A DNA stretch of 64,000 nucleotides. Origin: Prosthecobacter fusiformis (GTDB taxonomy: Bacteria; Verrucomicrobiota; Verrucomicrobiia; Verrucomicrobiales; Verrucomicrobiaceae). The stretch spans positions 62,001 to 126,000 of the forward strand of contig NZ_SOCA01000006.1 of assembly GCF_004364345.1 (NCBI RefSeq). Direction: 5' to 3'. The notes beneath the pieces are model-generated. The model made no database searches. It worked only from the letters and a program-made list of their open reading frames with translations, and had not been told where the DNA came from. Made by a program: the position numbers and the translations under genes. This document shows positions 1-64,000 of this stretch, in pieces (position 1 is the stretch's first letter; each line of letters opens with the position of its first letter).

Positions 1-354
1 ACCCCCACTCTCCTTTATCATGAGCAGTGCTGGGGCCTGAAAAAAGCCAAGATCAAGCCTGCCGCCATGGCCCACATCACCGGCGGCGGTCTCGTGGAAA
101 ACCTCGGCCGCATCTTCACCAAGCGCGGCCTCGGCTGCCACCTCAAAGTCCCATTCTGGAAGAACGACGTCGTCCAGAAAGTCCTCCGCCATGCCGACCC
201 TGCGGACTGCTGGGACACCTTCAACATGGGCATCGGCTGGGTCGCGATCGTGGACCCCAAACAGGCCCAAAAAGCCCTCAAAGTCGGCACCGGTGCCGTC
301 GTTCTGGGCGAAATGGACAAAAGCGCCACCGTGACCTGCGAACTGGTCAAGTAG
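1..354 (+). CDS. purM: Phosphoribosylformylglycinamidine cyclo-ligase, C-terminal part (5' end outside window)
   Basis: This is the C-terminal third of AIR synthetase, the cytoplasmic purine-pathway enzyme that closes the imidazole ring of FGAM using ATP. The frame is open from base 1, so the gene starts upstream of the window. The segment AHITGGGLVENLGRIF matches the conserved glycine-rich motif of the PurM C-terminal domain, and NMGIGWVAIV matches the conserved downstream strand. The gene ends with TAG and is followed within 30 bases by a hairpin terminator. What is left is too short to judge the active site, but the family assignment is firm. Confidence 0.92.
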   Translation, partial: TPTLLYHEQCWGLKKAKIKPAAMAHITGGGLVENLGRIFTKRGLGCHLKVPFWKNDVVQKVLRHADPADCWDTFNMGIGWVAIVDPKQAQKALKVGTGAVVLGEMDKSATVTCELVK

Positions 355-378
355 GTCAAAACAGCCACATTTTCCGAG

Positions 379-411
379 ATGCCGTATCCCATTCAGGGAT
401 GCGGCATTTTG
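379..411 (+). terminator. Intrinsic terminator of purM
   Basis: ATGCCGTATCCC (379-390) and GGGATGCGGCAT (396-407) form a 12-bp stem with one G-T wobble and a 5-base loop, followed by a short T run. It sits 25 bases after the purM stop codon. Confidence 0.75.
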
Positions 412-520
412 ATATCAACTCGAATTCCGCGATTAAGAGGAAGAAACCGGCAACAAGTCCAATACTGGATTAGCCAGATTCAGCGACCCAGGCCCAGAAA
501 TCTACAGCAACTCAGACGCG

Positions 521-1108
521 ATGGAGAAAAAATTTAACGAGACGGAATTACGAGAAGAACTCAATGCCTTCCAACTTGATCAATTGGTAGTTTTTGGGTT
601 GTCGTGCGCGGAACGCATGATTCCAAACTATAAGAGATTTACCCGCGAATGTAGATGGGGTGATCCGGACATTTTAAGGAACGGTTTGGATCTAACGTGG
701 AATTGGTTAACTACAGGAACTATATCGGAAAAGGAGGTTAAAAAAATGCTAGCTACTTGTGAAGCACAAACCCCCGACACAGATGATTTTGATACGATAC
801 TAGTTTCATCAGCATTAGATGCAGCTAATTCAGTAAGTGCGGTATTAGAGTTGATCTTATCCAATAGATGTGATTCTGCAATTGAGATTGCAATTTATGG
901 ACGTGACACTGTCGATATGTATATTCAAGAGTCTGAGGGCATGGACCCACAAGATGCGCAACTGGAGAATAAAATCTGGCTACATCCATTGATGCAGCGT
1001 GAACTAAAAAGTCAACGTTCAGCTATTAGTCTTATAAAACAAGGGATTGCCATCAAAGATGCTGAATCTATTTGGAAACGTCATGATGTGGGTAGCCTAG
1101 GCTTTTAA
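521..1108 (+). CDS. DUF416 (YjaG-like) family protein
   Basis: The 195-residue product resembles the DUF416 family typified by E. coli YjaG, whose function is not known to me. Visible family features are a CAERMIPNYKRF segment near residue 30 (compare CERMYPNY in YjaG), a WGDPDILRNGLDLTWNWL helix, and the acidic stretch DTDDFDT ahead of an ALDAANSVSA helix. The length is typical of the family and no signal peptide is seen, so it is probably cytoplasmic. The DNA is clearly richer in A+T than purM or the genes from 2839 onward, and it stands alone between non-coding stretches. That fits recent acquisition or relaxed selection, but this is inference. Confidence 0.75.
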   Translation: MEKKFNETELREELNAFQLDQLVVFGLSCAERMIPNYKRFTRECRWGDPDILRNGLDLTWNWLTTGTISEKEVKKMLATCEAQTPDTDDFDTILVSSALDAANSVSAVLELILSNRCDSAIEIAIYGRDTVDMYIQESEGMDPQDAQLENKIWLHPLMQRELKSQRSAISLIKQGIAIKDAESIWKRHDVGSLGF

Positions 1109-1354
1109 CTAGAAAACAGTTTTCCTGCCAGGCGAGAACGGTACTCAGTTATAGTACAGGATCGTTGATTTTGCACTTTTTGAGGGGGAGTAATTAAAAG
1201 TTGGATTGGGTGGCAGGTACAACTTAGGACGGTTTCCGGCTTCAACAGCACGGCTTTCAAGACCTGCTTGCCCCACGTGTTGCAAATGATGAAAAGAGCC
1301 GATTATAAACCATGCGCAGACGGCGACTGAAATCAGGCAAAGAAATTATGTCCT

Positions 1355-1933
1355 ATGATGACCCAATTTATATCTTTTGAGGTTTTTGAGTCCGAGAGAC
1401 TCATTATTCGGGTGCCACGCCCAGGAGATGGACTCATTTTTAATGAAGCTGTGGTTGAGTCGCTGCAGACTCTGAGGCCATGGCTTGCTTGGGCTGCCGT
1501 TCCACCGACTCTGGAGGAGTCCGAGTTTTCGTGTCGGCAGGCATATGCCAAGTTTTTACTCGGTGAAGATTTGAGGGTGTTCTTTATTTCTAAAGACGAC
1601 GGTGTTCTTGTTGGCGGAAGCGGATTGCACAATCCGAATTGGGATTTGAAACAGTTTGAAGTTGGCTACTGGGGGCGTTCGCGATATTCCAAAAAAGGTT
1701 TAATCACTGAGGGAGTGAAGGCTCTGGTTGATCATGCGTTTGAGAAACTGGATGCCAGCAGAGTTTATCTGACAACAGACGATGCCAATACAGAAAGCTG
1801 GCGGCTGGCAGCGCGGGCTGGATTTGAACTTGAGGGTACAATGAGGAAAGATCGGCTCAACCTCGCGGGCTCCCTCCGTGACACACGTCTTTATGCGCGA
1901 GTTAACTCTACCCACACGGTTTTAAAAACCTAA
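1355..1933 (+). CDS. GNAT N-acetyltransferase, RimJ/RimL type
   Basis: The 192-residue protein has the layout of RimJ/RimL-like acetyltransferases, which move an acetyl group from acetyl-CoA to protein N-termini or small amines. Visible features are the N-terminal strand SERLIIRVPRPGDG, the VGYWGRSRYSKKGLITEGV segment where acetyl-CoA is bound (the usual glycine-rich turn is only partly kept), and the late motif NTESWRLAARAGFELEGTMR, which matches the N-x-x-S-x-x-x-x-x-x-x-G-F-x-x-E-G signature. No signal peptide is seen. It is a lone gene in the AT-rich stretch with the DUF416 gene. The substrate cannot be told from the sequence. An upstream ATG does not exist in frame, and no ribosome binding site is evident. 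Confidence 0.85.
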   Translation: MMTQFISFEVFESERLIIRVPRPGDGLIFNEAVVESLQTLRPWLAWAAVPPTLEESEFSCRQAYAKFLLGEDLRVFFISKDDGVLVGGSGLHNPNWDLKQFEVGYWGRSRYSKKGLITEGVKALVDHAFEKLDASRVYLTTDDANTESWRLAARAGFELEGTMRKDRLNLAGSLRDTRLYARVNSTHTVLKT

Positions 1934-1990
1934 TCCAAAGATGTCAACGAGGCCTGAACAAAGGATGCTAGGCAAATACCACTCTACTAA

Positions 1991-2284
1991 ATGAAGCCTT
2001 GGATGATCATTGTCGGCGCACTGTCTATATTGACCTTTGAAGGGCTGTATATCCCATGGGCATGTGCCCCCAGAAAAGGTGATGGAGCAATCGGGGATGT
2101 TATGATTGCCTATTATGCACAACTGATTGTCGGTATTATATCAGGCAGTCTTTTACTTGTCAGTTTTCCCTTGATATTTTGCAATCAAGGTGATCCCCGA
2201 AAACTGCTATTTCGATCATCTTTTTTTATATCATTACTTGCATTCATTTCCTTCCTATTAGGAATGTTTTTGCCTGATTGGTAG
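1991..2284 (+). CDS. Small membrane protein of unknown function
   Basis: The 97-residue protein is almost entirely hydrophobic, with three likely membrane segments at about residues 4-20, 40-62 and 73-93. A charged loop carrying the CAPRKGDG segment lies between the first two. I do not recognise a family. It follows the acetyltransferase by 57 bases in the same direction and could be co-transcribed. No terminator is seen after it. Codon use and base composition look like the flanking AT-rich genes. It is called a gene because of its coherent membrane topology, but it could be a chance frame. Confidence 0.55.
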   Translation: MKPWMIIVGALSILTFEGLYIPWACAPRKGDGAIGDVMIAYYAQLIVGIISGSLLLVSFPLIFCNQGDPRKLLFRSSFFISLLAFISFLLGMFLPDW

Positions 2285-2838
2285 AATAATTTTATGTGTA
2301 GGGTGCCTGTTGAAGGTAAGCGTCATGCGGAGTGCCGTATGAAGTTGCTAGATTCATGCAGGTCATAGGAGATCAGCTATGACCTGTATGAACAAAAGCG
2401 AACTCTTTTCCCTCCGCCGACTGCGCCACCATGTTGTTGAGTGAGCGAGCATGCCTTGGCATGGCGATATGTTGCAATGGAAACACTGTCACCACCTGCC
2501 GCCAGAAATGTTAAATCAGCACAATCTAATGCAGCAAAAACCGACCAATCTCATTTGTAACCTCAATTCCCGCGATTCAGCGTGAGATTATGTCATAAAA
2601 GGCACAATATCAGCGGTTTAGCTTGATGCCGGGCAGTATTTGAGAAGGTCTGGACCATCAGGCACCGGCCAGAATTTGCAGCCGCTCGGCCGGAATCCAT
2701 CGCGGAATCCGGGGTGAAAATCGGAAGGCAAAGTCTGGGATGGCGATTTCTGACTAAATTTGTTAGAATTTCACTAATGAAAGAGGCGCTATGCCGTTTT
2801 AGCACCTGAAGTCACCTTCACATTCTCCACCACCATCT
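2285..2838. other. 554-base intergenic stretch with a long hairpin, no gene seen
   Basis: No frame here has convincing coding character. The region holds a 16-bp inverted repeat at 2353-2392 (listed separately) and a smaller one, CATGCC-TT-GGCATG, at 2450-2463. The last 100 bases before the gene at 2839 should hold its promoter, but no clear -35/-10 pair was found. Confidence 0.6.
2353..2392. repeat. Long inverted repeat (hairpin, 16-bp arms)
   Basis: The left arm TTCATGCAGGTCATAG (2353-2368) and right arm CTATGACCTGTATGAA (2377-2392) pair with a single wobble position and enclose an 8-base loop. No T run follows on either strand, so it does not look like an ordinary terminator. It could be a repeat-family hairpin, a binding site or an RNA structure. 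Confidence 0.8.
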
Positions 2839-5082
2839 ATGAAAGCCACCAAATACATGCTCGCCGGTCTGATGATCGCCGGTTTCGGGGGCAGTTCCGC
2901 CTCTGCGGCAGAACTCCGCACCTGGACCGACGTCGAAGGCCGTCAGGTTCCCGCCTCCTTTGTCCAGATCGAAGGTGATACCATTGTTTTGCAGACTGCG
3001 GACGGTGCCCAGCATCGCTTCCCGCTGGCCCGGCTATCTGCCGATGATCTGGCCATTGCCAAGGCTGCCCAGGCCGCAACGCCTGCGGCTCCTCTTCTCC
3101 CGGCCAATGCCACTCCGGCCCAGGCCGCAAGAGTCATCGACCAACTGGTCTATAACGGCTTCAAGAAAGCAAACGAAGCCCGTGCCGAAGCCAAAAAAGC
3201 TCCCCTCGCCGGTTTTAATCCGATTGCCAGCGACGAGCAGTTTGTGCGTCGTGTGTACTTGGACATCGCGGGCCGTATCCCAAATTATGAAGAAGTCAGC
3301 AGCTTCCTCAAGGACGGTAACGCCCAGAAGAGGACCACCTTGATCGACATGCTCTTGGAGTCCGATGGCTACAAGACGCATCTGTACAATTACTTTGCCG
3401 AAATGCTCCGCATCAAAGACAACTTTGAGCAGGATAACGTGCGCGGCACTCCTTACATCAACTGGTTCAAGGACCAGATCGCCAAGAACGAGAAGTGGGA
3501 CAAAATCGTTTATCAGTTGACCACCGCGACGGGGAAAATGTGGGACCGCAAGGAAGACGGCAGCTATAACGGTGCCGCCGGTTACCTCCTCCGTGATGCA
3601 GGCATGCCTCTCGATAACCTTGCTAATACATTGACCGTGTTCCTAGGGACTGACGTCGCCTGTGCCCAGTGTCATGACCACCCCTTCGCAGACTGGACCC
3701 AAAAGCAATTCTATGAAATGGCCTCCTATTTCGGTGCCACCACCACTCGTCTGAATGGTCGTGATATGAAAAATGGGGACCCGATGGCCCGTCTGATGGC
3801 GGACATTGAGCCGATGGTTGAGAAGTCCGGTCAGGACCTCCGTCGTATCCGTAACGGCATCCAGAATTTCATCCGTGCCAATCAGTCTGCCGTGAAGGAC
3901 AGATACCAGGTCGTCCGAAACGGTGAAACGGAAAAAACCGTTCCTGCCAATGGCATGAAACTACCGCATGACTATCAGTATAAAGACGGCAACCCTGGAG
4001 ATCCCGTGGCACCGAAGTTTGTCACATGGTCTTCTCAGGACAAAGAAAACCCTGCCTATAAGCAGGACCAGGTAGCTGAAGAAAACCTTCGTCAGGCCTT
4101 TGCCAACTGGATGACGCATCCTGAAAATCCACGTTTCGCGATGACCATTGCCAACCGCATGTGGAAGCGTGCTTTTGGTGCTGGCGTCAATGAACCGATC
4201 ACCAACATTGATGATCCTGACCAGTCCGCTAACCCGGAACTCTTGCGTCATCTCGCCGCAGAAATGAAGCGCGTGAATTTCGACCTTAAACAGTTCATGC
4301 GCATTGTGTACAACACCCGCGCTTACCAGTCCGAAAGCACCACGGAAAACATCAATCTGGGTGAGGTCTATTACTTCCAGGGGCCAATGCTGCGTCGTAT
4401 GTCCGCCGAGCAGGCCTGGGATTCATACATGACACTTGTTCTTGGCCAGCCAGATGCCTACAAGGCACCTCTGCAGGACCTCTATGCCAAGTCCATTGAT
4501 ATGAACCTGGACACGGTCGATGCCCAAACGGTCCTGGTGAAATACAGCGCCTATCGCAGCATGCAGACCAAAGAACGTGCCCTCATGGGCGGCGGCCTGG
4601 ATATGGTTGGTGGCGATGGCATGATGATGGAAGGTGGTGCTGCTAAGAAAGGTGCCCCGGTGGTGGCTGCAACGGATGGCCCAGGCAAAATCCTGGACTA
4701 TGAAGGCATGCGCCTCATGCGTGCTTCCGAAATCACCCAGCCAGCTCCTGGTGGCCACTTCCTCATCGACTTCGGCCAGTCTCCCCGTAACCTCATCGAT
4801 GGCAGCACCAAGATCGGCAACGTGCCCCAGGTGCTGATGATGATGAATGGCAAGGCGCAGAAGATGCTGACCAGCCGCGATTCCCTCGTCTTCCGCACCA
4901 TGGACAAGGTGAATAATCCTGCCGATAAGGTGGAGCGCATGTTCATGACCATCATGAACCGCCGCCCGACCCTCCAGGAAAAAGACATCGCCAAGCGCGA
5001 GCTTTCCTCTCACGGAGAAGAAGGTTATTCCAACATGATCTGGGCTCTGATCAACACCCGTGAGTTCATGTTCATCCAGTAA
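2839..5082 (+). CDS. Exported DUF1549/DUF1553 domain protein with SHD1-like N-terminus
   Basis: The 747-residue protein begins with a Sec signal peptide (about residues 1-23). A short SHD1-like beta module follows (about 25-70, RTWTDVEGRQVPASF). Next come a DUF1549 domain (about 95-300) and a DUF1553 domain in the C-terminal half (MTHPENPRFAMTIANRMW and YNTRAYQ are typical). CAQCH at residues 275-279 has the form of a c-type heme site but is a conserved part of DUF1549; heme binding is unproven. Such proteins are abundant in Planctomycetes and Verrucomicrobia and are nearly always paired with a DUF1501 gene, as here 39 bases downstream. A role in outer-membrane or periplasmic polysaccharide handling is often suggested but not established. 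Confidence 0.93.
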   Translation: MKATKYMLAGLMIAGFGGSSASAAELRTWTDVEGRQVPASFVQIEGDTIVLQTADGAQHRFPLARLSADDLAIAKAAQAATPAAPLLPANATPAQAARVIDQLVYNGFKKANEARAEAKKAPLAGFNPIASDEQFVRRVYLDIAGRIPNYEEVSSFLKDGNAQKRTTLIDMLLESDGYKTHLYNYFAEMLRIKDNFEQDNVRGTPYINWFKDQIAKNEKWDKIVYQLTTATGKMWDRKEDGSYNGAAGYLLRDAGMPLDNLANTLTVFLGTDVACAQCHDHPFADWTQKQFYEMASYFGATTTRLNGRDMKNGDPMARLMADIEPMVEKSGQDLRRIRNGIQNFIRANQSAVKDRYQVVRNGETEKTVPANGMKLPHDYQYKDGNPGDPVAPKFVTWSSQDKENPAYKQDQVAEENLRQAFANWMTHPENPRFAMTIANRMWKRAFGAGVNEPITNIDDPDQSANPELLRHLAAEMKRVNFDLKQFMRIVYNTRAYQSESTTENINLGEVYYFQGPMLRRMSAEQAWDSYMTLVLGQPDAYKAPLQDLYAKSIDMNLDTVDAQTVLVKYSAYRSMQTKERALMGGGLDMVGGDGMMMEGGAAKKGAPVVAATDGPGKILDYEGMRLMRASEITQPAPGGHFLIDFGQSPRNLIDGSTKIGNVPQVLMMMNGKAQKMLTSRDSLVFRTMDKVNNPADKVERMFMTIMNRRPTLQEKDIAKRELSSHGEEGYSNMIWALINTREFMFIQ

Positions 5083-5127
5083 TCACGCCGCCAATTTTTA
5101 AACAGTAAACGACGATACGAATTGAAT

Positions 5128-6432
5128 ATGAAAACCGAATTACTCCGCCTGAGCGACCATAACCGCCGCCAGTTCATGCTGACGACTGCGAAAACCGCAC
5201 TCGGCGTCAGCCTGCTTCCAGGATTGTCATCAAAGATGGCCGCTGCTGAAGGCGCATCCGTTTCTGGCCCTGGTACGGCTGGTTTTGGCAAGGCCAAGCA
5301 TGTCATCTTCCTCTGGATGAATGGCGGCATGACCCACCTGGATACTTTTGACCCGAAAACCGGTGCGACCAAAGGCCCAGGCGAAGCCATCAAGGCCAAG
5401 GCTGAAGGCATCGATTACCTCGGCGGTTACCTGCCAAAGCTGGCTGAGAACGCCAGCAAGCTCTCCATCATTCGCTCCATGTCTTCCAAGACTGGTGTGC
5501 ATGAATCCGGTACCTACATCATGAAGACCGGGTATGAGCCCCGCAGCACCATTGTGCATCCTTGCATGGGCGTCTGGGCTACTCATTTCCTGGGTAACAT
5601 CAAAGGCGTGACCCTGCCGGATAGCGTGATCGTCAACAGCGGCAGTGCTTATCCTGGCGCTGGCTTCTTCCCACCGGCCATGTCTCCGATCCCGATCTCC
5701 AATCCTGAGACCGGTCTTCAGAACATCAAGCCAACCACGGATGACTCCATGTTCGGCAAGCGCATCGGCCTCATGAATGAGTTCGATTCCTCCTTCCGCA
5801 AGAAGTTCCAGACGGAAGACGTGAAGGCCTATACCGAGTTCTATGATGAAACGCTGAAACTCATGAAGAGCGAAGACCTCAAAGCCTTCGACCTCACTCA
5901 GGAAACGGCTGAGACCCGTGAGAAGTATGGCCGCACCAACTTCGGCCAGGGCTGTCTCCTTGCCCGCCGTCTGGTGGAAAGCGGTGTCCGCTTTGTGGAA
6001 GTGCAGATGGGTGGCTGGGACATGCACAACACCATTGATAACGGCATGACCAACAACGGCACCACCTTGGATAACGGCTTCGCCGCCCTGATCCAGGACC
6101 TGGACGCCAAAGGCCTGCTGGATTCCACCCTTGTGGTCCTCGGTTCTGAGTTCGGTCGCACGCCGGATATCAACGAGAACGATGGTCGTGACCATTATCC
6201 TCTGGCTTACTCCACGGTCTTTGCCGGTGGTGGCACCAAGCGCGGCTTCGCCTATGGCGCGACCGACAAGGAAGGCCGTCGTCCTGCTGACAAGCAGACC
6301 AGCCCTCAGGACTTCCTGGCTACTATCGGTCATGCGATGGGTCTGCCTGTGGACGAAGTCGTCATGTCCCCTTCCAACCGCCCCTTCACCGTGGCGGACA
6401 AGGGCACCCCAGTGGTGGACCTCTTCGCCTAA
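5128..6432 (+). CDS. Tat-exported DUF1501 domain protein
   Basis: The 434-residue product carries a twin-arginine signal near its N-terminus (NRRQFMLTTAKTALG), so it should be exported folded. The body is DUF1501, a family with an alkaline-phosphatase/sulfatase-like fold; HVIFLWMNGGMTHLDTFDPK, the VQMGGWDMHNT segment and SEFGRTPDINENDGRDHYP are hallmark stretches. It forms a two-gene unit with the preceding DUF1549/DUF1553 gene, a standard pairing in this phylum. A TTG at 5122 in frame is an alternative start; ATG at 5128 is preferred. A strong terminator follows. The enzymatic activity is unknown. Confidence 0.93.
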   Translation: MKTELLRLSDHNRRQFMLTTAKTALGVSLLPGLSSKMAAAEGASVSGPGTAGFGKAKHVIFLWMNGGMTHLDTFDPKTGATKGPGEAIKAKAEGIDYLGGYLPKLAENASKLSIIRSMSSKTGVHESGTYIMKTGYEPRSTIVHPCMGVWATHFLGNIKGVTLPDSVIVNSGSAYPGAGFFPPAMSPIPISNPETGLQNIKPTTDDSMFGKRIGLMNEFDSSFRKKFQTEDVKAYTEFYDETLKLMKSEDLKAFDLTQETAETREKYGRTNFGQGCLLARRLVESGVRFVEVQMGGWDMHNTIDNGMTNNGTTLDNGFAALIQDLDAKGLLDSTLVVLGSEFGRTPDINENDGRDHYPLAYSTVFAGGGTKRGFAYGATDKEGRRPADKQTSPQDFLATIGHAMGLPVDEVVMSPSNRPFTVADKGTPVVDLFA

Positions 6433-6453
6433 TCCGTATACGGTTTTATCCAA

Positions 6454-6482
6454 AACACCCGGTCACATGGCCGGGTGTTTTT
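6454..6482 (+). terminator. Intrinsic terminator of the DUF1549-DUF1501 operon
   Basis: AACACCCGG (6454-6462) pairs perfectly with CCGGGTGTT (6471-6479) around an 8-base loop and runs into a T tract. It lies 21 bases after the DUF1501 stop codon. Confidence 0.88.
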
Positions 6483-6505
6483 GTGTCAGGAAGCCTCAAA
6501 AGGAC

Positions 6506-6542
6506 AAAGAAAAGCCCCAAACACACAGGGGTGCTTGGGGCT
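6506..6542 (-). terminator. Intrinsic terminator after hpf
   Basis: On the minus strand AGCCCCAA pairs with TTGGGGCT (6535-6542 and 6513-6520) and is followed by TTTTCTTT. It lies about 40 bases downstream of the hpf stop, tail-to-tail with the DUF1501 terminator. Confidence 0.8.
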
Positions 6543-6581
6543 GGTGATTCGGGTGGTTGGAAACCTCCGTATCTATACCTA

Positions 6582-7181
6582 TTAAGCGGCGATGGCTGCG
6601 GCTTTGTCTTCAGGCTCGATCAGGCCGTATTCGCCATCTTTCCGGCGGAACATGATGGCCAGGCGGTGGGTGGTCTGGTTATGGAAGACGACGAATGGAC
6701 GGTCGTTGATCTCCAGGTCCATGATGGCTTCATCCGGGTATAGGGGGCGCACTTTATACTGCTCCTGATGGATGTAGGAATGCTCCACGGTCTCCACTTC
6801 GCCATGAAGGTCGTCTGCATGGAAGACTTTCTGTTCCAGGTGACGGATGCTCCCATCCTTACGGGGGCGATGGCTCTTCAGGAGGCGGGTCTTGAACTTG
6901 CGCATCCGGCGCGCGATCTTGGAGATCGATTCGTCGATGGACGCATAGATGTCTTCGGTCGTGCTCTTGACTTCGATATGGATGTGGTCAGCACAGAAGA
7001 GGATGATCTCGGCGATCTGACGGTGATGCTCAACGTCCAGAATGATCTTGGCTTCGATGATGCGCGGGTAGTCGAGGTGGAGGCTTTCGATCTTTTTGTG
7101 AGAGTATTCGCGAATGGCGTCGGTGATCTCGATATGACGGCCAGTGACGACGATCGGCAGGTTCACGTTGTGTTTTTGCAT
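6582..7181 (-). CDS. hpf: Ribosome hibernation promoting factor, long form
   Basis: This 199-residue protein is a long-form HPF: an N-terminal RaiA/YfiA domain (about residues 5-105, with VTGRHIEITDAIREYSHKKI and EVKSTTEDIYASID), a linker, and a C-terminal dimerisation domain (about 135-190, with RPLYPDEAIMDLEINDRPF and YGLIEPED). Long HPFs bind the 30S decoding centre and dimerise two ribosomes into inactive 100S particles when growth slows. It is the last gene of the lpt operon, a position it shares with hpf of many Gram-negatives, and follows lptB by 56 bases. It has a good AGGAGG ribosome binding site nine bases before ATG. Confidence 0.95.
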   Translation of the reverse strand: MQKHNVNLPIVVTGRHIEITDAIREYSHKKIESLHLDYPRIIEAKIILDVEHHRQIAEIILFCADHIHIEVKSTTEDIYASIDESISKIARRMRKFKTRLLKSHRPRKDGSIRHLEQKVFHADDLHGEVETVEHSYIHQEQYKVRPLYPDEAIMDLEINDRPFVVFHNQTTHRLAIMFRRKDGEYGLIEPEDKAAAIAA

Positions 7182-7190
7182 GGTATGTAT

Positions 7191-7196
7191 CCTCCT
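7191..7196 (-). promoter_or_regulatory. Strong Shine-Dalgarno of hpf
   Basis: The minus strand reads AGGAGG, nine bases before the hpf ATG. It is the clearest such site in the window, where most start codons lack one, and suggests hpf is translated independently of lptB. Confidence 0.8.
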
Positions 7197-7237
7197 ATTT
7201 GGGGTTGGTTGGAAAAAGGGTTGGGGAAAAAGGCTGC

Positions 7238-8074
7238 TTACATGGTGAAGTCTTCGCCCAGGTAAAGGCGGCGGGCTTCGGGGTCATTGACGAGGAAATC
7301 TTTGGTGCCGTGGCGTCTCACCTGACCTTCGTAAATGAGGTAAGCACGGTCCACAATGTTGAGCGTTTCACGTACATTGTGATCGGTGATGAGGATGGCC
7401 AGGCCTGCACGGCGGAGCATGCGGATAATGTCCTGGATTTCGCTGACGGCGATGGGGTCGACTCCGCTAAAGGGCTCATCCAGCATGAGCAGCTTAGGTT
7501 CGGTGACGAGGCTGCGGGCGATGGTGAGGCGGCGCTTCTCACCACCGGAAAGGGTGAGGGCCAGATTGTCCGCCACATGGTCGATGCCGAATTTTTCCAT
7601 GAGCTGCTGGCACTGGTCCTGCCGCTCCTGCTTGGTATAGTTCTGGGTCTCCATCACGGCCAGAATATTCTCCTTCACCGTTAGGCGGCGGAAGATGGAT
7701 TCTTCCTGGGGCAAGTATCCCATTCCCAGTCGGGCGCGTTTGAACATGGGCTGCTCAGTGGCGTCATTGCCATCAAAGATGACCTTTCCGCCATTAGGAC
7801 GCACCAGGCCGACGATCATATAAAAGGTGGTGGTCTTGCCAGCTCCGTTGGGGCCAAGGAGGCCGACGATCTCGCCCGATTTAACCTCGATATCCACGCC
7901 GTTGACGACAGCGCGGCCATCATAAACTTTTTTCAGGCCTTCGGTGTGCAGCAGGATGCTTCTTTCATCCTCTCCCTCTGAATGGGACGGGGATGATTGC
8001 ATGACAGGGGCCGACTCCATGAAGGGAGGTGTGGTTTTGGGGGTGCGTGGACGCTTGGAACGTGCGGCTGACAT
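7238..8074 (-). CDS. lptB: LPS export ABC transporter ATP-binding protein LptB
   Basis: LptB is the cytoplasmic ATPase that, with LptFG, pulls LPS from the inner membrane onto the LptC-LptA bridge. The 278-residue product has Walker A GPNGAGKT (74-81), a Q-loop at Q123, the signature LSGGEKRR (175-182), Walker B LLMLDE (195-200) and the switch histidine H232, as in true LptB proteins. It is about 40 residues longer than usual because of a charged, Pro/Ser-rich N-terminal tail; a downstream Met start at residue 19 or 25 is possible. It lies 44 bases after lptA. No lptF/lptG genes are in the window. Confidence 0.94.
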   Translation of the reverse strand: MSAARSKRPRTPKTTPPFMESAPVMQSSPSHSEGEDERSILLHTEGLKKVYDGRAVVNGVDIEVKSGEIVGLLGPNGAGKTTTFYMIVGLVRPNGGKVIFDGNDATEQPMFKRARLGMGYLPQEESIFRRLTVKENILAVMETQNYTKQERQDQCQQLMEKFGIDHVADNLALTLSGGEKRRLTIARSLVTEPKLLMLDEPFSGVDPIAVSEIQDIIRMLRRAGLAILITDHNVRETLNIVDRAYLIYEGQVRRHGTKDFLVNDPEARRLYLGEDFTM

Positions 8075-8118
8075 GCCCGGTGAATAAATAAGTTACAGGT
8101 TGATGCGATGCCGGCAGG

Positions 8119-9078
8119 TCATTGATCTTCGTTGAGGATGACGGTGCGGGTGGGGCGGTTGGAGTTGAACTTGCCCTTTTGGTCAAAGGTCATGATCGTA
8201 TCGGGACTGATGGCGCTCTGCATGACATTGCCAGTCTGCACCTGGGGATTGTCACGCATGGTGATGAGACCTGACACGCCGTCATACACAGCGTTGCGGC
8301 AAAAAGCGCGCTGAAGCTCCCCTTCGGGGCTGACCTTTTCGATCCTGACCATGGGGCCGGAGGCGATGGCTTTGTTGACTGGATTAGGCTTTTCAGCAGC
8401 GCCTTTTTTCTTAGACAGGATGGGGTCCGTTTTATTGGCCTGCGGTTCCTTTTTCTTGTTCTGCTCCTCTTGGTTGAGGTGGACGATGAGCTCCTCGCAT
8501 TCGATGTAGAACTGAGGATGGCGGGCGCGGACGTTGCCTGTGTAGATGAGGATGCCTGTATCCGGATTAAAGACGGAATTGTCCGCCTCAATGACGACCA
8601 CGGGTTTCCTGGCAGCGCTGGCTTCAGGAGGCGCATCGTTCAGCGGCTGGAGGAGCATGGGTTTTGGTCCCTCGGCGGCTGGTGGCTGGTCGGCAGGAGT
8701 GGTAGTGGCAGTTGTTCCAGCAGGGGGCGCATCTGCATTGGCCTCATTGCGTGCATCCAGCATCCGTTGAGCTTCGGGCAGCAGGGTCTTGGCGGCAGCT
8801 TTGGCCGCTTCAGCCGCCTGGGCCTTGATCTCCGGGGATTGCATGGCCGCTTTGGCGGCATCAGTCAGGTTCCCGGGCAGGTTACCCATCAGGCCCCTGG
8901 CGGTTTCCTTGGCTTTGTCCAGTTCGCCGTTGGACTGGGCTTGGCGCAGTTTTTCAGCGGCGTCCTGAAGCTGTTTTTTCTGGTCCGTCGTGGGGGTGGA
9001 CATGCGCGTAGCGCCCTGTCCGCTGGCGGACAAAACCATGCAGCCCAGGGCCGTGGCGATGGTGAAGAGGGTTCTCAT
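8119..9078 (-). CDS. lptA: LptA/OstA-like periplasmic LPS transport protein with long N-terminal extension
   Basis: The 319-residue protein has a signal peptide (about 1-20). A helical, Ala/Lys/Gln-rich region follows (about 30-110), then a Pro/Thr/Ala linker. The C-terminal part (about 160-315) resembles the OstA/LptA beta-jellyroll, for example the stretch containing FNPDTGILIYTGNVRARHPQ. LptA forms the periplasmic bridge for LPS. Classical LptA is about 185 residues, so the helical extension is unusual. The ATG at 9078 begins one base after the lptC stop, which fits translational coupling and gives a clean signal peptide. A more upstream Met (9132) would overlap lptC and bury the signal. 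Placement between lptC and lptB supports the call. Confidence 0.8.
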   Translation of the reverse strand: MRTLFTIATALGCMVLSASGQGATRMSTPTTDQKKQLQDAAEKLRQAQSNGELDKAKETARGLMGNLPGNLTDAAKAAMQSPEIKAQAAEAAKAAAKTLLPEAQRMLDARNEANADAPPAGTTATTTPADQPPAAEGPKPMLLQPLNDAPPEASAARKPVVVIEADNSVFNPDTGILIYTGNVRARHPQFYIECEELIVHLNQEEQNKKKEPQANKTDPILSKKKGAAEKPNPVNKAIASGPMVRIEKVSPEGELQRAFCRNAVYDGVSGLITMRDNPQVQTGNVMQSAISPDTIMTFDQKGKFNSNRPTRTVILNEDQ

Positions 9079-9079
9079 A

Positions 9080-9595
9080 TCAGTTGGATGGTTGGTTTCC
9101 CTCCGTTTTGCCAGAGACCGGGTCCATGTCAAAGATCAATGTGCGGACATGTCCTTTCATGCTTCCGATGGAGTTGGCGGTATCGAAGACCATGGTGTCT
9201 CCTTCCATTTGAAAATCGGCCCGGGCCACCAGACTGCGCTCACCACTGCGGAGGATCTGATCCTGCATGTGGTAAATGGCGCTTTTGAGGTCCACGCGGA
9301 GGTTTTCTGCGGGATCTTCAGCATAGATTTCGACAACGACTTTTTCTGCGGACAGACGTTCTTCATCCAGGCGTGTGAGAGTATCCGCCGTGAGCAATGA
9401 CGAGGGCTTGCCTTCGCTGAAGGAAGGGACAATGACGTTTTTGTTCACGAAACCAAGCGGGATCATTTTGCCGATGGCGCTCATGCCATCGGACTCTGCC
9501 GGGTCGGTGGTAGTTTGGGATAAGGCGATGGCGGAAAGGGCGACGAGACCCAGCATCAACCAGGGCCGCAAACTCAGGGTGGTGTCTGGCCTCAT
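9080..9595 (-). CDS. lptC: LptC-like LPS export protein
   Basis: The 171-residue product has one N-terminal hydrophobic anchor (about residues 10-26) and a periplasmic part that can form the LptC beta-jellyroll. Signature conservation is weak; the assignment rests on size, topology and position between kdsA and lptA. It would hand LPS from LptBFG to LptA. The stop codon of kdsA lies just upstream, with one base between the two genes, and its own stop is one base from the lptA start. The alternative is a diverged second OstA-like protein, but function in LPS export is likely either way. Confidence 0.72.
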   Translation of the reverse strand: MRPDTTLSLRPWLMLGLVALSAIALSQTTTDPAESDGMSAIGKMIPLGFVNKNVIVPSFSEGKPSSLLTADTLTRLDEERLSAEKVVVEIYAEDPAENLRVDLKSAIYHMQDQILRSGERSLVARADFQMEGDTMVFDTANSIGSMKGHVRTLIFDMDPVSGKTEGNQPSN

Positions 9596-9596
9596 T

Positions 9597-10427
9597 TTAA
9601 GCTTCCTCCGTCACAAGGGTGTGAATGCGCCGCAGTTTTTCTACCACCATGGCAATGTCCGACATGGGGACCTGATTGGGGCCATCCGAGAAGGCTTTGG
9701 CTGGATTCGGGTGGGTTTCCATAAAGACGCCATCGCATCCGGCGGCTACCGCTGCACGGGCCAAGACGGGTGCCAGCTTGCCGTCGCCACCTGTGGTGGT
9801 GCCCAGGCCGCCCGGGCGTTGTACGGAATGAGTCGCGTCAAAAATGACCCGATAGCCCAGCTCCCGCATCCAGTATAGCGACCTCATATCCGTTACCAAG
9901 TTTTGATAACCAAACGTGGTTCCGCGTTCAGTAAAAAGAAAGTTTTCGCAGCCGGTGCTGATGAGTTTTTCGGCGATGTTTTTGACATCCCAGGGAGCCA
10001 TGAATTGGCCTTTCTTCACGTTCACGGCGCGGCCGGTTTCTCCGGCGGTAAGGATGAGATCCGTCTGGCGGCTGAGGAAGGCAGGGATCTGCAGCAGGTC
10101 GATGTGCTCAGCGGCGATTTTGGCTTCTTCCGGGGAGTGCACATCGGTGGTGACGGGAACGCCCAGCTTCCGGCCGATTTCGGCAAGGATGCGGCAGCCG
10201 TCTTTGACGCCCAGGCCACGGTAGGAGCTGATGGCGCTGCGGTTGGCCTTGTCGTAAGAGGCTTTGAAGACCCATTTCAGCCGCAGGCTGTTGGCGATGG
10301 CTCCGAGGCGCTCGGCCACCTCCCAGATAAATTCCTCACTCTCGATGACGCAGGGACCGAGAATGAACAAAGGCTGCGTACCATCCACTGGCACGGAGCC
10401 CACCTTGACGACGGGGAGAGGGAGCAT
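9597..10427 (-). CDS. kdsA: 3-deoxy-8-phosphooctulonate (Kdo-8-P) synthase
   Basis: KdsA condenses phosphoenolpyruvate with arabinose 5-phosphate to Kdo-8-phosphate, the first committed step to the Kdo of LPS. From ATG at 10427 the product is 276 residues, the usual size. Visible motifs include FILGPCVIESEE near residue 25, FKASYDKANRSAISSYRG, TDVHSPEEA, and FDATHSVQRPGG. The Cys in GPCVIES matches the metal ligand of metal-dependent KdsA (for example Aquifex), where the E. coli type has Asn. The frame stays open upstream to 10580, but those 51 extra codons show no family similarity. It heads the operon into lptC. Confidence 0.95.
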   Translation of the reverse strand: MLPLPVVKVGSVPVDGTQPLFILGPCVIESEEFIWEVAERLGAIANSLRLKWVFKASYDKANRSAISSYRGLGVKDGCRILAEIGRKLGVPVTTDVHSPEEAKIAAEHIDLLQIPAFLSRQTDLILTAGETGRAVNVKKGQFMAPWDVKNIAEKLISTGCENFLFTERGTTFGYQNLVTDMRSLYWMRELGYRVIFDATHSVQRPGGLGTTTGGDGKLAPVLARAAVAAGCDGVFMETHPNPAKAFSDGPNQVPMSDIAMVVEKLRRIHTLVTEEA

Positions 10428-10941
10428 GAGATCAAATGTAACCGCGAGGCGGCATGTGCCATCCAGCGTTTCGCAGGATAGCGAGCCGAGTCCGTGCTGA
10501 CAACCTGCAAGTGAGTCAGAAGGATGATCCGAAGGAAGGGTCTTGAGAGTGGATTTCACGCAGGCCAGTATCACTGCCACTTGGCGACTTTTGAAAAGAT
10601 GGGGAAATGGGGAGAGATTTCATTTTTCCCCATTTGGGGATTTGGCGGCTAATGTCTTGGAAATCAGTGGTTTGTGATGGGGATGAGTTTCCCCATGGAT
10701 TCCCCCACGGGGAATTTTTGGGGGATGAAATGGGGGCGGATCGCCCGATGCGAGGCAGGGGAGATGAATTCGGCAGTTTCATTGAGCGCAGGGTCATGAG
10801 GCCAAGCTTGTGGATGTGGGCGGCAATCCCAATGCCGTCGCTGTGAATTTCGACGGCCTGCCTGGGCTGCACAAGGCGAGAGCACCCCCACTTGCGCTAA
10901 GTGGAGAATAAAGTTGGGCACCTGTGCCTGGGTATCATTCT
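10428..10941. other. 514-base non-coding stretch upstream of kdsA, rich in GGGGA repeats
   Basis: This gap probably holds the kdsA operon promoter. Its striking content is about ten copies of GGGGA or its complement TCCCC between 10601 and 10762, several arranged as inverted repeats (listed separately). A small hairpin, CCACTT/AAGTGG, lies at 10888-10904. Open frames here on the minus strand are low-complexity and are not called. Confidence 0.55.
10601..10762. repeat. Cluster of GGGGA / TCCCC repeats with nested hairpins
   Basis: GGGGA occurs at 10601, 10609, 10636, 10679, 10709, 10721 and 10758, and TCCCC at 10627, 10690 and 10701. AAATGGGGA (10605-10613) pairs perfectly with TCCCCATTT (10627-10635). 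ATTCCCC (10699-10705) pairs with GGGGAAT (10709-10715) ahead of a T run. The spacing is irregular, so it is not a simple tandem repeat. Confidence 0.7.
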
Positions 10942-11265
10942 TTAGGATTTCGGTACATTGAGGTCATTGCCCTCCTTTGTGCCGACGGTGATGCTGCGGA
11001 GGCGCTCTTTGGGAATGATGATGGTGTAGTCATTCCGGTTTTTGAGGCTGAGAACAACCCATGCTGGGTAAACCTCCACCCAGGGGTCTTCTTTGATGGA
11101 AGTGCTGGCTCCCGGCAGGCCTTTATCGAAACGGGTGTATCCATGAACAGAATCTTTGTGATCCAGGTAATAGATGGATTCGACGCGCCCTGAAAACAGC
11201 CGATCCGGTGACTTGCCGCAACTCATCGGCAGAAACAGCAGGGGCAGCAAAATCAGGGCTTTCAT
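10942..11265 (-). CDS. Small exported protein, probable lipoprotein, unknown function
   Basis: The 107-residue product begins with a hydrophobic leader ending in FLPMSCGKS. The Cys at residue 16 could be lipidated, though Pro at the -3 position is atypical for a lipobox. The mature part is short, mixed-charge and predicted mostly beta (VESIYYLDHKD, WVVLSLKNRNDYTIIIPKERL). I do not recognise a family. It stands alone on the minus strand, about 500 bases upstream of kdsA, and no promoter or terminator is obvious. The leader and balanced composition argue for a real gene. Confidence 0.65.
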   Translation of the reverse strand: MKALILLPLLFLPMSCGKSPDRLFSGRVESIYYLDHKDSVHGYTRFDKGLPGASTSIKEDPWVEVYPAWVVLSLKNRNDYTIIIPKERLRSITVGTKEGNDLNVPKS

Positions 11266-11416
11266 AACGGAAGTGGGCAGACGGGGAATTCCACCGTCTT
11301 ATCACAACGGCAGGAACTCGTCGAGAATGTCTATCAGTGATTCCCGTGTGACGGGGCCACGGTGACCCAGGCTATTTTAACTTGTCTTGCGGCTCTCACC
11401 TGAATGTAATGCCTGC

Positions 11417-12109
11417 ATGAGTGAAGACGAACCCAAAAAGGGCTGGGGATGCATGCAGTGGGGGGCTGTGTTGGGAGTCATCATTCTACTTGTTGGCTTT
11501 TTCAGCTCTATCGGCAGCAGTCTCGTTACTAGGAGTCGTCAAATGATAGGTGCCAGCAATGCTGGCCAGATTGTGGGGCTGCTGCTGACTTACGCCAGTG
11601 AGTATAACGGTGTCTTCCCTGACCATGGGAAAGACCTTACCAAGCTGACGTCCAATGACGTCTTTCGGGTATTGTTTAAAGAGGGTCTCATTCAGGATGA
11701 AACGATCTTTGGTTGCCCGCTGTCAGGAGTCTTGCCGGATAAAAATTTCGGCGCGGCACCTGATTACGCGCAGGCTCTGATGCCGGGGGAGAATCATTGG
11801 ATGTTCACGGCAGGTCTCAGCGCGACCGCACCTTCGCATTACCCGCTGGTGATGGAGGATGCCGTCACTTCTACCTGGCCACCCCAGTGGAGCCCCTCTT
11901 CAAAATCGTTCTTTAGTTTCGCGCCACCTAAGAATCGTCCTTCCGGTTCTGCATGGAAGGATGGCAGCATTCTTGCCGCTTTCAATGATGGCTCCGTGCA
12001 GCCGGTGAAGCTAACGCTCAAAAACGGAATTTTGAGCCTTCCCAAAAGTGTCCTGAAACCCGAGGGGAAAACGCCCCTCCCTGAATTGAAGATTTTGGAT
12101 GTTGAGTAA
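11417..12109 (+). CDS. Membrane-anchored pseudopilin-like protein of unknown function
   Basis: From ATG at 11417 the product has 230 residues: a short charged N-terminus, one membrane helix (about residues 15-34), then a globular exported part. The helix is followed by AGQIVGLLLTYASEYNGVFPD and the C-terminus has AAFNDGSVQPV. This resembles the arrangement of DUF1559 and type II pseudopilin-like proteins common in Planctomycetes and Verrucomicrobia (N-terminal helix, then an H/D-G-S-V motif near the end). The canonical prepilin cleavage site is not evident. A frame start at 11387 would add ten residues without a better signal. Function is unknown. Confidence 0.7.
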   Translation: MSEDEPKKGWGCMQWGAVLGVIILLVGFFSSIGSSLVTRSRQMIGASNAGQIVGLLLTYASEYNGVFPDHGKDLTKLTSNDVFRVLFKEGLIQDETIFGCPLSGVLPDKNFGAAPDYAQALMPGENHWMFTAGLSATAPSHYPLVMEDAVTSTWPPQWSPSSKSFFSFAPPKNRPSGSAWKDGSILAAFNDGSVQPVKLTLKNGILSLPKSVLKPEGKTPLPELKILDVE

Positions 12110-12132
12110 TAATCTGTTAGGGGGGCGGGAGA

Positions 12133-12164
12133 TTGATCCCAGTTTTCTGATTTCTAGTTATAAT
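12133..12164 (+). promoter_or_regulatory. Candidate sigma-70 promoter
   Basis: TATAAT at 12159-12164 matches the -10 consensus exactly. The best -35, TTGATC at 12133-12138, is 20 bases away, longer than optimal. It lies about 40 bases before the thioredoxin-like gene. Confidence 0.4.
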
Positions 12165-12202
12165 TTAGGTTAGGCTTGAAACACGGACGAGTTGTTGGCG
12201 TA

Positions 12203-12652
12203 ATGGATTCTCTCATGAAAATCATTGCCAGCGTCTTTCTCTTGGTCCTCAGCGTTGCCGTTCCCCACCTCATCCATGCGGAGGAGTTCGATTCCCGCGA
12301 TGCCATCGGGATCACCTCAGGCCGCAGCGTGGCTGCCGCTTTGAAGCGTGCGGAGAAAGAGAACAAGCAAGTTCTGGTCTTTGCGGTGGACGAGACCAAA
12401 AAGTCTCAGAGTTTCCACATCAAAGGGATGCTGGAGTTCGAGGAGACCAAACAACAGGTGCGCGATCACTTCATCCTCGTGGTCACTGATTTTAAGGACA
12501 AGAACATCAGGGCCATCGTGGCCAACGAGAGCACCGAACGGCCCTTCTACATCCTCTTCAACAAGGATGGCAGCGTCGTCCAAAAAGGCACAACTGCGAT
12601 GGGCGGGACCCTGGGTGCCAAACTGGTGAAGGAATGGACGGAGAAGAAGTGA
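12203..12652 (+). CDS. Exported thioredoxin-fold-like protein lacking CxxC
   Basis: The 149-residue product (145 if the ATG at 12215 is used) has a clear Sec signal peptide ending HLIHAEE. The mature part has the strand-helix pattern of thioredoxin-like proteins: a KQVLVFAVDE strand, a long helix, a HFILVVTDFKD strand and ERPFYILFNKDGSVV, which resembles the cis-Pro region of thioredoxins. No CxxC is present, so a redox role is unlikely. It lies tail-to-tail with the DUF262 gene at 12703. Family membership is tentative and the function unknown. Confidence 0.7.
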   Translation: MDSLMKIIASVFLLVLSVAVPHLIHAEEFDSRDAIGITSGRSVAAALKRAEKENKQVLVFAVDETKKSQSFHIKGMLEFEETKQQVRDHFILVVTDFKDKNIRAIVANESTERPFYILFNKDGSVVQKGTTAMGGTLGAKLVKEWTEKK

Positions 12653-12664
12653 GGCTGGTACCAG

Positions 12665-12693
12665 GCCCCCTCCATACAGGGATGCAAGGGGGC
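12665..12693. terminator. Weak hairpin between convergent genes
   Basis: GCCCCCT (12665-12671) pairs with AGGGGGC (12687-12693) in the 50-base gap between the thioredoxin-like gene and the end of the DUF262 gene. There is no T run, so termination is uncertain. Confidence 0.35.
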
Positions 12694-12702
12694 GGTGTGT
12701 TC

Positions 12703-15078
12703 TCATGAAGGAGAGTGCGTATCGCGGTGGTTGCGCGCGGTCCGCACGATGTCATCAATGGCAGATTCGATTGCTCCGCGCATTACCTGTCTGTGCAGCC
12801 TGTTGTTTTCATCAGGAGCAAAACCGATGGTTTGGAAGGCATCGGATACATCTTTCCGCATCGTTTGGGAGTGACGTTGGAAAAGAGAGAGGCCGAAGGC
12901 GTGATTTTGGAAAGTGATATCAAGGGCGATGATGCACCTATCTGACAGTTTCCAGTTAAGATAAGCGCATGGAGTTTCGCTGCGGGTAGGATGATAACCC
13001 GGGTTGCTAAAAGGAGTCAGTTTACCTTTTTTATGCTTTTCTGAAAGCAGGTCCAGATACAGGACATAACTGTAAAGCTCGAAGTGTTTACTGCGTCCAT
13101 CACGCCCTTCTAGAAGAGAAGCTGTTCCTGGGCCTGGACGAATGATGAAATCCCCGCAGGCAGCTATCGTTTGGGGCCACTTAACGATGAGATATCGCCA
13201 CTCTTGCTTTATTGACTGGGGTGAAGAGACCGCGTCATCAATGATAGCCTGCAAGGATGCGGCGACTGCATTATCCAGATTGATGAATTTAAGGACCGAT
13301 CGCAGGGATTCACGTTGCAGCTCGATTTCCAAGTCTTCATAGCCTCCTTGCAGCAGGCGTTTCCACCTATGGGTATCAGACGCGCGATAGTGAATCAGAT
13401 GGAAGCTGCGATCTGGCATCTCGAAGTCGCCCTTCGCAATGAGCGCACGCTCCAGGCGATATTCCTTGTCGGAGATCTTGTCTTTGGTTGGAAAGACGTG
13501 GCGGGCGCGTTGGAAGTAGAAATGAAAGCTATTTTGGAAGGCCTTATCTTCGGTATGGCTCCATGCGGTTTGCTTGTCTGGAAGGTAGGTATCGAGGATG
13601 CCTGAAAATTTCAGAAGAAACTCGATCTGACCGTCGAAAAAGGGATGCCTTTCAGCTTCATGGAGGACGGGCCACCAGGAGTCGTTGCGTTTAAGAAGCT
13701 GAGCCTTGAGCTGTTCTTCACGGATCTGTTGTGTATCAAATCCTCCAACCTCTAGGGATGACGCAAAATGCTCCACGATGTTGTCTGCCTCTTTGATCAG
13801 ACTGGCGATGGATCTCTGGCTGCGGTTGAAATAGTCCAGGGTGTAGCGGGTGTTTACAGCAAGATTGTGAATGATCCGCATCCACTCTCCAAAGGCTTCT
13901 GGATCTATTTTGTTAGGCAGGGTGTGATTAACATGATAAGCAGCATAAGCGGACAGGCGCACAAGCTCCGCATATTCCAGCGGTTTGGCATTGTTGAGCA
14001 AGGTCTCAAAAAAGGCTTTTTCATCGAAGGGATGTTTCTCAGGGAGCCAGCTTTGGAACTTGGATGACAAGCCGCACCAACGATCTAACAGCACCGTGAG
14101 GGTGATGATGAAAAGTTTATCTGCGGACTCGATGAACAGAGAGCTTGTCAGGCTTGTTTCGTCTTGGTTCAGAGCCTTCACCCGTTCTTCCCATCGGGCG
14201 TCACCGGTCGGTCGGGTAATGATGGCTACGGCTCGGACAAGACGCATGACCTTATCGTCGAAGAGGGTTTCGGGATCCCGGTAGTTCCAAAAAAGGTCGG
14301 TCCATTTCTTGTCGATGCGGTTGCTAAAATGCTGTTTCAAGGAGCCTTGGCTGCCATCGGGCAAAAGAGTGTCGTTCTGAAACAGCTCACCGATCTTTTC
14401 TTCCAGCCGGGCCTTAAAGGTCTCGAAAACGGTCAGGGGCTTTCCCCGTGCGTTCATTTTGATATAAAGGTCATCGGAAAGATTGAAGCGGTCCAGATTC
14501 AGCAGTTGAAAGGTGATGTTGCTGAGGCGGCAGTAAGCATTTTTGCTGTCATGGAAGTGTGCATGGATGGTGTCCAGCATTGTGAGCGCCCCTTTGATCG
14601 TCAGATCATAATGCCAAGCATTGAAAAACCAGGACTGGTCCGTAATGATCTCTGTCAGCTTTTTTGAGCCGGGCATGGGACCGGGGTTGAAGGCGACCAG
14701 GGCATCAAAGAAATCCGTGGAGCTGGGGCGGACTGCATAGGTGAAGCGGGATCTTCCCTCGTGCCGCATTCTGGAGGAAAAATCAGCATACTGGCCTTCA
14801 TGACATGCCAGATACCAATGCAGCAGCAAGAGGGTGGTCAGGCGTTGCTGACCATCCAGGGGACAGAACGCCTTCTCGTTGTCCTGGCTGCCGTAAACGA
14901 AATCCAAATCCAAGGCAGGGGATTCTGTGGTCAGGGCTTGGTGGATGGATTGGAGAAACAAGGTGCGAACTTCAGAGGCGGTTTCCCGCCCTTGGGCGTA
15001 ATCGCGCTGAATGAGGGGGATTTTGACCTTCTCCTGTGTTTGAATGAGGCCGTAAAAACTGGTTCGTTTGCCGTTCAT
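12703..15078 (-). CDS. DUF262 domain protein with long C-terminal region (candidate defence/restriction partner)
   Basis: The 791-residue protein starts with a DUF262 (GmrS-like, ParB-fold) domain: IPLIQRDYAQG at residues 20-30 and LDGQQRLTTL at 74-83 are its two hallmark motifs. DUF262 domains in GmrSD-type enzymes bind nucleotide and are tied to cleavage of modified DNA. The remaining roughly 600 residues are unfamiliar and show no HNH or other nuclease motif that I can see. The ATG overlaps the stop of the upstream DUF262-DUF1524 gene by four bases, so the two are almost surely co-translated. One reading is that this protein regulates or targets its partner nuclease. Confidence 0.85.
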   Translation of the reverse strand: MNGKRTSFYGLIQTQEKVKIPLIQRDYAQGRETASEVRTLFLQSIHQALTTESPALDLDFVYGSQDNEKAFCPLDGQQRLTTLLLLHWYLACHEGQYADFSSRMRHEGRSRFTYAVRPSSTDFFDALVAFNPGPMPGSKKLTEIITDQSWFFNAWHYDLTIKGALTMLDTIHAHFHDSKNAYCRLSNITFQLLNLDRFNLSDDLYIKMNARGKPLTVFETFKARLEEKIGELFQNDTLLPDGSQGSLKQHFSNRIDKKWTDLFWNYRDPETLFDDKVMRLVRAVAIITRPTGDARWEERVKALNQDETSLTSSLFIESADKLFIITLTVLLDRWCGLSSKFQSWLPEKHPFDEKAFFETLLNNAKPLEYAELVRLSAYAAYHVNHTLPNKIDPEAFGEWMRIIHNLAVNTRYTLDYFNRSQRSIASLIKEADNIVEHFASSLEVGGFDTQQIREEQLKAQLLKRNDSWWPVLHEAERHPFFDGQIEFLLKFSGILDTYLPDKQTAWSHTEDKAFQNSFHFYFQRARHVFPTKDKISDKEYRLERALIAKGDFEMPDRSFHLIHYRASDTHRWKRLLQGGYEDLEIELQRESLRSVLKFINLDNAVAASLQAIIDDAVSSPQSIKQEWRYLIVKWPQTIAACGDFIIRPGPGTASLLEGRDGRSKHFELYSYVLYLDLLSEKHKKGKLTPFSNPGYHPTRSETPCAYLNWKLSDRCIIALDITFQNHAFGLSLFQRHSQTMRKDVSDAFQTIGFAPDENNRLHRQVMRGAIESAIDDIVRTARNHRDTHSPS

Positions 15079-16781
15079 GGTTTGTCTCCCGTACTGAAAA
15101 AGGTGGTGAGCGTGTCGATGATCTCCTGCTGATAACTGTCATGGTCGTGTGGCTTCCACCTCATCATGTCATCCACCTCCGAGCTATAAGTCTTGAGAAA
15201 GACATTGCGGGTGCAAAGCGGGACAAACACGCCGTTCTGATCGAGCTCTAAAATGCGTTGCCGCTTGGTTGGAAAAGGTGCGTTTTTGTAACTGCGGTTC
15301 GTTCCTTCATCGAGAAGGGCGAGGTTGCCAATGCTGTTCTCCGTTTCTTTATCGTTATCCCCTTCGTCTATCGTCATCAGCTCTTCGTAAAGGGCGACGA
15401 AGGCGTCAGTGTTCCATGGCTTGGCACTGAGAAGGGTGTCAATGCGTGCTTTGAAAGGGGTGCCTATGGATGGCGAAATCGTGGACAGGTATTTGCGTTG
15501 ATCCGCCTCAGATTGCGGAGGGTCCGATGCTACAGATCGGACATGCTCGATGTCCCAATTGGAGTTCTTGTAATGGTCGAAAGAGAAACGCTGATTGGAA
15601 GCAGCGTGACGCAGCATGGTGGAAAGATTGAAAAGCAGGAGCGTGCTGCGGACTTTGGGATCTCCATACTCCAAGCCAGAGACGAAAGTTTCTATCGATG
15701 CTTTATCCATGTTTTTCGAGTGAGAAATTAGCGAGCCAAAGATCTTGAGGATGAGGTGGCGGCGGAAGGCGCTTTTCGACAGGCCTGCGCCTTCATTGCG
15801 AAGGGTGAGAATGCTGGATCCGTGAATGATGAGGTAACCGATGAGATGGAAGAGCTGGCGGTCATGAAACCACTCTTCCAATGTGTGGAAAAGCTGGCGG
15901 ATCTGTTGCCACATGGCTTCCTGAGTCTTCGGAGTGATGCGGGCGTGGTAAAAATCAAAGAGGCCATGAGGCTGGTCGTGGCTCGGCTTGTCACTGTCTT
16001 CTTTGGCGATGAGCTTAAAAAGCAGCTCGATGCGGGAGGGGGCGGAAGACTCTTTCCCTTGGAGGAAGTACCAGAAGTCATCGTGACGGAGGGCCTTCTC
16101 CATGCGGTCCCATTCCTGGGCGATCTGGAGTTGACGATTGGTGCTGGCTTCAGAGGTCTCTTTGCCGCGGCGCAGGTAAAGAGCGCGGATGAGTTCGGCA
16201 TCAGACAGGGGGATTTTGCCGACGTTGAGTCGCGTGAAGGCATCCACGGCGTTAGCATTGTGTGGAAGCTGGTAACAGATGACGCGGGTGTGGTGCAGCA
16301 GCTTTTGAAGAAAGGCCTCACGAGAGATGGCCAGATCATCCTTGAGCCATTGCGTAATCGAACAATGCATCTGCTGGATGAAGTGATGATCGATCGTCTT
16401 GGCGGGAGCGGCGTCGGGCTTTTCTAGGTAGGCCTGGCTGTCAGGCCGAGTTTCATAGCTGAGTGAGAAGGCAGACTGGTCAAGGGAGGTGAGGATGAGG
16501 TGGATGGTGGTCAGCCTCTGCTGACCATCGATCACCTCCCAAGGGGCATCGGCATGATGTTTCACCACGATGGGCTGCAAAAAATAGAATGTGGGAGTGC
16601 CCTGATTGTCTTGAGGCTCAAAGTTGGCAATGTCATTGAGCAGGGCCAGGACCTGGGTCTTGTCCCAGCGATATCCACGCTGATAGGCGGGAATTTTGAA
16701 ACTATACCCCCGGAGGTCTTCGATGGGTTTCAGACTGATGCTGTCATCGGTCTGGGAGGCGCAAGGGGGTAATGAACTCAT
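15075..16781 (-). CDS. DUF262-DUF1524 fusion, GmrSD-like type IV restriction candidate
   Basis: The 568-residue protein has an N-terminal DUF262 domain (IPAYQRGYRW at 30-39, IDGQQRLTTI at 84-93). The C-terminal part resembles DUF1524, an HNH/His-Me-finger nuclease domain: NWDIEHVRSV near residue 410 holds the expected His, and SIGNLALLDEGTNRSYKN near 484, followed by a PFPTKRQRI stretch, matches the conserved GNL...N...N.PF..KR pattern. In GmrSD these two domains make an NTP-dependent nuclease against glucosylated hydroxymethylcytosine phage DNA. Whether this protein cleaves DNA is inference. It is the first gene of the pair; no promoter is evident in the 120 bases upstream. Confidence 0.88.
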   Translation of the reverse strand: MSSLPPCASQTDDSISLKPIEDLRGYSFKIPAYQRGYRWDKTQVLALLNDIANFEPQDNQGTPTFYFLQPIVVKHHADAPWEVIDGQQRLTTIHLILTSLDQSAFSLSYETRPDSQAYLEKPDAAPAKTIDHHFIQQMHCSITQWLKDDLAISREAFLQKLLHHTRVICYQLPHNANAVDAFTRLNVGKIPLSDAELIRALYLRRGKETSEASTNRQLQIAQEWDRMEKALRHDDFWYFLQGKESSAPSRIELLFKLIAKEDSDKPSHDQPHGLFDFYHARITPKTQEAMWQQIRQLFHTLEEWFHDRQLFHLIGYLIIHGSSILTLRNEGAGLSKSAFRRHLILKIFGSLISHSKNMDKASIETFVSGLEYGDPKVRSTLLLFNLSTMLRHAASNQRFSFDHYKNSNWDIEHVRSVASDPPQSEADQRKYLSTISPSIGTPFKARIDTLLSAKPWNTDAFVALYEELMTIDEGDNDKETENSIGNLALLDEGTNRSYKNAPFPTKRQRILELDQNGVFVPLCTRNVFLKTYSSEVDDMMRWKPHDHDSYQQEIIDTLTTFFSTGDKP

Positions 16782-16901
16782 GGTTGGTGCGACAAAAAGG
16801 TTGAGGAGTGTTCCAACAACCGAAATGACCGGACGTTGGAGTAAGTGGCATAGTGGCTGATCGAATATCCGATGATATCCGCGGCTTTGCGTTGATGCGC
16901 T

Positions 16902-17834
16902 TTATGTAGCTTTTCCAAAAAACACCTTCTCCGCCGTCTTCCCGAGCATGGCGGCTTTATCGCTGGCGGTGAGGAAGGGAAGGTGGTCGCGGATGAGGGC
17001 GAGGGAGGCTTCGTAAGTGTGGCCGGGGGCGACTTGGAAGGGGGAGTCGCTGGCCCACATGAGGCGTTGGGGGCCGAAGTATTGATGGCACTCTTTGATC
17101 ATGGGGCTGAGGTCCAGGTAGGGCGGGGTCCTTTTGCCCAGGGTATAAAAGGCGGAGGTTTTGAGGACGAGCTGTTGATGGACGGAGAGGTGCAGAAGGC
17201 GGTCCAGATGGGCGCGGGTGATGGGGCCGGCCATGCCGACACGGGCGAGGTGGTCCACCACGACGGGGGTCTGGGGATAACGGAGGCACATTTTATCCAC
17301 GGGGCCGAGGGCTTCGGGGCTGATGAGGAGACAGATGCGGAGGCCTTCATCGGCGGCGGTTTTCCACATTTCCTGGATGCCGGGGGTGTCCAGCCAGGCG
17401 GCGACATCCGGGGTGCGGGGGCTGAGACGAAAGCCGCGTACGCCCTGCCGGGCCAGGTCCTGCATGCGACTGCGGATGTGCGGGGCGGAATCATCAATGC
17501 TGGCGACGCCGGAGAAGACGCCTGGGTGGGCGGCGATGCTGTCCAGCATGTAGCTGTTATCAAAGCGATAAAGGCTGGGCTGGACGAGGACGATGCGGCG
17601 CACGCCCACGGGGTGGCAATGGGTGAAGAGCTGCTCCGGTGTGAAGCTGGCGGGGGAGGGGGCTTTTTTCAGAAATCCGGCACGGGGGTAGCGCTTGGTA
17701 TCCGGTGTCCACACATGCACATGGGCATCAATGAGACCGCCGCTGGCGGGCAGGGTGGCGCTGGGGCTCATCTGGGTGCCGACGAGCGCGGTGGCCGTGG
17801 TGGTGAGGAACTGGCGGCGGGAAAGGGTGGTCAT
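16902..17834 (-). CDS. Tat-exported amidohydrolase, Amidohydro_2 family
   Basis: The 310-residue product starts with a Tat signal (SRRQFLTTTATAL at 5-17). It then shows the metal-binding DAHVHVW motif (His38, His40) of amidohydrolase-2/TIM-barrel hydrolases, a VVDHLARVG strand, and the late WASDSPF segment carrying the conserved Asp. Such enzymes include lactonases (for example the L-fucono- or rhamnono-lactonase group) and decarboxylases; export by Tat is common for the verrucomicrobial members. An upstream Met at 17870 would bury the Tat signal behind 12 residues, so 17834 was chosen. It is divergent from the gene at 17990. The substrate cannot be told. Confidence 0.88.
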   Translation of the reverse strand: MTTLSRRQFLTTTATALVGTQMSPSATLPASGGLIDAHVHVWTPDTKRYPRAGFLKKAPSPASFTPEQLFTHCHPVGVRRIVLVQPSLYRFDNSYMLDSIAAHPGVFSGVASIDDSAPHIRSRMQDLARQGVRGFRLSPRTPDVAAWLDTPGIQEMWKTAADEGLRICLLISPEALGPVDKMCLRYPQTPVVVDHLARVGMAGPITRAHLDRLLHLSVHQQLVLKTSAFYTLGKRTPPYLDLSPMIKECHQYFGPQRLMWASDSPFQVAPGHTYEASLALIRDHLPFLTASDKAAMLGKTAEKVFFGKAT

Positions 17835-17989
17835 GAAAGGAAAGGGATTCTTTGGGGGGAATCGAGCCATGCAGGATGGGCCGGGCGGGTGCCAGCATGA
17901 GTGGAGGGGGCGGGTTTGACAACCCTCTGCGCTGCAATGTTGTCACCGCAGTTGCAAGCGGGGTGGTTTTGTCCTTAGCTCCCAGGGTG

Positions 17990-18883
17990 ATGATTTACCC
18001 TCGCTTTGCTTTCCGTTCCTGGGCTGCCTTGGCCGTCCTGCTGGCCTGTCCCGTTTTGCAGGCACAGGACCAGCCGGTCTCCCTGCAACTGCGCTGGACG
18101 CCGGGCAAGACCTACACGCAGGAGACGACGACGGAGACGAATACGGCACTCACAGCTGTGGGCCAGGCGGCGGATGTGAAAATGAAGGTGGTGCAGACCA
18201 CGGTCATCCAGGTTGAGGGCGAGGAAAAAGGCAACAAGGAGGCGCGGGTGACCTTTGAGGCTCTGTCCGGTGAGGTGATGCTGGACGGCAAGAACCATGT
18301 CTTCGACTCTAAAAATCTGACGGATGCGCATCCGATGATCAAGGCCTCCATCGGCCAGAGTGTGGGCAAGTCATTCGTGATGGTCTATGACCAGGATGAC
18401 CAGTTCGTATCCGTGAAGGATACAGGGACGATGACGCCTTCCAATCTGGGGAATCCCTCCCTGGAAGGGCTGGCTGAGGCGAAGGAAGTGGCGGAGCTTT
18501 ACCGACGGTCTTTGGAAATGGGGCTGCCGCAGGTGAAGGTGAAGCCGGGGGACCGATGGACCTCCCAGCAGACGGTGAAATTTCCCAGTGCGGGCACGGT
18601 GAATGTGGAGCTGAGGGTGAAATTTGACGCCATCGTGAACTATGACACGGGGCCGCATGCAAAGATCAGCTTTGAGGGGGAGATGAAGAATGATGAAACG
18701 GCCCAGGAAGCGCGGCGGGTGAGCATTGGCAAGGGCTCGAAAACCTTTGGGCAGATCCTTTTCGATATCAACCGGGGTACGGTTTCCTTTGGGGCTTTCC
18801 GGGCGGACATCACGCTGGATGTGGGAGGGAAATCCCTGCCGATCCGCCAGCAGGTGTCCACTAAACTGATGAAACTGGAGTAG
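17990..18883 (+). CDS. Exported protein of unknown function
   Basis: From ATG at 17990, preceded by a weak CAGGG, the 297-residue product has a signal peptide (SWAALAVLLACPVLQAQD). The mature part looks beta-rich: the repeated short strand pattern (VSLQLRWTPGKTYTQETTTE, ARVTFEALSG, NVELRVKFDAIV, AKISFEGEM) suggests a lipocalin- or beta-barrel-like secreted protein. I recall DUF6263-type proteins with similar openings, but that link is weak. The frame is open 46 codons upstream, without signal character. It stands alone between the amidohydrolase and the polysaccharide locus. Confidence 0.75.
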   Translation: MIYPRFAFRSWAALAVLLACPVLQAQDQPVSLQLRWTPGKTYTQETTTETNTALTAVGQAADVKMKVVQTTVIQVEGEEKGNKEARVTFEALSGEVMLDGKNHVFDSKNLTDAHPMIKASIGQSVGKSFVMVYDQDDQFVSVKDTGTMTPSNLGNPSLEGLAEAKEVAELYRRSLEMGLPQVKVKPGDRWTSQQTVKFPSAGTVNVELRVKFDAIVNYDTGPHAKISFEGEMKNDETAQEARRVSIGKGSKTFGQILFDINRGTVSFGAFRADITLDVGGKSLPIRQQVSTKLMKLE

Positions 18884-18918
18884 AGGCGGGGGTGGCATGG
18901 ATTGTTCGCATTCCTTAA

Positions 18919-18948
18919 TTGCCAGCCTGTTGTTATGGAGATTATAGT
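18919..18948 (+). promoter_or_regulatory. Candidate promoter of the plus-strand polysaccharide arm
   Basis: TTGCCA (18919-18924) and TATAGT (18943-18948) are 18 bases apart. A transcript would begin almost at the ATG at 18957, giving a near-leaderless message. Confidence 0.4.
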
Positions 18949-18956
18949 GCGGGGCA

Positions 18957-21203
18957 ATGCCCGAATGCTCTGCGCCATGCCGACTCGCCTTCCTCATTCG
19001 TGACCTGGGTCACGGCGGGGCTCAGAGGCAGTTGGTCACACTCGCAAAGGCACTGGTCGCGAGGGGTGGCTTTGAGGTGACGGTGGTGCATTTTTACCCC
19101 GGTGTTTTTGAGGAGGAACTGAGGGCCGCTGGGGTGCGGACGGCATGCGTGGGCAAAAGGCATCGCTGGGATCTGGCGGGGTTCTTTATGCGGTTGGTCA
19201 AGACGATGCGGGGGCTGCGCCCGGATGTGATCCACGGCTACCTGCATGAGGCGAACCTGATGGCGCTTTTTCTGCGGCCCTGGTGCGGATCCCCCAAAGT
19301 GGTCTGGGGGATAAGGGATTCACAGACGGATGCGGATACCTGGGGCGTGCTGGGAAAGCTAAGCTTTCGTTTAAATTGCCTGCTATCAGGGAGAGCGGAC
19401 TGCATCGTGGCGAATTCACGGGCAGGGCGGGATTACTACATCGGAAAGGGTTATCCAGCAGAGCGCTTTGAAGTGGTGCCGAACGGCATTGATGTGGATA
19501 AATTTACGAATCACTCGTTAGGCGCAGGCGGGTGCACGTTTGTGGTCATCGGCAGGCTGCATCCGATGAAAGACCATGCGACTTTTCTACGGGCGCTAGC
19601 TGCGGTGCCGGAGGCGCGGGGACGAATCATCGGGAGTGGATCGCCGGGGTATGTGGAGGAGATGAAGCATCTAGCGGGTGCTTTGGGGGTCGCAGACCGG
19701 CTGACCTGGGAACCCGCGCGGGATGATCTGCCTGCGGTTTACCCGACGCTGGACTGTGTGGTATCCACCTCGGCCTATGGGGAGGGTTTTTCCAATGTGC
19801 TGGGGGAGGCGATGGCCTGTGGGGTGCCCTGCCTGGCCAGCGATGTGGGGGACTCTGCCTGGCTGCTGGCGGATGAGCGGCGGGTCTATGCTGCGGGTGA
19901 TGCGGCTGCACTGGCGGAAAAAATGCGGGAGTTTTTAAACCTGGATGAGAAGGCACGGCGGGTCTGGGGAAACGAGAACCGGCAGCGCATCCTGGATCAT
20001 TTCACGGTGGCAGGCATGGCTGAGAAAACGGCCGGGTTGCTGCTGCGTCAGCGCCTGCTAGTGGTGCTGTGGATCACGACAGGGCTAGGCACGGGAGGTG
20101 CGGAGATGATGCTGGCGCAGTTGGTCCGTGGCCTAACGAATCATTCACACGTGGTCATCTCCCTGACTGCGGGGGGCAAATACATCGAGCCTTTGCGCAG
20201 TGCCGGAGCGGCTGTTTACAGCCTGGACATGCCTGCCGGGAAACCCACGCCGGGGGCGCTGTGGAGTCTGTTTAAAAACGTGCGGCAGGCGCGTCCGGAT
20301 ATCCTCATGGGCTGGATGTATCACGGTTGCCTGGCTGCGGTGCTGGCCAAGCTGGTCTGCCGTGCGCGGATGATCTGGAACATCCGTCAGTCTCTGTATG
20401 ATCTGAGCCTGGAAAAGCGTGGATCAGCCCTGGTGATCCGGGCGTTGGCCTGGCTGTCGCGCATCCCGGAGGCCATCACGTACAATTCACAAGTGAGTGC
20501 GCGGCAGCATGAGGCCATCGGTTATCACGCAGGTCAATCACGGCTTATCCCGAACGGGTTCGATCTTGAAAAATGGCAGCCTTTGCCACCCAGTGCTGAA
20601 AGGGCAGGGGGAGTGGGGCGCTTCGGCCGCTACACGGCGATGAAGGATTACCCGGCTTTTCTGGAGGCAGCGGCGCTTATTTCCAAAGACATGCCTCAGG
20701 TGCGTTTCATTCTCGCTGGGACTGGGGTGGATGCATCCAATGAGGAGCTGGTTTCGCTGGTGCAAAAGCTGGGCCTAACAAATAGTGTGAGTCTATTGGG
20801 TGAGCGGGATGATCTGCCTGCCTTGACGGCCGGACTGGACTTGGTGGTATCCTCCTCAGCATTTGGTGAGGGGTTTCCCAATGTGGTGGGCGAGGCCATG
20901 GCATGTGGTGTGCCGGTCGTCGCCACAGACATTGGGGACACGGCCTGGGTCATGGGAGAAACGGGCCACCTTGTGCCTGCCAGAGATCCGTCAGCGCTTG
21001 CCGCCGCCTGTTTAAAAGTGCTGCGGCTTTCCCCGGATGAACGCAGGGAAATGGGTGAGGCGGGACGTGAAAGGATCGTGCAGCAATTTTCCCTGAAGAG
21101 TGTTTTATCCCAGTTTGAGGACATGCTGTCTGCTGAAAAGCGTGCGACTAAAAACTTAAATCTTTGTTCAGAGGCGGGCGCAGGCGTCCGTGCTTCCATT
21201 TAA
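18957..21203 (+). CDS. Double GT4 glycosyltransferase (two catalytic units in one chain)
   Basis: The 748-residue protein contains two complete GT-B fold glycosyltransferase family 4 units in tandem, joined near residue 366 with almost no linker. Each has the N-terminal glycine motif (LGHGGAQRQL; LGTGGAEMML), the inter-domain VPNGIDV/IPNGFDL at about 174 and 531, and the nucleotide-sugar-binding E-x7-E region (EGFSNVLGEAMACGVP near 276; EGFPNVVGEAMACGVP near 637). Retaining GT4 enzymes add sugars from NDP-donors at the cytoplasmic face. Both units look intact, so the chain may make two successive linkages. It heads the plus-strand polysaccharide arm, seven bases before asnB. Confidence 0.93.
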   Translation: MPECSAPCRLAFLIRDLGHGGAQRQLVTLAKALVARGGFEVTVVHFYPGVFEEELRAAGVRTACVGKRHRWDLAGFFMRLVKTMRGLRPDVIHGYLHEANLMALFLRPWCGSPKVVWGIRDSQTDADTWGVLGKLSFRLNCLLSGRADCIVANSRAGRDYYIGKGYPAERFEVVPNGIDVDKFTNHSLGAGGCTFVVIGRLHPMKDHATFLRALAAVPEARGRIIGSGSPGYVEEMKHLAGALGVADRLTWEPARDDLPAVYPTLDCVVSTSAYGEGFSNVLGEAMACGVPCLASDVGDSAWLLADERRVYAAGDAAALAEKMREFLNLDEKARRVWGNENRQRILDHFTVAGMAEKTAGLLLRQRLLVVLWITTGLGTGGAEMMLAQLVRGLTNHSHVVISLTAGGKYIEPLRSAGAAVYSLDMPAGKPTPGALWSLFKNVRQARPDILMGWMYHGCLAAVLAKLVCRARMIWNIRQSLYDLSLEKRGSALVIRALAWLSRIPEAITYNSQVSARQHEAIGYHAGQSRLIPNGFDLEKWQPLPPSAERAGGVGRFGRYTAMKDYPAFLEAAALISKDMPQVRFILAGTGVDASNEELVSLVQKLGLTNSVSLLGERDDLPALTAGLDLVVSSSAFGEGFPNVVGEAMACGVPVVATDIGDTAWVMGETGHLVPARDPSALAAACLKVLRLSPDERREMGEAGRERIVQQFSLKSVLSQFEDMLSAEKRATKNLNLCSEAGAGVRASI

Positions 21204-21209
21204 AATTCC

Positions 21210-23171
21210 ATGTGCGGTATTTCCGGCTATTTGACTCTTCCTCGCTCGCGATCCTCTGAACAGATGAACGCCGAGATCACGCGCATGACAGATGCCATTG
21301 CGTCGCGGGGTCCCGATGATAGCGGCGTCTGGGCGGATGCGGCGGCGGGCATCGTACTGGGGCATCGGAGGCTTTCCATTCTGGATCTATCGCCCTTGGG
21401 GCATCAGCCTATGACCAGTGCGGACGGACGTTTTGTCATCGTCTTCAATGGCGAGATATACAATTTCCAACAACTGCGTGCGGACCTGGAGCTGCAGGGG
21501 CACGGCTGGCGGGGGCATTCGGATACTGAGGTGATGCTGGCGGCTTTTCAGCAATGGGGAGTGATGGAGGCGACGCGGCGTTTCAATGGCATGTTCGCCT
21601 TTGCCCTGTGGGATCGGCAGGAGCGTGTGCTTCATCTGGGGCGAGACCGGATGGGTGAAAAGCCTTTGTATTATGGATGGTCGGGCGATGCCTTTATTTT
21701 CGCTTCTGAGTTGAAGGCCATTCGGCAGTATCCAGGATTCAATGCGGGCATCAACCGGGACGCGATTTGCAGCCAGTTGCGTTTTAACTATATCCCGGAT
21801 CCACTGTGCATTTACGAGGGTTTTTACAAGCTGCCCCCTGCGTCGCTGTTGACCTTGAGCACTGCATCCGAGAGGCCACAACCTCAGCTCTACTGGTCAC
21901 TTCGTGGAGTTATTGAGCATGGTGTTGACCATCCATTCACCGGGACAGAAACGGAGGCGGTGGATGCGTTTGAAGCCTTGCTGAAGGAGGCCGTGGGATT
22001 GCGCATGATTTCGGATGTGCCATTGGGTGCCTTCCTATCGGGCGGGGTGGATTCGTCTCTCATTGTGGCGATGATGCAGGCGCAGAGTGCGCGGCCCGTG
22101 CGCACTTTCACCATCGGTTTTGATGTGCCGGAATACAATGAAGCCGACTTTGCCAAAGAGGTGGCCAGGCATTTGAAGACGGATCATACGGAGATGTATG
22201 TCACGGGCAAAGACGCGCTGGAAACCATCCCGCTGCTGCCTGGATTGTATGACGAACCCTTCTCTGACTACTCGCAGATTCCTACTTATCTTGTTTGCAA
22301 AATGGCTCGTCAGCATGTGACCGTGGCTCTCAGCGGTGATGCGGGAGACGAGTTATTCGGCGGCTACGAGCGTTACTTTGTGGGGCGCAGTTTATGGAAT
22401 AAATTTGCCTGGATGCCGCCCGCTTTGAAAAAGGCGGCTGCGGGAGCAATGACTTTGCTGCCACCACAAACGCTTAATTCGTTAGGCGCGGTCGCGCGTC
22501 CGATTTTGCCCAAAAGGCTCCGCCATATGGCCTTAGGGGATAAGTTGCACAAGCTGGCGGAGGTGGTGGCCGCACCGGGGATGGAGACACTGTATTTGAA
22601 TCTGATGTCTCACTGGAAGCAGCCGGAGCAGATCGTCATCGGCGGACATGATCCGCAGACCAGCATTACGAACAAGACCGGCTGGCCGAGGGTGAGTGAT
22701 TTTACGCATCGCATGATGCATCTGGACATGGAGACCTACCTGCCCGGCGACATCCTGACCAAGGTGGACCGTGCGGCCATGGGCGTGAGTCTGGAAGGCC
22801 GCATCCCGCTGCTGGACACAAACCTGATCGAGTTCGCCTGGCGGGTACCGTTTTCAATGAAAGTGCGCGATGGCAAAGGCAAGTGGCTGATGCGGGAGAC
22901 TCTTTACCGGCATGTGCCCAAGGCATTGATTGACCGGCCCAAGCGCGGTTTTGGGGTGCCTCTGGAGCACTGGCTGCGACATGAATTGCGTGACTGGGCG
23001 GAGGATTTGCTCAGTGAATCACGTCTCAAACGCGAAGGCTATTTTCATCCCGCGCCGATCCGCCAAAAGTGGCAGGAACATTTATCCGGCACCCGCAACT
23101 GGCATTTCTACCTTTGGGATGTGCTGATGTTTCAGGCGTGGCTGGCAGCCAACAAACCGAACCCAGTCTAA
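21210..23171 (+). CDS. asnB: Glutamine-dependent asparagine synthetase-like amidotransferase
   Basis: The 653-residue protein starts MCGISGYL, so Cys2 is the N-terminal nucleophile of the class II glutaminase domain (about 2-200; GHRRLSILDLSPLGHQPM is typical). The synthetase domain follows with the PP-loop SGGVDSS near residue 277, SGDAGDELFGGYERY and DRAAMGVSLEGRIPLLD. The biochemical default is ATP-dependent amidation of aspartate to asparagine. Copies inside polysaccharide loci often amidate a sugar carboxylate instead; the location between a double glycosyltransferase and a Wzy-like gene makes that plausible here. The next gene starts one base after the stop. Confidence 0.92.
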   Translation: MCGISGYLTLPRSRSSEQMNAEITRMTDAIASRGPDDSGVWADAAAGIVLGHRRLSILDLSPLGHQPMTSADGRFVIVFNGEIYNFQQLRADLELQGHGWRGHSDTEVMLAAFQQWGVMEATRRFNGMFAFALWDRQERVLHLGRDRMGEKPLYYGWSGDAFIFASELKAIRQYPGFNAGINRDAICSQLRFNYIPDPLCIYEGFYKLPPASLLTLSTASERPQPQLYWSLRGVIEHGVDHPFTGTETEAVDAFEALLKEAVGLRMISDVPLGAFLSGGVDSSLIVAMMQAQSARPVRTFTIGFDVPEYNEADFAKEVARHLKTDHTEMYVTGKDALETIPLLPGLYDEPFSDYSQIPTYLVCKMARQHVTVALSGDAGDELFGGYERYFVGRSLWNKFAWMPPALKKAAAGAMTLLPPQTLNSLGAVARPILPKRLRHMALGDKLHKLAEVVAAPGMETLYLNLMSHWKQPEQIVIGGHDPQTSITNKTGWPRVSDFTHRMMHLDMETYLPGDILTKVDRAAMGVSLEGRIPLLDTNLIEFAWRVPFSMKVRDGKGKWLMRETLYRHVPKALIDRPKRGFGVPLEHWLRHELRDWAEDLLSESRLKREGYFHPAPIRQKWQEHLSGTRNWHFYLWDVLMFQAWLAANKPNPV

Positions 23172-23172
23172 C

Positions 23173-23652
23173 ATGAAGTTATTTATCATACTGGGCATGC
23201 TTTTAGGCCTCGCCGGAGTCGCTCTTCTGACATATGATCTGCTCCAAGAGCGCACCCGACAGTCCATCCTTTCCCAGGGGCGACCCACTGAGGGCCGTGT
23301 CACCGGGATCGTTCATCCGGGGAGCTGGTTCCAACCGGCGCGGATCACGGTGGAATATCATATTTCAGGGCAGCGACTCCAAAAGGATATCGATACCAGC
23401 GCAGACCTCATTGCACTACTGGATTGGGAATATGAGGGCATCGCTAAAACACCACTGCATTATCTAGCCTATCAACCGGATATAATCGCTCTGGTGGCAG
23501 ATCGTGATCCCCTTGCACCTCGTCGTGCGCTGGACATCGTACTGCTTGTCTCTGGTGCTGCACTGCTCCTGCTGGGCAACAGCAAAAATCATTTTCATCG
23601 CTGCATAGCCTCTGTCAGCAAATCTATTTCGCCACCTGCGACGAGCAGATAA
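23173..23652 (+). CDS. Small DUF3592-like membrane protein
   Basis: The 159-residue product has a membrane helix at each end (about 3-22 and 118-137) around an exported or beta-rich middle. SRGRPTEGRVTGI-type segments (here SQGRPTEGRVTGIVHPG) and ITVEYHISGQ look like DUF3592 proteins, a family of unknown function with an SH3-like middle domain. It begins one base after asnB and 22 bases before the Wzy-like gene, so it is inside the polysaccharide operon. The C-terminal tail after the second helix is short and polar. Function is not known. Confidence 0.72.
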   Translation: MKLFIILGMLLGLAGVALLTYDLLQERTRQSILSQGRPTEGRVTGIVHPGSWFQPARITVEYHISGQRLQKDIDTSADLIALLDWEYEGIAKTPLHYLAYQPDIIALVADRDPLAPRRALDIVLLVSGAALLLLGNSKNHFHRCIASVSKSISPPATSR

Positions 23653-23674
23653 TGACGTTCTGCTTCTCTGTACC

Positions 23675-24943
23675 ATGCCCTCCATGTTTTCGGCTCGATC
23701 ACCTTTTCCCTCACAGGCGCATGCACCAGCAGGTGCATTGGCCTCCGTGTCCTCTGACCCACTCTCACACCGCCTAGTCATCTGGATCTGCGGCAGTATC
23801 CTGGGGCTGCTGGCGGCGGATGTGATCATTGGCGCATACAATGCGGGTATATCTCCATTAAAACCTGCCTTGTTTACCGTCACGGCCTTTGCTGCCTGTG
23901 TGGGCCTGCCTTTGCTGGCTGGCCTGCGGTTTGCGCCAATTTCATTGCTGATCCTGCTGCTGCCGGCGGTGCGGCTTTTTGATGCGGCATTGTTGTCGCG
24001 GTCGGTGACTTCTTTGCAGGGGCAAGCGGGCATGGATCATCTGCGGGTGATGATTGCCATCGTGGCTATCTTGACGGTGCTATCCACAGATCCTGGCCTG
24101 CGTGCAGCACGCTGGGCTGCGATCTTGGCCATGTTCATGACCACAGGATCTGAGATTGCCGAGATGCTTGGGCTGGCGAAATTTTCCAGTATCCAAGGTC
24201 GGTATGCAGGCTTCAATAGCCACCCGAACTTTCCTCCGGTGCTGCTGTGTGAAATGCTGGGCATCACCTTCGCTCTATGCCGGAGTTTCAAGATCAACTG
24301 CCTGCTCATCGGGGTGGCATTTGTCGGGGTGGCGCTGACGTATGGGCGCAGCGGGTTCATCGTCCTGGTGCTCATGTCCGGTGCCTACGTGCTGCTGAAT
24401 GCGCGGAAAAATCTGCCATTTTTGCTTCTCATGGCTGCCCTTGCCATACCGGCCGCCGGGGTGGGCTTCGCGGTTTTGCAAAGCCGCACCCAGCAGGGCA
24501 TCCTGAAGGACAAGAACACATCGGAGCGCCTTCAGGCCATTTACGATCTGGACTTTGAAAAGCTCAAATCACCCGAGCGTGCGAAGGATCTGGCGGATGC
24601 CTGGGAGGGCGTGATGAAGAAACCTTTGTTAGGTCATGGTACTGGAGTTTCCGGCGTGCTCTGGGCACCGCACAACGAATACGTCTCTATCTGGCTGGAA
24701 CTGGGCATACCTGGATTGCTGATCTTTGTGGGCACACTCGGCACGCTGGTGGTGCGCAGTGTCATGACGGGAGGCCGGGCCGGGTACCTGCTCTTTGCCA
24801 TCATCGCCTACACTCCGGCAGGGCAGGGGCGCATCGAGATGCCGCATTATTACTTGGCCCTTTCCACGGCCGCTTTCATGCTCTGGCCTCAGCGTTTTCG
24901 CTTTGCGCTGACCTCTCCCAAACCGGCCGAATCTGCCGGGTAA
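23675..24943 (+). CDS. O-antigen ligase/polymerase-like membrane protein (Wzy/WaaL superfamily)
   Basis: The 422-residue protein is an integral membrane protein with about ten hydrophobic segments. It has the large polar loop (about residues 270-325) and the LLGHGTGVSG...APHNEYVSIWLELGIPGLL pattern typical of Wzy_C-domain O-antigen ligases and polymerases. These enzymes join lipid-linked repeat units in the periplasm or attach chains to acceptors. Its location beside glycosyltransferases and opposite a Wzz-type chain-length gene favours a polymerase role. Start at 23675 gives a polar N-terminus of about 40 residues before the first membrane helix; a later start is possible. Confidence 0.87.
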   Translation: MPSMFSARSPFPSQAHAPAGALASVSSDPLSHRLVIWICGSILGLLAADVIIGAYNAGISPLKPALFTVTAFAACVGLPLLAGLRFAPISLLILLLPAVRLFDAALLSRSVTSLQGQAGMDHLRVMIAIVAILTVLSTDPGLRAARWAAILAMFMTTGSEIAEMLGLAKFSSIQGRYAGFNSHPNFPPVLLCEMLGITFALCRSFKINCLLIGVAFVGVALTYGRSGFIVLVLMSGAYVLLNARKNLPFLLLMAALAIPAAGVGFAVLQSRTQQGILKDKNTSERLQAIYDLDFEKLKSPERAKDLADAWEGVMKKPLLGHGTGVSGVLWAPHNEYVSIWLELGIPGLLIFVGTLGTLVVRSVMTGGRAGYLLFAIIAYTPAGQGRIEMPHYYLALSTAAFMLWPQRFRFALTSPKPAESAG

Positions 24944-25081
24944 ATCTCCTCGGGCAGTCTTGATTCGGCTGAAAATGAGCAATCCCTGCCATCCGCCCCA
25001 GGGCTCTGCGCCGTTCCTTTTCAGGACAATCTGCAATCCGACATTCGACAATTTCCACTTTTCCACCTAGCTTCACCCTCC

Positions 25082-25492
25082 ATGAACGCCGCCATCGCCC
25101 CCGTCATCGCCTCTCACATTGAAGCTCTCTGCGCAGCCATTGCCGCAGATCCTGAAGTGCAGTCCGCACGCAGCGACGCGGAATCTTTCCTGGCCGATGA
25201 AAACGCCGTCTCTCTTTACCGCGATGTCATGACCCTGGGCCGCAGTCTGGAGCAGCGTCACCGCAGTGGTGCAGAAATGGAGCCGGATGAAGTCACCCGC
25301 TTCCAGTCCCTCCAGGAGCAAGCTGATGGCAACGAAACCATCCAGAGCTTCATGGCCGCCCAGGACCTCCTTCAGGACGTCGCCAATAAGGTCAATGGTT
25401 TCGTCACCAAGACTCTGGAAAAAGGCCGAGTCCCTACCCATGACGAAGTTTTTGGTCAGGCAGGTTGTGGCGAAGGCTGCGGTTGCCATTGA
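25082..25492 (+). CDS. YlbF/YmcA family protein with C-terminal cysteine cluster
   Basis: The 136-residue product is an all-helical protein of the Com_YlbF family: a long helical hairpin containing ADPEVQSARSDAESFLADE, and a second helix pair (QEQADGNETIQSFMAAQDLLQDVANKV). In Bacillus, YlbF and YmcA act with YaaT as the Y-complex, which affects RNase Y and carries Fe-S clusters. Here the C-terminus ends GCGEGCGCH, three Cys and a terminal His, which could bind a metal or Fe-S cluster. It is a single gene after the polysaccharide arm. Whether it works with an RNase Y here cannot be seen. Confidence 0.82.
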   Translation: MNAAIAPVIASHIEALCAAIAADPEVQSARSDAESFLADENAVSLYRDVMTLGRSLEQRHRSGAEMEPDEVTRFQSLQEQADGNETIQSFMAAQDLLQDVANKVNGFVTKTLEKGRVPTHDEVFGQAGCGEGCGCH

Positions 25493-25509
25493 AGCCAGTG
25501 AACGGGGTT

Positions 25510-25583
25510 TAGTCTTCAGTTTACAGGTTCCTCCTTGGAGAATGCTGAACACCGAAGACGGAAACTGTAGACTGTAAAACTCC
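25510..25583. repeat. Intergenic degenerate repeat with inverted elements
   Basis: The gap contains GTCTTC (25512-25517) and GAAGAC (25554-25559) as an inverted pair. On the minus strand TACAGTCTACAGTTTCCGT (25576-25558) closely matches TACAGTCTTCAGTCTTCCGT at 52035-52054, so this sequence family recurs in the genome. Confidence 0.5.
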
Positions 25584-25587
25584 CCCC

Positions 25588-26304
25588 ATGGACCGAACCT
25601 CCGCTCCCATCTTCGAGGCCCGCGGACTGCGGAAGGTCTATCATACCGGGGAACTGGATGTCGTCGCGCTGCATGGCGTGGACATCCAGTTTCACTCCAG
25701 TGAGTTGGTCGTCCTTCTCGGGGCATCCGGCAGTGGAAAGTCCACGCTCCTCAATATTCTTGGCGGGCTGGATACGCCCACCAGCGGCCAGCTTAAATAC
25801 AAGGGCTGGGATTTGAGCGGTGGCGATGAGCGCACGCTCACGCTTTTTCGTCGAAACTGCGTGGGGTTCGTCTTCCAGTTTTACAATCTCATCCCCAGCC
25901 TCACGGCCCGGGAAAACGTCGCCCTTATCACCGATATCTCGCGGGATCCGATGAAGCCGGAGGAGGCGCTGGCCCTGGTCAATCTCCAGCACCGCATGGA
26001 CCATTTCCCCAGCCAACTTAGCGGCGGGGAGCAGCAACGCGTTGCCATCGCCCGGGCCATTGCCAAAAAACCTGAGGTGCTGCTCTGTGATGAACCCACG
26101 GGTGCTTTGGATGTGAATACAGGCATCGCTGTGCTGGAGGCCGTGGAGCGCATCAACCGGGAACTGGGCACCCTCACCGTCATCATCACCCACAATGCCG
26201 ACATGGCAGGAATGGCTGATCGCGTGCTGAACCTAAAAGACGGTCAGATCGTCAGTTCTCATCATAACGAGACACGAGTTCCAGTAACCAGCCTTAAGTG
26301 GTAA
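25588..26304 (+). CDS. ABC transporter ATP-binding protein, LolD/MacB class (orphan)
   Basis: The 238-residue protein has every ABC ATPase motif: Walker [10 protein letters not shown] near residue 47, Q-loop [17 protein letters not shown], signature LSGGEQQR, Walker [12 protein letters not shown] and the switch His in ITHN. The Q-loop and EPTGALD text place it in the LolD/MacB/FtsE-like class, which powers lipoprotein release or mechanotransmission rather than classical transport. No permease (LolC/E or MacB/FtsX type) is next to it; the following gene is convergent and only eight bases away. It may pair with a permease elsewhere. Confidence 0.88.
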
Positions 26305-26312
26305 GGGCTAGG

Positions 26313-28718
26313 CTAAGCCGCCCCTTGCACGATCATTCCCCGGAAGGCGCTGCTGCTCATCATGGGCTGCATCAGGCTCATCGCCGCACGCAGTTTAGCA
26401 GGATTAGACACCAGCGGATTATTCACAATCAGCACATCTGTCGCCAGTGGAGCCAAGGGTGCCACATCGGCAAAGTTTCTCAGGATCGGTCCCCCATCCA
26501 GGATGATCCAGTCCACCTGCTGGCGTGCCCGGTCGATCCATGAACGGTAACCGTCCAGCAGCTCATTCGTGGCATAGGCAGGCAGGTCATGTGCGGGCAG
26601 CAAAAACAGATTCGTTTTCCCATAGCGCAGAGATTCCAGATCATGCGCCCAGGAGCTATGATGTGTCGCGTGCGGAAACCATTGGTGCAGCGTCGGAGAC
26701 ACCGCATTGCACTCCATCAGGAACACGCTGCGTCCCTGGTGGCAAAAGGCCGCTGCCAGGGCGGCTGCGGAAAGGGTCTTTCCTTCACCCGCCTCAGCAC
26801 TGGTGAAAAGGATCACCCCGCCCAGTCCACTACGCTTGAGCGCCTGCATCTCCAGGGTGGTGGTCAGTTGGGAAAGTGCCCCGGCGGCTCCATGCGGCTC
26901 AGGCTTCAAAAGCTGGCCCAGCATTGCCTCTGGATTGCCCTGGCCGATCAATGGCAGCCGCGCCAATACCGGTGCCTGGTTCGGCGTCTGTAGGGACAGG
27001 AAAGAAGCGGCTGCCGTTGCCTGGACTGGCGGCCTCACTTGAGCCTGGGGCAGGGAAGGGGAAGGGGCAAAGGATAGCGCTGCTGGGGGTGTACCCAGGG
27101 GCCGTGTCTGCCCGGTTGGAATGTGCGGCACCTCTTTCACCGAAGGAATGTTGGCGGAGGGGGAACCGCTCTGGCGGACCAGCTTCAAGACATGATCATC
27201 AAACAGCCCCCAGCCGACAGGCAGGCCGATGAAGATAAATCCAAAAACGATCAGGCTCGCCACCGCCGCCACCGGCTTGTTCGGCTTCACGGGCTTATCT
27301 GGAGCCGTTGCAATGTCGGATAAGCTCAGTGCACCACTGTCTTTAAAATTCCCCGTGACCTCAGCCTGGTTTAGCCGCTTCACGATTGTTTGGTACATCT
27401 CCCGGTCCGCAGCCACCTGGTCACTCAGCATTTTCTGCTGTACATTTTTTCCGCTCTGGTCCAGCACTTCACCGCGTGAAGCTTGCAGTTGCTTCTGAAA
27501 ATCCGTGATCTGCCTTTCCAGGTTGGACACCTCCGCCTCAGCCATCGTCACGACGGACATCGCCGCATGGTCCAGTGCACCCTTGGCGGATTCGATCCGC
27601 CCCGCCAACGCGATCATCTGCGGATGCCGCCTGCCGCACAGGGGTTCCAATGCCTTACGCTCTGCCATCGCTGCTTCCATCTCTTTGCGGTTGAAGGCCA
27701 CATCGGGATTGTCCGCCACTAGGCGCACTTCCAGCAGATCTCTTCCTGCCTGTTGGGTCGCACGGATGCTTTGCAGGTCGCTCTTCGCCTTCGCCAGTTG
27801 GATTTCCACATTGGTGATGGCCGTCATGAGCTGCCTCACCTTGTCTCCGCCCACATCCTGCGCAGCATTCGCCTGCATCAGATTTTCACTCTTGCTGTAG
27901 GATGCCAGTTCACGCTCACTCACCTCCAGCCGTTTTTTCAGCTCATCTGCCTTCGTCTGTAGGTAGTCCCGTTCACTCTGTGTCTGGCCACTCTCCTGCT
28001 CGCCAAAAAACTTCATGTAATCCTGCGCAAATCCATTGGCGATGTCTGCCGCCATTTGCGGAGTGCGGTTGCGCACCAGGATGCGTAAAATGTGGGATTC
28101 CTTCTGCGGCTCGACACGCACTGCTGTGCCGATGCTTTCCGCGAATACATCCACCGGCGGTGCTGGTTTGGCCGGGGTATAAAGCCCTACCATTTTCAGC
28201 AACTGATCCTTCCTTCCCAGGGTGCTCAGCTCCTCGCTGATAAACACATCCCTCTTCACCGGATCAAACCGATCATAAAAATAGTCCGAAAACCGCCGGG
28301 ACTTGATCTCCGTGAGGTGGTTGTTGATCAACTGCGGAGCACTCAGCTCAGTCACCCCTTGGCGACCCATTTCGTTAAAGTTGAAGACATTCGTATCCTG
28401 AAGCCGCAGCCTCAGTTTGGCTTCCGCCTCATACACGTTGGGTCCCATCCCCAGCAGATAAAAAATCGCCGCCGCCGCAGGCAGTGCCAGCAGCAGGCCC
28501 AGCAGGCCATACCTTTTCATGTAGCCGACGAGATCGGTGACACTGATCACCGACTCGCTAAATTGCGGTCGTGGCGTGTTCAGGTACGGATTTTGGTCCA
28601 CCTGCGGCAGGGGCAGCGGTGCTCCCAGCCCCGTCGGGGCCAGCGGCACTAGCCCATGTTGCACCCCTCCAGCACCCGGCTGGGACTGGTTGGGATCGAT
28701 GGCTAATTGATACGACAT
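26313..28718 (-). CDS. Wzz/Wzc-type chain-length protein with degenerate tyrosine-kinase domain
   Basis: The 801-residue protein has a Pro/Gln-rich cytoplasmic N-terminus, a membrane helix (about 65-85), a periplasmic part with long coiled coils (about 220-430), a second membrane helix (about 480-505), a Pro-rich linker, and a C-terminal P-loop domain (about 620-800). This is the layout of Wzc-like co-polymerases that set polysaccharide chain length and gate export. The Walker A SAEAGEGKT is present, but Walker A' has FLMECNAVSPT where active kinases carry D-x-D, and there is no tyrosine-rich tail. The kinase may therefore be weak or inactive. GTG at 28748 is an alternative start. It is the last gene of the minus arm. 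Confidence 0.88.
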   Translation of the reverse strand: MSYQLAIDPNQSQPGAGGVQHGLVPLAPTGLGAPLPLPQVDQNPYLNTPRPQFSESVISVTDLVGYMKRYGLLGLLLALPAAAAIFYLLGMGPNVYEAEAKLRLRLQDTNVFNFNEMGRQGVTELSAPQLINNHLTEIKSRRFSDYFYDRFDPVKRDVFISEELSTLGRKDQLLKMVGLYTPAKPAPPVDVFAESIGTAVRVEPQKESHILRILVRNRTPQMAADIANGFAQDYMKFFGEQESGQTQSERDYLQTKADELKKRLEVSERELASYSKSENLMQANAAQDVGGDKVRQLMTAITNVEIQLAKAKSDLQSIRATQQAGRDLLEVRLVADNPDVAFNRKEMEAAMAERKALEPLCGRRHPQMIALAGRIESAKGALDHAAMSVVTMAEAEVSNLERQITDFQKQLQASRGEVLDQSGKNVQQKMLSDQVAADREMYQTIVKRLNQAEVTGNFKDSGALSLSDIATAPDKPVKPNKPVAAVASLIVFGFIFIGLPVGWGLFDDHVLKLVRQSGSPSANIPSVKEVPHIPTGQTRPLGTPPAALSFAPSPSLPQAQVRPPVQATAAASFLSLQTPNQAPVLARLPLIGQGNPEAMLGQLLKPEPHGAAGALSQLTTTLEMQALKRSGLGGVILFTSAEAGEGKTLSAAALAAAFCHQGRSVFLMECNAVSPTLHQWFPHATHHSSWAHDLESLRYGKTNLFLLPAHDLPAYATNELLDGYRSWIDRARQQVDWIILDGGPILRNFADVAPLAPLATDVLIVNNPLVSNPAKLRAAMSLMQPMMSSSAFRGMIVQGAA

Positions 28719-28740
28719 AACACGAAACTTATAAATACCA

Positions 28741-29934
28741 TCATGCACCTACCCCTTCGGAGCAAGGAGCAGACTCAAAAGAATGCCGTCCCTCCCCCGT
28801 AATTCCCATCGCTCCGAGGATGATGCGATTGACGATTTTCACATCGAAGACCTCCTCCGCCAGCACGCGACTAGCCTGTCCCATCAGTACGGTCTGCTTC
28901 GGATTCAGGATGAAAAATTCCATCGCCTTCACCACCGCATCCACATCCCGAGGCGGCACCAGGAAGCCATTTTCCCCCTTGGGCACACACTCTCGCGCCC
29001 CCACCGAATCCGTTGTGATCATCGCCCGGCCTGTCGAAAGCGCCTCCAGGGATGCATGCGGCACCCCCTCCCGATACCACGTCGGCAGGCAAAAGACGTG
29101 CATGTCCTTCAGCAGGCCCGCCACATCCCGCACCATGCCGTGATGCGTCAGCGTCCCCTCCTTCACCCAGGCCTCCACCTCCGCTTCAGACACCCGGTTG
29201 GGATTCGGATCAAACGGCCCCACTAGATGAAATTCCGCCTTCGGATACCTCGCCTTCACTTTCCGCGCCGCTTCAGCGAAAACGCATACCCCCTTGCTGA
29301 TCAGCAGTCGGCTCACCAGGACAAACCGGATACGCCCTGCCGCGATGTCCGCATTCCCCTCCAGGGGCACATGGGGGTATTCCTCCAAATTCACGCCTGA
29401 GCCCGCGGTCACATGCACTGGTATACCCTGCGGCAGCATCTTCAGGTCCGCAAAAAGCTGCACATCATCCCGGTTCTGCATGAAAATCACATCTGCCCGC
29501 TTCAGCGCCAGCCGGTGCAGCGCCTTGGAGATCCACTGCACCGCCCGCTGTTTCAGCGTTTCCGGTTTCACAAAGGTAAATCCCAGTCCTGGCAGCAGCG
29601 CATACACCCGTGGCACACCCGCCAGCCGCGCCACCACACACCCATACACCACGGATTTGATCGTATAGGCGAAGAGCGCATCCGGCTTTTCTCTTTTAAA
29701 CAGCCGGTACATGTCCAGCCAGGTGATCCAGTCCTTCAGCAGGTTCACCCGGCTGCGTACCATGCGCACCACCTCATGCCGTACCCCGGCCTCCGCCAGG
29801 TATTCCCGCACATGCGGATAGTCCTCCGCCGCCGCCGTCACCACCTCGCATCCATGCGCTGCAAAATCACGGATCAGATCCCCGCGATGATAGACCAGCG
29901 TATTCGCATCAGCAGTGAGGACCAGGACTTTCAT
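28741..29934 (-). CDS. GT4 glycosyltransferase
   Basis: The 397-residue cytoplasmic protein has the GT-B fold layout. The N-terminal domain opens MKVLVLTADANTLVYHRGDL and contains VPRVYALLPGLGFTFV, similar to undecaprenyl-phosphate-linked sugar transferases of the PglA/WcaC kind. The C-terminal domain has RFVLVSRLLISKGVCVFAEA, FHLVGPFD and the E-x7-E region EGVPHASLEALSTGRAMITT. It would add one sugar to a lipid-linked repeat unit from an NDP-sugar. It starts inside the end of the acetyltransferase gene with a four-base overlap, and the Wzz-type gene begins 22 bases after its stop. Confidence 0.9.
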   Translation of the reverse strand: MKVLVLTADANTLVYHRGDLIRDFAAHGCEVVTAAAEDYPHVREYLAEAGVRHEVVRMVRSRVNLLKDWITWLDMYRLFKREKPDALFAYTIKSVVYGCVVARLAGVPRVYALLPGLGFTFVKPETLKQRAVQWISKALHRLALKRADVIFMQNRDDVQLFADLKMLPQGIPVHVTAGSGVNLEEYPHVPLEGNADIAAGRIRFVLVSRLLISKGVCVFAEAARKVKARYPKAEFHLVGPFDPNPNRVSEAEVEAWVKEGTLTHHGMVRDVAGLLKDMHVFCLPTWYREGVPHASLEALSTGRAMITTDSVGARECVPKGENGFLVPPRDVDAVVKAMEFFILNPKQTVLMGQASRVLAEEVFDVKIVNRIILGAMGITGEGRHSFESAPCSEGVGA

Positions 29935-31043
29935 TCGGCATTCTTCAGGGATAAAGTGCGCATCACCAGCCGCTTCACACTGCGCACCGTACGGAAGATC
30001 GCCGCACGCACGCTCTCCGGTTCATAGGCCTCGATGTCCAGCACATGCCGCGAAGTCTGCGTCCAGTCCGCCTTATACCGGTACGTCCCCGGCAGCATGT
30101 CAAAAAGCCGCAGCCCCCGCCGGATGCAGGATTGCACCGTCCAGCGGATGCCCAGATGCCCCATCGAATACCGCGCGAAGCTCGCATTCCATCCCACCTG
30201 GAAAAAGAAAAACTCATCCCTTTCCACAAACCCATAGATCCCCCCCACCATCCCGGAGCCCACGGCCATAAAAGGCAGGATCGCCTTGCCGCTCTTCAGC
30301 CACTTGATGCCCAGCCGCCGGTGAAACCGCCAGGCGCGCGGAGTGAGGAATGAGCTCACCCCATCCGGGAAGTGCTGCCGGTGCAGCTCCGCAAATTCAT
30401 CCAGCCGCGCCTCCGCATCCGCAGCCGTCACCTCCGTTTCATAGCCTTGGTGCTCTTTCTTCAGCAGCTCATAGCGCCTCTTCAGGTCACGTCTGTGCCG
30501 CCCTCGCATCTGCGCCTCAAAGTCCTCCCAGCTCGCCCCCATCTGGATGCACGCACACTCCGTACGGATTACCACCCCCGCACCGCTGGAGCAGCCGCTC
30601 AGCGCCCGCACCACATGCGGATGGTTCGGGGATTCCTCCGGCAGCTTGTTTAGCCTCACCGCCTCCCATTCTCCTTCCAGTACGCGAAAAACCCCGCATA
30701 GCAGCGGTGTCAGCTCCGCCTCCCGGCCCGCTGGCACCAGGAAGTCCATCCTTTCCCCCTTGGCCTCCCCCAGCCCCGCAAGGAAACCCAGGTGCTTCAG
30801 GTGCCTGCGCATGCCGACACTTTCCTGCCCGATCATCAGTGGCGCGATCGCCACCACCCCGCCCGCATCATCCCGCAGCACGCCGATCGTCAGTTGAAAA
30901 TCCGTGTGAAACTCATCCCACCACAGCCGCACCCAGTCCCATCTCAGGAAAGGCGTACATGTCGCCCCGCGCTCCAGCAGCCCGTCCCATACTGGTTCCA
31001 GCGCCGCAAATCCCGCTTCATCGCGCACGATTTCCAGCCTCAT
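29931..31043 (-). CDS. FemAB/CelD-like acyltransferase (Acetyltransf_6)
   Basis: The 370-residue protein matches the two-lobed GNAT-like family called CelD/BcsL or Acetyltransf_6. Typical text includes FLRWDWVRLWWDEF near residue 37, RGRHRRDLKRRYELL in the middle (the start of the acyl-CoA lobe), and GGIYGFVERDEFFFFQVGWN. Members commonly sit in exopolysaccharide and cellulose loci and are thought to transfer acyl groups to sugars. Both ends overlap neighbours by four bases, so it is translated as part of the minus-arm operon. The acyl donor and sugar target are unknown. Confidence 0.85.
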   Translation of the reverse strand: MRLEIVRDEAGFAALEPVWDGLLERGATCTPFLRWDWVRLWWDEFHTDFQLTIGVLRDDAGGVVAIAPLMIGQESVGMRRHLKHLGFLAGLGEAKGERMDFLVPAGREAELTPLLCGVFRVLEGEWEAVRLNKLPEESPNHPHVVRALSGCSSGAGVVIRTECACIQMGASWEDFEAQMRGRHRRDLKRRYELLKKEHQGYETEVTAADAEARLDEFAELHRQHFPDGVSSFLTPRAWRFHRRLGIKWLKSGKAILPFMAVGSGMVGGIYGFVERDEFFFFQVGWNASFARYSMGHLGIRWTVQSCIRRGLRLFDMLPGTYRYKADWTQTSRHVLDIEAYEPESVRAAIFRTVRSVKRLVMRTLSLKNAE

Positions 31044-32764
31044 TTTCCACCCCCTTTCGTCACGATCAGCTCCGCCAGCTTCCTCCTCGCGTCATAGAGT
31101 TTACCCATGTCATCTTCCCAGTCGCCAAAGCCGCGCGCAAACGTCGCCCCCAGCTCCAGCGCCTCCTTTTCCAGGCCCAGATCCTTCGCCAGCATCAGGT
31201 AGTCGTAATCATCCGCCATCTCCCGCAGCCATTTCAGGCGGATGCTCGCCACAGGCATGTGCGCCCCGTGCCGCTTCTGTGTCGCGGGGTAAATGTAGCT
31301 GCCATCGCCATTATAGACCCGGCCCTCCGTGTGATGAAAAGACCCCGCATCTTCCCACACATCCACTCCCGGACTCGCGAAAAGTGTATCCCAATACGTC
31401 AGTCCCGTGATCCCGTGGCGCGGCATCACCCAGGCCAGCACCCGATGGTTCATCGCCGGATAGTCCAGGCACCACACCGGGGGATTTCCCGCCTTGAGTT
31501 GCTTCGGGTTCCCCTTAGCCGCCTCCCATTCCTCCGGCATCTGCACCAGCGCCGCATAGCACCACACCTCATCCCCCGCCGCCAGCCGACGTGCGATGTC
31601 ACGCTTCCCGTTAGGTGATTCCATGTCACGCCACACATCGGAAAAATGCGGCACCCAGATATCCACATTCCCGTCCAGCCGCCCCCACCACCAGTTATCC
31701 GGCGTCGGCTGTTCCGTCACCAGCAGCGGCACCCGCACACCGTGCACCGCCTCCACCTCATTGAAGAAATCTCCCCACCTTCGCACTTTCGCATACGCCT
31801 CATTGTCATTCGGCTCATCCAGGGATCCCATGATGACATACCCCCGGTCCTCATTGCGCAGCTTCTTCAGGATCTTCATCCACTTCGCCACATAGCTCAT
31901 CGCCTCCGTTCGGTCTTTGCCCAAAGGATCACGGAACGGCCATTCCGGCCAGATCGGCAGCCCCAGCGTGCTCACATGCCGATGCAGCACCTGCTTGCGC
32001 ATCCCCGCTTCCACCTTCGCTTCGTCGATCTTTCCCGTCGCTCCGTCCGGATAGGTCGGATACGTCTGGTCGATGCTCATCCGGTGCTGGGCCAGCAGAT
32101 CATAGTATTCATTCAGCAGCACCAGCAGTTCCGGCTCAGGCGGTTCTTTTTCACGGTCAAATCCATGCACCTCAGCGATCCGCCGCCAGATCGTCATGAT
32201 GGAGGTCCGCAGCCTCGGCACCACCGGCAGGTCAAAATCCATCACCCGGACCGAATACTGCCTCGTCGCTAAAAAAACACGCCCCGGCCCCAGCACCCGC
32301 AGCTCCCCCTTGTACACACCCGGTTTCGTCCCGTAGGGTACAAACACATCCACCCAGTACGGCTGGTTCACATGCTTCACCTCCGGCAGCTTCTGCCAGG
32401 CAAAGGTCAGCGGCACCAGCGCATCCGCGTACTCCCCGGCAGGCAGTGGGGACATGGGCGTGGATTTCGTCACCTTCACATAATGCTCCCGCAGCAGCAT
32501 CGGTGCCGGGATGGTTACTCCCTCCGGCCCCACCAGCGCCGTCGCCTCCACCACCGCCTCTTTCACTTCCTCCGGCGGTCCACCCACCACGATTTGCATC
32601 GCTTCCCACTCCCCTCTTCCCGTCAGCAGTTCCATCACCTGCATGGGTGCCCTCACTTCCGTGCGGGATACCCGTGTCATCGCATCCGCTAGGGATACCT
32701 TGAGCTCCGCCCTCACCAGCGGCACCACGGCCAGCAGCAGCAGCAGGAAAAACCCGCACCTCAT
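31040..32764 (-). CDS. Exported DUF4091 domain protein (glycoside-hydrolase-like)
   Basis: The 574-residue protein has a signal peptide (about 1-19, MRCGFFLLLLLAVVPLVRAE). It continues with a beta-sandwich-like region (about 20-190) and a TIM-barrel-like half with DUF4091 at the C-terminal side; typical text is WVMPRHGITGLTYWDT and YVIMGSLDEPNDNEAY. DUF4091 proteins are believed to be glycoside hydrolase relatives and are frequent in Verrucomicrobia and Planctomycetes. Being inside a biosynthetic operon with four-base overlaps on both sides, it may trim or release the polysaccharide being made. Catalytic residues are not established; the Glu in SLDEPND is one candidate. Confidence 0.83.
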   Translation of the reverse strand: MRCGFFLLLLLAVVPLVRAELKVSLADAMTRVSRTEVRAPMQVMELLTGRGEWEAMQIVVGGPPEEVKEAVVEATALVGPEGVTIPAPMLLREHYVKVTKSTPMSPLPAGEYADALVPLTFAWQKLPEVKHVNQPYWVDVFVPYGTKPGVYKGELRVLGPGRVFLATRQYSVRVMDFDLPVVPRLRTSIMTIWRRIAEVHGFDREKEPPEPELLVLLNEYYDLLAQHRMSIDQTYPTYPDGATGKIDEAKVEAGMRKQVLHRHVSTLGLPIWPEWPFRDPLGKDRTEAMSYVAKWMKILKKLRNEDRGYVIMGSLDEPNDNEAYAKVRRWGDFFNEVEAVHGVRVPLLVTEQPTPDNWWWGRLDGNVDIWVPHFSDVWRDMESPNGKRDIARRLAAGDEVWCYAALVQMPEEWEAAKGNPKQLKAGNPPVWCLDYPAMNHRVLAWVMPRHGITGLTYWDTLFASPGVDVWEDAGSFHHTEGRVYNGDGSYIYPATQKRHGAHMPVASIRLKWLREMADDYDYLMLAKDLGLEKEALELGATFARGFGDWEDDMGKLYDARRKLAELIVTKGGGK

Positions 32765-34050
32765 AGCCCCAGCACCTCCCCGTACACCTTCGCGTAATGA
32801 CGGGCCGCCACCGCGATGTCGAAACGCTCCACCGCATACCGCCGGACCAGCGCACTGCTCACCGGACGCTCCAGCATCTCCTCCCAGGCACGCTCCAGCG
32901 CCTCTGGATTCCTCACCGGCACCACCTTGCCCACACCTTCCAGCAGGCGCGCACAGTCACCCACATCCGTCGTCACGCACGGTACCCCGCAGGACATCGC
33001 CTCCATCACCGTCATCGGGCAGGCCTCCGTCCGGGAGGAAAGCGAAAACAGATCCAGCGCAGGATACACCCGCTCAGGCTCCGCACGGAAATCCGTAAAG
33101 TGCACCTGATTCCGATGCGGCATGACCGAAAGCGCAGCTCGCGAGCAATCATCCAGGTCCCACTCTTCACCCCCGCAGAGCCAAAAATGCGTCTCCGGCC
33201 TCCGCGCCTGCAGCAGCGCCGCCGCCCGCAACCACGTCGCCAGATTTTTCATCTCGTGAAATCGGCCTACAAAACCCACCAGCGTCGCCCCTTCCGGCAC
33301 CTTCAGTTCCTTCCTTACTGCCCGGCGCACCCCCGCATCGGGTATAAACCGGCCCGTATCGATCCCATTCGGCACCCATTTCATCGCATCCTTCGGATAC
33401 CCGAGTTTTAAATGATCCGTCATGGCCACTTCGGAGCAGGAAATAATGCTCGTCGGCACCACGCGCGAGCTACCGCCCATCATCCAGCGCAGCACCCCCA
33501 TTTTCAGGTCGGAGTCACCCGGATTCCGGTGGATCTCCCGGCAGTGGATTCCCCACACCACCGATTTCACTCCCGCCAGTCGCGCACACCAGCCACCTAC
33601 AAAATCCGCGTGGTGCATCCACGTCTGCACCACATCCGGTTTGATCTTCTTCAGCAGCCGGATCAGTCGCAGCAGCGTCGCTGGCCGCAGGAATGCCTCC
33701 GCCTCCAGGTCATGCACCACGGCACCCGCTGCCTCCAGCTTTGCCACCGCCTCCGGCCAGCCGCGACCATCCACCAGGATGACCTCCGTCCGCCACATTC
33801 CCCCTTTCATCGCCGCCACCAGATTCCCCAGCATCGCCTCCGCCCCGCCGCCTCCAGGCGCGGCTATAAAGTGCACCACCGTCTTCCGGGCCTTCATTTC
33901 CATCGGTTTTCCCGGCCAGATTCTTTTGCCCACCGTCGCAGCCAGATGTCCTGCTGTATGCAGACCATGGCCCGCACTTTGCAGTCCCAACTCCGTCCAG
34001 CCGGCCAGCCTCGTCAGCAGAGCATGCCTGTTTTTGAGGGCCGCATTCAT
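32761..34050 (-). CDS. GT4 glycosyltransferase
   Basis: The 429-residue protein has an N-terminal extension of about 50 residues before the GT-B fold begins at KTVVHFIAAPGGGGAEAML. Family motifs are clear: WVPNGIDTGRFIP, LVGFVGRFHEMKNLATWL, and the E-x7-E donor site EACPMTVMEAMSCGVPCVTT. It should act at the cytoplasmic membrane face, adding a sugar from an NDP donor to the lipid-linked repeat unit. The gene overlaps both the deacetylase and DUF4091 genes by four bases (ATGA), so translation is probably coupled. Confidence 0.92.
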   Translation of the reverse strand: MNAALKNRHALLTRLAGWTELGLQSAGHGLHTAGHLAATVGKRIWPGKPMEMKARKTVVHFIAAPGGGGAEAMLGNLVAAMKGGMWRTEVILVDGRGWPEAVAKLEAAGAVVHDLEAEAFLRPATLLRLIRLLKKIKPDVVQTWMHHADFVGGWCARLAGVKSVVWGIHCREIHRNPGDSDLKMGVLRWMMGGSSRVVPTSIISCSEVAMTDHLKLGYPKDAMKWVPNGIDTGRFIPDAGVRRAVRKELKVPEGATLVGFVGRFHEMKNLATWLRAAALLQARRPETHFWLCGGEEWDLDDCSRAALSVMPHRNQVHFTDFRAEPERVYPALDLFSLSSRTEACPMTVMEAMSCGVPCVTTDVGDCARLLEGVGKVVPVRNPEALERAWEEMLERPVSSALVRRYAVERFDIAVAARHYAKVYGEVLGL

Positions 34051-35042
34051 GCCACACCCCCTTTCCAGCGGCGCACGAGATCAAACGCACCCGAAACCGT
34101 CGCTTCCGCCTCCCACACAGATTCCGGTGCCCCATAGCGCGGCATCATCATTCGGTTCCGCGCCGTATTCACCCGCCCGCACACCGTCGTCCAAGCCGAT
34201 TGATAACCCACCTCCTTCAGCACCCCCAGCGTCTCCGGCGTATAGTCGTCCACTCCCCCGTTGGGAAAAGCAAACGCACTAGGCTCAGCCCCCAGCTCCG
34301 CCCGTATCCGGTCAGCGCACATTCTTATCTCCCACCGCTGCTTTTCCACCCCGCATCTGGAAAGGATAGGGTGCGTATGCGTATGCCCGCCGAAGTCCAC
34401 CAGCCCGCCCTCCTGCATTTCACGGGCCTGCGCCCATGTCATCGGCCGCATCACCTCCGGTTCATCCAGTGGCATAGTCACACTCTCCACCAGCCTCCTC
34501 ACCTCTTCCCGCATCACTTCATCCGGTAGCCTCTTCAGATGCGCTAGCGCCTCACCCAGCGTCCGGGTATTCCCTACCCGTCCTCCCTGTCTCATCGCCA
34601 CATCCACCTGTTGAAACCACAGCGGCGCATCCCCGTCCAGAAACCCCGTCGCCAAAAAAATCGTCGTCGGCAGCCCCAGATCACGCAGCACCGGATACCC
34701 CAGCTCATAGTTTGAGGCATAGCCATCATCAAAAGTCAGCGCCACCGCCCGCTCCGGCAGCCGTTCCCCCCGCTCCAGGATCTCCGCCATCTCCGCCAGC
34801 CTCATCACCTCATATCCCTTCGCCAATCGTTCGCAGACTGCCCGGAAAGTCGAAAGCCGCAGATGCAGACCCTCGTCCGAAACCCCCGTTGCCACCCCAT
34901 CCGCGCGCAGCCCATGAAAAGCCAGCACCGCCCCCTCACCCGCTAGCTGACACCTTGCCAGCCCCGCCACCCCGCAAAAAACCAACGCCGCCGATTTAGC
35001 GGCCTGACCCGCACGGGACAGACTGGAATGCAGAAACGACAT
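34047..35042 (-). CDS. Polysaccharide deacetylase, NodB/CE4 family
   Basis: The 331-residue protein has the NodB-homology fold: motif 1 is LTFDDGYASNYELG with the metal Asp pair, motif 2 is GGHTHTHPILS with the H-x3-H zinc ligands, and a late segment YQSAWTTVCGRVN matches the end of the domain. Family members remove N-acetyl groups from chitin-like or exopolysaccharide sugars. No convincing signal peptide is seen, although a hydrophobic stretch lies at about 15-30. It is the first gene of the minus polysaccharide arm. ATG at 35042 lies right after a very AT-rich stretch. Confidence 0.9.
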   Translation of the reverse strand: MSFLHSSLSRAGQAAKSAALVFCGVAGLARCQLAGEGAVLAFHGLRADGVATGVSDEGLHLRLSTFRAVCERLAKGYEVMRLAEMAEILERGERLPERAVALTFDDGYASNYELGYPVLRDLGLPTTIFLATGFLDGDAPLWFQQVDVAMRQGGRVGNTRTLGEALAHLKRLPDEVMREEVRRLVESVTMPLDEPEVMRPMTWAQAREMQEGGLVDFGGHTHTHPILSRCGVEKQRWEIRMCADRIRAELGAEPSAFAFPNGGVDDYTPETLGVLKEVGYQSAWTTVCGRVNTARNRMMMPRYGAPESVWEAEATVSGAFDLVRRWKGGVA

Positions 35043-35043
35043 A

Positions 35044-35072
35044 ATTTTATAAAATTACCATAAAACTATCAA
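35044..35072 (-). promoter_or_regulatory. Candidate promoter of the minus-strand polysaccharide arm
   Basis: On the minus strand TTGATA (35072-35067), a 17-base spacer and TAAAAT (35049-35044) fit the sigma-70 pattern. The -10 ends one base before the annotated ATG, so transcription would begin inside the frame unless the true start codon is further in. Confidence 0.3.
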
Positions 35073-35359
35073 GTTTTTACTAATAATCAACAAAAACTCA
35101 CAATTTTTCAAAAACATCCTCTTCCTCCCGTCCTCACCGGACGTAATCGCCCACCCTGCAAGTGGCTGGTGCCCGCCCCCAATTCAATGAGGCGGTAATC
35201 TCCTTGTATGTCGAAGTTGTCCGCTCAGGCAGAGGCAAAGGCGGCCTGCGCCTGATTCAGTTCCAGGCTAGTTTCCCACCGCTCTGCCGTAAGGATCGGC
35301 TACCACGGTAAACTGCCCGAAGCCTAGCGATCTGCCGCGCAGGCTACTCGGGGAGTTTG

Positions 35360-35381
35360 GCCACACCCTTTCGAGTGTGGC
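35360..35381 (-). terminator. Hairpin after the dehydrogenase gene
   Basis: GCCACAC (35360-35366) pairs with GTGTGGC (35375-35381) around an 8-base loop, 21 bases beyond the stop at 35402. There is no T run downstream on the minus strand. Confidence 0.45.
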
Positions 35382-35401
35382 TTGATTAGAAAGGGATACG
35401 T

Positions 35402-36604
35402 TTATTCCCCTGGCAGTGGCTCGGTCGGCCAAGTTTCGATCCAGGGCAGACCGTATTCGTTCAGGTCGGCCATGAAGGGATCTGGATTCAGTTGCTCCAC
35501 ATTCCACACACCCGGCTGGCGGTATTCCGTATTCGTCAGCAGTTGTTTCGCGGCGATCATTGCCGGTACGCCGGTCGTATAGCTCACGCCCTGGCTATTC
35601 GTTTCCTTGTAGCAGTCTTCGTGATCCTTGATGTTATACACGTAATAGCGCTTGAACTGGCCGTCCTTGCCTGTGCCTTCGATCCAGTTGCCAATGCAGG
35701 TCTTGCCTTTGGTATCCGCACCCAGTGTCCCTGGCTCAGGCAGCAGGGTCTTCAGGAATTCAATCGGGATGATCGGCACGCCCTTGTGCATCACTGGATC
35801 AATGCGGGTCATGCCCACATTCACCAGCACCTCCATGTGCTTGATGTACGCATCGCCAAAGGTCATCCAAAAACGTGCGCGGCCGATATCAAAATGCTTC
35901 GTCAGGGACTCCAGCTCCTCATGATACAGGCAATAGATATTCTTCGGCCCGATGCCATCCGGGAAGTCAAAGCTGCGCTTGATCTCCAGCGGCTTAGTTT
36001 CCACCCACTGGCCGTTTTCCCAGTATCGGCCATTGGCGGTCACCTCACGAAGATTGATCTCCGGATTAAAATTCGTCGCAAAGGCCTTGCCATGGTCGCC
36101 TGCATTGCAGTCCAGGATGTCCAGGGTATCGATCTTGCTGAAGTGATGCTTCAGGGCATACGCCGTATAGACATTCGTCACGCCTGGGTCAAAGCCGCAG
36201 CCCAGCAGGGCCGTCAGCCCTGCCGCCTTGAACTTCTCCTGGTAAGCCCACTGCCAGTGGTATTCAAACTTCGCCACATCCCGTGGCTCATAGTTCGCTG
36301 TGTCGATGTAATGCACACCGGCCTCCAGGCAGGCGTCCATGATCGTCAGGTCCTGGTATGGCAGCGCCACATTGATGACCACCTCCGGCTGAAATTCCTT
36401 CAGCAGCTTCACCAGCTCCGGCACATTGTCCGCATCCACAGATGCTGTCTGGATCGGCCGCTTCAACTCCGCCGCGATGCTGTCGCACTTGGACTTCGTG
36501 CGCGAGGCGAGCATGATTTCGCTAAACACGTCCGGGAGCTGCGCGCATTTGTGTGTGACCACGCGGCCCACGCCGCCTGCACCGATGATAAGAACTTTTG
36601 CCAT
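35402..36604 (-). CDS. Saccharopine dehydrogenase family protein, likely carboxynorspermidine/carboxyspermidine dehydrogenase
   Basis: The 400-residue cytoplasmic protein has an N-terminal Rossmann NAD(P)-binding motif GAGGVGRVV at residues 8-16 and the saccharopine-dehydrogenase C-terminal domain. CGFDPGVTNVYTAYALKH and DILDCNAGDHGKAFATNFNP are typical of the subgroup that condenses L-aspartate semialdehyde with putrescine or diaminopropane to carboxy(nor)spermidine, an alternative route to polyamines. The partner decarboxylase (nspC) is not in the window. The gene is transcribed divergently from the SDR gene at 36787. The subgroup call rests on recalled family text, so lysine-pathway saccharopine dehydrogenase is the alternative. 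Confidence 0.85.
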   Translation of the reverse strand: MAKVLIIGAGGVGRVVTHKCAQLPDVFSEIMLASRTKSKCDSIAAELKRPIQTASVDADNVPELVKLLKEFQPEVVINVALPYQDLTIMDACLEAGVHYIDTANYEPRDVAKFEYHWQWAYQEKFKAAGLTALLGCGFDPGVTNVYTAYALKHHFSKIDTLDILDCNAGDHGKAFATNFNPEINLREVTANGRYWENGQWVETKPLEIKRSFDFPDGIGPKNIYCLYHEELESLTKHFDIGRARFWMTFGDAYIKHMEVLVNVGMTRIDPVMHKGVPIIPIEFLKTLLPEPGTLGADTKGKTCIGNWIEGTGKDGQFKRYYVYNIKDHEDCYKETNSQGVSYTTGVPAMIAAKQLLTNTEYRQPGVWNVEQLNPDPFMADLNEYGLPWIETWPTEPLPGE

Positions 36605-36786
36605 AGAGACGAAAGGGTGGCGGTGAAGAATCCAGAGTCAAGCGACGCCATGTGAAACTGAAGGATAAAGCGGGGCTTTCGATTCTGCCTCAGATGTCCT
36701 TGTCTCCTCCCATTCTCAGAAGAACTCGCCCTCCCACGCAGTATTCTGTTAAACCAGCAGCCATCGCAAACCCGACCTCTTTCCTC

Positions 36787-37560
36787 ATGTTTTCCCTCGC
36801 ACACAAGACGGCCGTCATCACCGGCGCAGGCTCCGGCATCGGTCAGGCCATCGCCCTCCTCTTTGCCCGCCAGGGAGCCCATGTGGAGGTGATGGATCTG
36901 CACATGGAGTCGGCCCAGGACACCGCAGATCAGATCATTGCCGAAGGAGGCAGCGCCCGCGCCGTCGCCTGTGATGTCGGGGACCATGCCCATGTTAAAG
37001 CCGTCTTCGAGGAAATCGGCCTCCGTCGCCCCCGTCTGGACATCTTGGTCAATAACGCTGGCATCGCCCACATCGGCACCTTGCTCACCACGACCGAGGC
37101 GGATCTCGACCGCCTTTACCAGATCAATGTCAAAGGTCTCTTCAATTGCTCACAGGCCGTCATCTCCCGCATGGTCACTCAGGGCGGGGGAGTCGTGCTA
37201 AACATGTGCTCCATCGCCGCAGACATGGGCCTGGCGGATCGCTTCGCCTATTCCATGACCAAAGGGGCTGTCCTTACCATGACGTATTCCATCGCCAAGG
37301 ACTACCTCGCCCACGGCATCCGGTGCAATTGCATCAGCCCCGCCCGTGTCCACACCCCCTTTGTGGATGGATACCTGGCCCGCACGTATCCTGGCCAGGA
37401 GGCCGAAATGTTCGCCAAGCTCAGCGCCGCCCAGCCTATTGGCCGCATGGCCCAGCCAATGGAGATCGCGTCTCTGGCAGTATATCTTTGCAGTGACGAG
37501 GCCGGTTTCATCACTGGCAGCGCTTATCCCATCGACGGCGGTGCCATCCACCTCCGGTAA
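36787..37560 (+). CDS. SDR family oxidoreductase
   Basis: From ATG at 36787 the product is a 257-residue classical short-chain dehydrogenase: cofactor motif TGAGSGIGQAIA near residue 12, NNAGIAHIG near 88, a serine in MCSIAADMG, the YxxxK pair in AYSMTKGA, and the C-terminal FITGSAYPIDGG. The YxxxK with NAD(H)-type D in EVMDLHMES points to NAD use. The closest recalled relatives oxidise sugar acids or sugars such as L-fuconate derivatives, but the substrate is not determined. The frame continues 45 codons upstream without family similarity. It is divergent from the dehydrogenase at 35402. Confidence 0.88.
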   Translation: MFSLAHKTAVITGAGSGIGQAIALLFARQGAHVEVMDLHMESAQDTADQIIAEGGSARAVACDVGDHAHVKAVFEEIGLRRPRLDILVNNAGIAHIGTLLTTTEADLDRLYQINVKGLFNCSQAVISRMVTQGGGVVLNMCSIAADMGLADRFAYSMTKGAVLTMTYSIAKDYLAHGIRCNCISPARVHTPFVDGYLARTYPGQEAEMFAKLSAAQPIGRMAQPMEIASLAVYLCSDEAGFITGSAYPIDGGAIHLR

Positions 37561-37729
37561 AAGTAGCCCGGCCTAGCCGAGATGAGCGGGAGCCCTCCTT
37601 TTCACCTTTTATCGCCTTCCGGCCACAACCTGTCCCGTATCCTCGCAGGCTGGTCAAAAAAATGCCCTTTTCGCCTTACCTCGCATTCCAGGCTTCTCAC
37701 TTACAGCCTTGATAGTTTAAAAGGGACAA

Positions 37730-38926
37730 ATGCAAGGTCCAGAGACTGCCCCAGACGCCCCCTCATCGCCCGCCGCATCCATCGATGAGGACTCCATCTC
37801 CGTGGTCGAGGTCGCAGAAGCCGCGCCCCCTTTTCGCGCCCCTACTCCCACCTCCGATACCCTTCCTCAGCGGAATCCCCTCATCCAGGCCTGGAGCCGC
37901 ATTGGCGGTGGTTCCCTCGCCCTTTCCCTCCTCATTCACCTGGGCATCATCTTTGCGGGTGGCCTCATCGTCTTCACCACCGCCATTCAAGAGAAAGCCG
38001 TGGATTTCTTGCCCGGCGGCGGCTCTCCCCAGGGGGACAAGGCCTCTCAGGCGCTTTCTCATCAGGTCCAGCAAAAGCGCCAGAGCACCCTCAATAAAAA
38101 AATCCCCCGCCAGCGTCTCGTCTCCACCAATCTCAATTCCGCCATCTCCCTGCCTGATTCGCCACCAGACCTGCTGGATGTCCCGGACGTCTCCTCCATG
38201 CTCGGCAGTGGCAAGCTCAGCACCACCATGGGAGCGAGCAGCCTATCCAGCTTCGGCCCCGGCTCCGGTCTAGGCAGCATGTCCGGCATCACCTTCCAGC
38301 CCATCACCATGTTCGGAAAGGAGATGAAGGACACCCGCCGCATCGCCGTCGTCATGGATGTCTCCCGCTCCATGACCAAGTATCTGCCCGCCGTCGTCGC
38401 AGAGCTGGATAAAATCGCCCGGCAGAGCGTCCTCGTCCTCTATTTCGGCTGCGGTCTCAACGAGCCCAAAGAACGCATCGATGATAAAATCCGCAAAACC
38501 GCCGGGGACGACTTCGCTTCCTTCTGGCAAAACTGGGAAGGCAAAGCCTCCATCAAACTCACTGCGGATGAGCGCAAAAAGCTCAAGTACGACCCCAAGC
38601 AGCCCATGCCCCTGGAGGCCATCTATAAAAAACTCGCCGGTCGTCCGAATACCTACTACATCGGCTTCAACGGCATCGGTCACACCCAGTCCGCCCTCAT
38701 GTGCAATGAAATCACCGAGGCCGACACCGTGTACTGGTTTGCCGATTTCCAGGACGCCGTCACCGAAGACGTCATGAACCAGGTCCGGCGCAAGCTCAAA
38801 TACCGCAAGCAAAAGCTCTACATGCACGCCTCCGTCCGTGGTCGCTCCTTTGATAAAGTCCGCGAAGGCCTCGTCATCCCCCTCGGCGGCGAAGTCATGG
38901 AAACCGAAGTCAAAGCAGCGAAGTAA
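37730..38926 (+). CDS. Membrane-anchored VWA-type protein of unknown function
   Basis: The 398-residue protein begins with a Pro/Ala-rich, acidic cytoplasmic region and has one membrane helix (about 62-84, LALSLLIHLGIIFAGGLIVF). After a Ser/Gly-rich linker comes a von Willebrand A-like domain starting IAVVMDVSRSM with the MIDAS DxSxS at about 210-214. The DxSxS site should bind a divalent metal and mediate protein contacts. The C-terminal half contains NTYYIGFNGIGHTQ and DTVYWFADFQDAV. No MoxR or Bat gene lies beside it. The helix-plus-linker layout resembles TonB/ExbD-type anchored proteins, but no such motif is found. Confidence 0.75.
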   Translation: MQGPETAPDAPSSPAASIDEDSISVVEVAEAAPPFRAPTPTSDTLPQRNPLIQAWSRIGGGSLALSLLIHLGIIFAGGLIVFTTAIQEKAVDFLPGGGSPQGDKASQALSHQVQQKRQSTLNKKIPRQRLVSTNLNSAISLPDSPPDLLDVPDVSSMLGSGKLSTTMGASSLSSFGPGSGLGSMSGITFQPITMFGKEMKDTRRIAVVMDVSRSMTKYLPAVVAELDKIARQSVLVLYFGCGLNEPKERIDDKIRKTAGDDFASFWQNWEGKASIKLTADERKKLKYDPKQPMPLEAIYKKLAGRPNTYYIGFNGIGHTQSALMCNEITEADTVYWFADFQDAVTEDVMNQVRRKLKYRKQKLYMHASVRGRSFDKVREGLVIPLGGEVMETEVKAAK

Positions 38927-39040
38927 CTTCAGGCCCGAGAGAAGCGGACACTCATAAAGTCTGTCACCCCGATCTCCGCCTCCCTCCCCACCGAAACATC
39001 TCGACAACTGGGTGCGTTTTCATTTCCTTAGCCTCCACGC

Positions 39041-40381
39041 ATGAAACTGCCCTTCTTCCTCGCCTTTGCCCTCGCGGCTTCTTTTGCCAATGCCGAAAAC
39101 TGGCCCAACTGGCGTGGGCCGGCGATGGATGGGTCCAGCCCGGAAAAGAATATTCCTGCGAAGTTTAGCAAAACGGAAGGTGTGAAATGGGCGGTGGATG
39201 TGCCGGCTATCTCGGCCTCCGTGCCTGTCGTGTGGGGAGACAAGGTCTTCCTGACTGCGCCCATCGCGGACAAACAGCAGCTCGTTGGTCTTTGCTATGA
39301 TGCCAAAACGGGCAAGGAACTCTGGCGCAAGGTCGTCTCCGAAGGCGGACTCCAATGGGATAACAAGAGCAACCTGGCCAGCCCGTCCCCGGTGACCGAT
39401 GGGGAGCATGTCATCTTCCTTTTTGCGGATGCTGTTGCAGCCAGTTTTGACCTCGAAGGCAACCTCCAGTGGAAGCGTGATTTCAAGGAAACCCACGGTG
39501 CCTTTGCCACCCAGTGGACCTATGGCAGCAGCCCGATGCTGGATGGCGGTAAACTTTACATCCAAGTGCTGCAGCGCAACGAGCCCTTTGAATTCCAGGG
39601 CTTTGCCAAAGGCACACCGGGCAAGGACATGACCAGTTACATCCTGGCTGTGGACCCAGCCACAGGCAAGGATCTGTGGAAACAGCTCCGCAAGACTCCT
39701 GCGGAAGTCGAATCCCTAGAGGCCTTCAGCTCCCCCGTTTTTGCGGATCATGACGGCAAGCGCGTGATGCTGATTTCCGGTGGCGATACCCTGACCCTGC
39801 ATGATGCTGGCACTGGCAGCGAATACGCCCGCCTGACCACCTGGAACCTCGCCGGAGAAGGCTATAACAAGTTCTTCCGCCTCGTGCCTTCTCCCGTCGT
39901 GGGCGATGGCATCGCCCTGGTGTGTGCGCCGAAAAACTCCCCAGTCTTTGCCATGCCAATGTCTAGCAAAGGCAACGAAATCCAGCCTATCTGGTCCACT
40001 GACCCGAAGGTGGTGACCTCGGACGTCTCCACCCCCGCTTTTTATGAAGGCAGCTTTTACGTCCTGGATAGCGGACGCCGCACCGTCAGCCGTGTCGAGC
40101 CCAAGACAGGCAAGGTGATCTGGACAGGCGAAACGGGCAGCAAATCCAAATTCGAAAGCAGCCCCACCGTCGTCGATGGCAAGATCTACATGACCAATTT
40201 CTGGGGCGATGTTTATGTGGTCAAAGCAGGCGGTGACGCCTTCGAGCTGCTGAGCGTCAATGAAATGGGCAATGGCAGCAAACCCAATGGCGACGCCGCA
40301 AGCTGCCGCAGCAGCATCGCCGCCGCCAATGGCTGCCTATTCATCCGTACGCAGGATAAGCTGTATTGCATTGGCCAGTGA
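39041..40381 (+). CDS. Exported PQQ-type beta-propeller repeat protein
   Basis: The 446-residue protein has a short Sec signal peptide (MKLPFFLAFALAASFANAE). The mature protein, starting NWPNWRGPAMDGSS, is built of repeated beta-propeller blades with the recurring G-K-x-x-W pattern (DAKTGKELWRK, DPATGKDLWKQ, EPKTGKVIWTGE). This WRGP opening is typical of verrucomicrobial and planctomycete outer-membrane-biogenesis/BamB-like PQQ repeat proteins. The residues needed for true PQQ dehydrogenases are not seen, so an enzyme role is doubtful; a scaffold or binding role is more likely. It is a single gene with its own promoter presumably in the 110 bases upstream. Confidence 0.88.
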   Translation: MKLPFFLAFALAASFANAENWPNWRGPAMDGSSPEKNIPAKFSKTEGVKWAVDVPAISASVPVVWGDKVFLTAPIADKQQLVGLCYDAKTGKELWRKVVSEGGLQWDNKSNLASPSPVTDGEHVIFLFADAVAASFDLEGNLQWKRDFKETHGAFATQWTYGSSPMLDGGKLYIQVLQRNEPFEFQGFAKGTPGKDMTSYILAVDPATGKDLWKQLRKTPAEVESLEAFSSPVFADHDGKRVMLISGGDTLTLHDAGTGSEYARLTTWNLAGEGYNKFFRLVPSPVVGDGIALVCAPKNSPVFAMPMSSKGNEIQPIWSTDPKVVTSDVSTPAFYEGSFYVLDSGRRTVSRVEPKTGKVIWTGETGSKSKFESSPTVVDGKIYMTNFWGDVYVVKAGGDAFELLSVNEMGNGSKPNGDAASCRSSIAAANGCLFIRTQDKLYCIGQ

Positions 40382-40541
40382 GAAGGGTGGTTTTCACATT
40401 CTCCTTACAAGCCTCTTACCGCCCGCTGACTCAAATCCCACCTGGCCGACCATAGTAGTCTCAGATGGATGATCCTCAGCGGTGTCCATCGCTCTTCAAA
40501 GTAGGTTGTCTTCTTGGCTGTTGGTGACCTTTAAATATTTC

Positions 40542-40575
40542 AGGGCGGACCGAGTGGTCCGTCCTGAACTGTTTT
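40542..40575. terminator. Hairpin terminator between convergent genes
   Basis: AGGGCGGACC (40542-40551) and GGTCCGTCCT (40556-40565) form a 10-bp stem with one wobble and a GAGT loop, followed a few bases later by TTTTT. It sits between the beta-propeller gene (plus) and the GT39-like gene (minus). Confidence 0.65.
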
Positions 40576-40593
40576 TAGGTGTCGAGGAACAAG

Positions 40594-42378
40594 TTATTCC
40601 TTCAATGTGCGGGGACGGTCCGTGTAAAAGGTCATTTGCAGGCTCAAATTTTCCTTTGCACCCAAGGGCACCGCCACCAGGGGGACAGGCACCCGGTAAA
40701 TAAAATCAGGTCGCGGTAGGAAATCCCGGTCAAAGGCCAGCATTAGACCTCGGAAAAGCAGGTCAGTCCACTCACTGTACGGTCCTATGAAGGCATCCTG
40801 CACATGCTCTACCCGCGTGCTTTTGGGGGTCATCACAAATCCTGCCACCGGATTGCCATGTTCCTCTGCTCGCTTTTTCATCAGTTCAAAATCATCCCGC
40901 TTGGTGGGGATCCAGGCCGTCACACTGTCCGCATACCAGGCCACAAAACCGGGTGCATCGGAAAAGACGATCTCATTCGGCTCGATCAGACGCCGCACCA
41001 GGGATACCCGATCCGGCACATAGGGGGGCCAATGTGGATAGATGCGGTTTCGCAGTGTCAGCCCCAGCTTCACCTGGGCAGGCAGGATGTTTAGCAGCGG
41101 CAGTGCACTGATTCCCAGGGCGATGAAGGCATATCCCCAGCGTATCCACAGGCTGTTTCCATTCCCCTGTACCCGTGCCCATAGCACCGCCAGCATTGCC
41201 GTTCCAAAGACGGTCAACGCGGGCACCAGTATCAGGTAGAGCTGGTTGTCATCCAGCCTCCGGTCCGGCAGGCCGATGAATCCCATCCCGAGGATGACCA
41301 TCCCAAAGATCGCCCCCAGCCCCAGACGTATGGCCGTGGTTTCCGCTCGGCGGAAGCGGTGCATCATCGCCACCATAAAAAACAAGGCCGGCAGCCCATA
41401 GCCCAGATGTGAAAATACATCGCCCAATTGGGTCTGCCAGTTCAGCAGCAGCTTGCGCAGCAGATCCGTCACCTGCACTGGCGGCATCGCCAGGGAATAC
41501 TGGCGCTGCAAGACGGACGGGCCCAGGGACAGCAGATGGGTCTGGAAAAGTGTCTTCGCCCCGCCCAAGGGGTCTCCGCAGCGTTGCTGCATCCACCATC
41601 CCCATCCGCTCAGGGCCAGTGCCGGGATGACCGCCACCCACACTGCGCCGCCCTTTTTGTTAGGCAGTCCTATGGCCACTGCCAGGATGAGACCCAGCAC
41701 CAACCATACGGCCATCCAATGCGTCAGCACCATCAGGGCCGCCGTGATGCCGAGGGTCATCAGGGGCATCGTCGTTCCTTTCCCCTGGTGCGCACGGGTC
41801 ACCGCCGCCACCAGCAGCCGGAAGGCCAGCGCCATCAGTGGCAGCAGCAGTGTCACCGGGCTACCACTCACGGTCAGCTCCCACAGCGGCTCACACACCA
41901 GCAGCGCCAGCACTGCCACACCTGCCACGGTTTCATCAAAAAGCTTCCTCGCCGCCCCATGCGTCCATAGCAGAGTCAGCAGCATTCCCGTCACGCCAAA
42001 GCAGGCGATGACGCGGTCCAGCAGATAGATGGCCCCGTTTTTACCCGGTTCATAGACATGATGCTTCTCCAGCAGTTTGAATGCCGGAGCCCAAATCAGC
42101 GGTTGAAGCGGCGGCTGCGTGATGTCCGGCATCGCCATAGGGTCCGGCTCCTTGCCCGCTTCATTCAGCAGCGCCCATGCATAAGGCCGGATGACTTTCG
42201 TTTGGAAATACTTTCCCCGGGCCATTTCGCGCGCCATTTGCGCCTGCTCCATCCCTTCCTCACTGCTCAGCCCACGAAAGGTAATGAACACATGGACCAG
42301 CGCCATTCCGACGGCGATTCCATAAAAAGCCAGCCGTAGCAGCGGATTGCTGGCAGTGTTTGGAGGCTGTAACGACAT
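40594..42378 (-). CDS. GT39-like integral membrane glycosyltransferase homologue
   Basis: The 594-residue protein has about twelve hydrophobic membrane segments and a soluble C-terminal tail of roughly 150 residues. After the first helix comes LSSEEGMEQAQMAREMARGK, which parallels the D-E-x-x-Y-x-x-x-A-x-x-M-x-x-G pattern of GT39/ArnT-like transferases that use polyprenyl-phosphate sugars; the acidic pair is E-E here. Members glycosylate lipids or proteins at the outer face of the inner membrane. The Met at 42378 (MSLQPPN) was chosen; a TTG 48 bases upstream is also in frame. It follows the TPR gene on the same strand. Confidence 0.72.
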   Translation of the reverse strand: MSLQPPNTASNPLLRLAFYGIAVGMALVHVFITFRGLSSEEGMEQAQMAREMARGKYFQTKVIRPYAWALLNEAGKEPDPMAMPDITQPPLQPLIWAPAFKLLEKHHVYEPGKNGAIYLLDRVIACFGVTGMLLTLLWTHGAARKLFDETVAGVAVLALLVCEPLWELTVSGSPVTLLLPLMALAFRLLVAAVTRAHQGKGTTMPLMTLGITAALMVLTHWMAVWLVLGLILAVAIGLPNKKGGAVWVAVIPALALSGWGWWMQQRCGDPLGGAKTLFQTHLLSLGPSVLQRQYSLAMPPVQVTDLLRKLLLNWQTQLGDVFSHLGYGLPALFFMVAMMHRFRRAETTAIRLGLGAIFGMVILGMGFIGLPDRRLDDNQLYLILVPALTVFGTAMLAVLWARVQGNGNSLWIRWGYAFIALGISALPLLNILPAQVKLGLTLRNRIYPHWPPYVPDRVSLVRRLIEPNEIVFSDAPGFVAWYADSVTAWIPTKRDDFELMKKRAEEHGNPVAGFVMTPKSTRVEHVQDAFIGPYSEWTDLLFRGLMLAFDRDFLPRPDFIYRVPVPLVAVPLGAKENLSLQMTFYTDRPRTLKE

Positions 42379-42441
42379 GGCAAAGTGGATGGGAGACTGG
42401 TTGCCTTGGTTTACGCCAGTTTGCAATCACGCCTGACTGAC

Positions 42442-42477
42442 AAAAATCCCTGGTCCGCTGACGGGCAGACCAGGGAT
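42442..42477 (-). terminator. Intrinsic terminator of the TPR operon
   Basis: On the minus strand ATCCCTGGTC and GACCAGGGAT (42477-42468 and 42455-42446) pair perfectly over 10 bp and run into TTTTT. It lies 25 bases after the TPR gene stop, so the GT39-like gene downstream needs its own promoter. Confidence 0.87.
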
Positions 42478-42502
42478 CTGAAGTGGATACCCTGACAAAA
42501 AA

Positions 42503-43870
42503 TCAGTTGTAGGAGGACTCCACCCGCTTGGCCACATCGCGGTAGCCGTAGTCTGCGTTGTAGATTTCCTTGAGCGCTTCCAGGTACTGGTCCTGTTTCC
42601 CCATTTTTTCGCTCACGAGAGCCAGTTCATAAAGGATCTCTTTCTTCGTGTTGTCCATGATCGCCAGCTCCTTCGATGCCTCAGCGAAGGCACTGTGAGC
42701 CAGGTCGTTCATGTTCTTCTTCTCAAAGCAGCGGCCCAACATCAGGATGGCCTTGATGCGGATGTTCGGATTGCTCTTCGCCTGCTGCAGTTCAGGGATG
42801 GCTTCCGTAAACATGCCTGCATTGAAGTAAGCCTGGCCCAGGTCGAATCGCACCGCTTTGTCCGTCGGGTTGCGTTCCACTCGTGCTTTGGATTCATTGA
42901 TGGCACCCAGGGAGCGTTGCTTCTTGACCTCAGCCAGTTCAGCCCGTTTTTCCTCAATGTCCGGCGCATCTGGATGTGCCTCGATGTGAGCCGCCATCTG
43001 TTGGATGTACACATCCTGGGCCTTTTCACGAATCAACTCCGTCCGGCGTTGCAGGGCCACATCCCCTGGATTCAGCGTGAGCGCATATTCGTAGAAGGAC
43101 AGGGCGTTGTCTGTCTGTTCCAGCTCTTCATAAAGCTGGGCCATGCTCTTCACATAGTTGATGTTCGTCTGGTCCTGGTTATACAGGCCGGTAAAGTGGG
43201 CCAGCAGGGATTCGGTCTGCTCCAGGGTGCGCCCCTGCTTGCCCAGCAGGTCCAGCAGGTTCGCTTCCGCATTGTCCTTCTGCGAGTCCTTGATATTGCC
43301 CGTGCCCCAGCCTTGGGTTTTGATGGAGTTGCGCGCTGCGGCATCCTTCTCACCTTTGGCCGCATTCAGGTCACGCGGATCCAGTTTGCGGATTTCTGCA
43401 TAAACGGCGCTCGCCTTTCCTGGCTCATCATGAGTCATGAAGTGCTCCGCCAGCGTGTGCATCACTTTCGTATTCGTGGGCTGTCCTTTGCAGATGGTTT
43501 CCAGGGCAAAGGCTGCCAGCTCAGGAAATTCCAGTTTTAGAGCCAGATCATAGAGCTGCTGATTGGCAGAAACGTTATAAGGATCCTTTTGGAAAACGTT
43601 TTCTTCCAGTTCAGCGATAGCCTCCAGCGGATCCTTTTTGGAGCCGCCTTTAAACATCCCGCCGCCAAAGCTGAATTTGCGTCCACCACCAGACGCTTCC
43701 CCTTCCGCCAGGCGCAGCCATTTGCGGCCTTCCAGGAAATATGGGAGGTCTTTGACGATGGGGAGCAGCAGGCTCACCGCATAATCCCAGTTCTTCTGCT
43801 CAATGGACAACTGGCCTCTTTTCCAGAGATTTTGATGCTTTGGTTGCAGTTCGCTCGCGGTAACGATCAT
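42503..43870 (-). CDS. Tetratricopeptide repeat protein
   Basis: The 455-residue protein is helical and contains several TPR-like repeats, most clearly in the middle and C-terminal half (LGQAYFNAGMFTEAIPELQQA and MLGRCFEKKNMNDLAHSAFAEA). A Gly-rich, basic insert (RKFSFGGGMFKGGSKKD) lies at about residues 62-80. There is no signal peptide, so it is probably cytoplasmic and serves as a protein-protein scaffold. It begins four bases after the small membrane protein gene at 43875, implying co-translation and a possible partnership. A strong terminator closes the unit. The binding partners are unknown. Confidence 0.85.
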   Translation of the reverse strand: MIVTASELQPKHQNLWKRGQLSIEQKNWDYAVSLLLPIVKDLPYFLEGRKWLRLAEGEASGGGRKFSFGGGMFKGGSKKDPLEAIAELEENVFQKDPYNVSANQQLYDLALKLEFPELAAFALETICKGQPTNTKVMHTLAEHFMTHDEPGKASAVYAEIRKLDPRDLNAAKGEKDAAARNSIKTQGWGTGNIKDSQKDNAEANLLDLLGKQGRTLEQTESLLAHFTGLYNQDQTNINYVKSMAQLYEELEQTDNALSFYEYALTLNPGDVALQRRTELIREKAQDVYIQQMAAHIEAHPDAPDIEEKRAELAEVKKQRSLGAINESKARVERNPTDKAVRFDLGQAYFNAGMFTEAIPELQQAKSNPNIRIKAILMLGRCFEKKNMNDLAHSAFAEASKELAIMDNTKKEILYELALVSEKMGKQDQYLEALKEIYNADYGYRDVAKRVESSYN

Positions 43871-43874
43871 GGTG

Positions 43875-44078
43875 CTATTTGCCTTGTGGGGGGTTTACAG
43901 GAGTCTCTTTGACGGTTGGGTCTTCCTTGTCAGTGACGAGGCGGGTCAGCGTCTGCCATTCCTCCTTCACCCCCTGGCTAAAGCCCTTCATGCTGAATCC
44001 GTGCTCAAAGAGCACCATCCAGCAGAATGAGGCGGCCAAAAATGCAAGAAGCCAGAGGAATTTGGAAAGCAGACGCAT
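43875..44078 (-). CDS. Small single-pass membrane protein upstream of the TPR gene
   Basis: The 67-residue product has one N-terminal membrane helix (about 5-25, KFLWLLAFLAASFCWMVLFEH) and a polar tail with many Lys, Glu and Pro residues. The TPR gene starts four bases after its stop, which suggests translational coupling. I do not know its family. The helix, even codon use and tight spacing support it as a real gene despite the short length. It is divergent from the oxidoreductase gene at 44192. Confidence 0.72.
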   Translation of the reverse strand: MRLLSKFLWLLAFLAASFCWMVLFEHGFSMKGFSQGVKEEWQTLTRLVTDKEDPTVKETPVNPPQGK

Positions 44079-44191
44079 GTCCGTGAAAAATTGAGATTAC
44101 AAATAAACTGCCCCAGGCGTCCAGCACGGAGTTTTTGTTTTAAAAAAGGCGCGCTTGCGGGGCAGGGGCTCTCTGGGGCAGCATATGTGCC

Positions 44192-45370
44192 ATGACCCCC
44201 CTTCATCATCTCCGCGCAGGCATCATTGGCACCGGATTTATCGGTCCGGTCCATATTGAGGCCCTCAAGCGGCTCGGCATCCAGGTCACCGCCATCTGTG
44301 CCTCATCCAAAAGCGCCCGCAAAACCGCTGAACTCTGGGGAATCGAGGAAGTTTACGGTGATTATGACCATGAAGCCATGTACGCCAGTCCCAACGTGGA
44401 CGTCGTCCATATCACCTCTCCCAATAATGCCCATGTGGAGCAGTCCCTCGCCGCCTTGGACATGGGGAAACACGTCATTTGCGAAAAACCCCTCGGCATG
44501 ACCAGCCTGGAGACCGCCCAAGTCGTCGCTGCGGTTAAAAAGGGCGGGAAAAAAGGCCCCGTCTTCGCCGTGAATTACATGTGCCGCTTTTTCCCCGCTG
44601 TGCTCCAGATGCGCGCCATGGTGGAACGCGGGGACCTGGGGGAAATCATCCATGTCCAGGGTCACTTTTTCCAGGACTGGCTCCTTCATCAGACCGATTT
44701 CAATTGGCGTGTCCTTGCGAGTGAAGGTGGCAAGCTCCGCGCCGTTGGCGATATCGGCACTCACTGGATTGATGCCGTCAGCTTCATCCTGGGGGCAAAA
44801 GCCCAGAGCGTCTTTGCCCATATCGAGACCTTCCATAAAACCCGCCTCCGCCCGAAAGGTGAGGTCCAGACCTTCGCCAAGGTGGATCCTAAAACCATGG
44901 TGCCTTACAAGGTGGACACCGAAGACTTCGGCAGCGTACTCCTCAAATTTGGCAAGGCCAAGCATGGGCATGCCGATGGCGTCCACGCCAATGCTAGCAT
45001 CTCCCAGGTCGCCGCAGGCTGGAAATGCAGTCTCGCCCTCGGCATCTATGGCACCAAAGGCAGCGTCCAGTGGGACCTCCAGCAGCCCAATGAAATCATC
45101 CATGGCCGCCGTGATCAGCCTAACCAGATATTGCAACGCGGCACACCCGGTTTCATGGATGATGTGGCTAATTTTACCGACTACCCCGGCGGTCATGCCG
45201 AAGGCTTCAGCGATGCCCACAAGATGCACTACCGCGCCGTCTATGAGCACATCGCCAGCGAGAAAAAGACCCCCGTGCTTTTTGCCACCGCCGAAGACGG
45301 CCATCACGAGGTCAAACTATGCGAGGCCATCCTTCAAAGCAGCCAAAGCAAAGGCTGGGTCAAAGTGTAA
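44192..45370 (+). CDS. Gfo/Idh/MocA family oxidoreductase
   Basis: The 392-residue cytoplasmic protein has an N-terminal Rossmann motif GTGFIGPVHIEAL (about residues 11-23), the family segment HVICEKPLGMT with the catalytic-site Lys, and a C-terminal alpha/beta dimerisation domain with GDIGTHWIDAVSFILG holding the conserved D-x3-H pattern. Such enzymes use NAD(P) to oxidise or reduce sugars and inositols. Verrucomicrobia carry many copies, and the substrate here cannot be told. A TauE/SafE gene follows 24 bases later in the same direction, possibly the exporter of an acidic product, but this is inference. Confidence 0.93.
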   Translation: MTPLHHLRAGIIGTGFIGPVHIEALKRLGIQVTAICASSKSARKTAELWGIEEVYGDYDHEAMYASPNVDVVHITSPNNAHVEQSLAALDMGKHVICEKPLGMTSLETAQVVAAVKKGGKKGPVFAVNYMCRFFPAVLQMRAMVERGDLGEIIHVQGHFFQDWLLHQTDFNWRVLASEGGKLRAVGDIGTHWIDAVSFILGAKAQSVFAHIETFHKTRLRPKGEVQTFAKVDPKTMVPYKVDTEDFGSVLLKFGKAKHGHADGVHANASISQVAAGWKCSLALGIYGTKGSVQWDLQQPNEIIHGRRDQPNQILQRGTPGFMDDVANFTDYPGGHAEGFSDAHKMHYRAVYEHIASEKKTPVLFATAEDGHHEVKLCEAILQSSQSKGWVKV

Positions 45371-45394
45371 GCCCCTCTTTTCTGACCTCCTCGA

Positions 45395-46156
45395 ATGACC
45401 CTGACCATCGCCCTCTTGCTCTTCGTGGCCGGGTTCAGTGCCGGGTTGATTGATGCCATCGCGGGTGGCGGCGGGCTGATTTCCGTTCCGGCACTTCTTT
45501 GGGCGGGCCTGCCCCCGCAGATTGCATTGGGGACGAACAAGATGCAAAGCACCTGGGGAACTCTTCTGGCGGTGTCGCGCTACATGCGGGCGGGCCTGGT
45601 GAGATGGGGCGACGTACGTGTTGCAGTCGCAGTCACCTTTGTCTTCGCCATGCTGGGCACGTATGTGGTCACTCAGATCAGTAATGACGTGCTGAAAAAG
45701 ATCGTGCCCTGGCTGCTGCTCAGCATCGCTGCCTATGCTTTGTTGAGCCCGCGTTTTGGTGCGCAACCGGTCAAGGCGCGACTCACTCCAGGCGTCTTTG
45801 CCTGCCTGGGTGGGAGTATCCTGGGTTTTTATGACGGGTTTTTTGGCCCTGGGACAGGCTCCTTCTGGACGGTCGCCTGTCTGTCCATCCTGGGTCTCGA
45901 ACTCACTCGTGCCACGGCTTATACAAAGGTCGTCAATCTCACCAGCAACTTTGCCTCCCTGCTGGTCTTTGTCATCGCAGGAGGCATCCGATATGACATC
46001 GCCGCAGTGATGATCGCCGGGCAATTGATCGGTGCCCGCTTGGGTTCGGGACTGGTCATCCGCCACGGAGCCCCCTTTATCCGCATCGTATTCCTTATCG
46101 TCGTGTTTGCCATGGTGGCCAAACTCCTCTGGGATCAATGGGCGTCACACGCTTGA
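45395..46156 (+). CDS. Sulfite exporter TauE/SafE (TSUP) family membrane protein
   Basis: The 253-residue protein is an eight-helix membrane protein of the TSUP family. The two halves show the usual repeat: the N-terminal GFSAGLIDAIAGGGGLISVPAL and the second-half GGSILGFYDGFFGPGTGSFWT are the characteristic glycine-rich segments. Members move sulfite, sulfoacetate or other organosulfur and carboxylate anions across the inner membrane. It lies downstream of a Gfo/Idh/MocA gene and 40 bases before ruvX. The cargo is not known. A sulfatase gene elsewhere in the window makes sulfur handling conceivable, but there is no operon link. Confidence 0.9.
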   Translation: MTLTIALLLFVAGFSAGLIDAIAGGGGLISVPALLWAGLPPQIALGTNKMQSTWGTLLAVSRYMRAGLVRWGDVRVAVAVTFVFAMLGTYVVTQISNDVLKKIVPWLLLSIAAYALLSPRFGAQPVKARLTPGVFACLGGSILGFYDGFFGPGTGSFWTVACLSILGLELTRATAYTKVVNLTSNFASLLVFVIAGGIRYDIAAVMIAGQLIGARLGSGLVIRHGAPFIRIVFLIVVFAMVAKLLWDQWASHA

Positions 46157-46196
46157 TCCTTTAGCGAATGCAGTGCATGTTGATCATCCCTTTCCC

Positions 46197-46691
46197 ATGC
46201 CACGCATCCTCTCCATTGACCACGGTACTGTCCGCATCGGACTGGCCATCAGCGATGAGATGGAACTGACCGCCAGCCCGCTGAAAACCTTGGATGCCAA
46301 GCACGAAGCTGAGCGGGAAATCGCCCGAATCGTCCGGGAAAAACACATCGCCCGCATCGTCATCGGCATGCCTTTTCTCATGAGCGGCAGCCGGGGGGAA
46401 GCGACCGAACGGGTGGAGAAGTTTGCCGACCGCCTCGGCAAGGCTTTGCAGCATGACGTGCCAATCGAGTTCGTGGATGAGCGCCTTTCTTCGGTGGAAG
46501 CGGAGGCCTCCATGTCACGGGCGGGCATCACCGACAAACGCGAGCGCAACGAGATCGTGGACCAGCTTGCTGCCGTGGTCATCTTGCAGGACTACTTGAA
46601 CAACCAACGCGGTCCCGCAGGATTTCTCCTGCCGGATGAAGCCTACGACCTGGAATGGACTACGAATGAGCCGAAGCGACGTCGAAAGTAG
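46197..46691 (+). CDS. ruvX: Putative pre-16S rRNA nuclease / Holliday junction resolvase RuvX
   Basis: The 164-residue product is a YqgF/RuvX family RNase H-fold nuclease: ILSIDHGTVRIGLAISDE carries the first catalytic Asp, IVIGMPFLMSGSRGEATERV the family G-x-P region, and EFVDERLSSVEAEAS the conserved D-E-R-L-[ST]-[ST] motif. Members process the 5' end of 16S rRNA and may act on Holliday junctions. ATG at 46197 gives the normal start. The frame is open back to 46032 inside the TauE gene, but those residues are unrelated. The truA start lies within the last nine codons. Confidence 0.95.
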   Translation: MPRILSIDHGTVRIGLAISDEMELTASPLKTLDAKHEAEREIARIVREKHIARIVIGMPFLMSGSRGEATERVEKFADRLGKALQHDVPIEFVDERLSSVEAEASMSRAGITDKRERNEIVDQLAAVVILQDYLNNQRGPAGFLLPDEAYDLEWTTNEPKRRRK

Positions 46692-47490
46692 GCTCGGCCT
46701 CAACAAAGGTCCCCCACCAGGGCATCGTCGGCTGCGCCTCGTCGTGGCCTATTGTGGCACCTCCTGGCGTGGCTGGCAGGGGCTGGCCATCAGCGGGGGC
46801 ATCCAGGATGAGCTGAATGCCGCCGTGCTCAAGGCCACCCGTGCCGTCACTGTGGTTCATGGTTCCGGCCGCACGGATGCCGGCGTTCATGCCCTGGCCC
46901 AGGTGGCACACATGGATGTGCCAGAGAGCCTGCGCATGAGTGACGAGGCCTGGGTCAAATCCATCAATGCCTGCCTGCCCTTGAGCATCCGCATTGTGGA
47001 GGTCAGCGCTGCCGCGCCCACATTCCACTCTCGCTACGATGCCCGGGGGAAGGTCTATCGCTATCGCATCTGGCGCTCGCCCCTACTCTCGCCATTTGAA
47101 GCGGATCGCGTCTGGCAGATTCATGGTCCGCTGGACATGGAGGCTCTGAAGATCTGCATGGAAAGCCTCGTCGGCACCCACAACTTCGTCCGCCTGTCCG
47201 CCAATCGCGGGGACATGCCCGAGACCCTACGCCGCGCCCTTCCAGAGAAAACCACGCGCACGATCCATCGTGTGAATCTGCGGGAGGATGGCGACCTGCT
47301 GGAACTGGAATTTGAGGGAGATGGCTTCCTTTACAAAATGGTCCGCCTCATCGTTGGCAGCCTCATGCTCGTCGCCCGTGGCCGATCTACGGTTAATTGG
47401 TTCCAGGAGCTTCTAACCAATGATGCTGCCGCGCAAAGCAACCAGATGGCCCCAGCCGCCGGGCTATACTTGGTGCGGGTTTTGTATTGA
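46666..47490 (+). CDS. truA: tRNA pseudouridine(38-40) synthase
   Basis: TruA makes pseudouridine at positions 38-40 of tRNA anticodon arms. From the ATG at 46666 the 274-residue protein has the hallmark GSGRTDAGVHALAQV with the catalytic Asp, the FHSRYDARGKVYRYRIW strand that follows it in TruA, and GTHNFVRLSANRG and GFLYKMVRLIVGSLM in the C-terminal half. The gene overlaps the end of ruvX by 26 bases in a different frame. It ends 16 bases from the convergent VWA gene. The 23 residues before RRLRLVVAYCG are longer than usual, and a later start is possible. Confidence 0.95.
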   Translation: MSRSDVESRLGLNKGPPPGHRRLRLVVAYCGTSWRGWQGLAISGGIQDELNAAVLKATRAVTVVHGSGRTDAGVHALAQVAHMDVPESLRMSDEAWVKSINACLPLSIRIVEVSAAAPTFHSRYDARGKVYRYRIWRSPLLSPFEADRVWQIHGPLDMEALKICMESLVGTHNFVRLSANRGDMPETLRRALPEKTTRTIHRVNLREDGDLLELEFEGDGFLYKMVRLIVGSLMLVARGRSTVNWFQELLTNDAAAQSNQMAPAAGLYLVRVLY

Positions 47491-47506
47491 TGACTAAGCC
47501 TGGGAT

Positions 47507-50206
47507 TTATCTCCGCTTGGCCCGGTCAAAACGGCTCTGCCTGCTGACCTCCGGTTCGGGAGGCCCAGGTATAGATTCGGCGGCTTTCTTTTCCGCTGCG
47601 GGTATTGTTTCTTTCACGGAAGGAGAAGGGGTATACACGGCTGGTTTGACCCTGGCGGGTTTCAGTTTCCAGCCCGCAAAGGCCCAGACTGGCAGCCTCC
47701 AGCCGGTGCGGGTGATCAGGGCCTCCACCAGCATGAGGATAAGAGCGAGGGTGAGCAGCTCGTTTCGTAAGTCCACAAAACGTTCCGCGCGCGGGCTACG
47801 CCAGGCTTGGCTCAGTTCCAGCAGTTCACGTCCACCACTGGCCAGAGAGACCTGCTTCAACTCCTCAGTCCGGGTTTCATCAAAGGCCCACTCCGTGCTG
47901 GTGCCGACAATGGCCGGACCAAAACTGAGGGCCTGATTGCCGACCTGCACCGCCCCGCGTACCATTTCACCCTCCGGCAGATCCACACGGGCCTGATAGT
48001 GGCCTGGAGAAAGGCGCTCCCAAGCGATTTCATGGGATGACCCAGCACCTGTCCCATGCGCGAGAACAATGCGCGGTGCCTTGGTCATGAGCCGTTGCTC
48101 CCAGGTCTCGTCATGCAGCAGGTCCAGCGTCAGCACCGTTCCTTGCAGCCCATGTTTCAAACCGATGCCAGGGGGCAATTGTTCACCCATCAGCCAGCGG
48201 GTCATGGTCTGGAGAAAATCCCCATACTTGGGCCAGGCGCGGATCTTATCGGAAAATTCACCTCCTAAAGGAAAGCTCACTGCGGCTGTGCGGCCGATCC
48301 CACGCTGACCAAAAGAGACGAGGGGGGCACCGTATTCGTCCTGGGTGATGAGCGCCTGGCTGGCCCATTCCCGGATGTAGCTGAGGTTATACCCGTCAGC
48401 CTCAGGCAGCCAGTCCAGTGGCTGGCTGGTGATCTCGAACCAGCCATTGGCAGCCTGCGTTTTCACCGGATCACGGATAAAGGCACTACGCGCCACAGCC
48501 ACGGTTTCCTGGCTGAAAATGCTGGGCAGTTCCTCCGCCTTGTCGGTGAAAAAGAGGCGGCCTTTGCCGCGCGTCGCGATGTCTTCCAAAAATGCCGCAT
48601 CTGGGTCACCCCGGGTGCCGAGGGCGATGACACTGATGGTCCCGCCATTGGCCACGATTTCAGTGATCAGGTTCTTATAATCATCCGGCTGCTCAGAGTC
48701 AGCCGCATCGGAGAAAAGTATGATGTGACGCTGGCCGGCCGCTGCGTTTTTCAGCTCGTCCCACGCAGCCTTCAGGCCGTTATAAACATAGATGCCGCCA
48801 CCGGTGCTCTCGATACGCCGCACAGCGCTTTCCATCTTGGCTCGGTTAGGGCCCACAGGCTGGAGCGGAACCATCTGATGAGCCTCACTGTCCACGGCAA
48901 AGACCGTCAGCAGATCATGTGGACCGAGGAACCGGATAGCGTTCGCCGCGCCTTCATCCGCCAGGGCCATTTTGGTGAAACCATTTTTCACCGTCATGCT
49001 CATGGAGCCACTCCGGTCCATGACGATGCCCATGGCCACCATCAGCTTCCGGTGTTCCTGTTTCAGTTCCATGGAAACCGGCAGCAGCGAATCAATCGCC
49101 GATTCAAAGTATCCGCCTGCCGCAAAACTCTTTTGCCCCCCCGCCATCAGCAGGCTGCCACCTTGCTCACGCACATAAAAATCCATGGCGGCGAGGAATT
49201 CACCAGGCAGTTCAAAGGCAGGCACATTGTTTAAAATGACGCATTTAGCTCCGGCGAGCTGACCCGGACGAATGCTGCGCAGTTCAGTCACCTTTTCCAC
49301 CGTGAAACCCTGGCGCTGCAGAGTCGTGGCCACCGGATCATCCGTATAAGCGGTCAGTAAAAGCACGCGCGGCCCCCCCGCGATCTCGATCATGGCCTCA
49401 TGCCGGTTGTTGCCAGGATGCGCATCCACGACAGGCTGAATGAGCGCTTCATAATGAGCAACGCCAGCGCTGCCCAGGCGGTCCGTCAGGCGCAGGATGC
49501 CTGTGCCCAGCCGCACCTCCACATCGGTGGACTGGATCTCGCGCCCCTGTCGGAGAACCTTGATTGGCACCTTGCCATCGCGGGTTCCTCGGACCTCGAT
49601 CTCGATGAGAAATGGCTCACCAAGCTGGGCCTTCGCAGGAACCCGCAGTGCGGCCACACGGTAGTCCGTCGGCTCAGGATCACGGGCGAGAAGGAAGTCC
49701 AGTTCGATGCCCTGTTCCTTGAGTTTTTCCGCACTGCCAGTCAGCGGTTCAGTGGAATAACCATCGGTGAAAATCAGCATCCTCGCGGGCCGTCCGGCAC
49801 TTTCACGTTGGGTATGCGCCAGAGCTTGTGTGATGGCCAGACCGGTGCGGGTAGCCTGACGCTGCCGGTCATAAAGCTCTGCCCCTTCCGCTCCACGGCG
49901 CATGACTTCTCCGGCATAGTTGAGCTGGAAAAGGCGGTCATTCGGCCCCCGACTTTGTTCCAGCAGCTTTTCCCATTCAGGCAGTCCTTTGGCCATCGGT
50001 TTCTCTGCCGAAACCGAGCTGTCCAGCAGCACCCAAAGATCCACCCCGTCGGTCAGCCTGCGCCATTGGGGTTGCGCGAGGATAAGCGTGATTAGGCCTA
50101 ACAAAAAAATCCGCAAAGGCCGCCACACCGCCAGCCTGGGCATCCACCAGCCCGCAATCAGCAAGACTGGAAACAAGGCGAGCCATTCTGGGTGTCGGAG
50201 GATCAT
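47507..50206 (-). CDS. Membrane protein with two VWA-like domains and a glutamine-amidotransferase-like fold
   Basis: The 899-residue protein has two N-terminal membrane helices (about 8-22, 31-45). A first VWA-like region follows (LWVLLDSSVSAE near 58), then a beta-sandwich part, a glutamine-amidotransferase-like region (RVLLLTAYTDDP...GGSLLMAGGQKSFAAGGYFES) and a second VWA with a perfect MIDAS MDRSGSMS near 398. A Pro/Lys-rich tail follows a late membrane helix (about 820-840). Related proteins occur next to Bat/MoxR operons in Planctomycetes and Verrucomicrobia. It overlaps the BatA-like gene by one base (TAATG), so they form one operon. The role is unknown; metal-dependent protein binding at the membrane is likely. 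Confidence 0.85.
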   Translation of the reverse strand: MILRHPEWLALFPVLLIAGWWMPRLAVWRPLRIFLLGLITLILAQPQWRRLTDGVDLWVLLDSSVSAEKPMAKGLPEWEKLLEQSRGPNDRLFQLNYAGEVMRRGAEGAELYDRQRQATRTGLAITQALAHTQRESAGRPARMLIFTDGYSTEPLTGSAEKLKEQGIELDFLLARDPEPTDYRVAALRVPAKAQLGEPFLIEIEVRGTRDGKVPIKVLRQGREIQSTDVEVRLGTGILRLTDRLGSAGVAHYEALIQPVVDAHPGNNRHEAMIEIAGGPRVLLLTAYTDDPVATTLQRQGFTVEKVTELRSIRPGQLAGAKCVILNNVPAFELPGEFLAAMDFYVREQGGSLLMAGGQKSFAAGGYFESAIDSLLPVSMELKQEHRKLMVAMGIVMDRSGSMSMTVKNGFTKMALADEGAANAIRFLGPHDLLTVFAVDSEAHQMVPLQPVGPNRAKMESAVRRIESTGGGIYVYNGLKAAWDELKNAAAGQRHIILFSDAADSEQPDDYKNLITEIVANGGTISVIALGTRGDPDAAFLEDIATRGKGRLFFTDKAEELPSIFSQETVAVARSAFIRDPVKTQAANGWFEITSQPLDWLPEADGYNLSYIREWASQALITQDEYGAPLVSFGQRGIGRTAAVSFPLGGEFSDKIRAWPKYGDFLQTMTRWLMGEQLPPGIGLKHGLQGTVLTLDLLHDETWEQRLMTKAPRIVLAHGTGAGSSHEIAWERLSPGHYQARVDLPEGEMVRGAVQVGNQALSFGPAIVGTSTEWAFDETRTEELKQVSLASGGRELLELSQAWRSPRAERFVDLRNELLTLALILMLVEALITRTGWRLPVWAFAGWKLKPARVKPAVYTPSPSVKETIPAAEKKAAESIPGPPEPEVSRQSRFDRAKRR

Positions 50207-52020
50207 TAAGCTTGTGTGAGATGAGGATTGGCCGAGTTCACGCCACCAGCCTTTTTATCCCGGCCCCACCACCAGCTTCCTAGCAGGGCGGTCAGGAGAA
50301 AAAGAATCCAGAAGCGCCAGTTGGCATCGGTTTCCTGGAGGGTTTCGATCTGCTGGGCATCTAGGTCGGCGGATTCATCGAAAGGTTTGGCCTGGGTGAG
50401 GTCAGCCTCACGCGTATCCGCAAAGTGGGCGGCGGCGGTGAGCAGGGTCTGATCTCCCTGGCTGATCTCGAAGAAAGTGGGAAGGGCGGGTGCACGCAGG
50501 AGGTGAGCCTGATGTACGGGTACCGTTTCTGTTTTTCCCTCGCCTGTTTTGAGGGTCAATGGGGATGCTTTTTCACCTCGCTGATGCGCCACGGTGAGTT
50601 GCTGGCGCACATCGTAATTCGCACTCATGGGGGCGATTTTCCCCTCGCGTATTTCTTCCAAAAAACGGTGCAGGAGAACGGCCAGTGCAGGGAGCTTGCG
50701 GGCATTGCTGGTGGCCAGATCAAAGTGGCAGAAAAGCTGGCGTGCCCCAGCAGGCGTCTGCCGCAGGCTGATTAAAGGCCGCTCCCCCTGCCAAAGCAGC
50801 ACACGATCCTTCTTATCCTGCGGCATGACCATGCCTTCCCGCACGAGCAGGGACTGCCAGTTTAGCCCCTCCGTCAGGGGATGGGCTTCACCGACAATGC
50901 GACCAGTCAGTGGCGGTGCATTGTCAGCGCGGGAAGGGGAGGCAAAAATACAGGCATGCTGGTTGGCTTCCAGGGCAATGCTAGGAGGCCAGGTAATAAT
51001 GCGCACATCGGCTTTGGCGGACAGGCCTTCCAGGGTGGTATCCGAGAAGCGGCTGAAAAGCTCGGCGATCTCCTGGGCGGAGGCATCTTTCCCTGCTGGC
51101 ACATTCAGGCTGAGCGTTTTGGGCTGCGGCTGGACGATGGGCAACTGGTCGTCGAGCACCAGAGCATCTGGGGTTAAAGTCAGCTTCAGCATCTCTCCTT
51201 CCGCAGTCTCAAGAAAAGGGCCGGAAAGCGTGCGGGATTCATTGGGGGCGAGGATCAACTGACTTGGAGCCGAGGCCTTACCTGCGGCCTCTGCCCGCCA
51301 TTCACGCTCCTGCGGAGTAGCGCTGTAGTTTCGCACCAGAGCCCGCCAATATTTCTGGCCATCCTTTTCCTCCACAGACACCCCGGCCCAGCCGACGTTA
51401 GATGTTGCTTGGCCGACGGATAAAACTTTGGCATCAAAGGCGGGTGGGGCAGGCAGGGGATGGTCTGTGATCAAGAGCACCGCCCCCTGAGGGCCGACGA
51501 GGCTGCGCGCACTGCGCAGGGCGGGTGTAAAATCATGAGTGCCAAGCTGGGGTTGCCAGGCAGACATGGATTTAACGAGGTCCGCCGCAGACGTGCCATA
51601 ATAAAGATTGGCGGCATTCACATCCGTGCCCAAAAGGGTCAGCTCAGCACGGGCTCCGGGGAGTAAAATTCCAGAGAGGCTATCCCGTACCGCCTTCTCC
51701 GCCGCTGGGCGAAAAGCCTGCATGGAGGCCGAGCTGTCCAAGACCAGCGCCACACGATGAATGGCATCATTTTTGAGCCATAGGGGACCTGCCAGTAGCC
51801 AGGTGAAAAGAAGCACCATCAATAACTGGAGCCACAGTGGTACAGAAAGGCGCAGCCGCTCAATGCGGTTTCCCTTTTCCGATTCACGCTGGAGCTGCTG
51901 GAGGAGAAAAAGCGTGGTCACCCTAACTTTGCGACTGCGCTTTTGCAGGAAGTGAATGGCCAAGACCACGGGAATGCCCAGCAATGCCCAAAGAGCGAGA
52001 GGGTGGGCGAAGGTGGGCAT
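50206..52020 (-). CDS. BatA-like VWA domain membrane protein
   Basis: The 604-residue protein has the N-terminal BatA aerotolerance-regulator layout: first membrane helix (about 8-24, LALWALLGIPVVLAIHFL), the basic KRSRKVRVTTLFLL segment, a second helix (about 62-78), then a VWA domain opening VALVLDSSASMQ near residue 90. A long beta-rich exported region follows and a final helix (WILFLLTALLGSWWWG). Such proteins are normally encoded with MoxR ATPase and DUF58 genes; neither is present. The second gene of the unit overlaps its stop by one base. Its promoter must lie in the 200 bases that also contain a long hairpin. Confidence 0.85.
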   Translation of the reverse strand: MPTFAHPLALWALLGIPVVLAIHFLQKRSRKVRVTTLFLLQQLQRESEKGNRIERLRLSVPLWLQLLMVLLFTWLLAGPLWLKNDAIHRVALVLDSSASMQAFRPAAEKAVRDSLSGILLPGARAELTLLGTDVNAANLYYGTSAADLVKSMSAWQPQLGTHDFTPALRSARSLVGPQGAVLLITDHPLPAPPAFDAKVLSVGQATSNVGWAGVSVEEKDGQKYWRALVRNYSATPQEREWRAEAAGKASAPSQLILAPNESRTLSGPFLETAEGEMLKLTLTPDALVLDDQLPIVQPQPKTLSLNVPAGKDASAQEIAELFSRFSDTTLEGLSAKADVRIITWPPSIALEANQHACIFASPSRADNAPPLTGRIVGEAHPLTEGLNWQSLLVREGMVMPQDKKDRVLLWQGERPLISLRQTPAGARQLFCHFDLATSNARKLPALAVLLHRFLEEIREGKIAPMSANYDVRQQLTVAHQRGEKASPLTLKTGEGKTETVPVHQAHLLRAPALPTFFEISQGDQTLLTAAAHFADTREADLTQAKPFDESADLDAQQIETLQETDANWRFWILFLLTALLGSWWWGRDKKAGGVNSANPHLTQA

Positions 52021-52034
52021 GGGCGGTGTTCAGT

Positions 52035-52054
52035 TACAGTCTTCAGTCTTCCGT
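52035..52054 (+). repeat. Copy of a recurring intergenic word
   Basis: TACAGTCTTCAGTCTTCCGT resembles the minus-strand word TACAGTCTACAGTTTCCGT at 25576-25558. Two matches at distant intergenic sites suggest a dispersed repeat family. Confidence 0.45.
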
Positions 52055-52091
52055 TTGAAGTGCTCAAACCACGGACGAGGGATTTTGAACC

Positions 52092-52159
52092 ACGAATGCC
52101 CAGCAATAAACACTAATCATTAAACCCGGTGAGATTAGTGTTCTCTGCTGGGCATTCGT
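52092..52159. repeat. Long intergenic inverted repeat (27-bp arms)
   Basis: The arms 52092-52118 and 52133-52159 pair perfectly except for one 3-by-3 internal loop: ACGAATGCCCAGCA pairs with TGCTGGGCATTCGT and AACACTAATC with GATTAGTGTT. The loop is 14 bases. It is not next to a T run. It lies between the BatA-like gene and the desaturase terminator and looks like a dispersed palindromic element rather than a terminator. Confidence 0.85.
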
Positions 52160-52173
52160 CGATATGAAAGCAC

Positions 52174-52203
52174 AAAAAAAGCGGAGGCATTAGCCTCCGC
52201 TTT
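52174..52203 (-). terminator. Intrinsic terminator of the desaturase gene
   Basis: On the minus strand GCGGAGGC-TAAT-GCCTCCGC forms an 8-bp stem, extended by A-T pairs, and runs into seven Ts. It is 25 bases after the desaturase stop. Confidence 0.9.
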
Positions 52204-52228
52204 GAATTTTCGCTAGATATCGGGTGAT

Positions 52229-53089
52229 TCAGCCGAGCGAAGCAGTCGCTTCCTTGCCTTCCAACACGCGAGCGTTAGGCTCCTTGATGTCGTGGACGAT
52301 GCCCACAAACTTGAGCGCCTTGATCACATAATAAGTTGGGTCGATTTCCCACCAGAAGAAACCCTGGCGTGCGCAGTGCGGGTAGTAATGGTGGTTGTTG
52401 TGCCAGCCTTCGCCCAGGGTGACGATGGCCAGGATGAAGGAGTTGCGGCTGGACTCACCCGTCTCATAACGGCGGCTGCCGAGGAGGTGGCAGAAGGAGT
52501 TGATGGCGAAGGTGGTGTGATAAAGAATCACCGTGCTAAGGCAGAAGCCCCAGAGGAAATAAGTCAGGCCGCCCATAGCGGTTCCGGTCATCAAAAGGCC
52601 GAAAAGATAGGTGGCAACGGCCAGGACCAGCGGCGGAATGATGTGATGGCGGTCAATGAAGACCAGCTCAGGAAACTTCGTCAGGTCCTTTACGCGCTTG
52701 GCGTCATATTCATTGTAGTCAGGTGCCAAAACCCAGCCGACGTGCGCCCAATAAAAGCCCTGCTGCTTCACGGAATGGATGTCGTCTTCCTGATCGGAAT
52801 GCTGGTGATGGTGCCGGTGATGGGCTGCCCACCAGAGTGCTCCTTTTTGAGCGGACATGCCCCCTAGCCAAGCCAGAACGAACTGGAACCAGCGGGAAGT
52901 CTTGAAAGAGCGGTGTGAGAAATAACGGTGATAACCGCCTGTGATTCCGAATTTACGGACCAAAAAGAGACCGACGCAAAGAAGAATTGCGGTGAGATCG
53001 GGCTTAACGAAAAAGGCCGAAATGGCGAGGGCGTGCAGTCCGAAAAAGAGGACGCCGCTGAGATTGAGTTGAAATGCTGGCTTAGTCAC
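52229..53089 (-). CDS. Membrane fatty-acid desaturase (acyl-CoA/delta-9 type)
   Basis: The 286-residue protein is a di-iron membrane desaturase: three His boxes are visible, HRYFSH (54-59), HRHHH within AAHHRHHHQHSD (around 90-97), and GWHNNHHYYPH near 228-238. Four membrane helices surround them. These enzymes introduce a cis double bond into acyl chains, using electrons from a reductase, and adjust membrane fluidity at low temperature. The length matches bacterial DesC-like enzymes. It is a single gene ending in a strong terminator. A small palindrome lies about 100 bases upstream. Confidence 0.93.
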   Translation of the reverse strand: MTKPAFQLNLSGVLFFGLHALAISAFFVKPDLTAILLCVGLFLVRKFGITGGYHRYFSHRSFKTSRWFQFVLAWLGGMSAQKGALWWAAHHRHHHQHSDQEDDIHSVKQQGFYWAHVGWVLAPDYNEYDAKRVKDLTKFPELVFIDRHHIIPPLVLAVATYLFGLLMTGTAMGGLTYFLWGFCLSTVILYHTTFAINSFCHLLGSRRYETGESSRNSFILAIVTLGEGWHNNHHYYPHCARQGFFWWEIDPTYYVIKALKFVGIVHDIKEPNARVLEGKEATASLG

Positions 53090-53191
53090 AAGAAGAGAAG
53101 TCGGAACCCACTAATGACAGTCGTTTGCAAAAAATCAACCTTCGGATTTGATCTGGACATTATTGGCACACTTTTGTAATGAGCAGGCGCA

Positions 53192-53208
53192 TGATGCAAA
53201 ATGCATCA
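53192..53208. promoter_or_regulatory. Short palindrome upstream of the desaturase gene
   Basis: TGATGCA-AAA-TGCATCA is a perfect 7-bp inverted repeat about 100 bases before the desaturase start and 60 bases after the topoisomerase stop. It could be an operator of the desaturase gene; no T run follows. Confidence 0.35.
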
Positions 53209-53267
53209 AAAACCGGCTCGGATACGCTTGAATAGCCCTGGTTAAGGGCCTTCGTGGCGTTTAGCGG

Positions 53268-55889
53268 CTATTCTTCTGGGGGTTCCTCGGACGCGGTTTT
53301 TTTTGCAAATCGGCCTTTTTTAGGAGCCGCTGGGGCTTTGGGTTTCGCCTCGCGCGGAGGAAACTCCCAGCCGAGCAGTCGTTTTTCGCCAGCTTTGCAG
53401 AGCAGGAAAGAGCTGAAGGGACGGCCTCTTTTGGAGATCATTCCCTCAATAAGGTCCGTCTTGCCTTCGGTGAAGAATTTGATGGCGTTAGCCACACTGA
53501 TTTCCTTCTTGCACAACACTTTAGGAATGCGCGCGTTACACGCCTTGGCGTCCTTCGCGGCAACGTTGCAAATGTAATGCTCCGTAGTCTCGTAGATCTT
53601 GCCATCACGCTTCTTCAGCTTACACACAGGGCAGGGAGCGATGGGGGCCGCACTGGTGAAATCAAATGGCGGTGGAGCGTCAGGATCGTTCTCACCACCT
53701 GGGAAAACAAAGCTAGTTTTGCCGTCGTCCTTGATCTCGATACCCGCCGTGAAGTCCTTGCCCAGGCGGCTGCGGAAGCCTTCCATCGGGGGCAGGAAAC
53801 GTTTTTCTATCAGCTCACGCAGACGCTCTTCACTCAGTTCATGACCGGCGATGACCTTGTAAACACGGACTTTGCAGTCAGGGTTTTTGCAGGAGAGATA
53901 GTCCTCTTTCTGCTCAAAGCCCCGGTGTCCGCAGACGCCGCATTTGGCATCGAAATCAGGATACACGCGGTCTTTGGCTACCTTGTGATAGGCCTTGGTT
54001 TTCTCCACCACCTCGTTGGTCAGGCGGCGGATGTCCCGCATGAAGCTGCTGCGGTCCAGCTTGTTCTGCTCCATCTGGCGCAGCTTGTATTCCCATTGGC
54101 CGGTCAGTTCCGGGCTGCTGAGCGCCTCAATGCCGATCTGGCTGATCTGGTCGATGAGGGACAAGCCCTTGGTGGTGACGGCGATGTTTCGCTCCACCCG
54201 CTCAATGTATTTGTCAGAAATGAGTCCTTCGATGATGGCGGCGCGGGTGGCTGGGGTGCCCAGGCCACGTTCGCTCATGGCCTCAGCCAGTTCTTCGTCC
54301 TCCACCAGCTTGCCCGCACCTTCCATGGTGGAAAGGAGGGTCGCTTCGTTAAACCGGGCTGGGGGTTTGGTCTGCATTTCAGCGGACTGCAGCTCCAGCG
54401 TTTTGGCGGTGTCGCCATCCTTGGCCAAGACCAGAAGCTTGGCCTTGCTGTCGCCTTCGGCAGCAGCCTCTTCAGCCGCTTTTTTTCCATAGACAGCCAA
54501 CCAGCCGGGAGCCACGAGGACCTTGCCCTCACTTTTGAAGGCATCCTTTTCGATTCGGGTGATTCGGGTGGTCACCTCAAATTCCGCCGGGGGAAAGAAG
54601 ACGGCGACGAAACGGCGTGCGACCATGTCGAACAGTTTCTGCTCCGCCTCTGGCAGTTCCTTGGGCGGGATGAGGCCGGTCGGGATGATGGCAAAGTGGT
54701 CGCTGACCTTAGTCGTATCAAAGACACGCTTGAACGGGCGTACCCAGCCGCTGTCCAGGGCGGTGGCGGCGTGGGTGCCCAGATCCTGCGGCAGGGCACC
54801 AGGCTTGCGGGTATCCTGCCGGGCAAAACCGCCCAGAGTTTCCTTCACCGTGCCGACGTAATCCTCCGGCAGATAGCGGGAATCCGTTCGCGGATAGGTC
54901 AGGACCTTGAACTTTTCATAAAGAGCCTGGGCAATCTGGAGCGTGCGACGGGCTGAGAAACCAAAGCGGTTGCTAGCCTCCCGTTGCAGGCTGGTGAGAT
55001 CATACAGCAGCGGGGCGATCTGTTTGGTCGGACGGGTGATCTGCTCAATTTTGCCCGGTTTACCCAGGCAACGCTGGACGATGGCCTGGGCCTTTTCCAG
55101 ATCCCACAGGCGCTCGGCCTTTTTGTGCTCGTCGGTTTCGTCTTTCTTGAAGGATTCGTCAAACCAGCGGCCTTCATACTGGCCCGCGCTGACCTCAAAG
55201 AGGCCATGCACCTCAAAATAAGTGCGCGGAACGAATGCCTGGATCTCCAGTTCACGCTTGGCCAGGATGGTCAGCGTGGGGGTCTGCACACGGCCCGCCG
55301 GGGTGAGGCGGAAGCCGCCATTGCGGGAATTCAGGGCGGTTAGGGCACGGGTGGAATTGATGCCCACCAGCCAGTCAGACTCGCTGCGGCATTTGGCGGC
55401 ATCCGCGAGCGGGCGCATCTCTTCATCGCTCCGCAGTTTTTGGAAAGCGCCGAGGATGGCCCCTTGCGTCATGGACTGCATCCACAGGCGTTGGACTGGC
55501 TTTTTAATGCCAGCGGCCTCCACGATGTAGCGGAAAATCAGCTCCCCCTCACGCCCGGCATCGCAAGCATTGATGAGCCTATCCACGTCCTTGCGCTTCA
55601 TCAGGCGGCTGAGGAGTTTGAAACGGTCCGCACTGTCCTCAATGGGCTTCAGTTCGAATTCCTGCGGCATGATGGGCAGGTGCGTCCACCCCCAGCCGAT
55701 CTTTTTCCCGTTCACCTCAGGCATGCCAAGTTCGATCAAATGACCGACAGCGCTGGAGATGACATGCGTTTCATTTTCGAAATAGTCCTTCTCCTTGGTG
55801 AAAGCGGTCATGCCCGGCGCTTTGCCGAGGGCACGGGCAAGGTCGGTAGCCACGCTGGGTTTTTCTGCGATGATGAGGGCCTTGGGCAT
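53268..55889 (-). CDS. topB: DNA topoisomerase III (type IA), with extended zinc-finger C-terminus
   Basis: The 873-residue protein begins with the Toprim domain ([11 protein letters not shown] with the catalytic Glu). It has the type IA core with SEWDWLVG-like text (here [15 protein letters not shown]) and the active-site Tyr in [15 protein letters not shown] near residue 333. E. coli TopB is about 650 residues. The excess here is a C-terminal region with CGVCGHRGF...CKNPDC and CPVCKLKK...C zinc-finger-like units, followed by a Lys/Pro/Ala tail. It decatenates single-stranded intermediates during replication and recombination. [12 protein letters not shown] at 55889 is the natural start; an upstream frame adds 20 unrelated residues. 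Confidence 0.92.
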
Positions 55890-56032
55890 GATAAGGAGCA
55901 ATGACTGAAATGGGGGCAACCAAGGGCACGCATTCGGAGCCCCTGTCAAATTTTTCGATGTAGATACGCCCGGCGGACTCTTGTTGGAGGTCCTGACCAG
56001 CGAGGTTAAGAGGTGAAAATGAGCGATTTACC

Positions 56033-57472
56033 TCACTCGGCGTTTTTCTTGTTCTTTTTGCCCTTCCCTTTGCCTTTGCCCTTTCCCTTAGGGGCCTCTA
56101 CGGGGGTATTGGGGGTGGGCATTTTTGCCCCGATGTCCTTTCTCCAAGTCACCATTTTGGCCTGAAGTTCCTTCGTTTTGTCCGGCATTTCAGCCGCCAG
56201 ATTTTTGGTTTCACCGATGTCCTGCTCCAGATTGTAGAGCTCCAAGCGACCATCCTCGAAAAATTCCATGAGCTTCCAGGACCCCTGTTGGATGAGGCCT
56301 ACGGGGGTCGTGCGCCAGGTGCCGGGATCTGCGCCTAGATAACCCGGGACGTGCTGGAAGATGGCCTCACGCTTCAGAGTGGCTTTGGCATTCCGGAGCA
56401 AAGGGGCCAGACTTTCCCCATCCAGCGGATAATTTTCCGGGGCTGAGGCACCGGCGACTTCCAGAAAAGTTGGATAAATATCCACATGGATGCTGGGGAC
56501 GCCGGTTTGCGTGCCAGGAGCGATGATGCTAGGCCAACGGGCGATGAAGGGCACCCGGGTGCCGCCTTCGTAGAGGCTGCCTTTGCCGCTGCGCAGAGGA
56601 GCATTGTCGGTGTTATCACCCTTTTTCTTGATGCCTTCGCGCACGTATCCGCCCACGCCGCCATTGTCGCTGGTGAAAATGAGGAGCGTATTGTCCGCGA
56701 TGCCCTGCTTTTCCAGTTCGGCCATGACGCGGCCCACACTTTCATCCACGCTGGCGATCATGGCGGCATAGACCGGGTTGTTGTGGCCGCCGACCCCGGG
56801 CTTGGCCTTGAATTTTTCGATGAGCTCCGGTTTGGCATCAATGGGTGAGTGCACGCCATAATGCGGCAGATAGAGAAAGAAGGGGCCATCCTTGTGGCGC
56901 TGGATAAAGTCCACGGCCTTATCGGTGAGAAAGTCGGCTAAATACTGTCCTTTGGGGTATTCAGTTTCCGGGGTGGTGTGGAAATTGAAGTGCTTGCCGC
57001 TGGACTCGATGGCTTCATCAAAACCCCGCTGACCAGGCTGCTCCGGGCCTTTCATTCCGAGGTGCCACTTGCCAAACATGCCCGTGACATAACCAGCTTT
57101 CTTTAAAGATTGGGCGAGGGTGATCTTGTCCAGCGGCAGGGCTGTCACGTTATCCACAGGGCGGAGCGTGCGGGTCTGCCATTCAAAGCGGCCGATCTCA
57201 CCGACGGTATAAATGCCCGTCCGCGGCGCATACTGGCCGCTCATCAAAGCAGCCCGCGTAGGCTGGCAGTTTTGGCAATGGTGGTGGCTGGTCAGCTTCA
57301 TCCCCTGAGCCGCCAGTTTATCAATGTTGGGCGTCTCGTAATACTGGCTGCCAAAAGTGCCGACATCCGTGTAGCCAAGATCATCGGCCATGATGAAAAC
57401 AATGTTAGGCCGGGCCGCGTGAAGGGCCGTGGCAGACAGCAGGCAAAGCAGGGCGGTGACGAGGGAACGCAT
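56033..57472 (-). CDS. Secreted sulfatase (arylsulfatase family)
   Basis: The 479-residue protein has a signal peptide (about 1-19), then the sulfatase core. The metal-binding Asp pair is at 30-31 (ADDLGY). The formylglycine site is C69-Q-P-T-R73, matching C-x-P-x-R and so dependent on a formylglycine-generating enzyme. Other family stretches are TGMFGKWHLG and FTSDNGG. The C-terminus is an unusual Lys/Gly repeat tail. Sulfatases release sulfate from polysaccharides or other esters outside the cytoplasm, common in Verrucomicrobia. Its start is divergent from the BlaI-type gene, and the two operators between them could control it as well. Confidence 0.93.
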   Translation of the reverse strand: MRSLVTALLCLLSATALHAARPNIVFIMADDLGYTDVGTFGSQYYETPNIDKLAAQGMKLTSHHHCQNCQPTRAALMSGQYAPRTGIYTVGEIGRFEWQTRTLRPVDNVTALPLDKITLAQSLKKAGYVTGMFGKWHLGMKGPEQPGQRGFDEAIESSGKHFNFHTTPETEYPKGQYLADFLTDKAVDFIQRHKDGPFFLYLPHYGVHSPIDAKPELIEKFKAKPGVGGHNNPVYAAMIASVDESVGRVMAELEKQGIADNTLLIFTSDNGGVGGYVREGIKKKGDNTDNAPLRSGKGSLYEGGTRVPFIARWPSIIAPGTQTGVPSIHVDIYPTFLEVAGASAPENYPLDGESLAPLLRNAKATLKREAIFQHVPGYLGADPGTWRTTPVGLIQQGSWKLMEFFEDGRLELYNLEQDIGETKNLAAEMPDKTKELQAKMVTWRKDIGAKMPTPNTPVEAPKGKGKGKGKGKKNKKNAE

Positions 57473-57537
57473 GGTGCCGCTAAAACGAAAGGTATGTGGA
57501 CATCTTATGCAATTTGTCGGGTATTTATTTTTCCCAT

Positions 57538-57576
57538 CACTACATTTGTAGTTGTTGTGTCACTACATTTGTAGTG
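57538..57576. promoter_or_regulatory. Two BlaI-type operators between sulfatase and repressor genes
   Basis: CACTACATTTGTAGT occurs at 57538-57552 and CACTACATTTGTAGTG at 57561-57576. Each contains the dyad TACA-TT-TGTA, the form of BlaI/MecI operators (TACA-xx-TGTA). They are 23 bases apart, about two helical turns, and lie between the starts of the sulfatase (minus) and the BlaI-type gene (plus). Confidence 0.85.
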
Positions 57577-57591
57577 AAATGATATGTCGAT

Positions 57592-57969
57592 ATGCCACTT
57601 CCAGACATTTCTGAATCCGAATGGTCCGTCATGGAGGCGTTGTGGGAGTCTTCTCCACAGACAGCCTCAGAGTTGACCCGGACTCTCCGTCCCACCACGA
57701 AATGGGCAGAGAATACCGTTCGCACGCTGCTGACGCGCTTGATCGAAAAAGGAGCGCTCACGACTTCCAAGAACAGCTCCGGCACCTTTACTTATCTGCC
57801 TGCAATAAATCGTGAGGCCTGTGTGCGGGCCAAGGGAGAGAGCTTCATGCAGCGTATTTTTGGCGGTGCGGCGAAACCACTGCTCGTTCACTTCGCCCAG
57901 AATAGTAAGCTCACTCCCGCAGAGGTACGCGAGCTGAAAAAGATCCTTGATCAAACGCTCAAGCCCTAA
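57592..57969 (+). CDS. BlaI/MecI/CopY family transcriptional repressor
   Basis: The 125-residue protein is a winged-helix repressor of the BlaI group: ESEWSVMEALWESSPQTASE begins the helix-turn-helix, followed by TKWAENTVRTLLTRLIEKGAL, the family recognition helix and wing. The C-terminal half is the dimerisation helix pair with LTPAEVRELKKILDQ. Two matching operators lie upstream, consistent with autorepression. It lies seven bases before an M56-peptidase sensor gene, as blaI does with blaR1. The effector need not be a beta-lactam, since no beta-lactamase gene is nearby. Confidence 0.93.
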   Translation: MPLPDISESEWSVMEALWESSPQTASELTRTLRPTTKWAENTVRTLLTRLIEKGALTTSKNSSGTFTYLPAINREACVRAKGESFMQRIFGGAAKPLLVHFAQNSKLTPAEVRELKKILDQTLKP

Positions 57970-57975
57970 CCTGCC

Positions 57976-59232
57976 ATGGACATTCTCATGCCTTTCTTTG
58001 ACTGGGTTCTCTCAGCGACCACACGCGCCTCGCTGCTCACTGTGGCGGTCTTCCTGGCACAGTCAATATTGCGGCATTATGTGTCGGCGCGCTGGAATTA
58101 TGCTCTATGGCTGCCGGTACTGATCGTGCTGCTGATGCCCATCTCCCTGGAGAGCTCCTGGAGTGTGACTTCCATCACCCACATGGCCCCAGCTCCACAA
58201 CAGGAGCTTTCTATCACTGAGCCAAGCAAGGCTGCGTCCGTTCCACTATCCTTCGATGCAGCTTCTGAAACTCCCGTGCCGGTCCCATGGCGGCAGATCA
58301 TTTGCCTGGCGTGGCTAGGCGGGGCCATCGGCATAATGTCGTTCAGCATCGTCGCCTTTACGCAAACATTGTGGAGGTTCAGGCGTACTCGTCTGCCAGT
58401 AAGTGATATCTTACAATGTGAGCTTGCCGGTCTAGCTCCGCAGATGGGTCTGCATCACGTTCCACGAGTATGGGTGGCCTCTGCGATCCGCAGTCCGGCC
58501 GTGATAGGTCTGCTGCGTCCTACCCTTTTACTGCCCTCCCATTTTGAACAAATGCTCCAGCCACATGAGGCTCGTCTCGTCCTCAAGCATGAGCTGATGC
58601 ACATCAAACGAGGGGATCTGTGGGTAAATGCCCTGCTCTGCCTCCTCCTCTCCATGCATTGGTTCAATCCGCTGCTCTGGCTCGCCTTTTTCAAGGCCCG
58701 CTTCGACCGCGAAGCCGCCTGCGATACCCAGGTTCTCGACGGTGCGAACCAGACTCAACGTGTCACTTACGGGCACACACTGCTGAAAGTCGAAACCGCC
58801 TTTAGCCAGCAAGGACTCAGCCTAGGTTTTGTGGGCATTTTCCAAAGGGGTGCTGCCCTGCGTGCCCGCATTCAATCCATTGCAAACCAGCCCCGCGCAC
58901 ATCCCATCATGAAAATCGCGACCAGTGTTAGTATCGTGTTATTAACTTTCATAGGCATCACCAAAGGTGCCTCACCAGACCCCAAGGCCCCCCAGATTCA
59001 CATTGTTTCCAAGTTCATTGAGCTTCATTCCCGCGGCGATGCGCCTGTCCTGGTGCTGCCGGAGCCGCTTCATGAAGGGAATATTAAGCCCGGGTTTGTG
59101 GGCACCTTCCCCGATTCTCAGATCCAGACATTGATCCGGGAACTGAGCCAGCGGAAAGGAGTGGACCTCTTGTCTGCTCCTACCGTGACGACGAAATCCG
59201 GGCGAAAAAGCCAAAGTCGAGATCATCCATGA
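57976..59232 (+). CDS. BlaR1/MecR1-like M56 membrane peptidase, frameshifted in a C-terminal extension
   Basis: The 418-residue open frame has four or so membrane helices and the zinc peptidase motif HELMHIKRGD (His204, Glu205, His208) with EAACD downstream, as in M56 sensors that cleave BlaI repressors. After the final helix (about 310-325) there is no penicillin-binding sensor domain. Instead a secretin-like stretch begins (FIELHSRGD..., then LLSAPTVTTKSGRK). The frame then reads SQSRDHP and stops. A +1 shift at the A5 run (59205-59209) restores AKVEIIHEFLYPVEGG and continues to 59761. The original protein was probably about 594 residues long. Confidence 0.85.
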   Translation: MDILMPFFDWVLSATTRASLLTVAVFLAQSILRHYVSARWNYALWLPVLIVLLMPISLESSWSVTSITHMAPAPQQELSITEPSKAASVPLSFDAASETPVPVPWRQIICLAWLGGAIGIMSFSIVAFTQTLWRFRRTRLPVSDILQCELAGLAPQMGLHHVPRVWVASAIRSPAVIGLLRPTLLLPSHFEQMLQPHEARLVLKHELMHIKRGDLWVNALLCLLLSMHWFNPLLWLAFFKARFDREAACDTQVLDGANQTQRVTYGHTLLKVETAFSQQGLSLGFVGIFQRGAALRARIQSIANQPRAHPIMKIATSVSIVLLTFIGITKGASPDPKAPQIHIVSKFIELHSRGDAPVLVLPEPLHEGNIKPGFVGTFPDSQIQTLIRELSQRKGVDLLSAPTVTTKSGRKSQSRDHP

Positions 59233-59761
59233 ATTTCTTTATCCTGTGGAAGGGGGGCCGCTGACGCAGATCATCCAGAATTGTGGTGTCTCACTCACCG
59301 TGCTTCCCGAGATACGTGCAGACAGTCGGATAGCCCTTGATGTGTCCTTGCAAATTGTTGAATTTGCTGGATTCGAAGACCCCAAACCTGTCGTGCAGGA
59401 GCCTGTCATCTCGAGGATTCTCACGCATGCTGATGGCACTAGAACTGAATCCGCGACCGATGCGGAAAAAGATGAACTGCGCGAGTCCAAATTCGATGCC
59501 CAAGGAGTGCTGCTATCCACCAAGACAGTTCCGCTTTCCAAGGATATGGAAGTGAAAAGCAAGCATCCCATGATATCAACACGTCACTTCAAGTCAGATG
59601 TCGTGATGCCCTTCGGGCAGACCCTGGTACTAGAAATGGACCCCAGGACGGATACGCAAAACGTCGAGGAAGAAGATGCTTCTGGAAACATCATCAACTC
59701 GCAGACTGTATTGCATAAGAGGCGCACGCTCGTCTTTATCACAGCTTATCTGACTCAATGA
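59210..59761 (+). pseudogene. Frameshifted C-terminal part of the M56 protein (secretin-like)
   Basis: This segment reads in the +1 frame after the A5 run and continues the secretin-like extension: AKVEIIHEFLYPVEGGP, then LTVLPEIRADSRIALDVSLQI and, at the end, DVVMPFGQTLVLEMDPR and RRTLVFITAYLTQ. These match the late part of type II/III secretion secretin-like domains (Pxx-x-A-DG-x-I...LxVxPxI). The first start codon in this frame is GTG at 59246. The split could be a real mutation, a +1 recoding site or an error in a homopolymer. Separate translation of the fragment is unlikely to give a stable protein. Confidence 0.6.
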
Positions 59762-59802
59762 ATCCTCAATGCCCCTGCCTACCACTCGGAGCGGCCCAGA
59801 GT

Positions 59803-59835
59803 GCGGTGGGTAGCGCTGAGCGCAGCACCGCTTTT
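59803..59835 (+). terminator. Candidate terminator after the M56 gene
   Basis: GCGGTG (59803-59808) pairs with CACCGC (59826-59831), with an inner GCGC-TGA-GCGC stem, followed by TTTT. It lies about 40 bases after the stop at 59761. Confidence 0.6.
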
Positions 59836-59917
59836 CCCGGAATGTTCCTCACGGCCTAACGAGGTGTGTATCAAAGGGTGGGTGTGAAGCCGGAGTATTT
59901 GTCGTTCGTCTGGCAAT

Positions 59918-61069
59918 TTAATCTACACTTTGCCGGAGCTTCGCAACGGCGGTGAATGCAGGTTTGGCCTGACAGTTTCGATCAAACAGGAGCGGATAAT
60001 TGGTCCGGCCATGAACTGGGAAATCATTTAACCAGGAACCCGAGTCGCTCACTCCCCAAAAGGTGACTCGAGAGATGTCTTTTCGATATTGAAGGAACAA
60101 GGCAAACAGCTCTGCATAACGTTGAGCCAGCCGCTCTTCCTCCTTCATGGGCAGGCCTTTCACATAAGGATTCCATTGGGCATCAGGCTTGAAATTGATA
60201 CTGATATCCGCTCCTCCATTACCTGGTGTTGGCAGAACATTCACATCCAGTTCGGTAATCATGACCTTAAGGTTGAGAGTGGCGAATGATCGGATCGTAT
60301 TCTCAATCTCCGACATTTTTGGATAATCAATGCCATAATGCCCCTGCATCCCCACACCAGTGATCTTCACCCCCACTGCTTGGAGCTTCTTTAGCAATTT
60401 CAGGGCACCTTCACGTTTGCGAGCTTCTTCGAGCCCGTAGTCATTGTAATAAAGTTCAGCCGAAGGATCTGCCTCTTGAGCGAACTCAAAGGCTTTCACA
60501 ATGTAGTCTTCGCCGATGATTTTTAGCCAAAGCGAGTCGCGCAAACTTCCGTCGTCAGCCAAAGCTTCATTCACCACATCCCAGCCATGGATTTTTCCCC
60601 GATAACGACCAACCACAGTCTGGATGTGATCCTTCATTCGGGCGAGCAGAGCATCCTTCGTCAATAGGGTGCCTTCCTGATCTTGAAAAATCCATGCGGG
60701 GGCCTGCGAATGCCAGACCAAGGTGTGGCCGATGATGAACATCCCGCGCTTGTGGCCGAAGTTGACGTATCGGTCAGCCTCATCAAAGACATACGTGTCT
60801 GGCTTTGGGTGGACTGATCCCCATTTGAGCGAATTCTCCGGAGTGATCGAATCAAAGTGTTTGTTGACGATTTCTCTCTCGTCCGTGCTTGTTTTTAATA
60901 AGCCTTCGTCCTCCGAAAAATGTGTCGAATTCAAGGCCGTGCCCATCAGGAAGTCGTCATGGAAAAGAGTCTTCAGCGCCGGAACGGTGGCCCCTATCCC
61001 TTCCGCATGAGCGTCGGTGTGAGTGATAAAAAGTAAAGCCAGAGCCAGCCCCCAAAAGAGTCTTTTCAT
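59918..61069 (-). CDS. Secreted endo-1,4-beta-xylanase, glycoside hydrolase family 10
   Basis: The 383-residue protein has a signal peptide (about 1-22, ending HTDAHAE) and a single GH10 TIM barrel. The acid/base Glu is in WDVVNEAL near residue 166 and the nucleophile in ITELDV near 273; FDSITPENSLKWGSVHP, GHTLVWHSQAPAW and TFWGVSDSGSWL are classic GH10 text. Retaining endo-xylanases of this family cut beta-1,4-xylan. There is no carbohydrate-binding module. It fits a plant-polysaccharide-degrading lifestyle. The Met at 61069 directly precedes the signal; an upstream Met at 61117 gives 16 unrelated residues. Confidence 0.95.
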   Translation of the reverse strand: MKRLFWGLALALLFITHTDAHAEGIGATVPALKTLFHDDFLMGTALNSTHFSEDEGLLKTSTDEREIVNKHFDSITPENSLKWGSVHPKPDTYVFDEADRYVNFGHKRGMFIIGHTLVWHSQAPAWIFQDQEGTLLTKDALLARMKDHIQTVVGRYRGKIHGWDVVNEALADDGSLRDSLWLKIIGEDYIVKAFEFAQEADPSAELYYNDYGLEEARKREGALKLLKKLQAVGVKITGVGMQGHYGIDYPKMSEIENTIRSFATLNLKVMITELDVNVLPTPGNGGADISINFKPDAQWNPYVKGLPMKEEERLAQRYAELFALFLQYRKDISRVTFWGVSDSGSWLNDFPVHGRTNYPLLFDRNCQAKPAFTAVAKLRQSVD

Positions 61070-61252
61070 AAGTAACGTCAGCGAGACTAGTGATGAGTCT
61101 TCCGCTTTACAAGTCACATCAATGATTCGGCTATGGTTACAATGTTAGGTCCAGATTCCGCGACGTACATTTTACCACTGCACTGCTTTCCAAAATGCGG
61201 CCGCGAATGGTGCTGCGGTTAGCTCAATGCCAGCTCAGCGGTTACCTTGATC

Positions 61253-61969
61253 TCATTGAGGTCCTCCTGGGCGACCACCTCCCCGGCGCTGCTCGGGATC
61301 TTCGGGCGTGCTGCCGATGACGATGTCCCAGGTGCTGACGAGCTCCTGGCTGTCTGCGCTCTTGGGTTTGAATTCGCGGATGACCGAGAGGCGCTGGGCT
61401 TCATCACCCGTGCGGCGGAGGATACCGTCCTTATCATTTTGTGGCACTCCAGCGATGTAGAGCTGAGTGGTGAGCATGCGCTTATCCCCCTGTTTCACAG
61501 CGATGTGCCAGTGAATGGTGCGGCCAGTATAAAGGCCGGGCTTGATGGTGCGGAAACGATATTCACCTTTGGCATTCGTGACGATTTTTCCATAACCTTG
61601 GAAGGCGGGGTCGCGCTCCTGACCGCGCTGAGTGCCACGGCTGTGGATGTAGCATCCATTGTTATCCGCCTGCCACAGTTCAATGACGGCGTCCTGGATA
61701 GGCTGCCCATCGGCATTGAGAAGACGTCCACCAAACTCAGCTACTGTGCCGATGGCCTGGGTGGCCTTACCCTGGATCTGCAGGAGGTCATTGTCCTGGT
61801 CTAGCGGCAGGTGGTCTGGATAATAAGGACCCTCCGTGGCGCGTGGGGTGAGCGTGAGCGCCTCCGCATAAACACTGCTGGTAATGATGCCGCCAGTGGC
61901 GAGAAGGAGGCTATGAAGCAGGCGGCGGCGGTCGATGCGGATGTGGAAGGTAGGGGTGAGCGAATTCAT
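61253..61969 (-). CDS. Exported intradiol ring-cleavage dioxygenase-like protein
   Basis: The 238-residue protein has an N-terminal RRRLLHSLLLATGG segment that looks like a Tat signal. The body matches the catechol/protocatechuate 3,4-dioxygenase beta-sandwich: ATEGPYYPDHL, GRLLNADGQPIQDAVIELWQAD, and the iron-ligand region with Tyr in PGLYTGRTIHWHI and two His in HWH. These non-heme Fe(III) enzymes open aromatic rings between the two hydroxyls. Exported versions are common in soil bacteria, and a role in lignin-derived aromatics is plausible. The Pro/Gly/Arg-rich C-terminus (RRGGGRPGG) is unusual. It lies between the xylanase and the Ig-like repeat gene, in the same direction. Confidence 0.88.
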   Translation of the reverse strand: MNSLTPTFHIRIDRRRLLHSLLLATGGIITSSVYAEALTLTPRATEGPYYPDHLPLDQDNDLLQIQGKATQAIGTVAEFGGRLLNADGQPIQDAVIELWQADNNGCYIHSRGTQRGQERDPAFQGYGKIVTNAKGEYRFRTIKPGLYTGRTIHWHIAVKQGDKRMLTTQLYIAGVPQNDKDGILRRTGDEAQRLSVIREFKPKSADSQELVSTWDIVIGSTPEDPEQRRGGGRPGGPQ

Positions 61970-62019
61970 GGCCGATGTCTATCCAACCCGCTCCTGACCG
62001 AATGGTTCCGACGAAAAGA

Positions 62020-64000
62020 TTATTCGGTAGAAGAAGATGGCTGCAGGATCTGAACGCGCCCGCTGAGAATGGGGCTGGTGGTGCTGCGCTCTCCTGCCAG
62101 AGGGATCTGGGGGAGGAGAAAATAGCCTTGGGCTTTCACGCCGCCGGTGCCGTGTGGGATGATCATGCCGAGAAAGGAGACCTTGCGCTTGGTGGTGGTC
62201 TCATTTTCGCTCAGCGTAAAGCTGCCGCTGATGGCACCAGTAGCTTTGTTGATGGTCAAGGTGGTGCGGGCAAGGTTGGCGGAACTGCCTGCCAGAGGTG
62301 TTTTAACCAGATAAGTGCTGGTGAAATCAAAGGCGGGCAGATTTGGAACGGTGTCAGAAAGGTCCAGTCCTCCTTCACTAAAGATGAGCGACTGAACGCC
62401 AGGATTCGGAAGCCCCTGCACGATGCTGCCGGAGGATGTTAAAGCCAAGTATCCTCCAGAAACATCCAGGGAAAGAGAGCCAAATCCGCCCGGATAGTAG
62501 CGGGTTTTATTCACTGGTTTCAGCCAGGTGAGGGTGCCCGTTAGACTATTGCCCGCAGGCTTTTCACCAAGTCCTAACTGGACATTGAAGCTGCCCGTCA
62601 ATGAACCGGTGCTGCTATAAAGAGACTGATAGACGGCTGTCTCACCACTAGGCCCAAGGATGCTGGAACTGGTGACGGTATCCCCGGTGGAGGTGCGCCC
62701 GGTGATGCTGGCCAGCCCCGTCGAGCTTATACGTATTGTCAGATAACCTGAGCCCAGTGGAATGGGTAGCGGAGGGGGCTCTAGGCTTGTGGCTGGGTTT
62801 AAGGCCGCGCTGTAGTATCCGATACGCTGGGCTGCTACCACCTGATTTTCTGGCCACGGATTCCGCCAACCTCTGACTTCAGCCGCTGCACCATGGAATC
62901 CACTGATAAGCTGGGAGGCAGGATCGAGCGCAAGGCGTAGCTGCTGCCCATGGATCAGGACATCCACCTGGTATTCCCCTTCCACCAAGTAGCCAGTGGC
63001 GGACTTGGAGGTAGTGCCAGTGATGACCTTGAGCGAATACGCACCCAGGGAGGTTGTGGTCAGGTTGAAGCGGCTGCCCAGGTCCTTGTTTGAAGCCGTA
63101 TTACGGGTGATGATGCCGGTGAAAGTGCCCACCCACTGGGGCGGTAGGTTGCGTACACTTAAAACACTGGAAACGGCCAGGCTCGTTCCTGCTGTATTGG
63201 TGGCTGTGACGGTGATGGTGTAGTCACCATGCACTTTGGGACGGCCACTGATAGCTCCGGTTTTAGACGAATAAGTCAATCCACTTGGAAGACCGGTGAT
63301 CTTGTATGAACTGGGGTAGTTTTCAGCGGATACGGTGGAGGTATAAGCAGCGCCGATGAATGTACTACCAAGGGTTAGGGGATTCATCACGGGGCGGGAA
63401 TACCCGGCGCGGATTTCCACGGTGAAAATTTTGGAGGTGATCGCCTGTGTGGCATCACGCACCTGAAGCCGGAATTCATAATTCCCAGCAAGGGCAGGTT
63501 TACCGCTCAAGATGCCGGTGGAACTGAGTGTCAGCCCTCGGGGTAAAGTGCCACTCAACACGCTCCAGGTATATGGGGTGGTGCCTCCGCTCGCGGTCAA
63601 CGACTGGCTATAAGACCCCGATCTGACTCCATAGGGTAGGGCGGTCTGTCGGGTGATGGTGATAGGGGAAGGGTTGATCGCTAGGCTCAGGTCCGCCTCG
63701 GCGGTCAGGCGATGAGCGTCCACAAAGGAGACCTTGAAGGTACGGTTTTCCGCTAGATCTGTAAGACCGCTGATGACACCTGATGGGCTAAGGGAAAAAC
63801 CGTCCGGGAGACTGCCTGACGTGAGACTCCAAAGGTAAGGGCCGGTGCCGCCCCTGGCGGTCAGAGAGAAGGAATAAGGAGCTCCGGTATAACCATCCGG
63901 CAGGGATGCCGTGACGATCTGCTGAGCCTGGGCAGCAATGAATAGTGTGAAGGTCTTGCTGCCGCTGTTTTCCACTTCGTTGGTGACAGCGATGGTGAAG
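62020..64000 (-). CDS. Large surface protein with Ig-like (He_PIG) repeats, 5' end outside window
   Basis: The frame is open to the window edge, so the gene continues beyond base 64000; 659 codons are seen. The visible part begins with at least three putative-Ig repeats of about 90 residues, recognised by P-x-x-W-S-V/L-x-S-G-x-L-P-x-G-L-x-L-S-x-x-G-x-x-x-G (for example SGTLPRGLTLSSTGILSG). The remaining roughly 350 residues are beta-rich and Gly/Ser/Thr-heavy without a family I can name. Such He_PIG arrays are common in long exported verrucomicrobial proteins and are thought to be adhesive or structural. No anchor or sorting signal is visible at the C-terminus. Confidence 0.85.
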   Translation of the reverse strand, partial: FTIAVTNEVENSGSKTFTLFIAAQAQQIVTASLPDGYTGAPYSFSLTARGGTGPYLWSLTSGSLPDGFSLSPSGVISGLTDLAENRTFKVSFVDAHRLTAEADLSLAINPSPITITRQTALPYGVRSGSYSQSLTASGGTTPYTWSVLSGTLPRGLTLSSTGILSGKPALAGNYEFRLQVRDATQAITSKIFTVEIRAGYSRPVMNPLTLGSTFIGAAYTSTVSAENYPSSYKITGLPSGLTYSSKTGAISGRPKVHGDYTITVTATNTAGTSLAVSSVLSVRNLPPQWVGTFTGIITRNTASNKDLGSRFNLTTTSLGAYSLKVITGTTSKSATGYLVEGEYQVDVLIHGQQLRLALDPASQLISGFHGAAAEVRGWRNPWPENQVVAAQRIGYYSAALNPATSLEPPPLPIPLGSGYLTIRISSTGLASITGRTSTGDTVTSSSILGPSGETAVYQSLYSSTGSLTGSFNVQLGLGEKPAGNSLTGTLTWLKPVNKTRYYPGGFGSLSLDVSGGYLALTSSGSIVQGLPNPGVQSLIFSEGGLDLSDTVPNLPAFDFTSTYLVKTPLAGSSANLARTTLTINKATGAISGSFTLSENETTTKRKVSFLGMIIPHGTGGVKAQGYFLLPQIPLAGERSTTSPILSGRVQILQPSSSTE

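What the first reader, a model, noticed from the sequence alone, without database searches (positions are those of the whole stretch)
12703..16781. Coupled pair of DUF262 proteins, one with a DUF1524 nuclease-like domain
The two genes overlap by ATGA and both keep the DUF262 motifs (QR...DGQQRLTT). The first also carries the DUF1524 HNH-like region, so it resembles a fused GmrSD; the second adds a long unfamiliar C-terminal region of about 600 residues. This looks like a two-protein defence or restriction module with one nuclease and one regulator or target-recognition partner.
Basis: partly seen in the sequence, partly recalled or inferred. Interest (0 to 1): 0.55.

Follow-up and report, generated by a model that had tools for sequence, protein, structure and literature searches.

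The report
A GrwAB-type two-protein phage defence pair
Two overlapping bacterial genes encode a nuclease and its constant partner that very probably cut invading virus DNA carrying chemically modified bases; this kind of system (GrwAB) was described in 2025, so the pair is a new member of a known kind, here in a Verrucomicrobiota genome.

Summary
Window 15075-16781 (-) encodes A (568 aa, DUF262 + DUF1524); 12703-15078 (-) encodes B (791 aa, DUF262 plus about 560 residues); they overlap by ATGA. The pair is conserved: of the 80 best loci fetched from GTDB genomes, 77 have A (whole, cut or in pieces) directly upstream of B; two start inside B at a contig edge and one holds an N-terminally truncated B without A. 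Two Verrucomicrobiota genomes of one genus carry A and B fused. Architecture and gene order are those of GrwAB, a two-protein type IV restriction system shown in 2025 to restrict phages with modified DNA, both proteins being needed (PMC12137116). The published catalytic residues fall on invariant columns. Possibly new: a confidently modelled, fast-diverging C-terminal domain of B matching no shared Pfam family, whose fold weakly resembles the DNA-binding domain of T4 MotA, and copies lying between hsdS and hsdR.

The parts
15075..16781 (-). Gene A, GrwA-like nuclease: DUF262 (residues 25-203; DGQQR with R89; FxxxN F182/N186), linker, DUF1524 His-Me nuclease (H413, N486, N495)
   Evidence: Pfam; H413, N486 and N495 are present in 84 of 84 collected A proteins, R89 in 81 with 3 gaps
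12703..15078 (-). Gene B, GrwB-like partner: DUF262 (residues 11-225; DGQQR with R79), mostly helical middle (about 233-640), C-terminal alpha/beta domain (about 641-791); no DUF1524 match
   Evidence: Pfam; AlphaFold2 model, mean pLDDT 89.8
15075..15078 (-). ATGA overlap: stop of A and start of B
   Evidence: ORF coordinates; the same 4-nt overlap in 34 of 83 homologous pairs
12703..13161 (-). C-terminal domain of B (residues 640-791), the fastest diverging part; order beta-beta-beta-alpha-(4 beta)-alpha-beta-alpha
   Evidence: AlphaFold2 of the domain alone, mean pLDDT 94.5; conservation profile; regional identities; among the 25 of 26 Pfam families shown, none is matched by more than one of 68 members

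Best explanation
The pair is a GrwAB-type, two-protein, modification-dependent (type IV) restriction system. A is the effector: its DUF262 domain binds and hydrolyses NTP and gates a C-terminal His-Me finger nuclease. B is a constant partner with a second DUF262 NTPase and a long C-terminal extension, without a recognisable nuclease. A and B probably form a complex that senses base-modified DNA (7-deazaguanine or sugar-hydroxymethylcytosine in the tested relative) and cuts it. Shown here: architecture, conserved pairing, natural fusion, invariant catalytic residues. Shown by others for the V. cholerae system: need for both proteins and for the DGQQR and nuclease residues, and escape by DpdA mutants. 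Inferred: that this Verrucomicrobiota copy is active, its substrate, complex formation, and any role of B's C-terminal domain in recognition.
For: Domains. A directly upstream of B in 77 of 80 loci and on the eight plasmid records I opened, of 16 that match, from five phyla (in L035 the upstream gene is annotated in two overlapping pieces and did not pass my profile threshold). Natural A-B fusion with two DGQQR motifs and the His-Me residues in two genomes of one genus. A and B distance matrices correlate (r = 0.86 over 71 pairs; maximum of 2000 permutations 0.12), as expected of linked co-inheritance. GrwA-first order and GrwB with a long unknown C-terminus are as in the paper; published GrwA R81/H431/N521/N530 fall inside the family's range, and L117 (Mixta theicola) has R81/H431/N520/N529 with B R81 against GrwB R86. 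B's N-terminal half matches SspE (Z 14.4, rmsd 9.5, 378 aligned) and DndI 9jfl (Z 14.2, rmsd 13.4, 279 aligned); A's profile matches DndI, SspE and BrxU chains.
Against: The reference V. cholerae GrwAB sequence did not turn up in any collection I searched, so no direct alignment was made. No phage assay exists for this copy. The window shows no other defence gene (47 of the 49 other ORFs scanned; the DpdF hit and the mad8 hit are an ordinary topoisomerase and an LptB-like ABC protein). The window proteins share only 27-44% (B) and 29-46% (A) identity with the 70 relatives aligned, so substrate range may differ. The fold matches of B have high rmsd.
Confidence: 0.9

Rival explanations
1. The pair belongs to the TgvAB type rather than GrwAB: a DUF262-only protein plus a DUF262+DUF1524 nuclease.
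For: Same domain content; TgvAB is also a two-protein type IV system needing both proteins (PMC11411939).
Against: Gene order is reversed (hsdM VC1769, hsdS VC1768, tgvA VC1767, tgvB VC1766, hsdR VC1765); in TgvB the mutated His and Asn are 31 residues apart (H571, N602) against 64-113 in the 81 A rows listed here and 90 in GrwA (it is not certain that N602 is the homologous Asn); the GrwAB paper states that GrwB and TgvA are distinct beyond DUF262.
Confidence: 0.06
2. A toxin-antitoxin-like or abortive infection module: B restrains a promiscuous nuclease A until infection.
For: Constant linkage and co-inheritance; GrwAB cultures go on to moderate-to-severe lysis with non-dividing filamentous cells.
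Against: [quoted passage not shown] the DGQQR residue of GrwB is itself needed for defence.
Confidence: 0.05
3. A decayed or non-defence copy with a housekeeping role.
For: It stands among LPS, envelope and other housekeeping genes, with no other defence gene recognised in the window.
Against: Catalytic residues are intact and both frames are open. Distribution is patchy: of 24 own or same-genus genomes searched only the own one and G404 carry a strong A match.
Confidence: 0.04

Closest known systems
GrwAB (Vibrio cholerae WASA lineage, VSP-II; PMC12137116)
   Same: Two genes, nuclease first; GrwA = DUF262 + DUF1524; GrwB = DUF262 + long C-terminus of unknown domains; conserved DGQQR and His-Me residues at compatible positions
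TgvAB (V. cholerae VPI-2; PMC11411939)
   Same: Two DUF262 proteins, one with DUF1524; both needed
   Different: Order reversed; shorter His-to-Asn spacing of the mutated residues; partner protein distinct from GrwB according to the GrwAB authors
Single-chain GmrSD / BrxU
   Same: A shares the DUF262 + DUF1524 architecture
   Different: Those act as one protein; here a second DUF262 protein is encoded next door in 77 of 80 loci
SspE / DndI (phosphorothioate sensing)
   Same: Fold matches of B's N-terminal half (Z 14.4 and 14.2) and profile matches of A
   Different: Part of ssp/dnd phosphorothioation systems; no such genes recognised in the 47 window ORFs scanned

Membership tests
GrwAB | First gene DUF262 + DUF1524 His-Me nuclease | tested here: met
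   H413/N486/N495 in 84 of 84 A proteins
GrwAB | Second gene DUF262 followed by a long C-terminus, no DUF1524 | tested here: met
GrwAB | DGQQR in both proteins | tested here: met
   A R89 in 81 of 84 (3 gaps), B R79 in 87 of 89 (2 gaps)
GrwAB | Residue spacing compatible with the published mutants (GrwA R81, H431, N521, N530; GrwB R86) | tested here: met
   Spacings R-H 316-367, H-N 64-113, N-N 9 in the 81 rows listed; the window 324, 73, 9; published 350, 90, 9. Only the N-N spacing is sharp, and it may be general to DUF1524
GrwAB | Sequence homology to V. cholerae GrwA/GrwB over full length | not testable with these tools
GrwAB | Both proteins needed; restricts phages with modified DNA | not testable with these tools
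   needs plaque assays; shown for V. cholerae GrwAB only
TgvAB | DUF262-only gene before the DUF262+DUF1524 gene | tested here: not met
   A precedes B here and in 77 of 80 loci
Single-chain GmrSD/BrxU | One protein suffices, no constant DUF262 partner | tested here: inconclusive
   a partner is adjacent in 77 of 80 loci, but whether A alone suffices was not tested
MotA C-terminal (double wing) domain | Sequence or clear fold relationship to MotA | tested here: inconclusive
   hhalign probability 0.4% against the single T4 sequence; no MotA family among the 25 of 26 Pfam families shown for 68 members; fold match Z 7.5, rmsd 3.0, 102 aligned, not above unrelated rows

The most novel reading that the evidence does not exclude
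[quoted passage not shown] B would then be the specificity subunit and A the cutter, explaining why two proteins are needed.
Probability: 0.15. Interest if true: 0.6.

Novelty: new member of a known kind. Interest (0 to 1): 0.3.

Why it matters
It extends a just-described two-protein restriction type to a Verrucomicrobiota chromosome; the 80 loci fetched span many bacterial groups and one contig binned as an archaeon (L072, a metagenome bin). The GrwAB paper leaves open why two proteins are needed and what GrwB's long C-terminus does. A high-confidence model of that C-terminus, its domain border, the natural fusions, and members that lack the last domain (L112, L114) make that question directly testable.

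Tried and rejected
Defence island around the window copy: not found; of the 49 other ORFs picked, 47 were scanned with PADLOC and only DpdF, mad3 and mad8 models rang at E <= 1e-10. The DpdF hit is the DNA topoisomerase (53268-55949); the mad8 hit and one of two mad3 hits are the LptB-like ABC protein (7238-8074); the second mad3 member was not identified.

Empty-site proof of recent insertion: the amidohydrolase neighbour is present in relatives, but in the 10 relative regions read no other window flank gene was found beside it, apart from one distant lptB-like match, so no empty site could be shown.

MotA-like reader as the main claim: kept only as novel case. In the whole-model look a Mediator tail chain scored above MotA (Z 7.5 against 6.3); with the domain alone 1yb3 (Z 7.8) and the Mediator tail (7.7) tie with MotA (7.5; other MotA entries 6.9 and 6.8), and a type III secretion chaperone scores 6.8. 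Foldseek gives no PDB or viral hit at E <= 0.001 for the domain. Mean net charge of the domain is -3.4 and only 16 of 69 are positive, which does not favour DNA binding, although the window's own is +3. There is no sequence signal. A review (PMC2988021, passages) states that MotA binds and activates with unmodified DNA, so modification is not required for it.

Phage copies: no match in 50,697 phage records at E <= 1e-3. Promoters and terminators: numbers no better than shuffles. A scan of 394 genomes of the order of a Mixta genome gave 19 with a match; besides the centre only two were clear pairs, the rest short DUF262-level matches, and no named reference. Papers: six phrases such as 'two DUF262' gave nothing; GrwAB is in two papers of the library. 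I made no search aimed at type I-embedded GrwAB or A-B fusions beyond, so I do not claim they are unreported. Passages only were also seen of PMC4619093 and PMC10952713.
Full report
What is there. On the minus strand two genes overlap by ATGA: A (15075-16781, 568 aa) followed by B (12703-15078, 791 aa). A matches GmrSD_N/DUF262 (2.3e-31) and GmrSD_C/DUF1524 (3.2e-6); B matches GmrSD_N (2.7e-19, residues 11-225) and otherwise only Urb2 below its cut-off. PADLOC models named Orf5, HEC-06 and SspE match mainly in the DUF262 part. The G+C of the five 1-kb blocks from 12001 to 17000 is 0.50-0.55.

Is it a real pair? Yes. In a sample of 387 Verrucomicrobiota genomes (own included) 27 have a B match; of 29 places, A is found next to B in 28, counting two natural fusions and one weak A hit (43 bits, L026), and not in L027. 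A lies directly upstream of B in 77, counting five where A is cut or in pieces (L042, L070, L093, L097, L102); L089 and L109 begin inside B at the contig edge; L058 holds a B lacking its N-terminal part and no A. On plasmids 16 records match; in the eight I opened, from Bacteroidota, Bacillota, Campylobacterota, Pseudomonadota and Actinomycetota, a DUF262 gene lies directly upstream of B; it passes the A profile in seven and is annotated in two pieces in L035. The distance matrices of A and B correlate at r = 0.86 against at most 0.12 in 2000 permutations over 71 pairs; this is expected from linkage and co-inheritance. In two genomes of one genus A and B are one open frame of about 1250 codons with two DGQQR motifs and one His-Me motif; the frame in L148 ends earlier at its C-terminus than that in L147.

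What it works like. The 2025 paper on V. cholerae GrwAB (PMC12137116; section 11 read in full, passages elsewhere; [quoted passage not shown] 471 hits in about 1% of genomes. The residues mutated there have invariant counterparts here: H413, N486 and N495 in 84 of 84 A proteins, and the DGQQR arginines wherever not gapped. In the 81 A rows listed the arginine-to-histidine spacing is 316-367, histidine-to-asparagine 64-113 and asparagine-to-asparagine always 9; the published values are 350, 90 and 9. TgvAB (PMC11411939; section 9 read in full, passages elsewhere) is the cousin with reversed order. I could not fetch the reference GrwAB sequence, so membership rests on architecture, order and numbering.

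Structure of B. AlphaFold2 on 71 sequences gave mean pLDDT 89.8. The N-terminal half resembles SspE (7drs Z 14.4, rmsd 9.5, 378 aligned) and DndI (9jfl Z 14.2, rmsd 13.4, 279 aligned). A profile comparison of A and B aligns only the DUF262 region and its neighbourhood (probability 97.9%, A residues 11-261). The last 150 residues form a separate alpha/beta domain (mean pLDDT 94.5 alone). Its last 100 residues are the least conserved stretch of B; over the 2346 of 2485 sequence pairs with enough overlap, mean identity is 0.49 in DUF262, 0.31 in the middle and 0.20 in this domain, and it is lowest, or tied lowest, in all 14 closest pairs. This could mean a diversifying recognition part or merely weak constraint. 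Two of 71 proteins lack it (L112, L114) and one carries a much longer tail (L059). Of 26 Pfam families with any match at E <= 10 the 25 shown are each matched by one of 68 members only. Its best fold matches, 1yb3 (Z 7.8), a Mediator tail chain (7.7) and the T4 MotA C-terminal domain (7.5, rmsd 3.0, 102 of 108 residues), are tied and in the range where a common arrangement may be all. MotA is noteworthy because passages of PMC6755090 describe its saddle straddling the major groove with room for glucosylated hydroxymethylcytosine, and the title of a cited paper that I could not open says that its motif specifically recognises modified DNA. Against this, MotA also works on unmodified DNA (PMC2988021, passages), and sequence comparison and net charge do not support the link. 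I keep it as a testable idea only.

Surroundings. This copy has no recognised defence neighbours in the window; nearby genes are LPS, glycosyltransferase and housekeeping types (some of these names are my reading of the sequence). The pair is patchy: of 24 own or same-genus genomes searched only the own one and G404 (41% identity) have a strong A match, which suggests horizontal gain, though no empty site could be shown. The genome holds one further DUF262 gene elsewhere. Among 143 nearest neighbours (120 aa or more, within 1.5 kb) of the 77 named pairs, the PADLOC families matched by most members are type I restriction subunits (at best 5 of 71 and 6 of 72 for HsdR models, 4 of 71 and 5 of 72 for HsdS models; only the 25 leading families are shown and no background control was run). 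I then gave Pfam 19 of the 143, picked by size and strand: six loci (L050, L060, L071, L086, L099, L101) have HsdS directly before A and HsdR directly after B, the same kind of position as tgvAB between hsdS and hsdR in V. cholerae (PMC12409362, passages).

Verdict. The interest lies mainly in what the family data say about B.

Noticed in passing
L050, L060, L071, L086, L099, L101: The A-B pair lies between HsdS and HsdR genes of type I restriction loci, like tgvAB in V. cholerae.
   Followed up: partly
L147 and L148 (unnamed Verrucomicrobiota, one genus): A and B are naturally fused into one open frame of about 1250 codons.
   Followed up: yes
L098/L096 and L116/L064: Near-identical A (0.99) but diverging C-terminus of B (0.69 and 0.85): the 3' end changes fastest within otherwise close loci.
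   Followed up: partly
window 12176-12652: Small thioredoxin-like protein beside the pair; a PADLOC PD-T4-6 match (1.7e-9) covers only the C-terminal end of that profile and probably reflects the thioredoxin-like fold. Found in 2 of 19 genomes searched, own included.
   Followed up: partly
window 53268-55949: A DNA topoisomerase matches PADLOC's DpdF profile (6.6e-115) over positions 28-664 of 1499, a likely false label for defence scans.
   Followed up: yes
   Followed up: no
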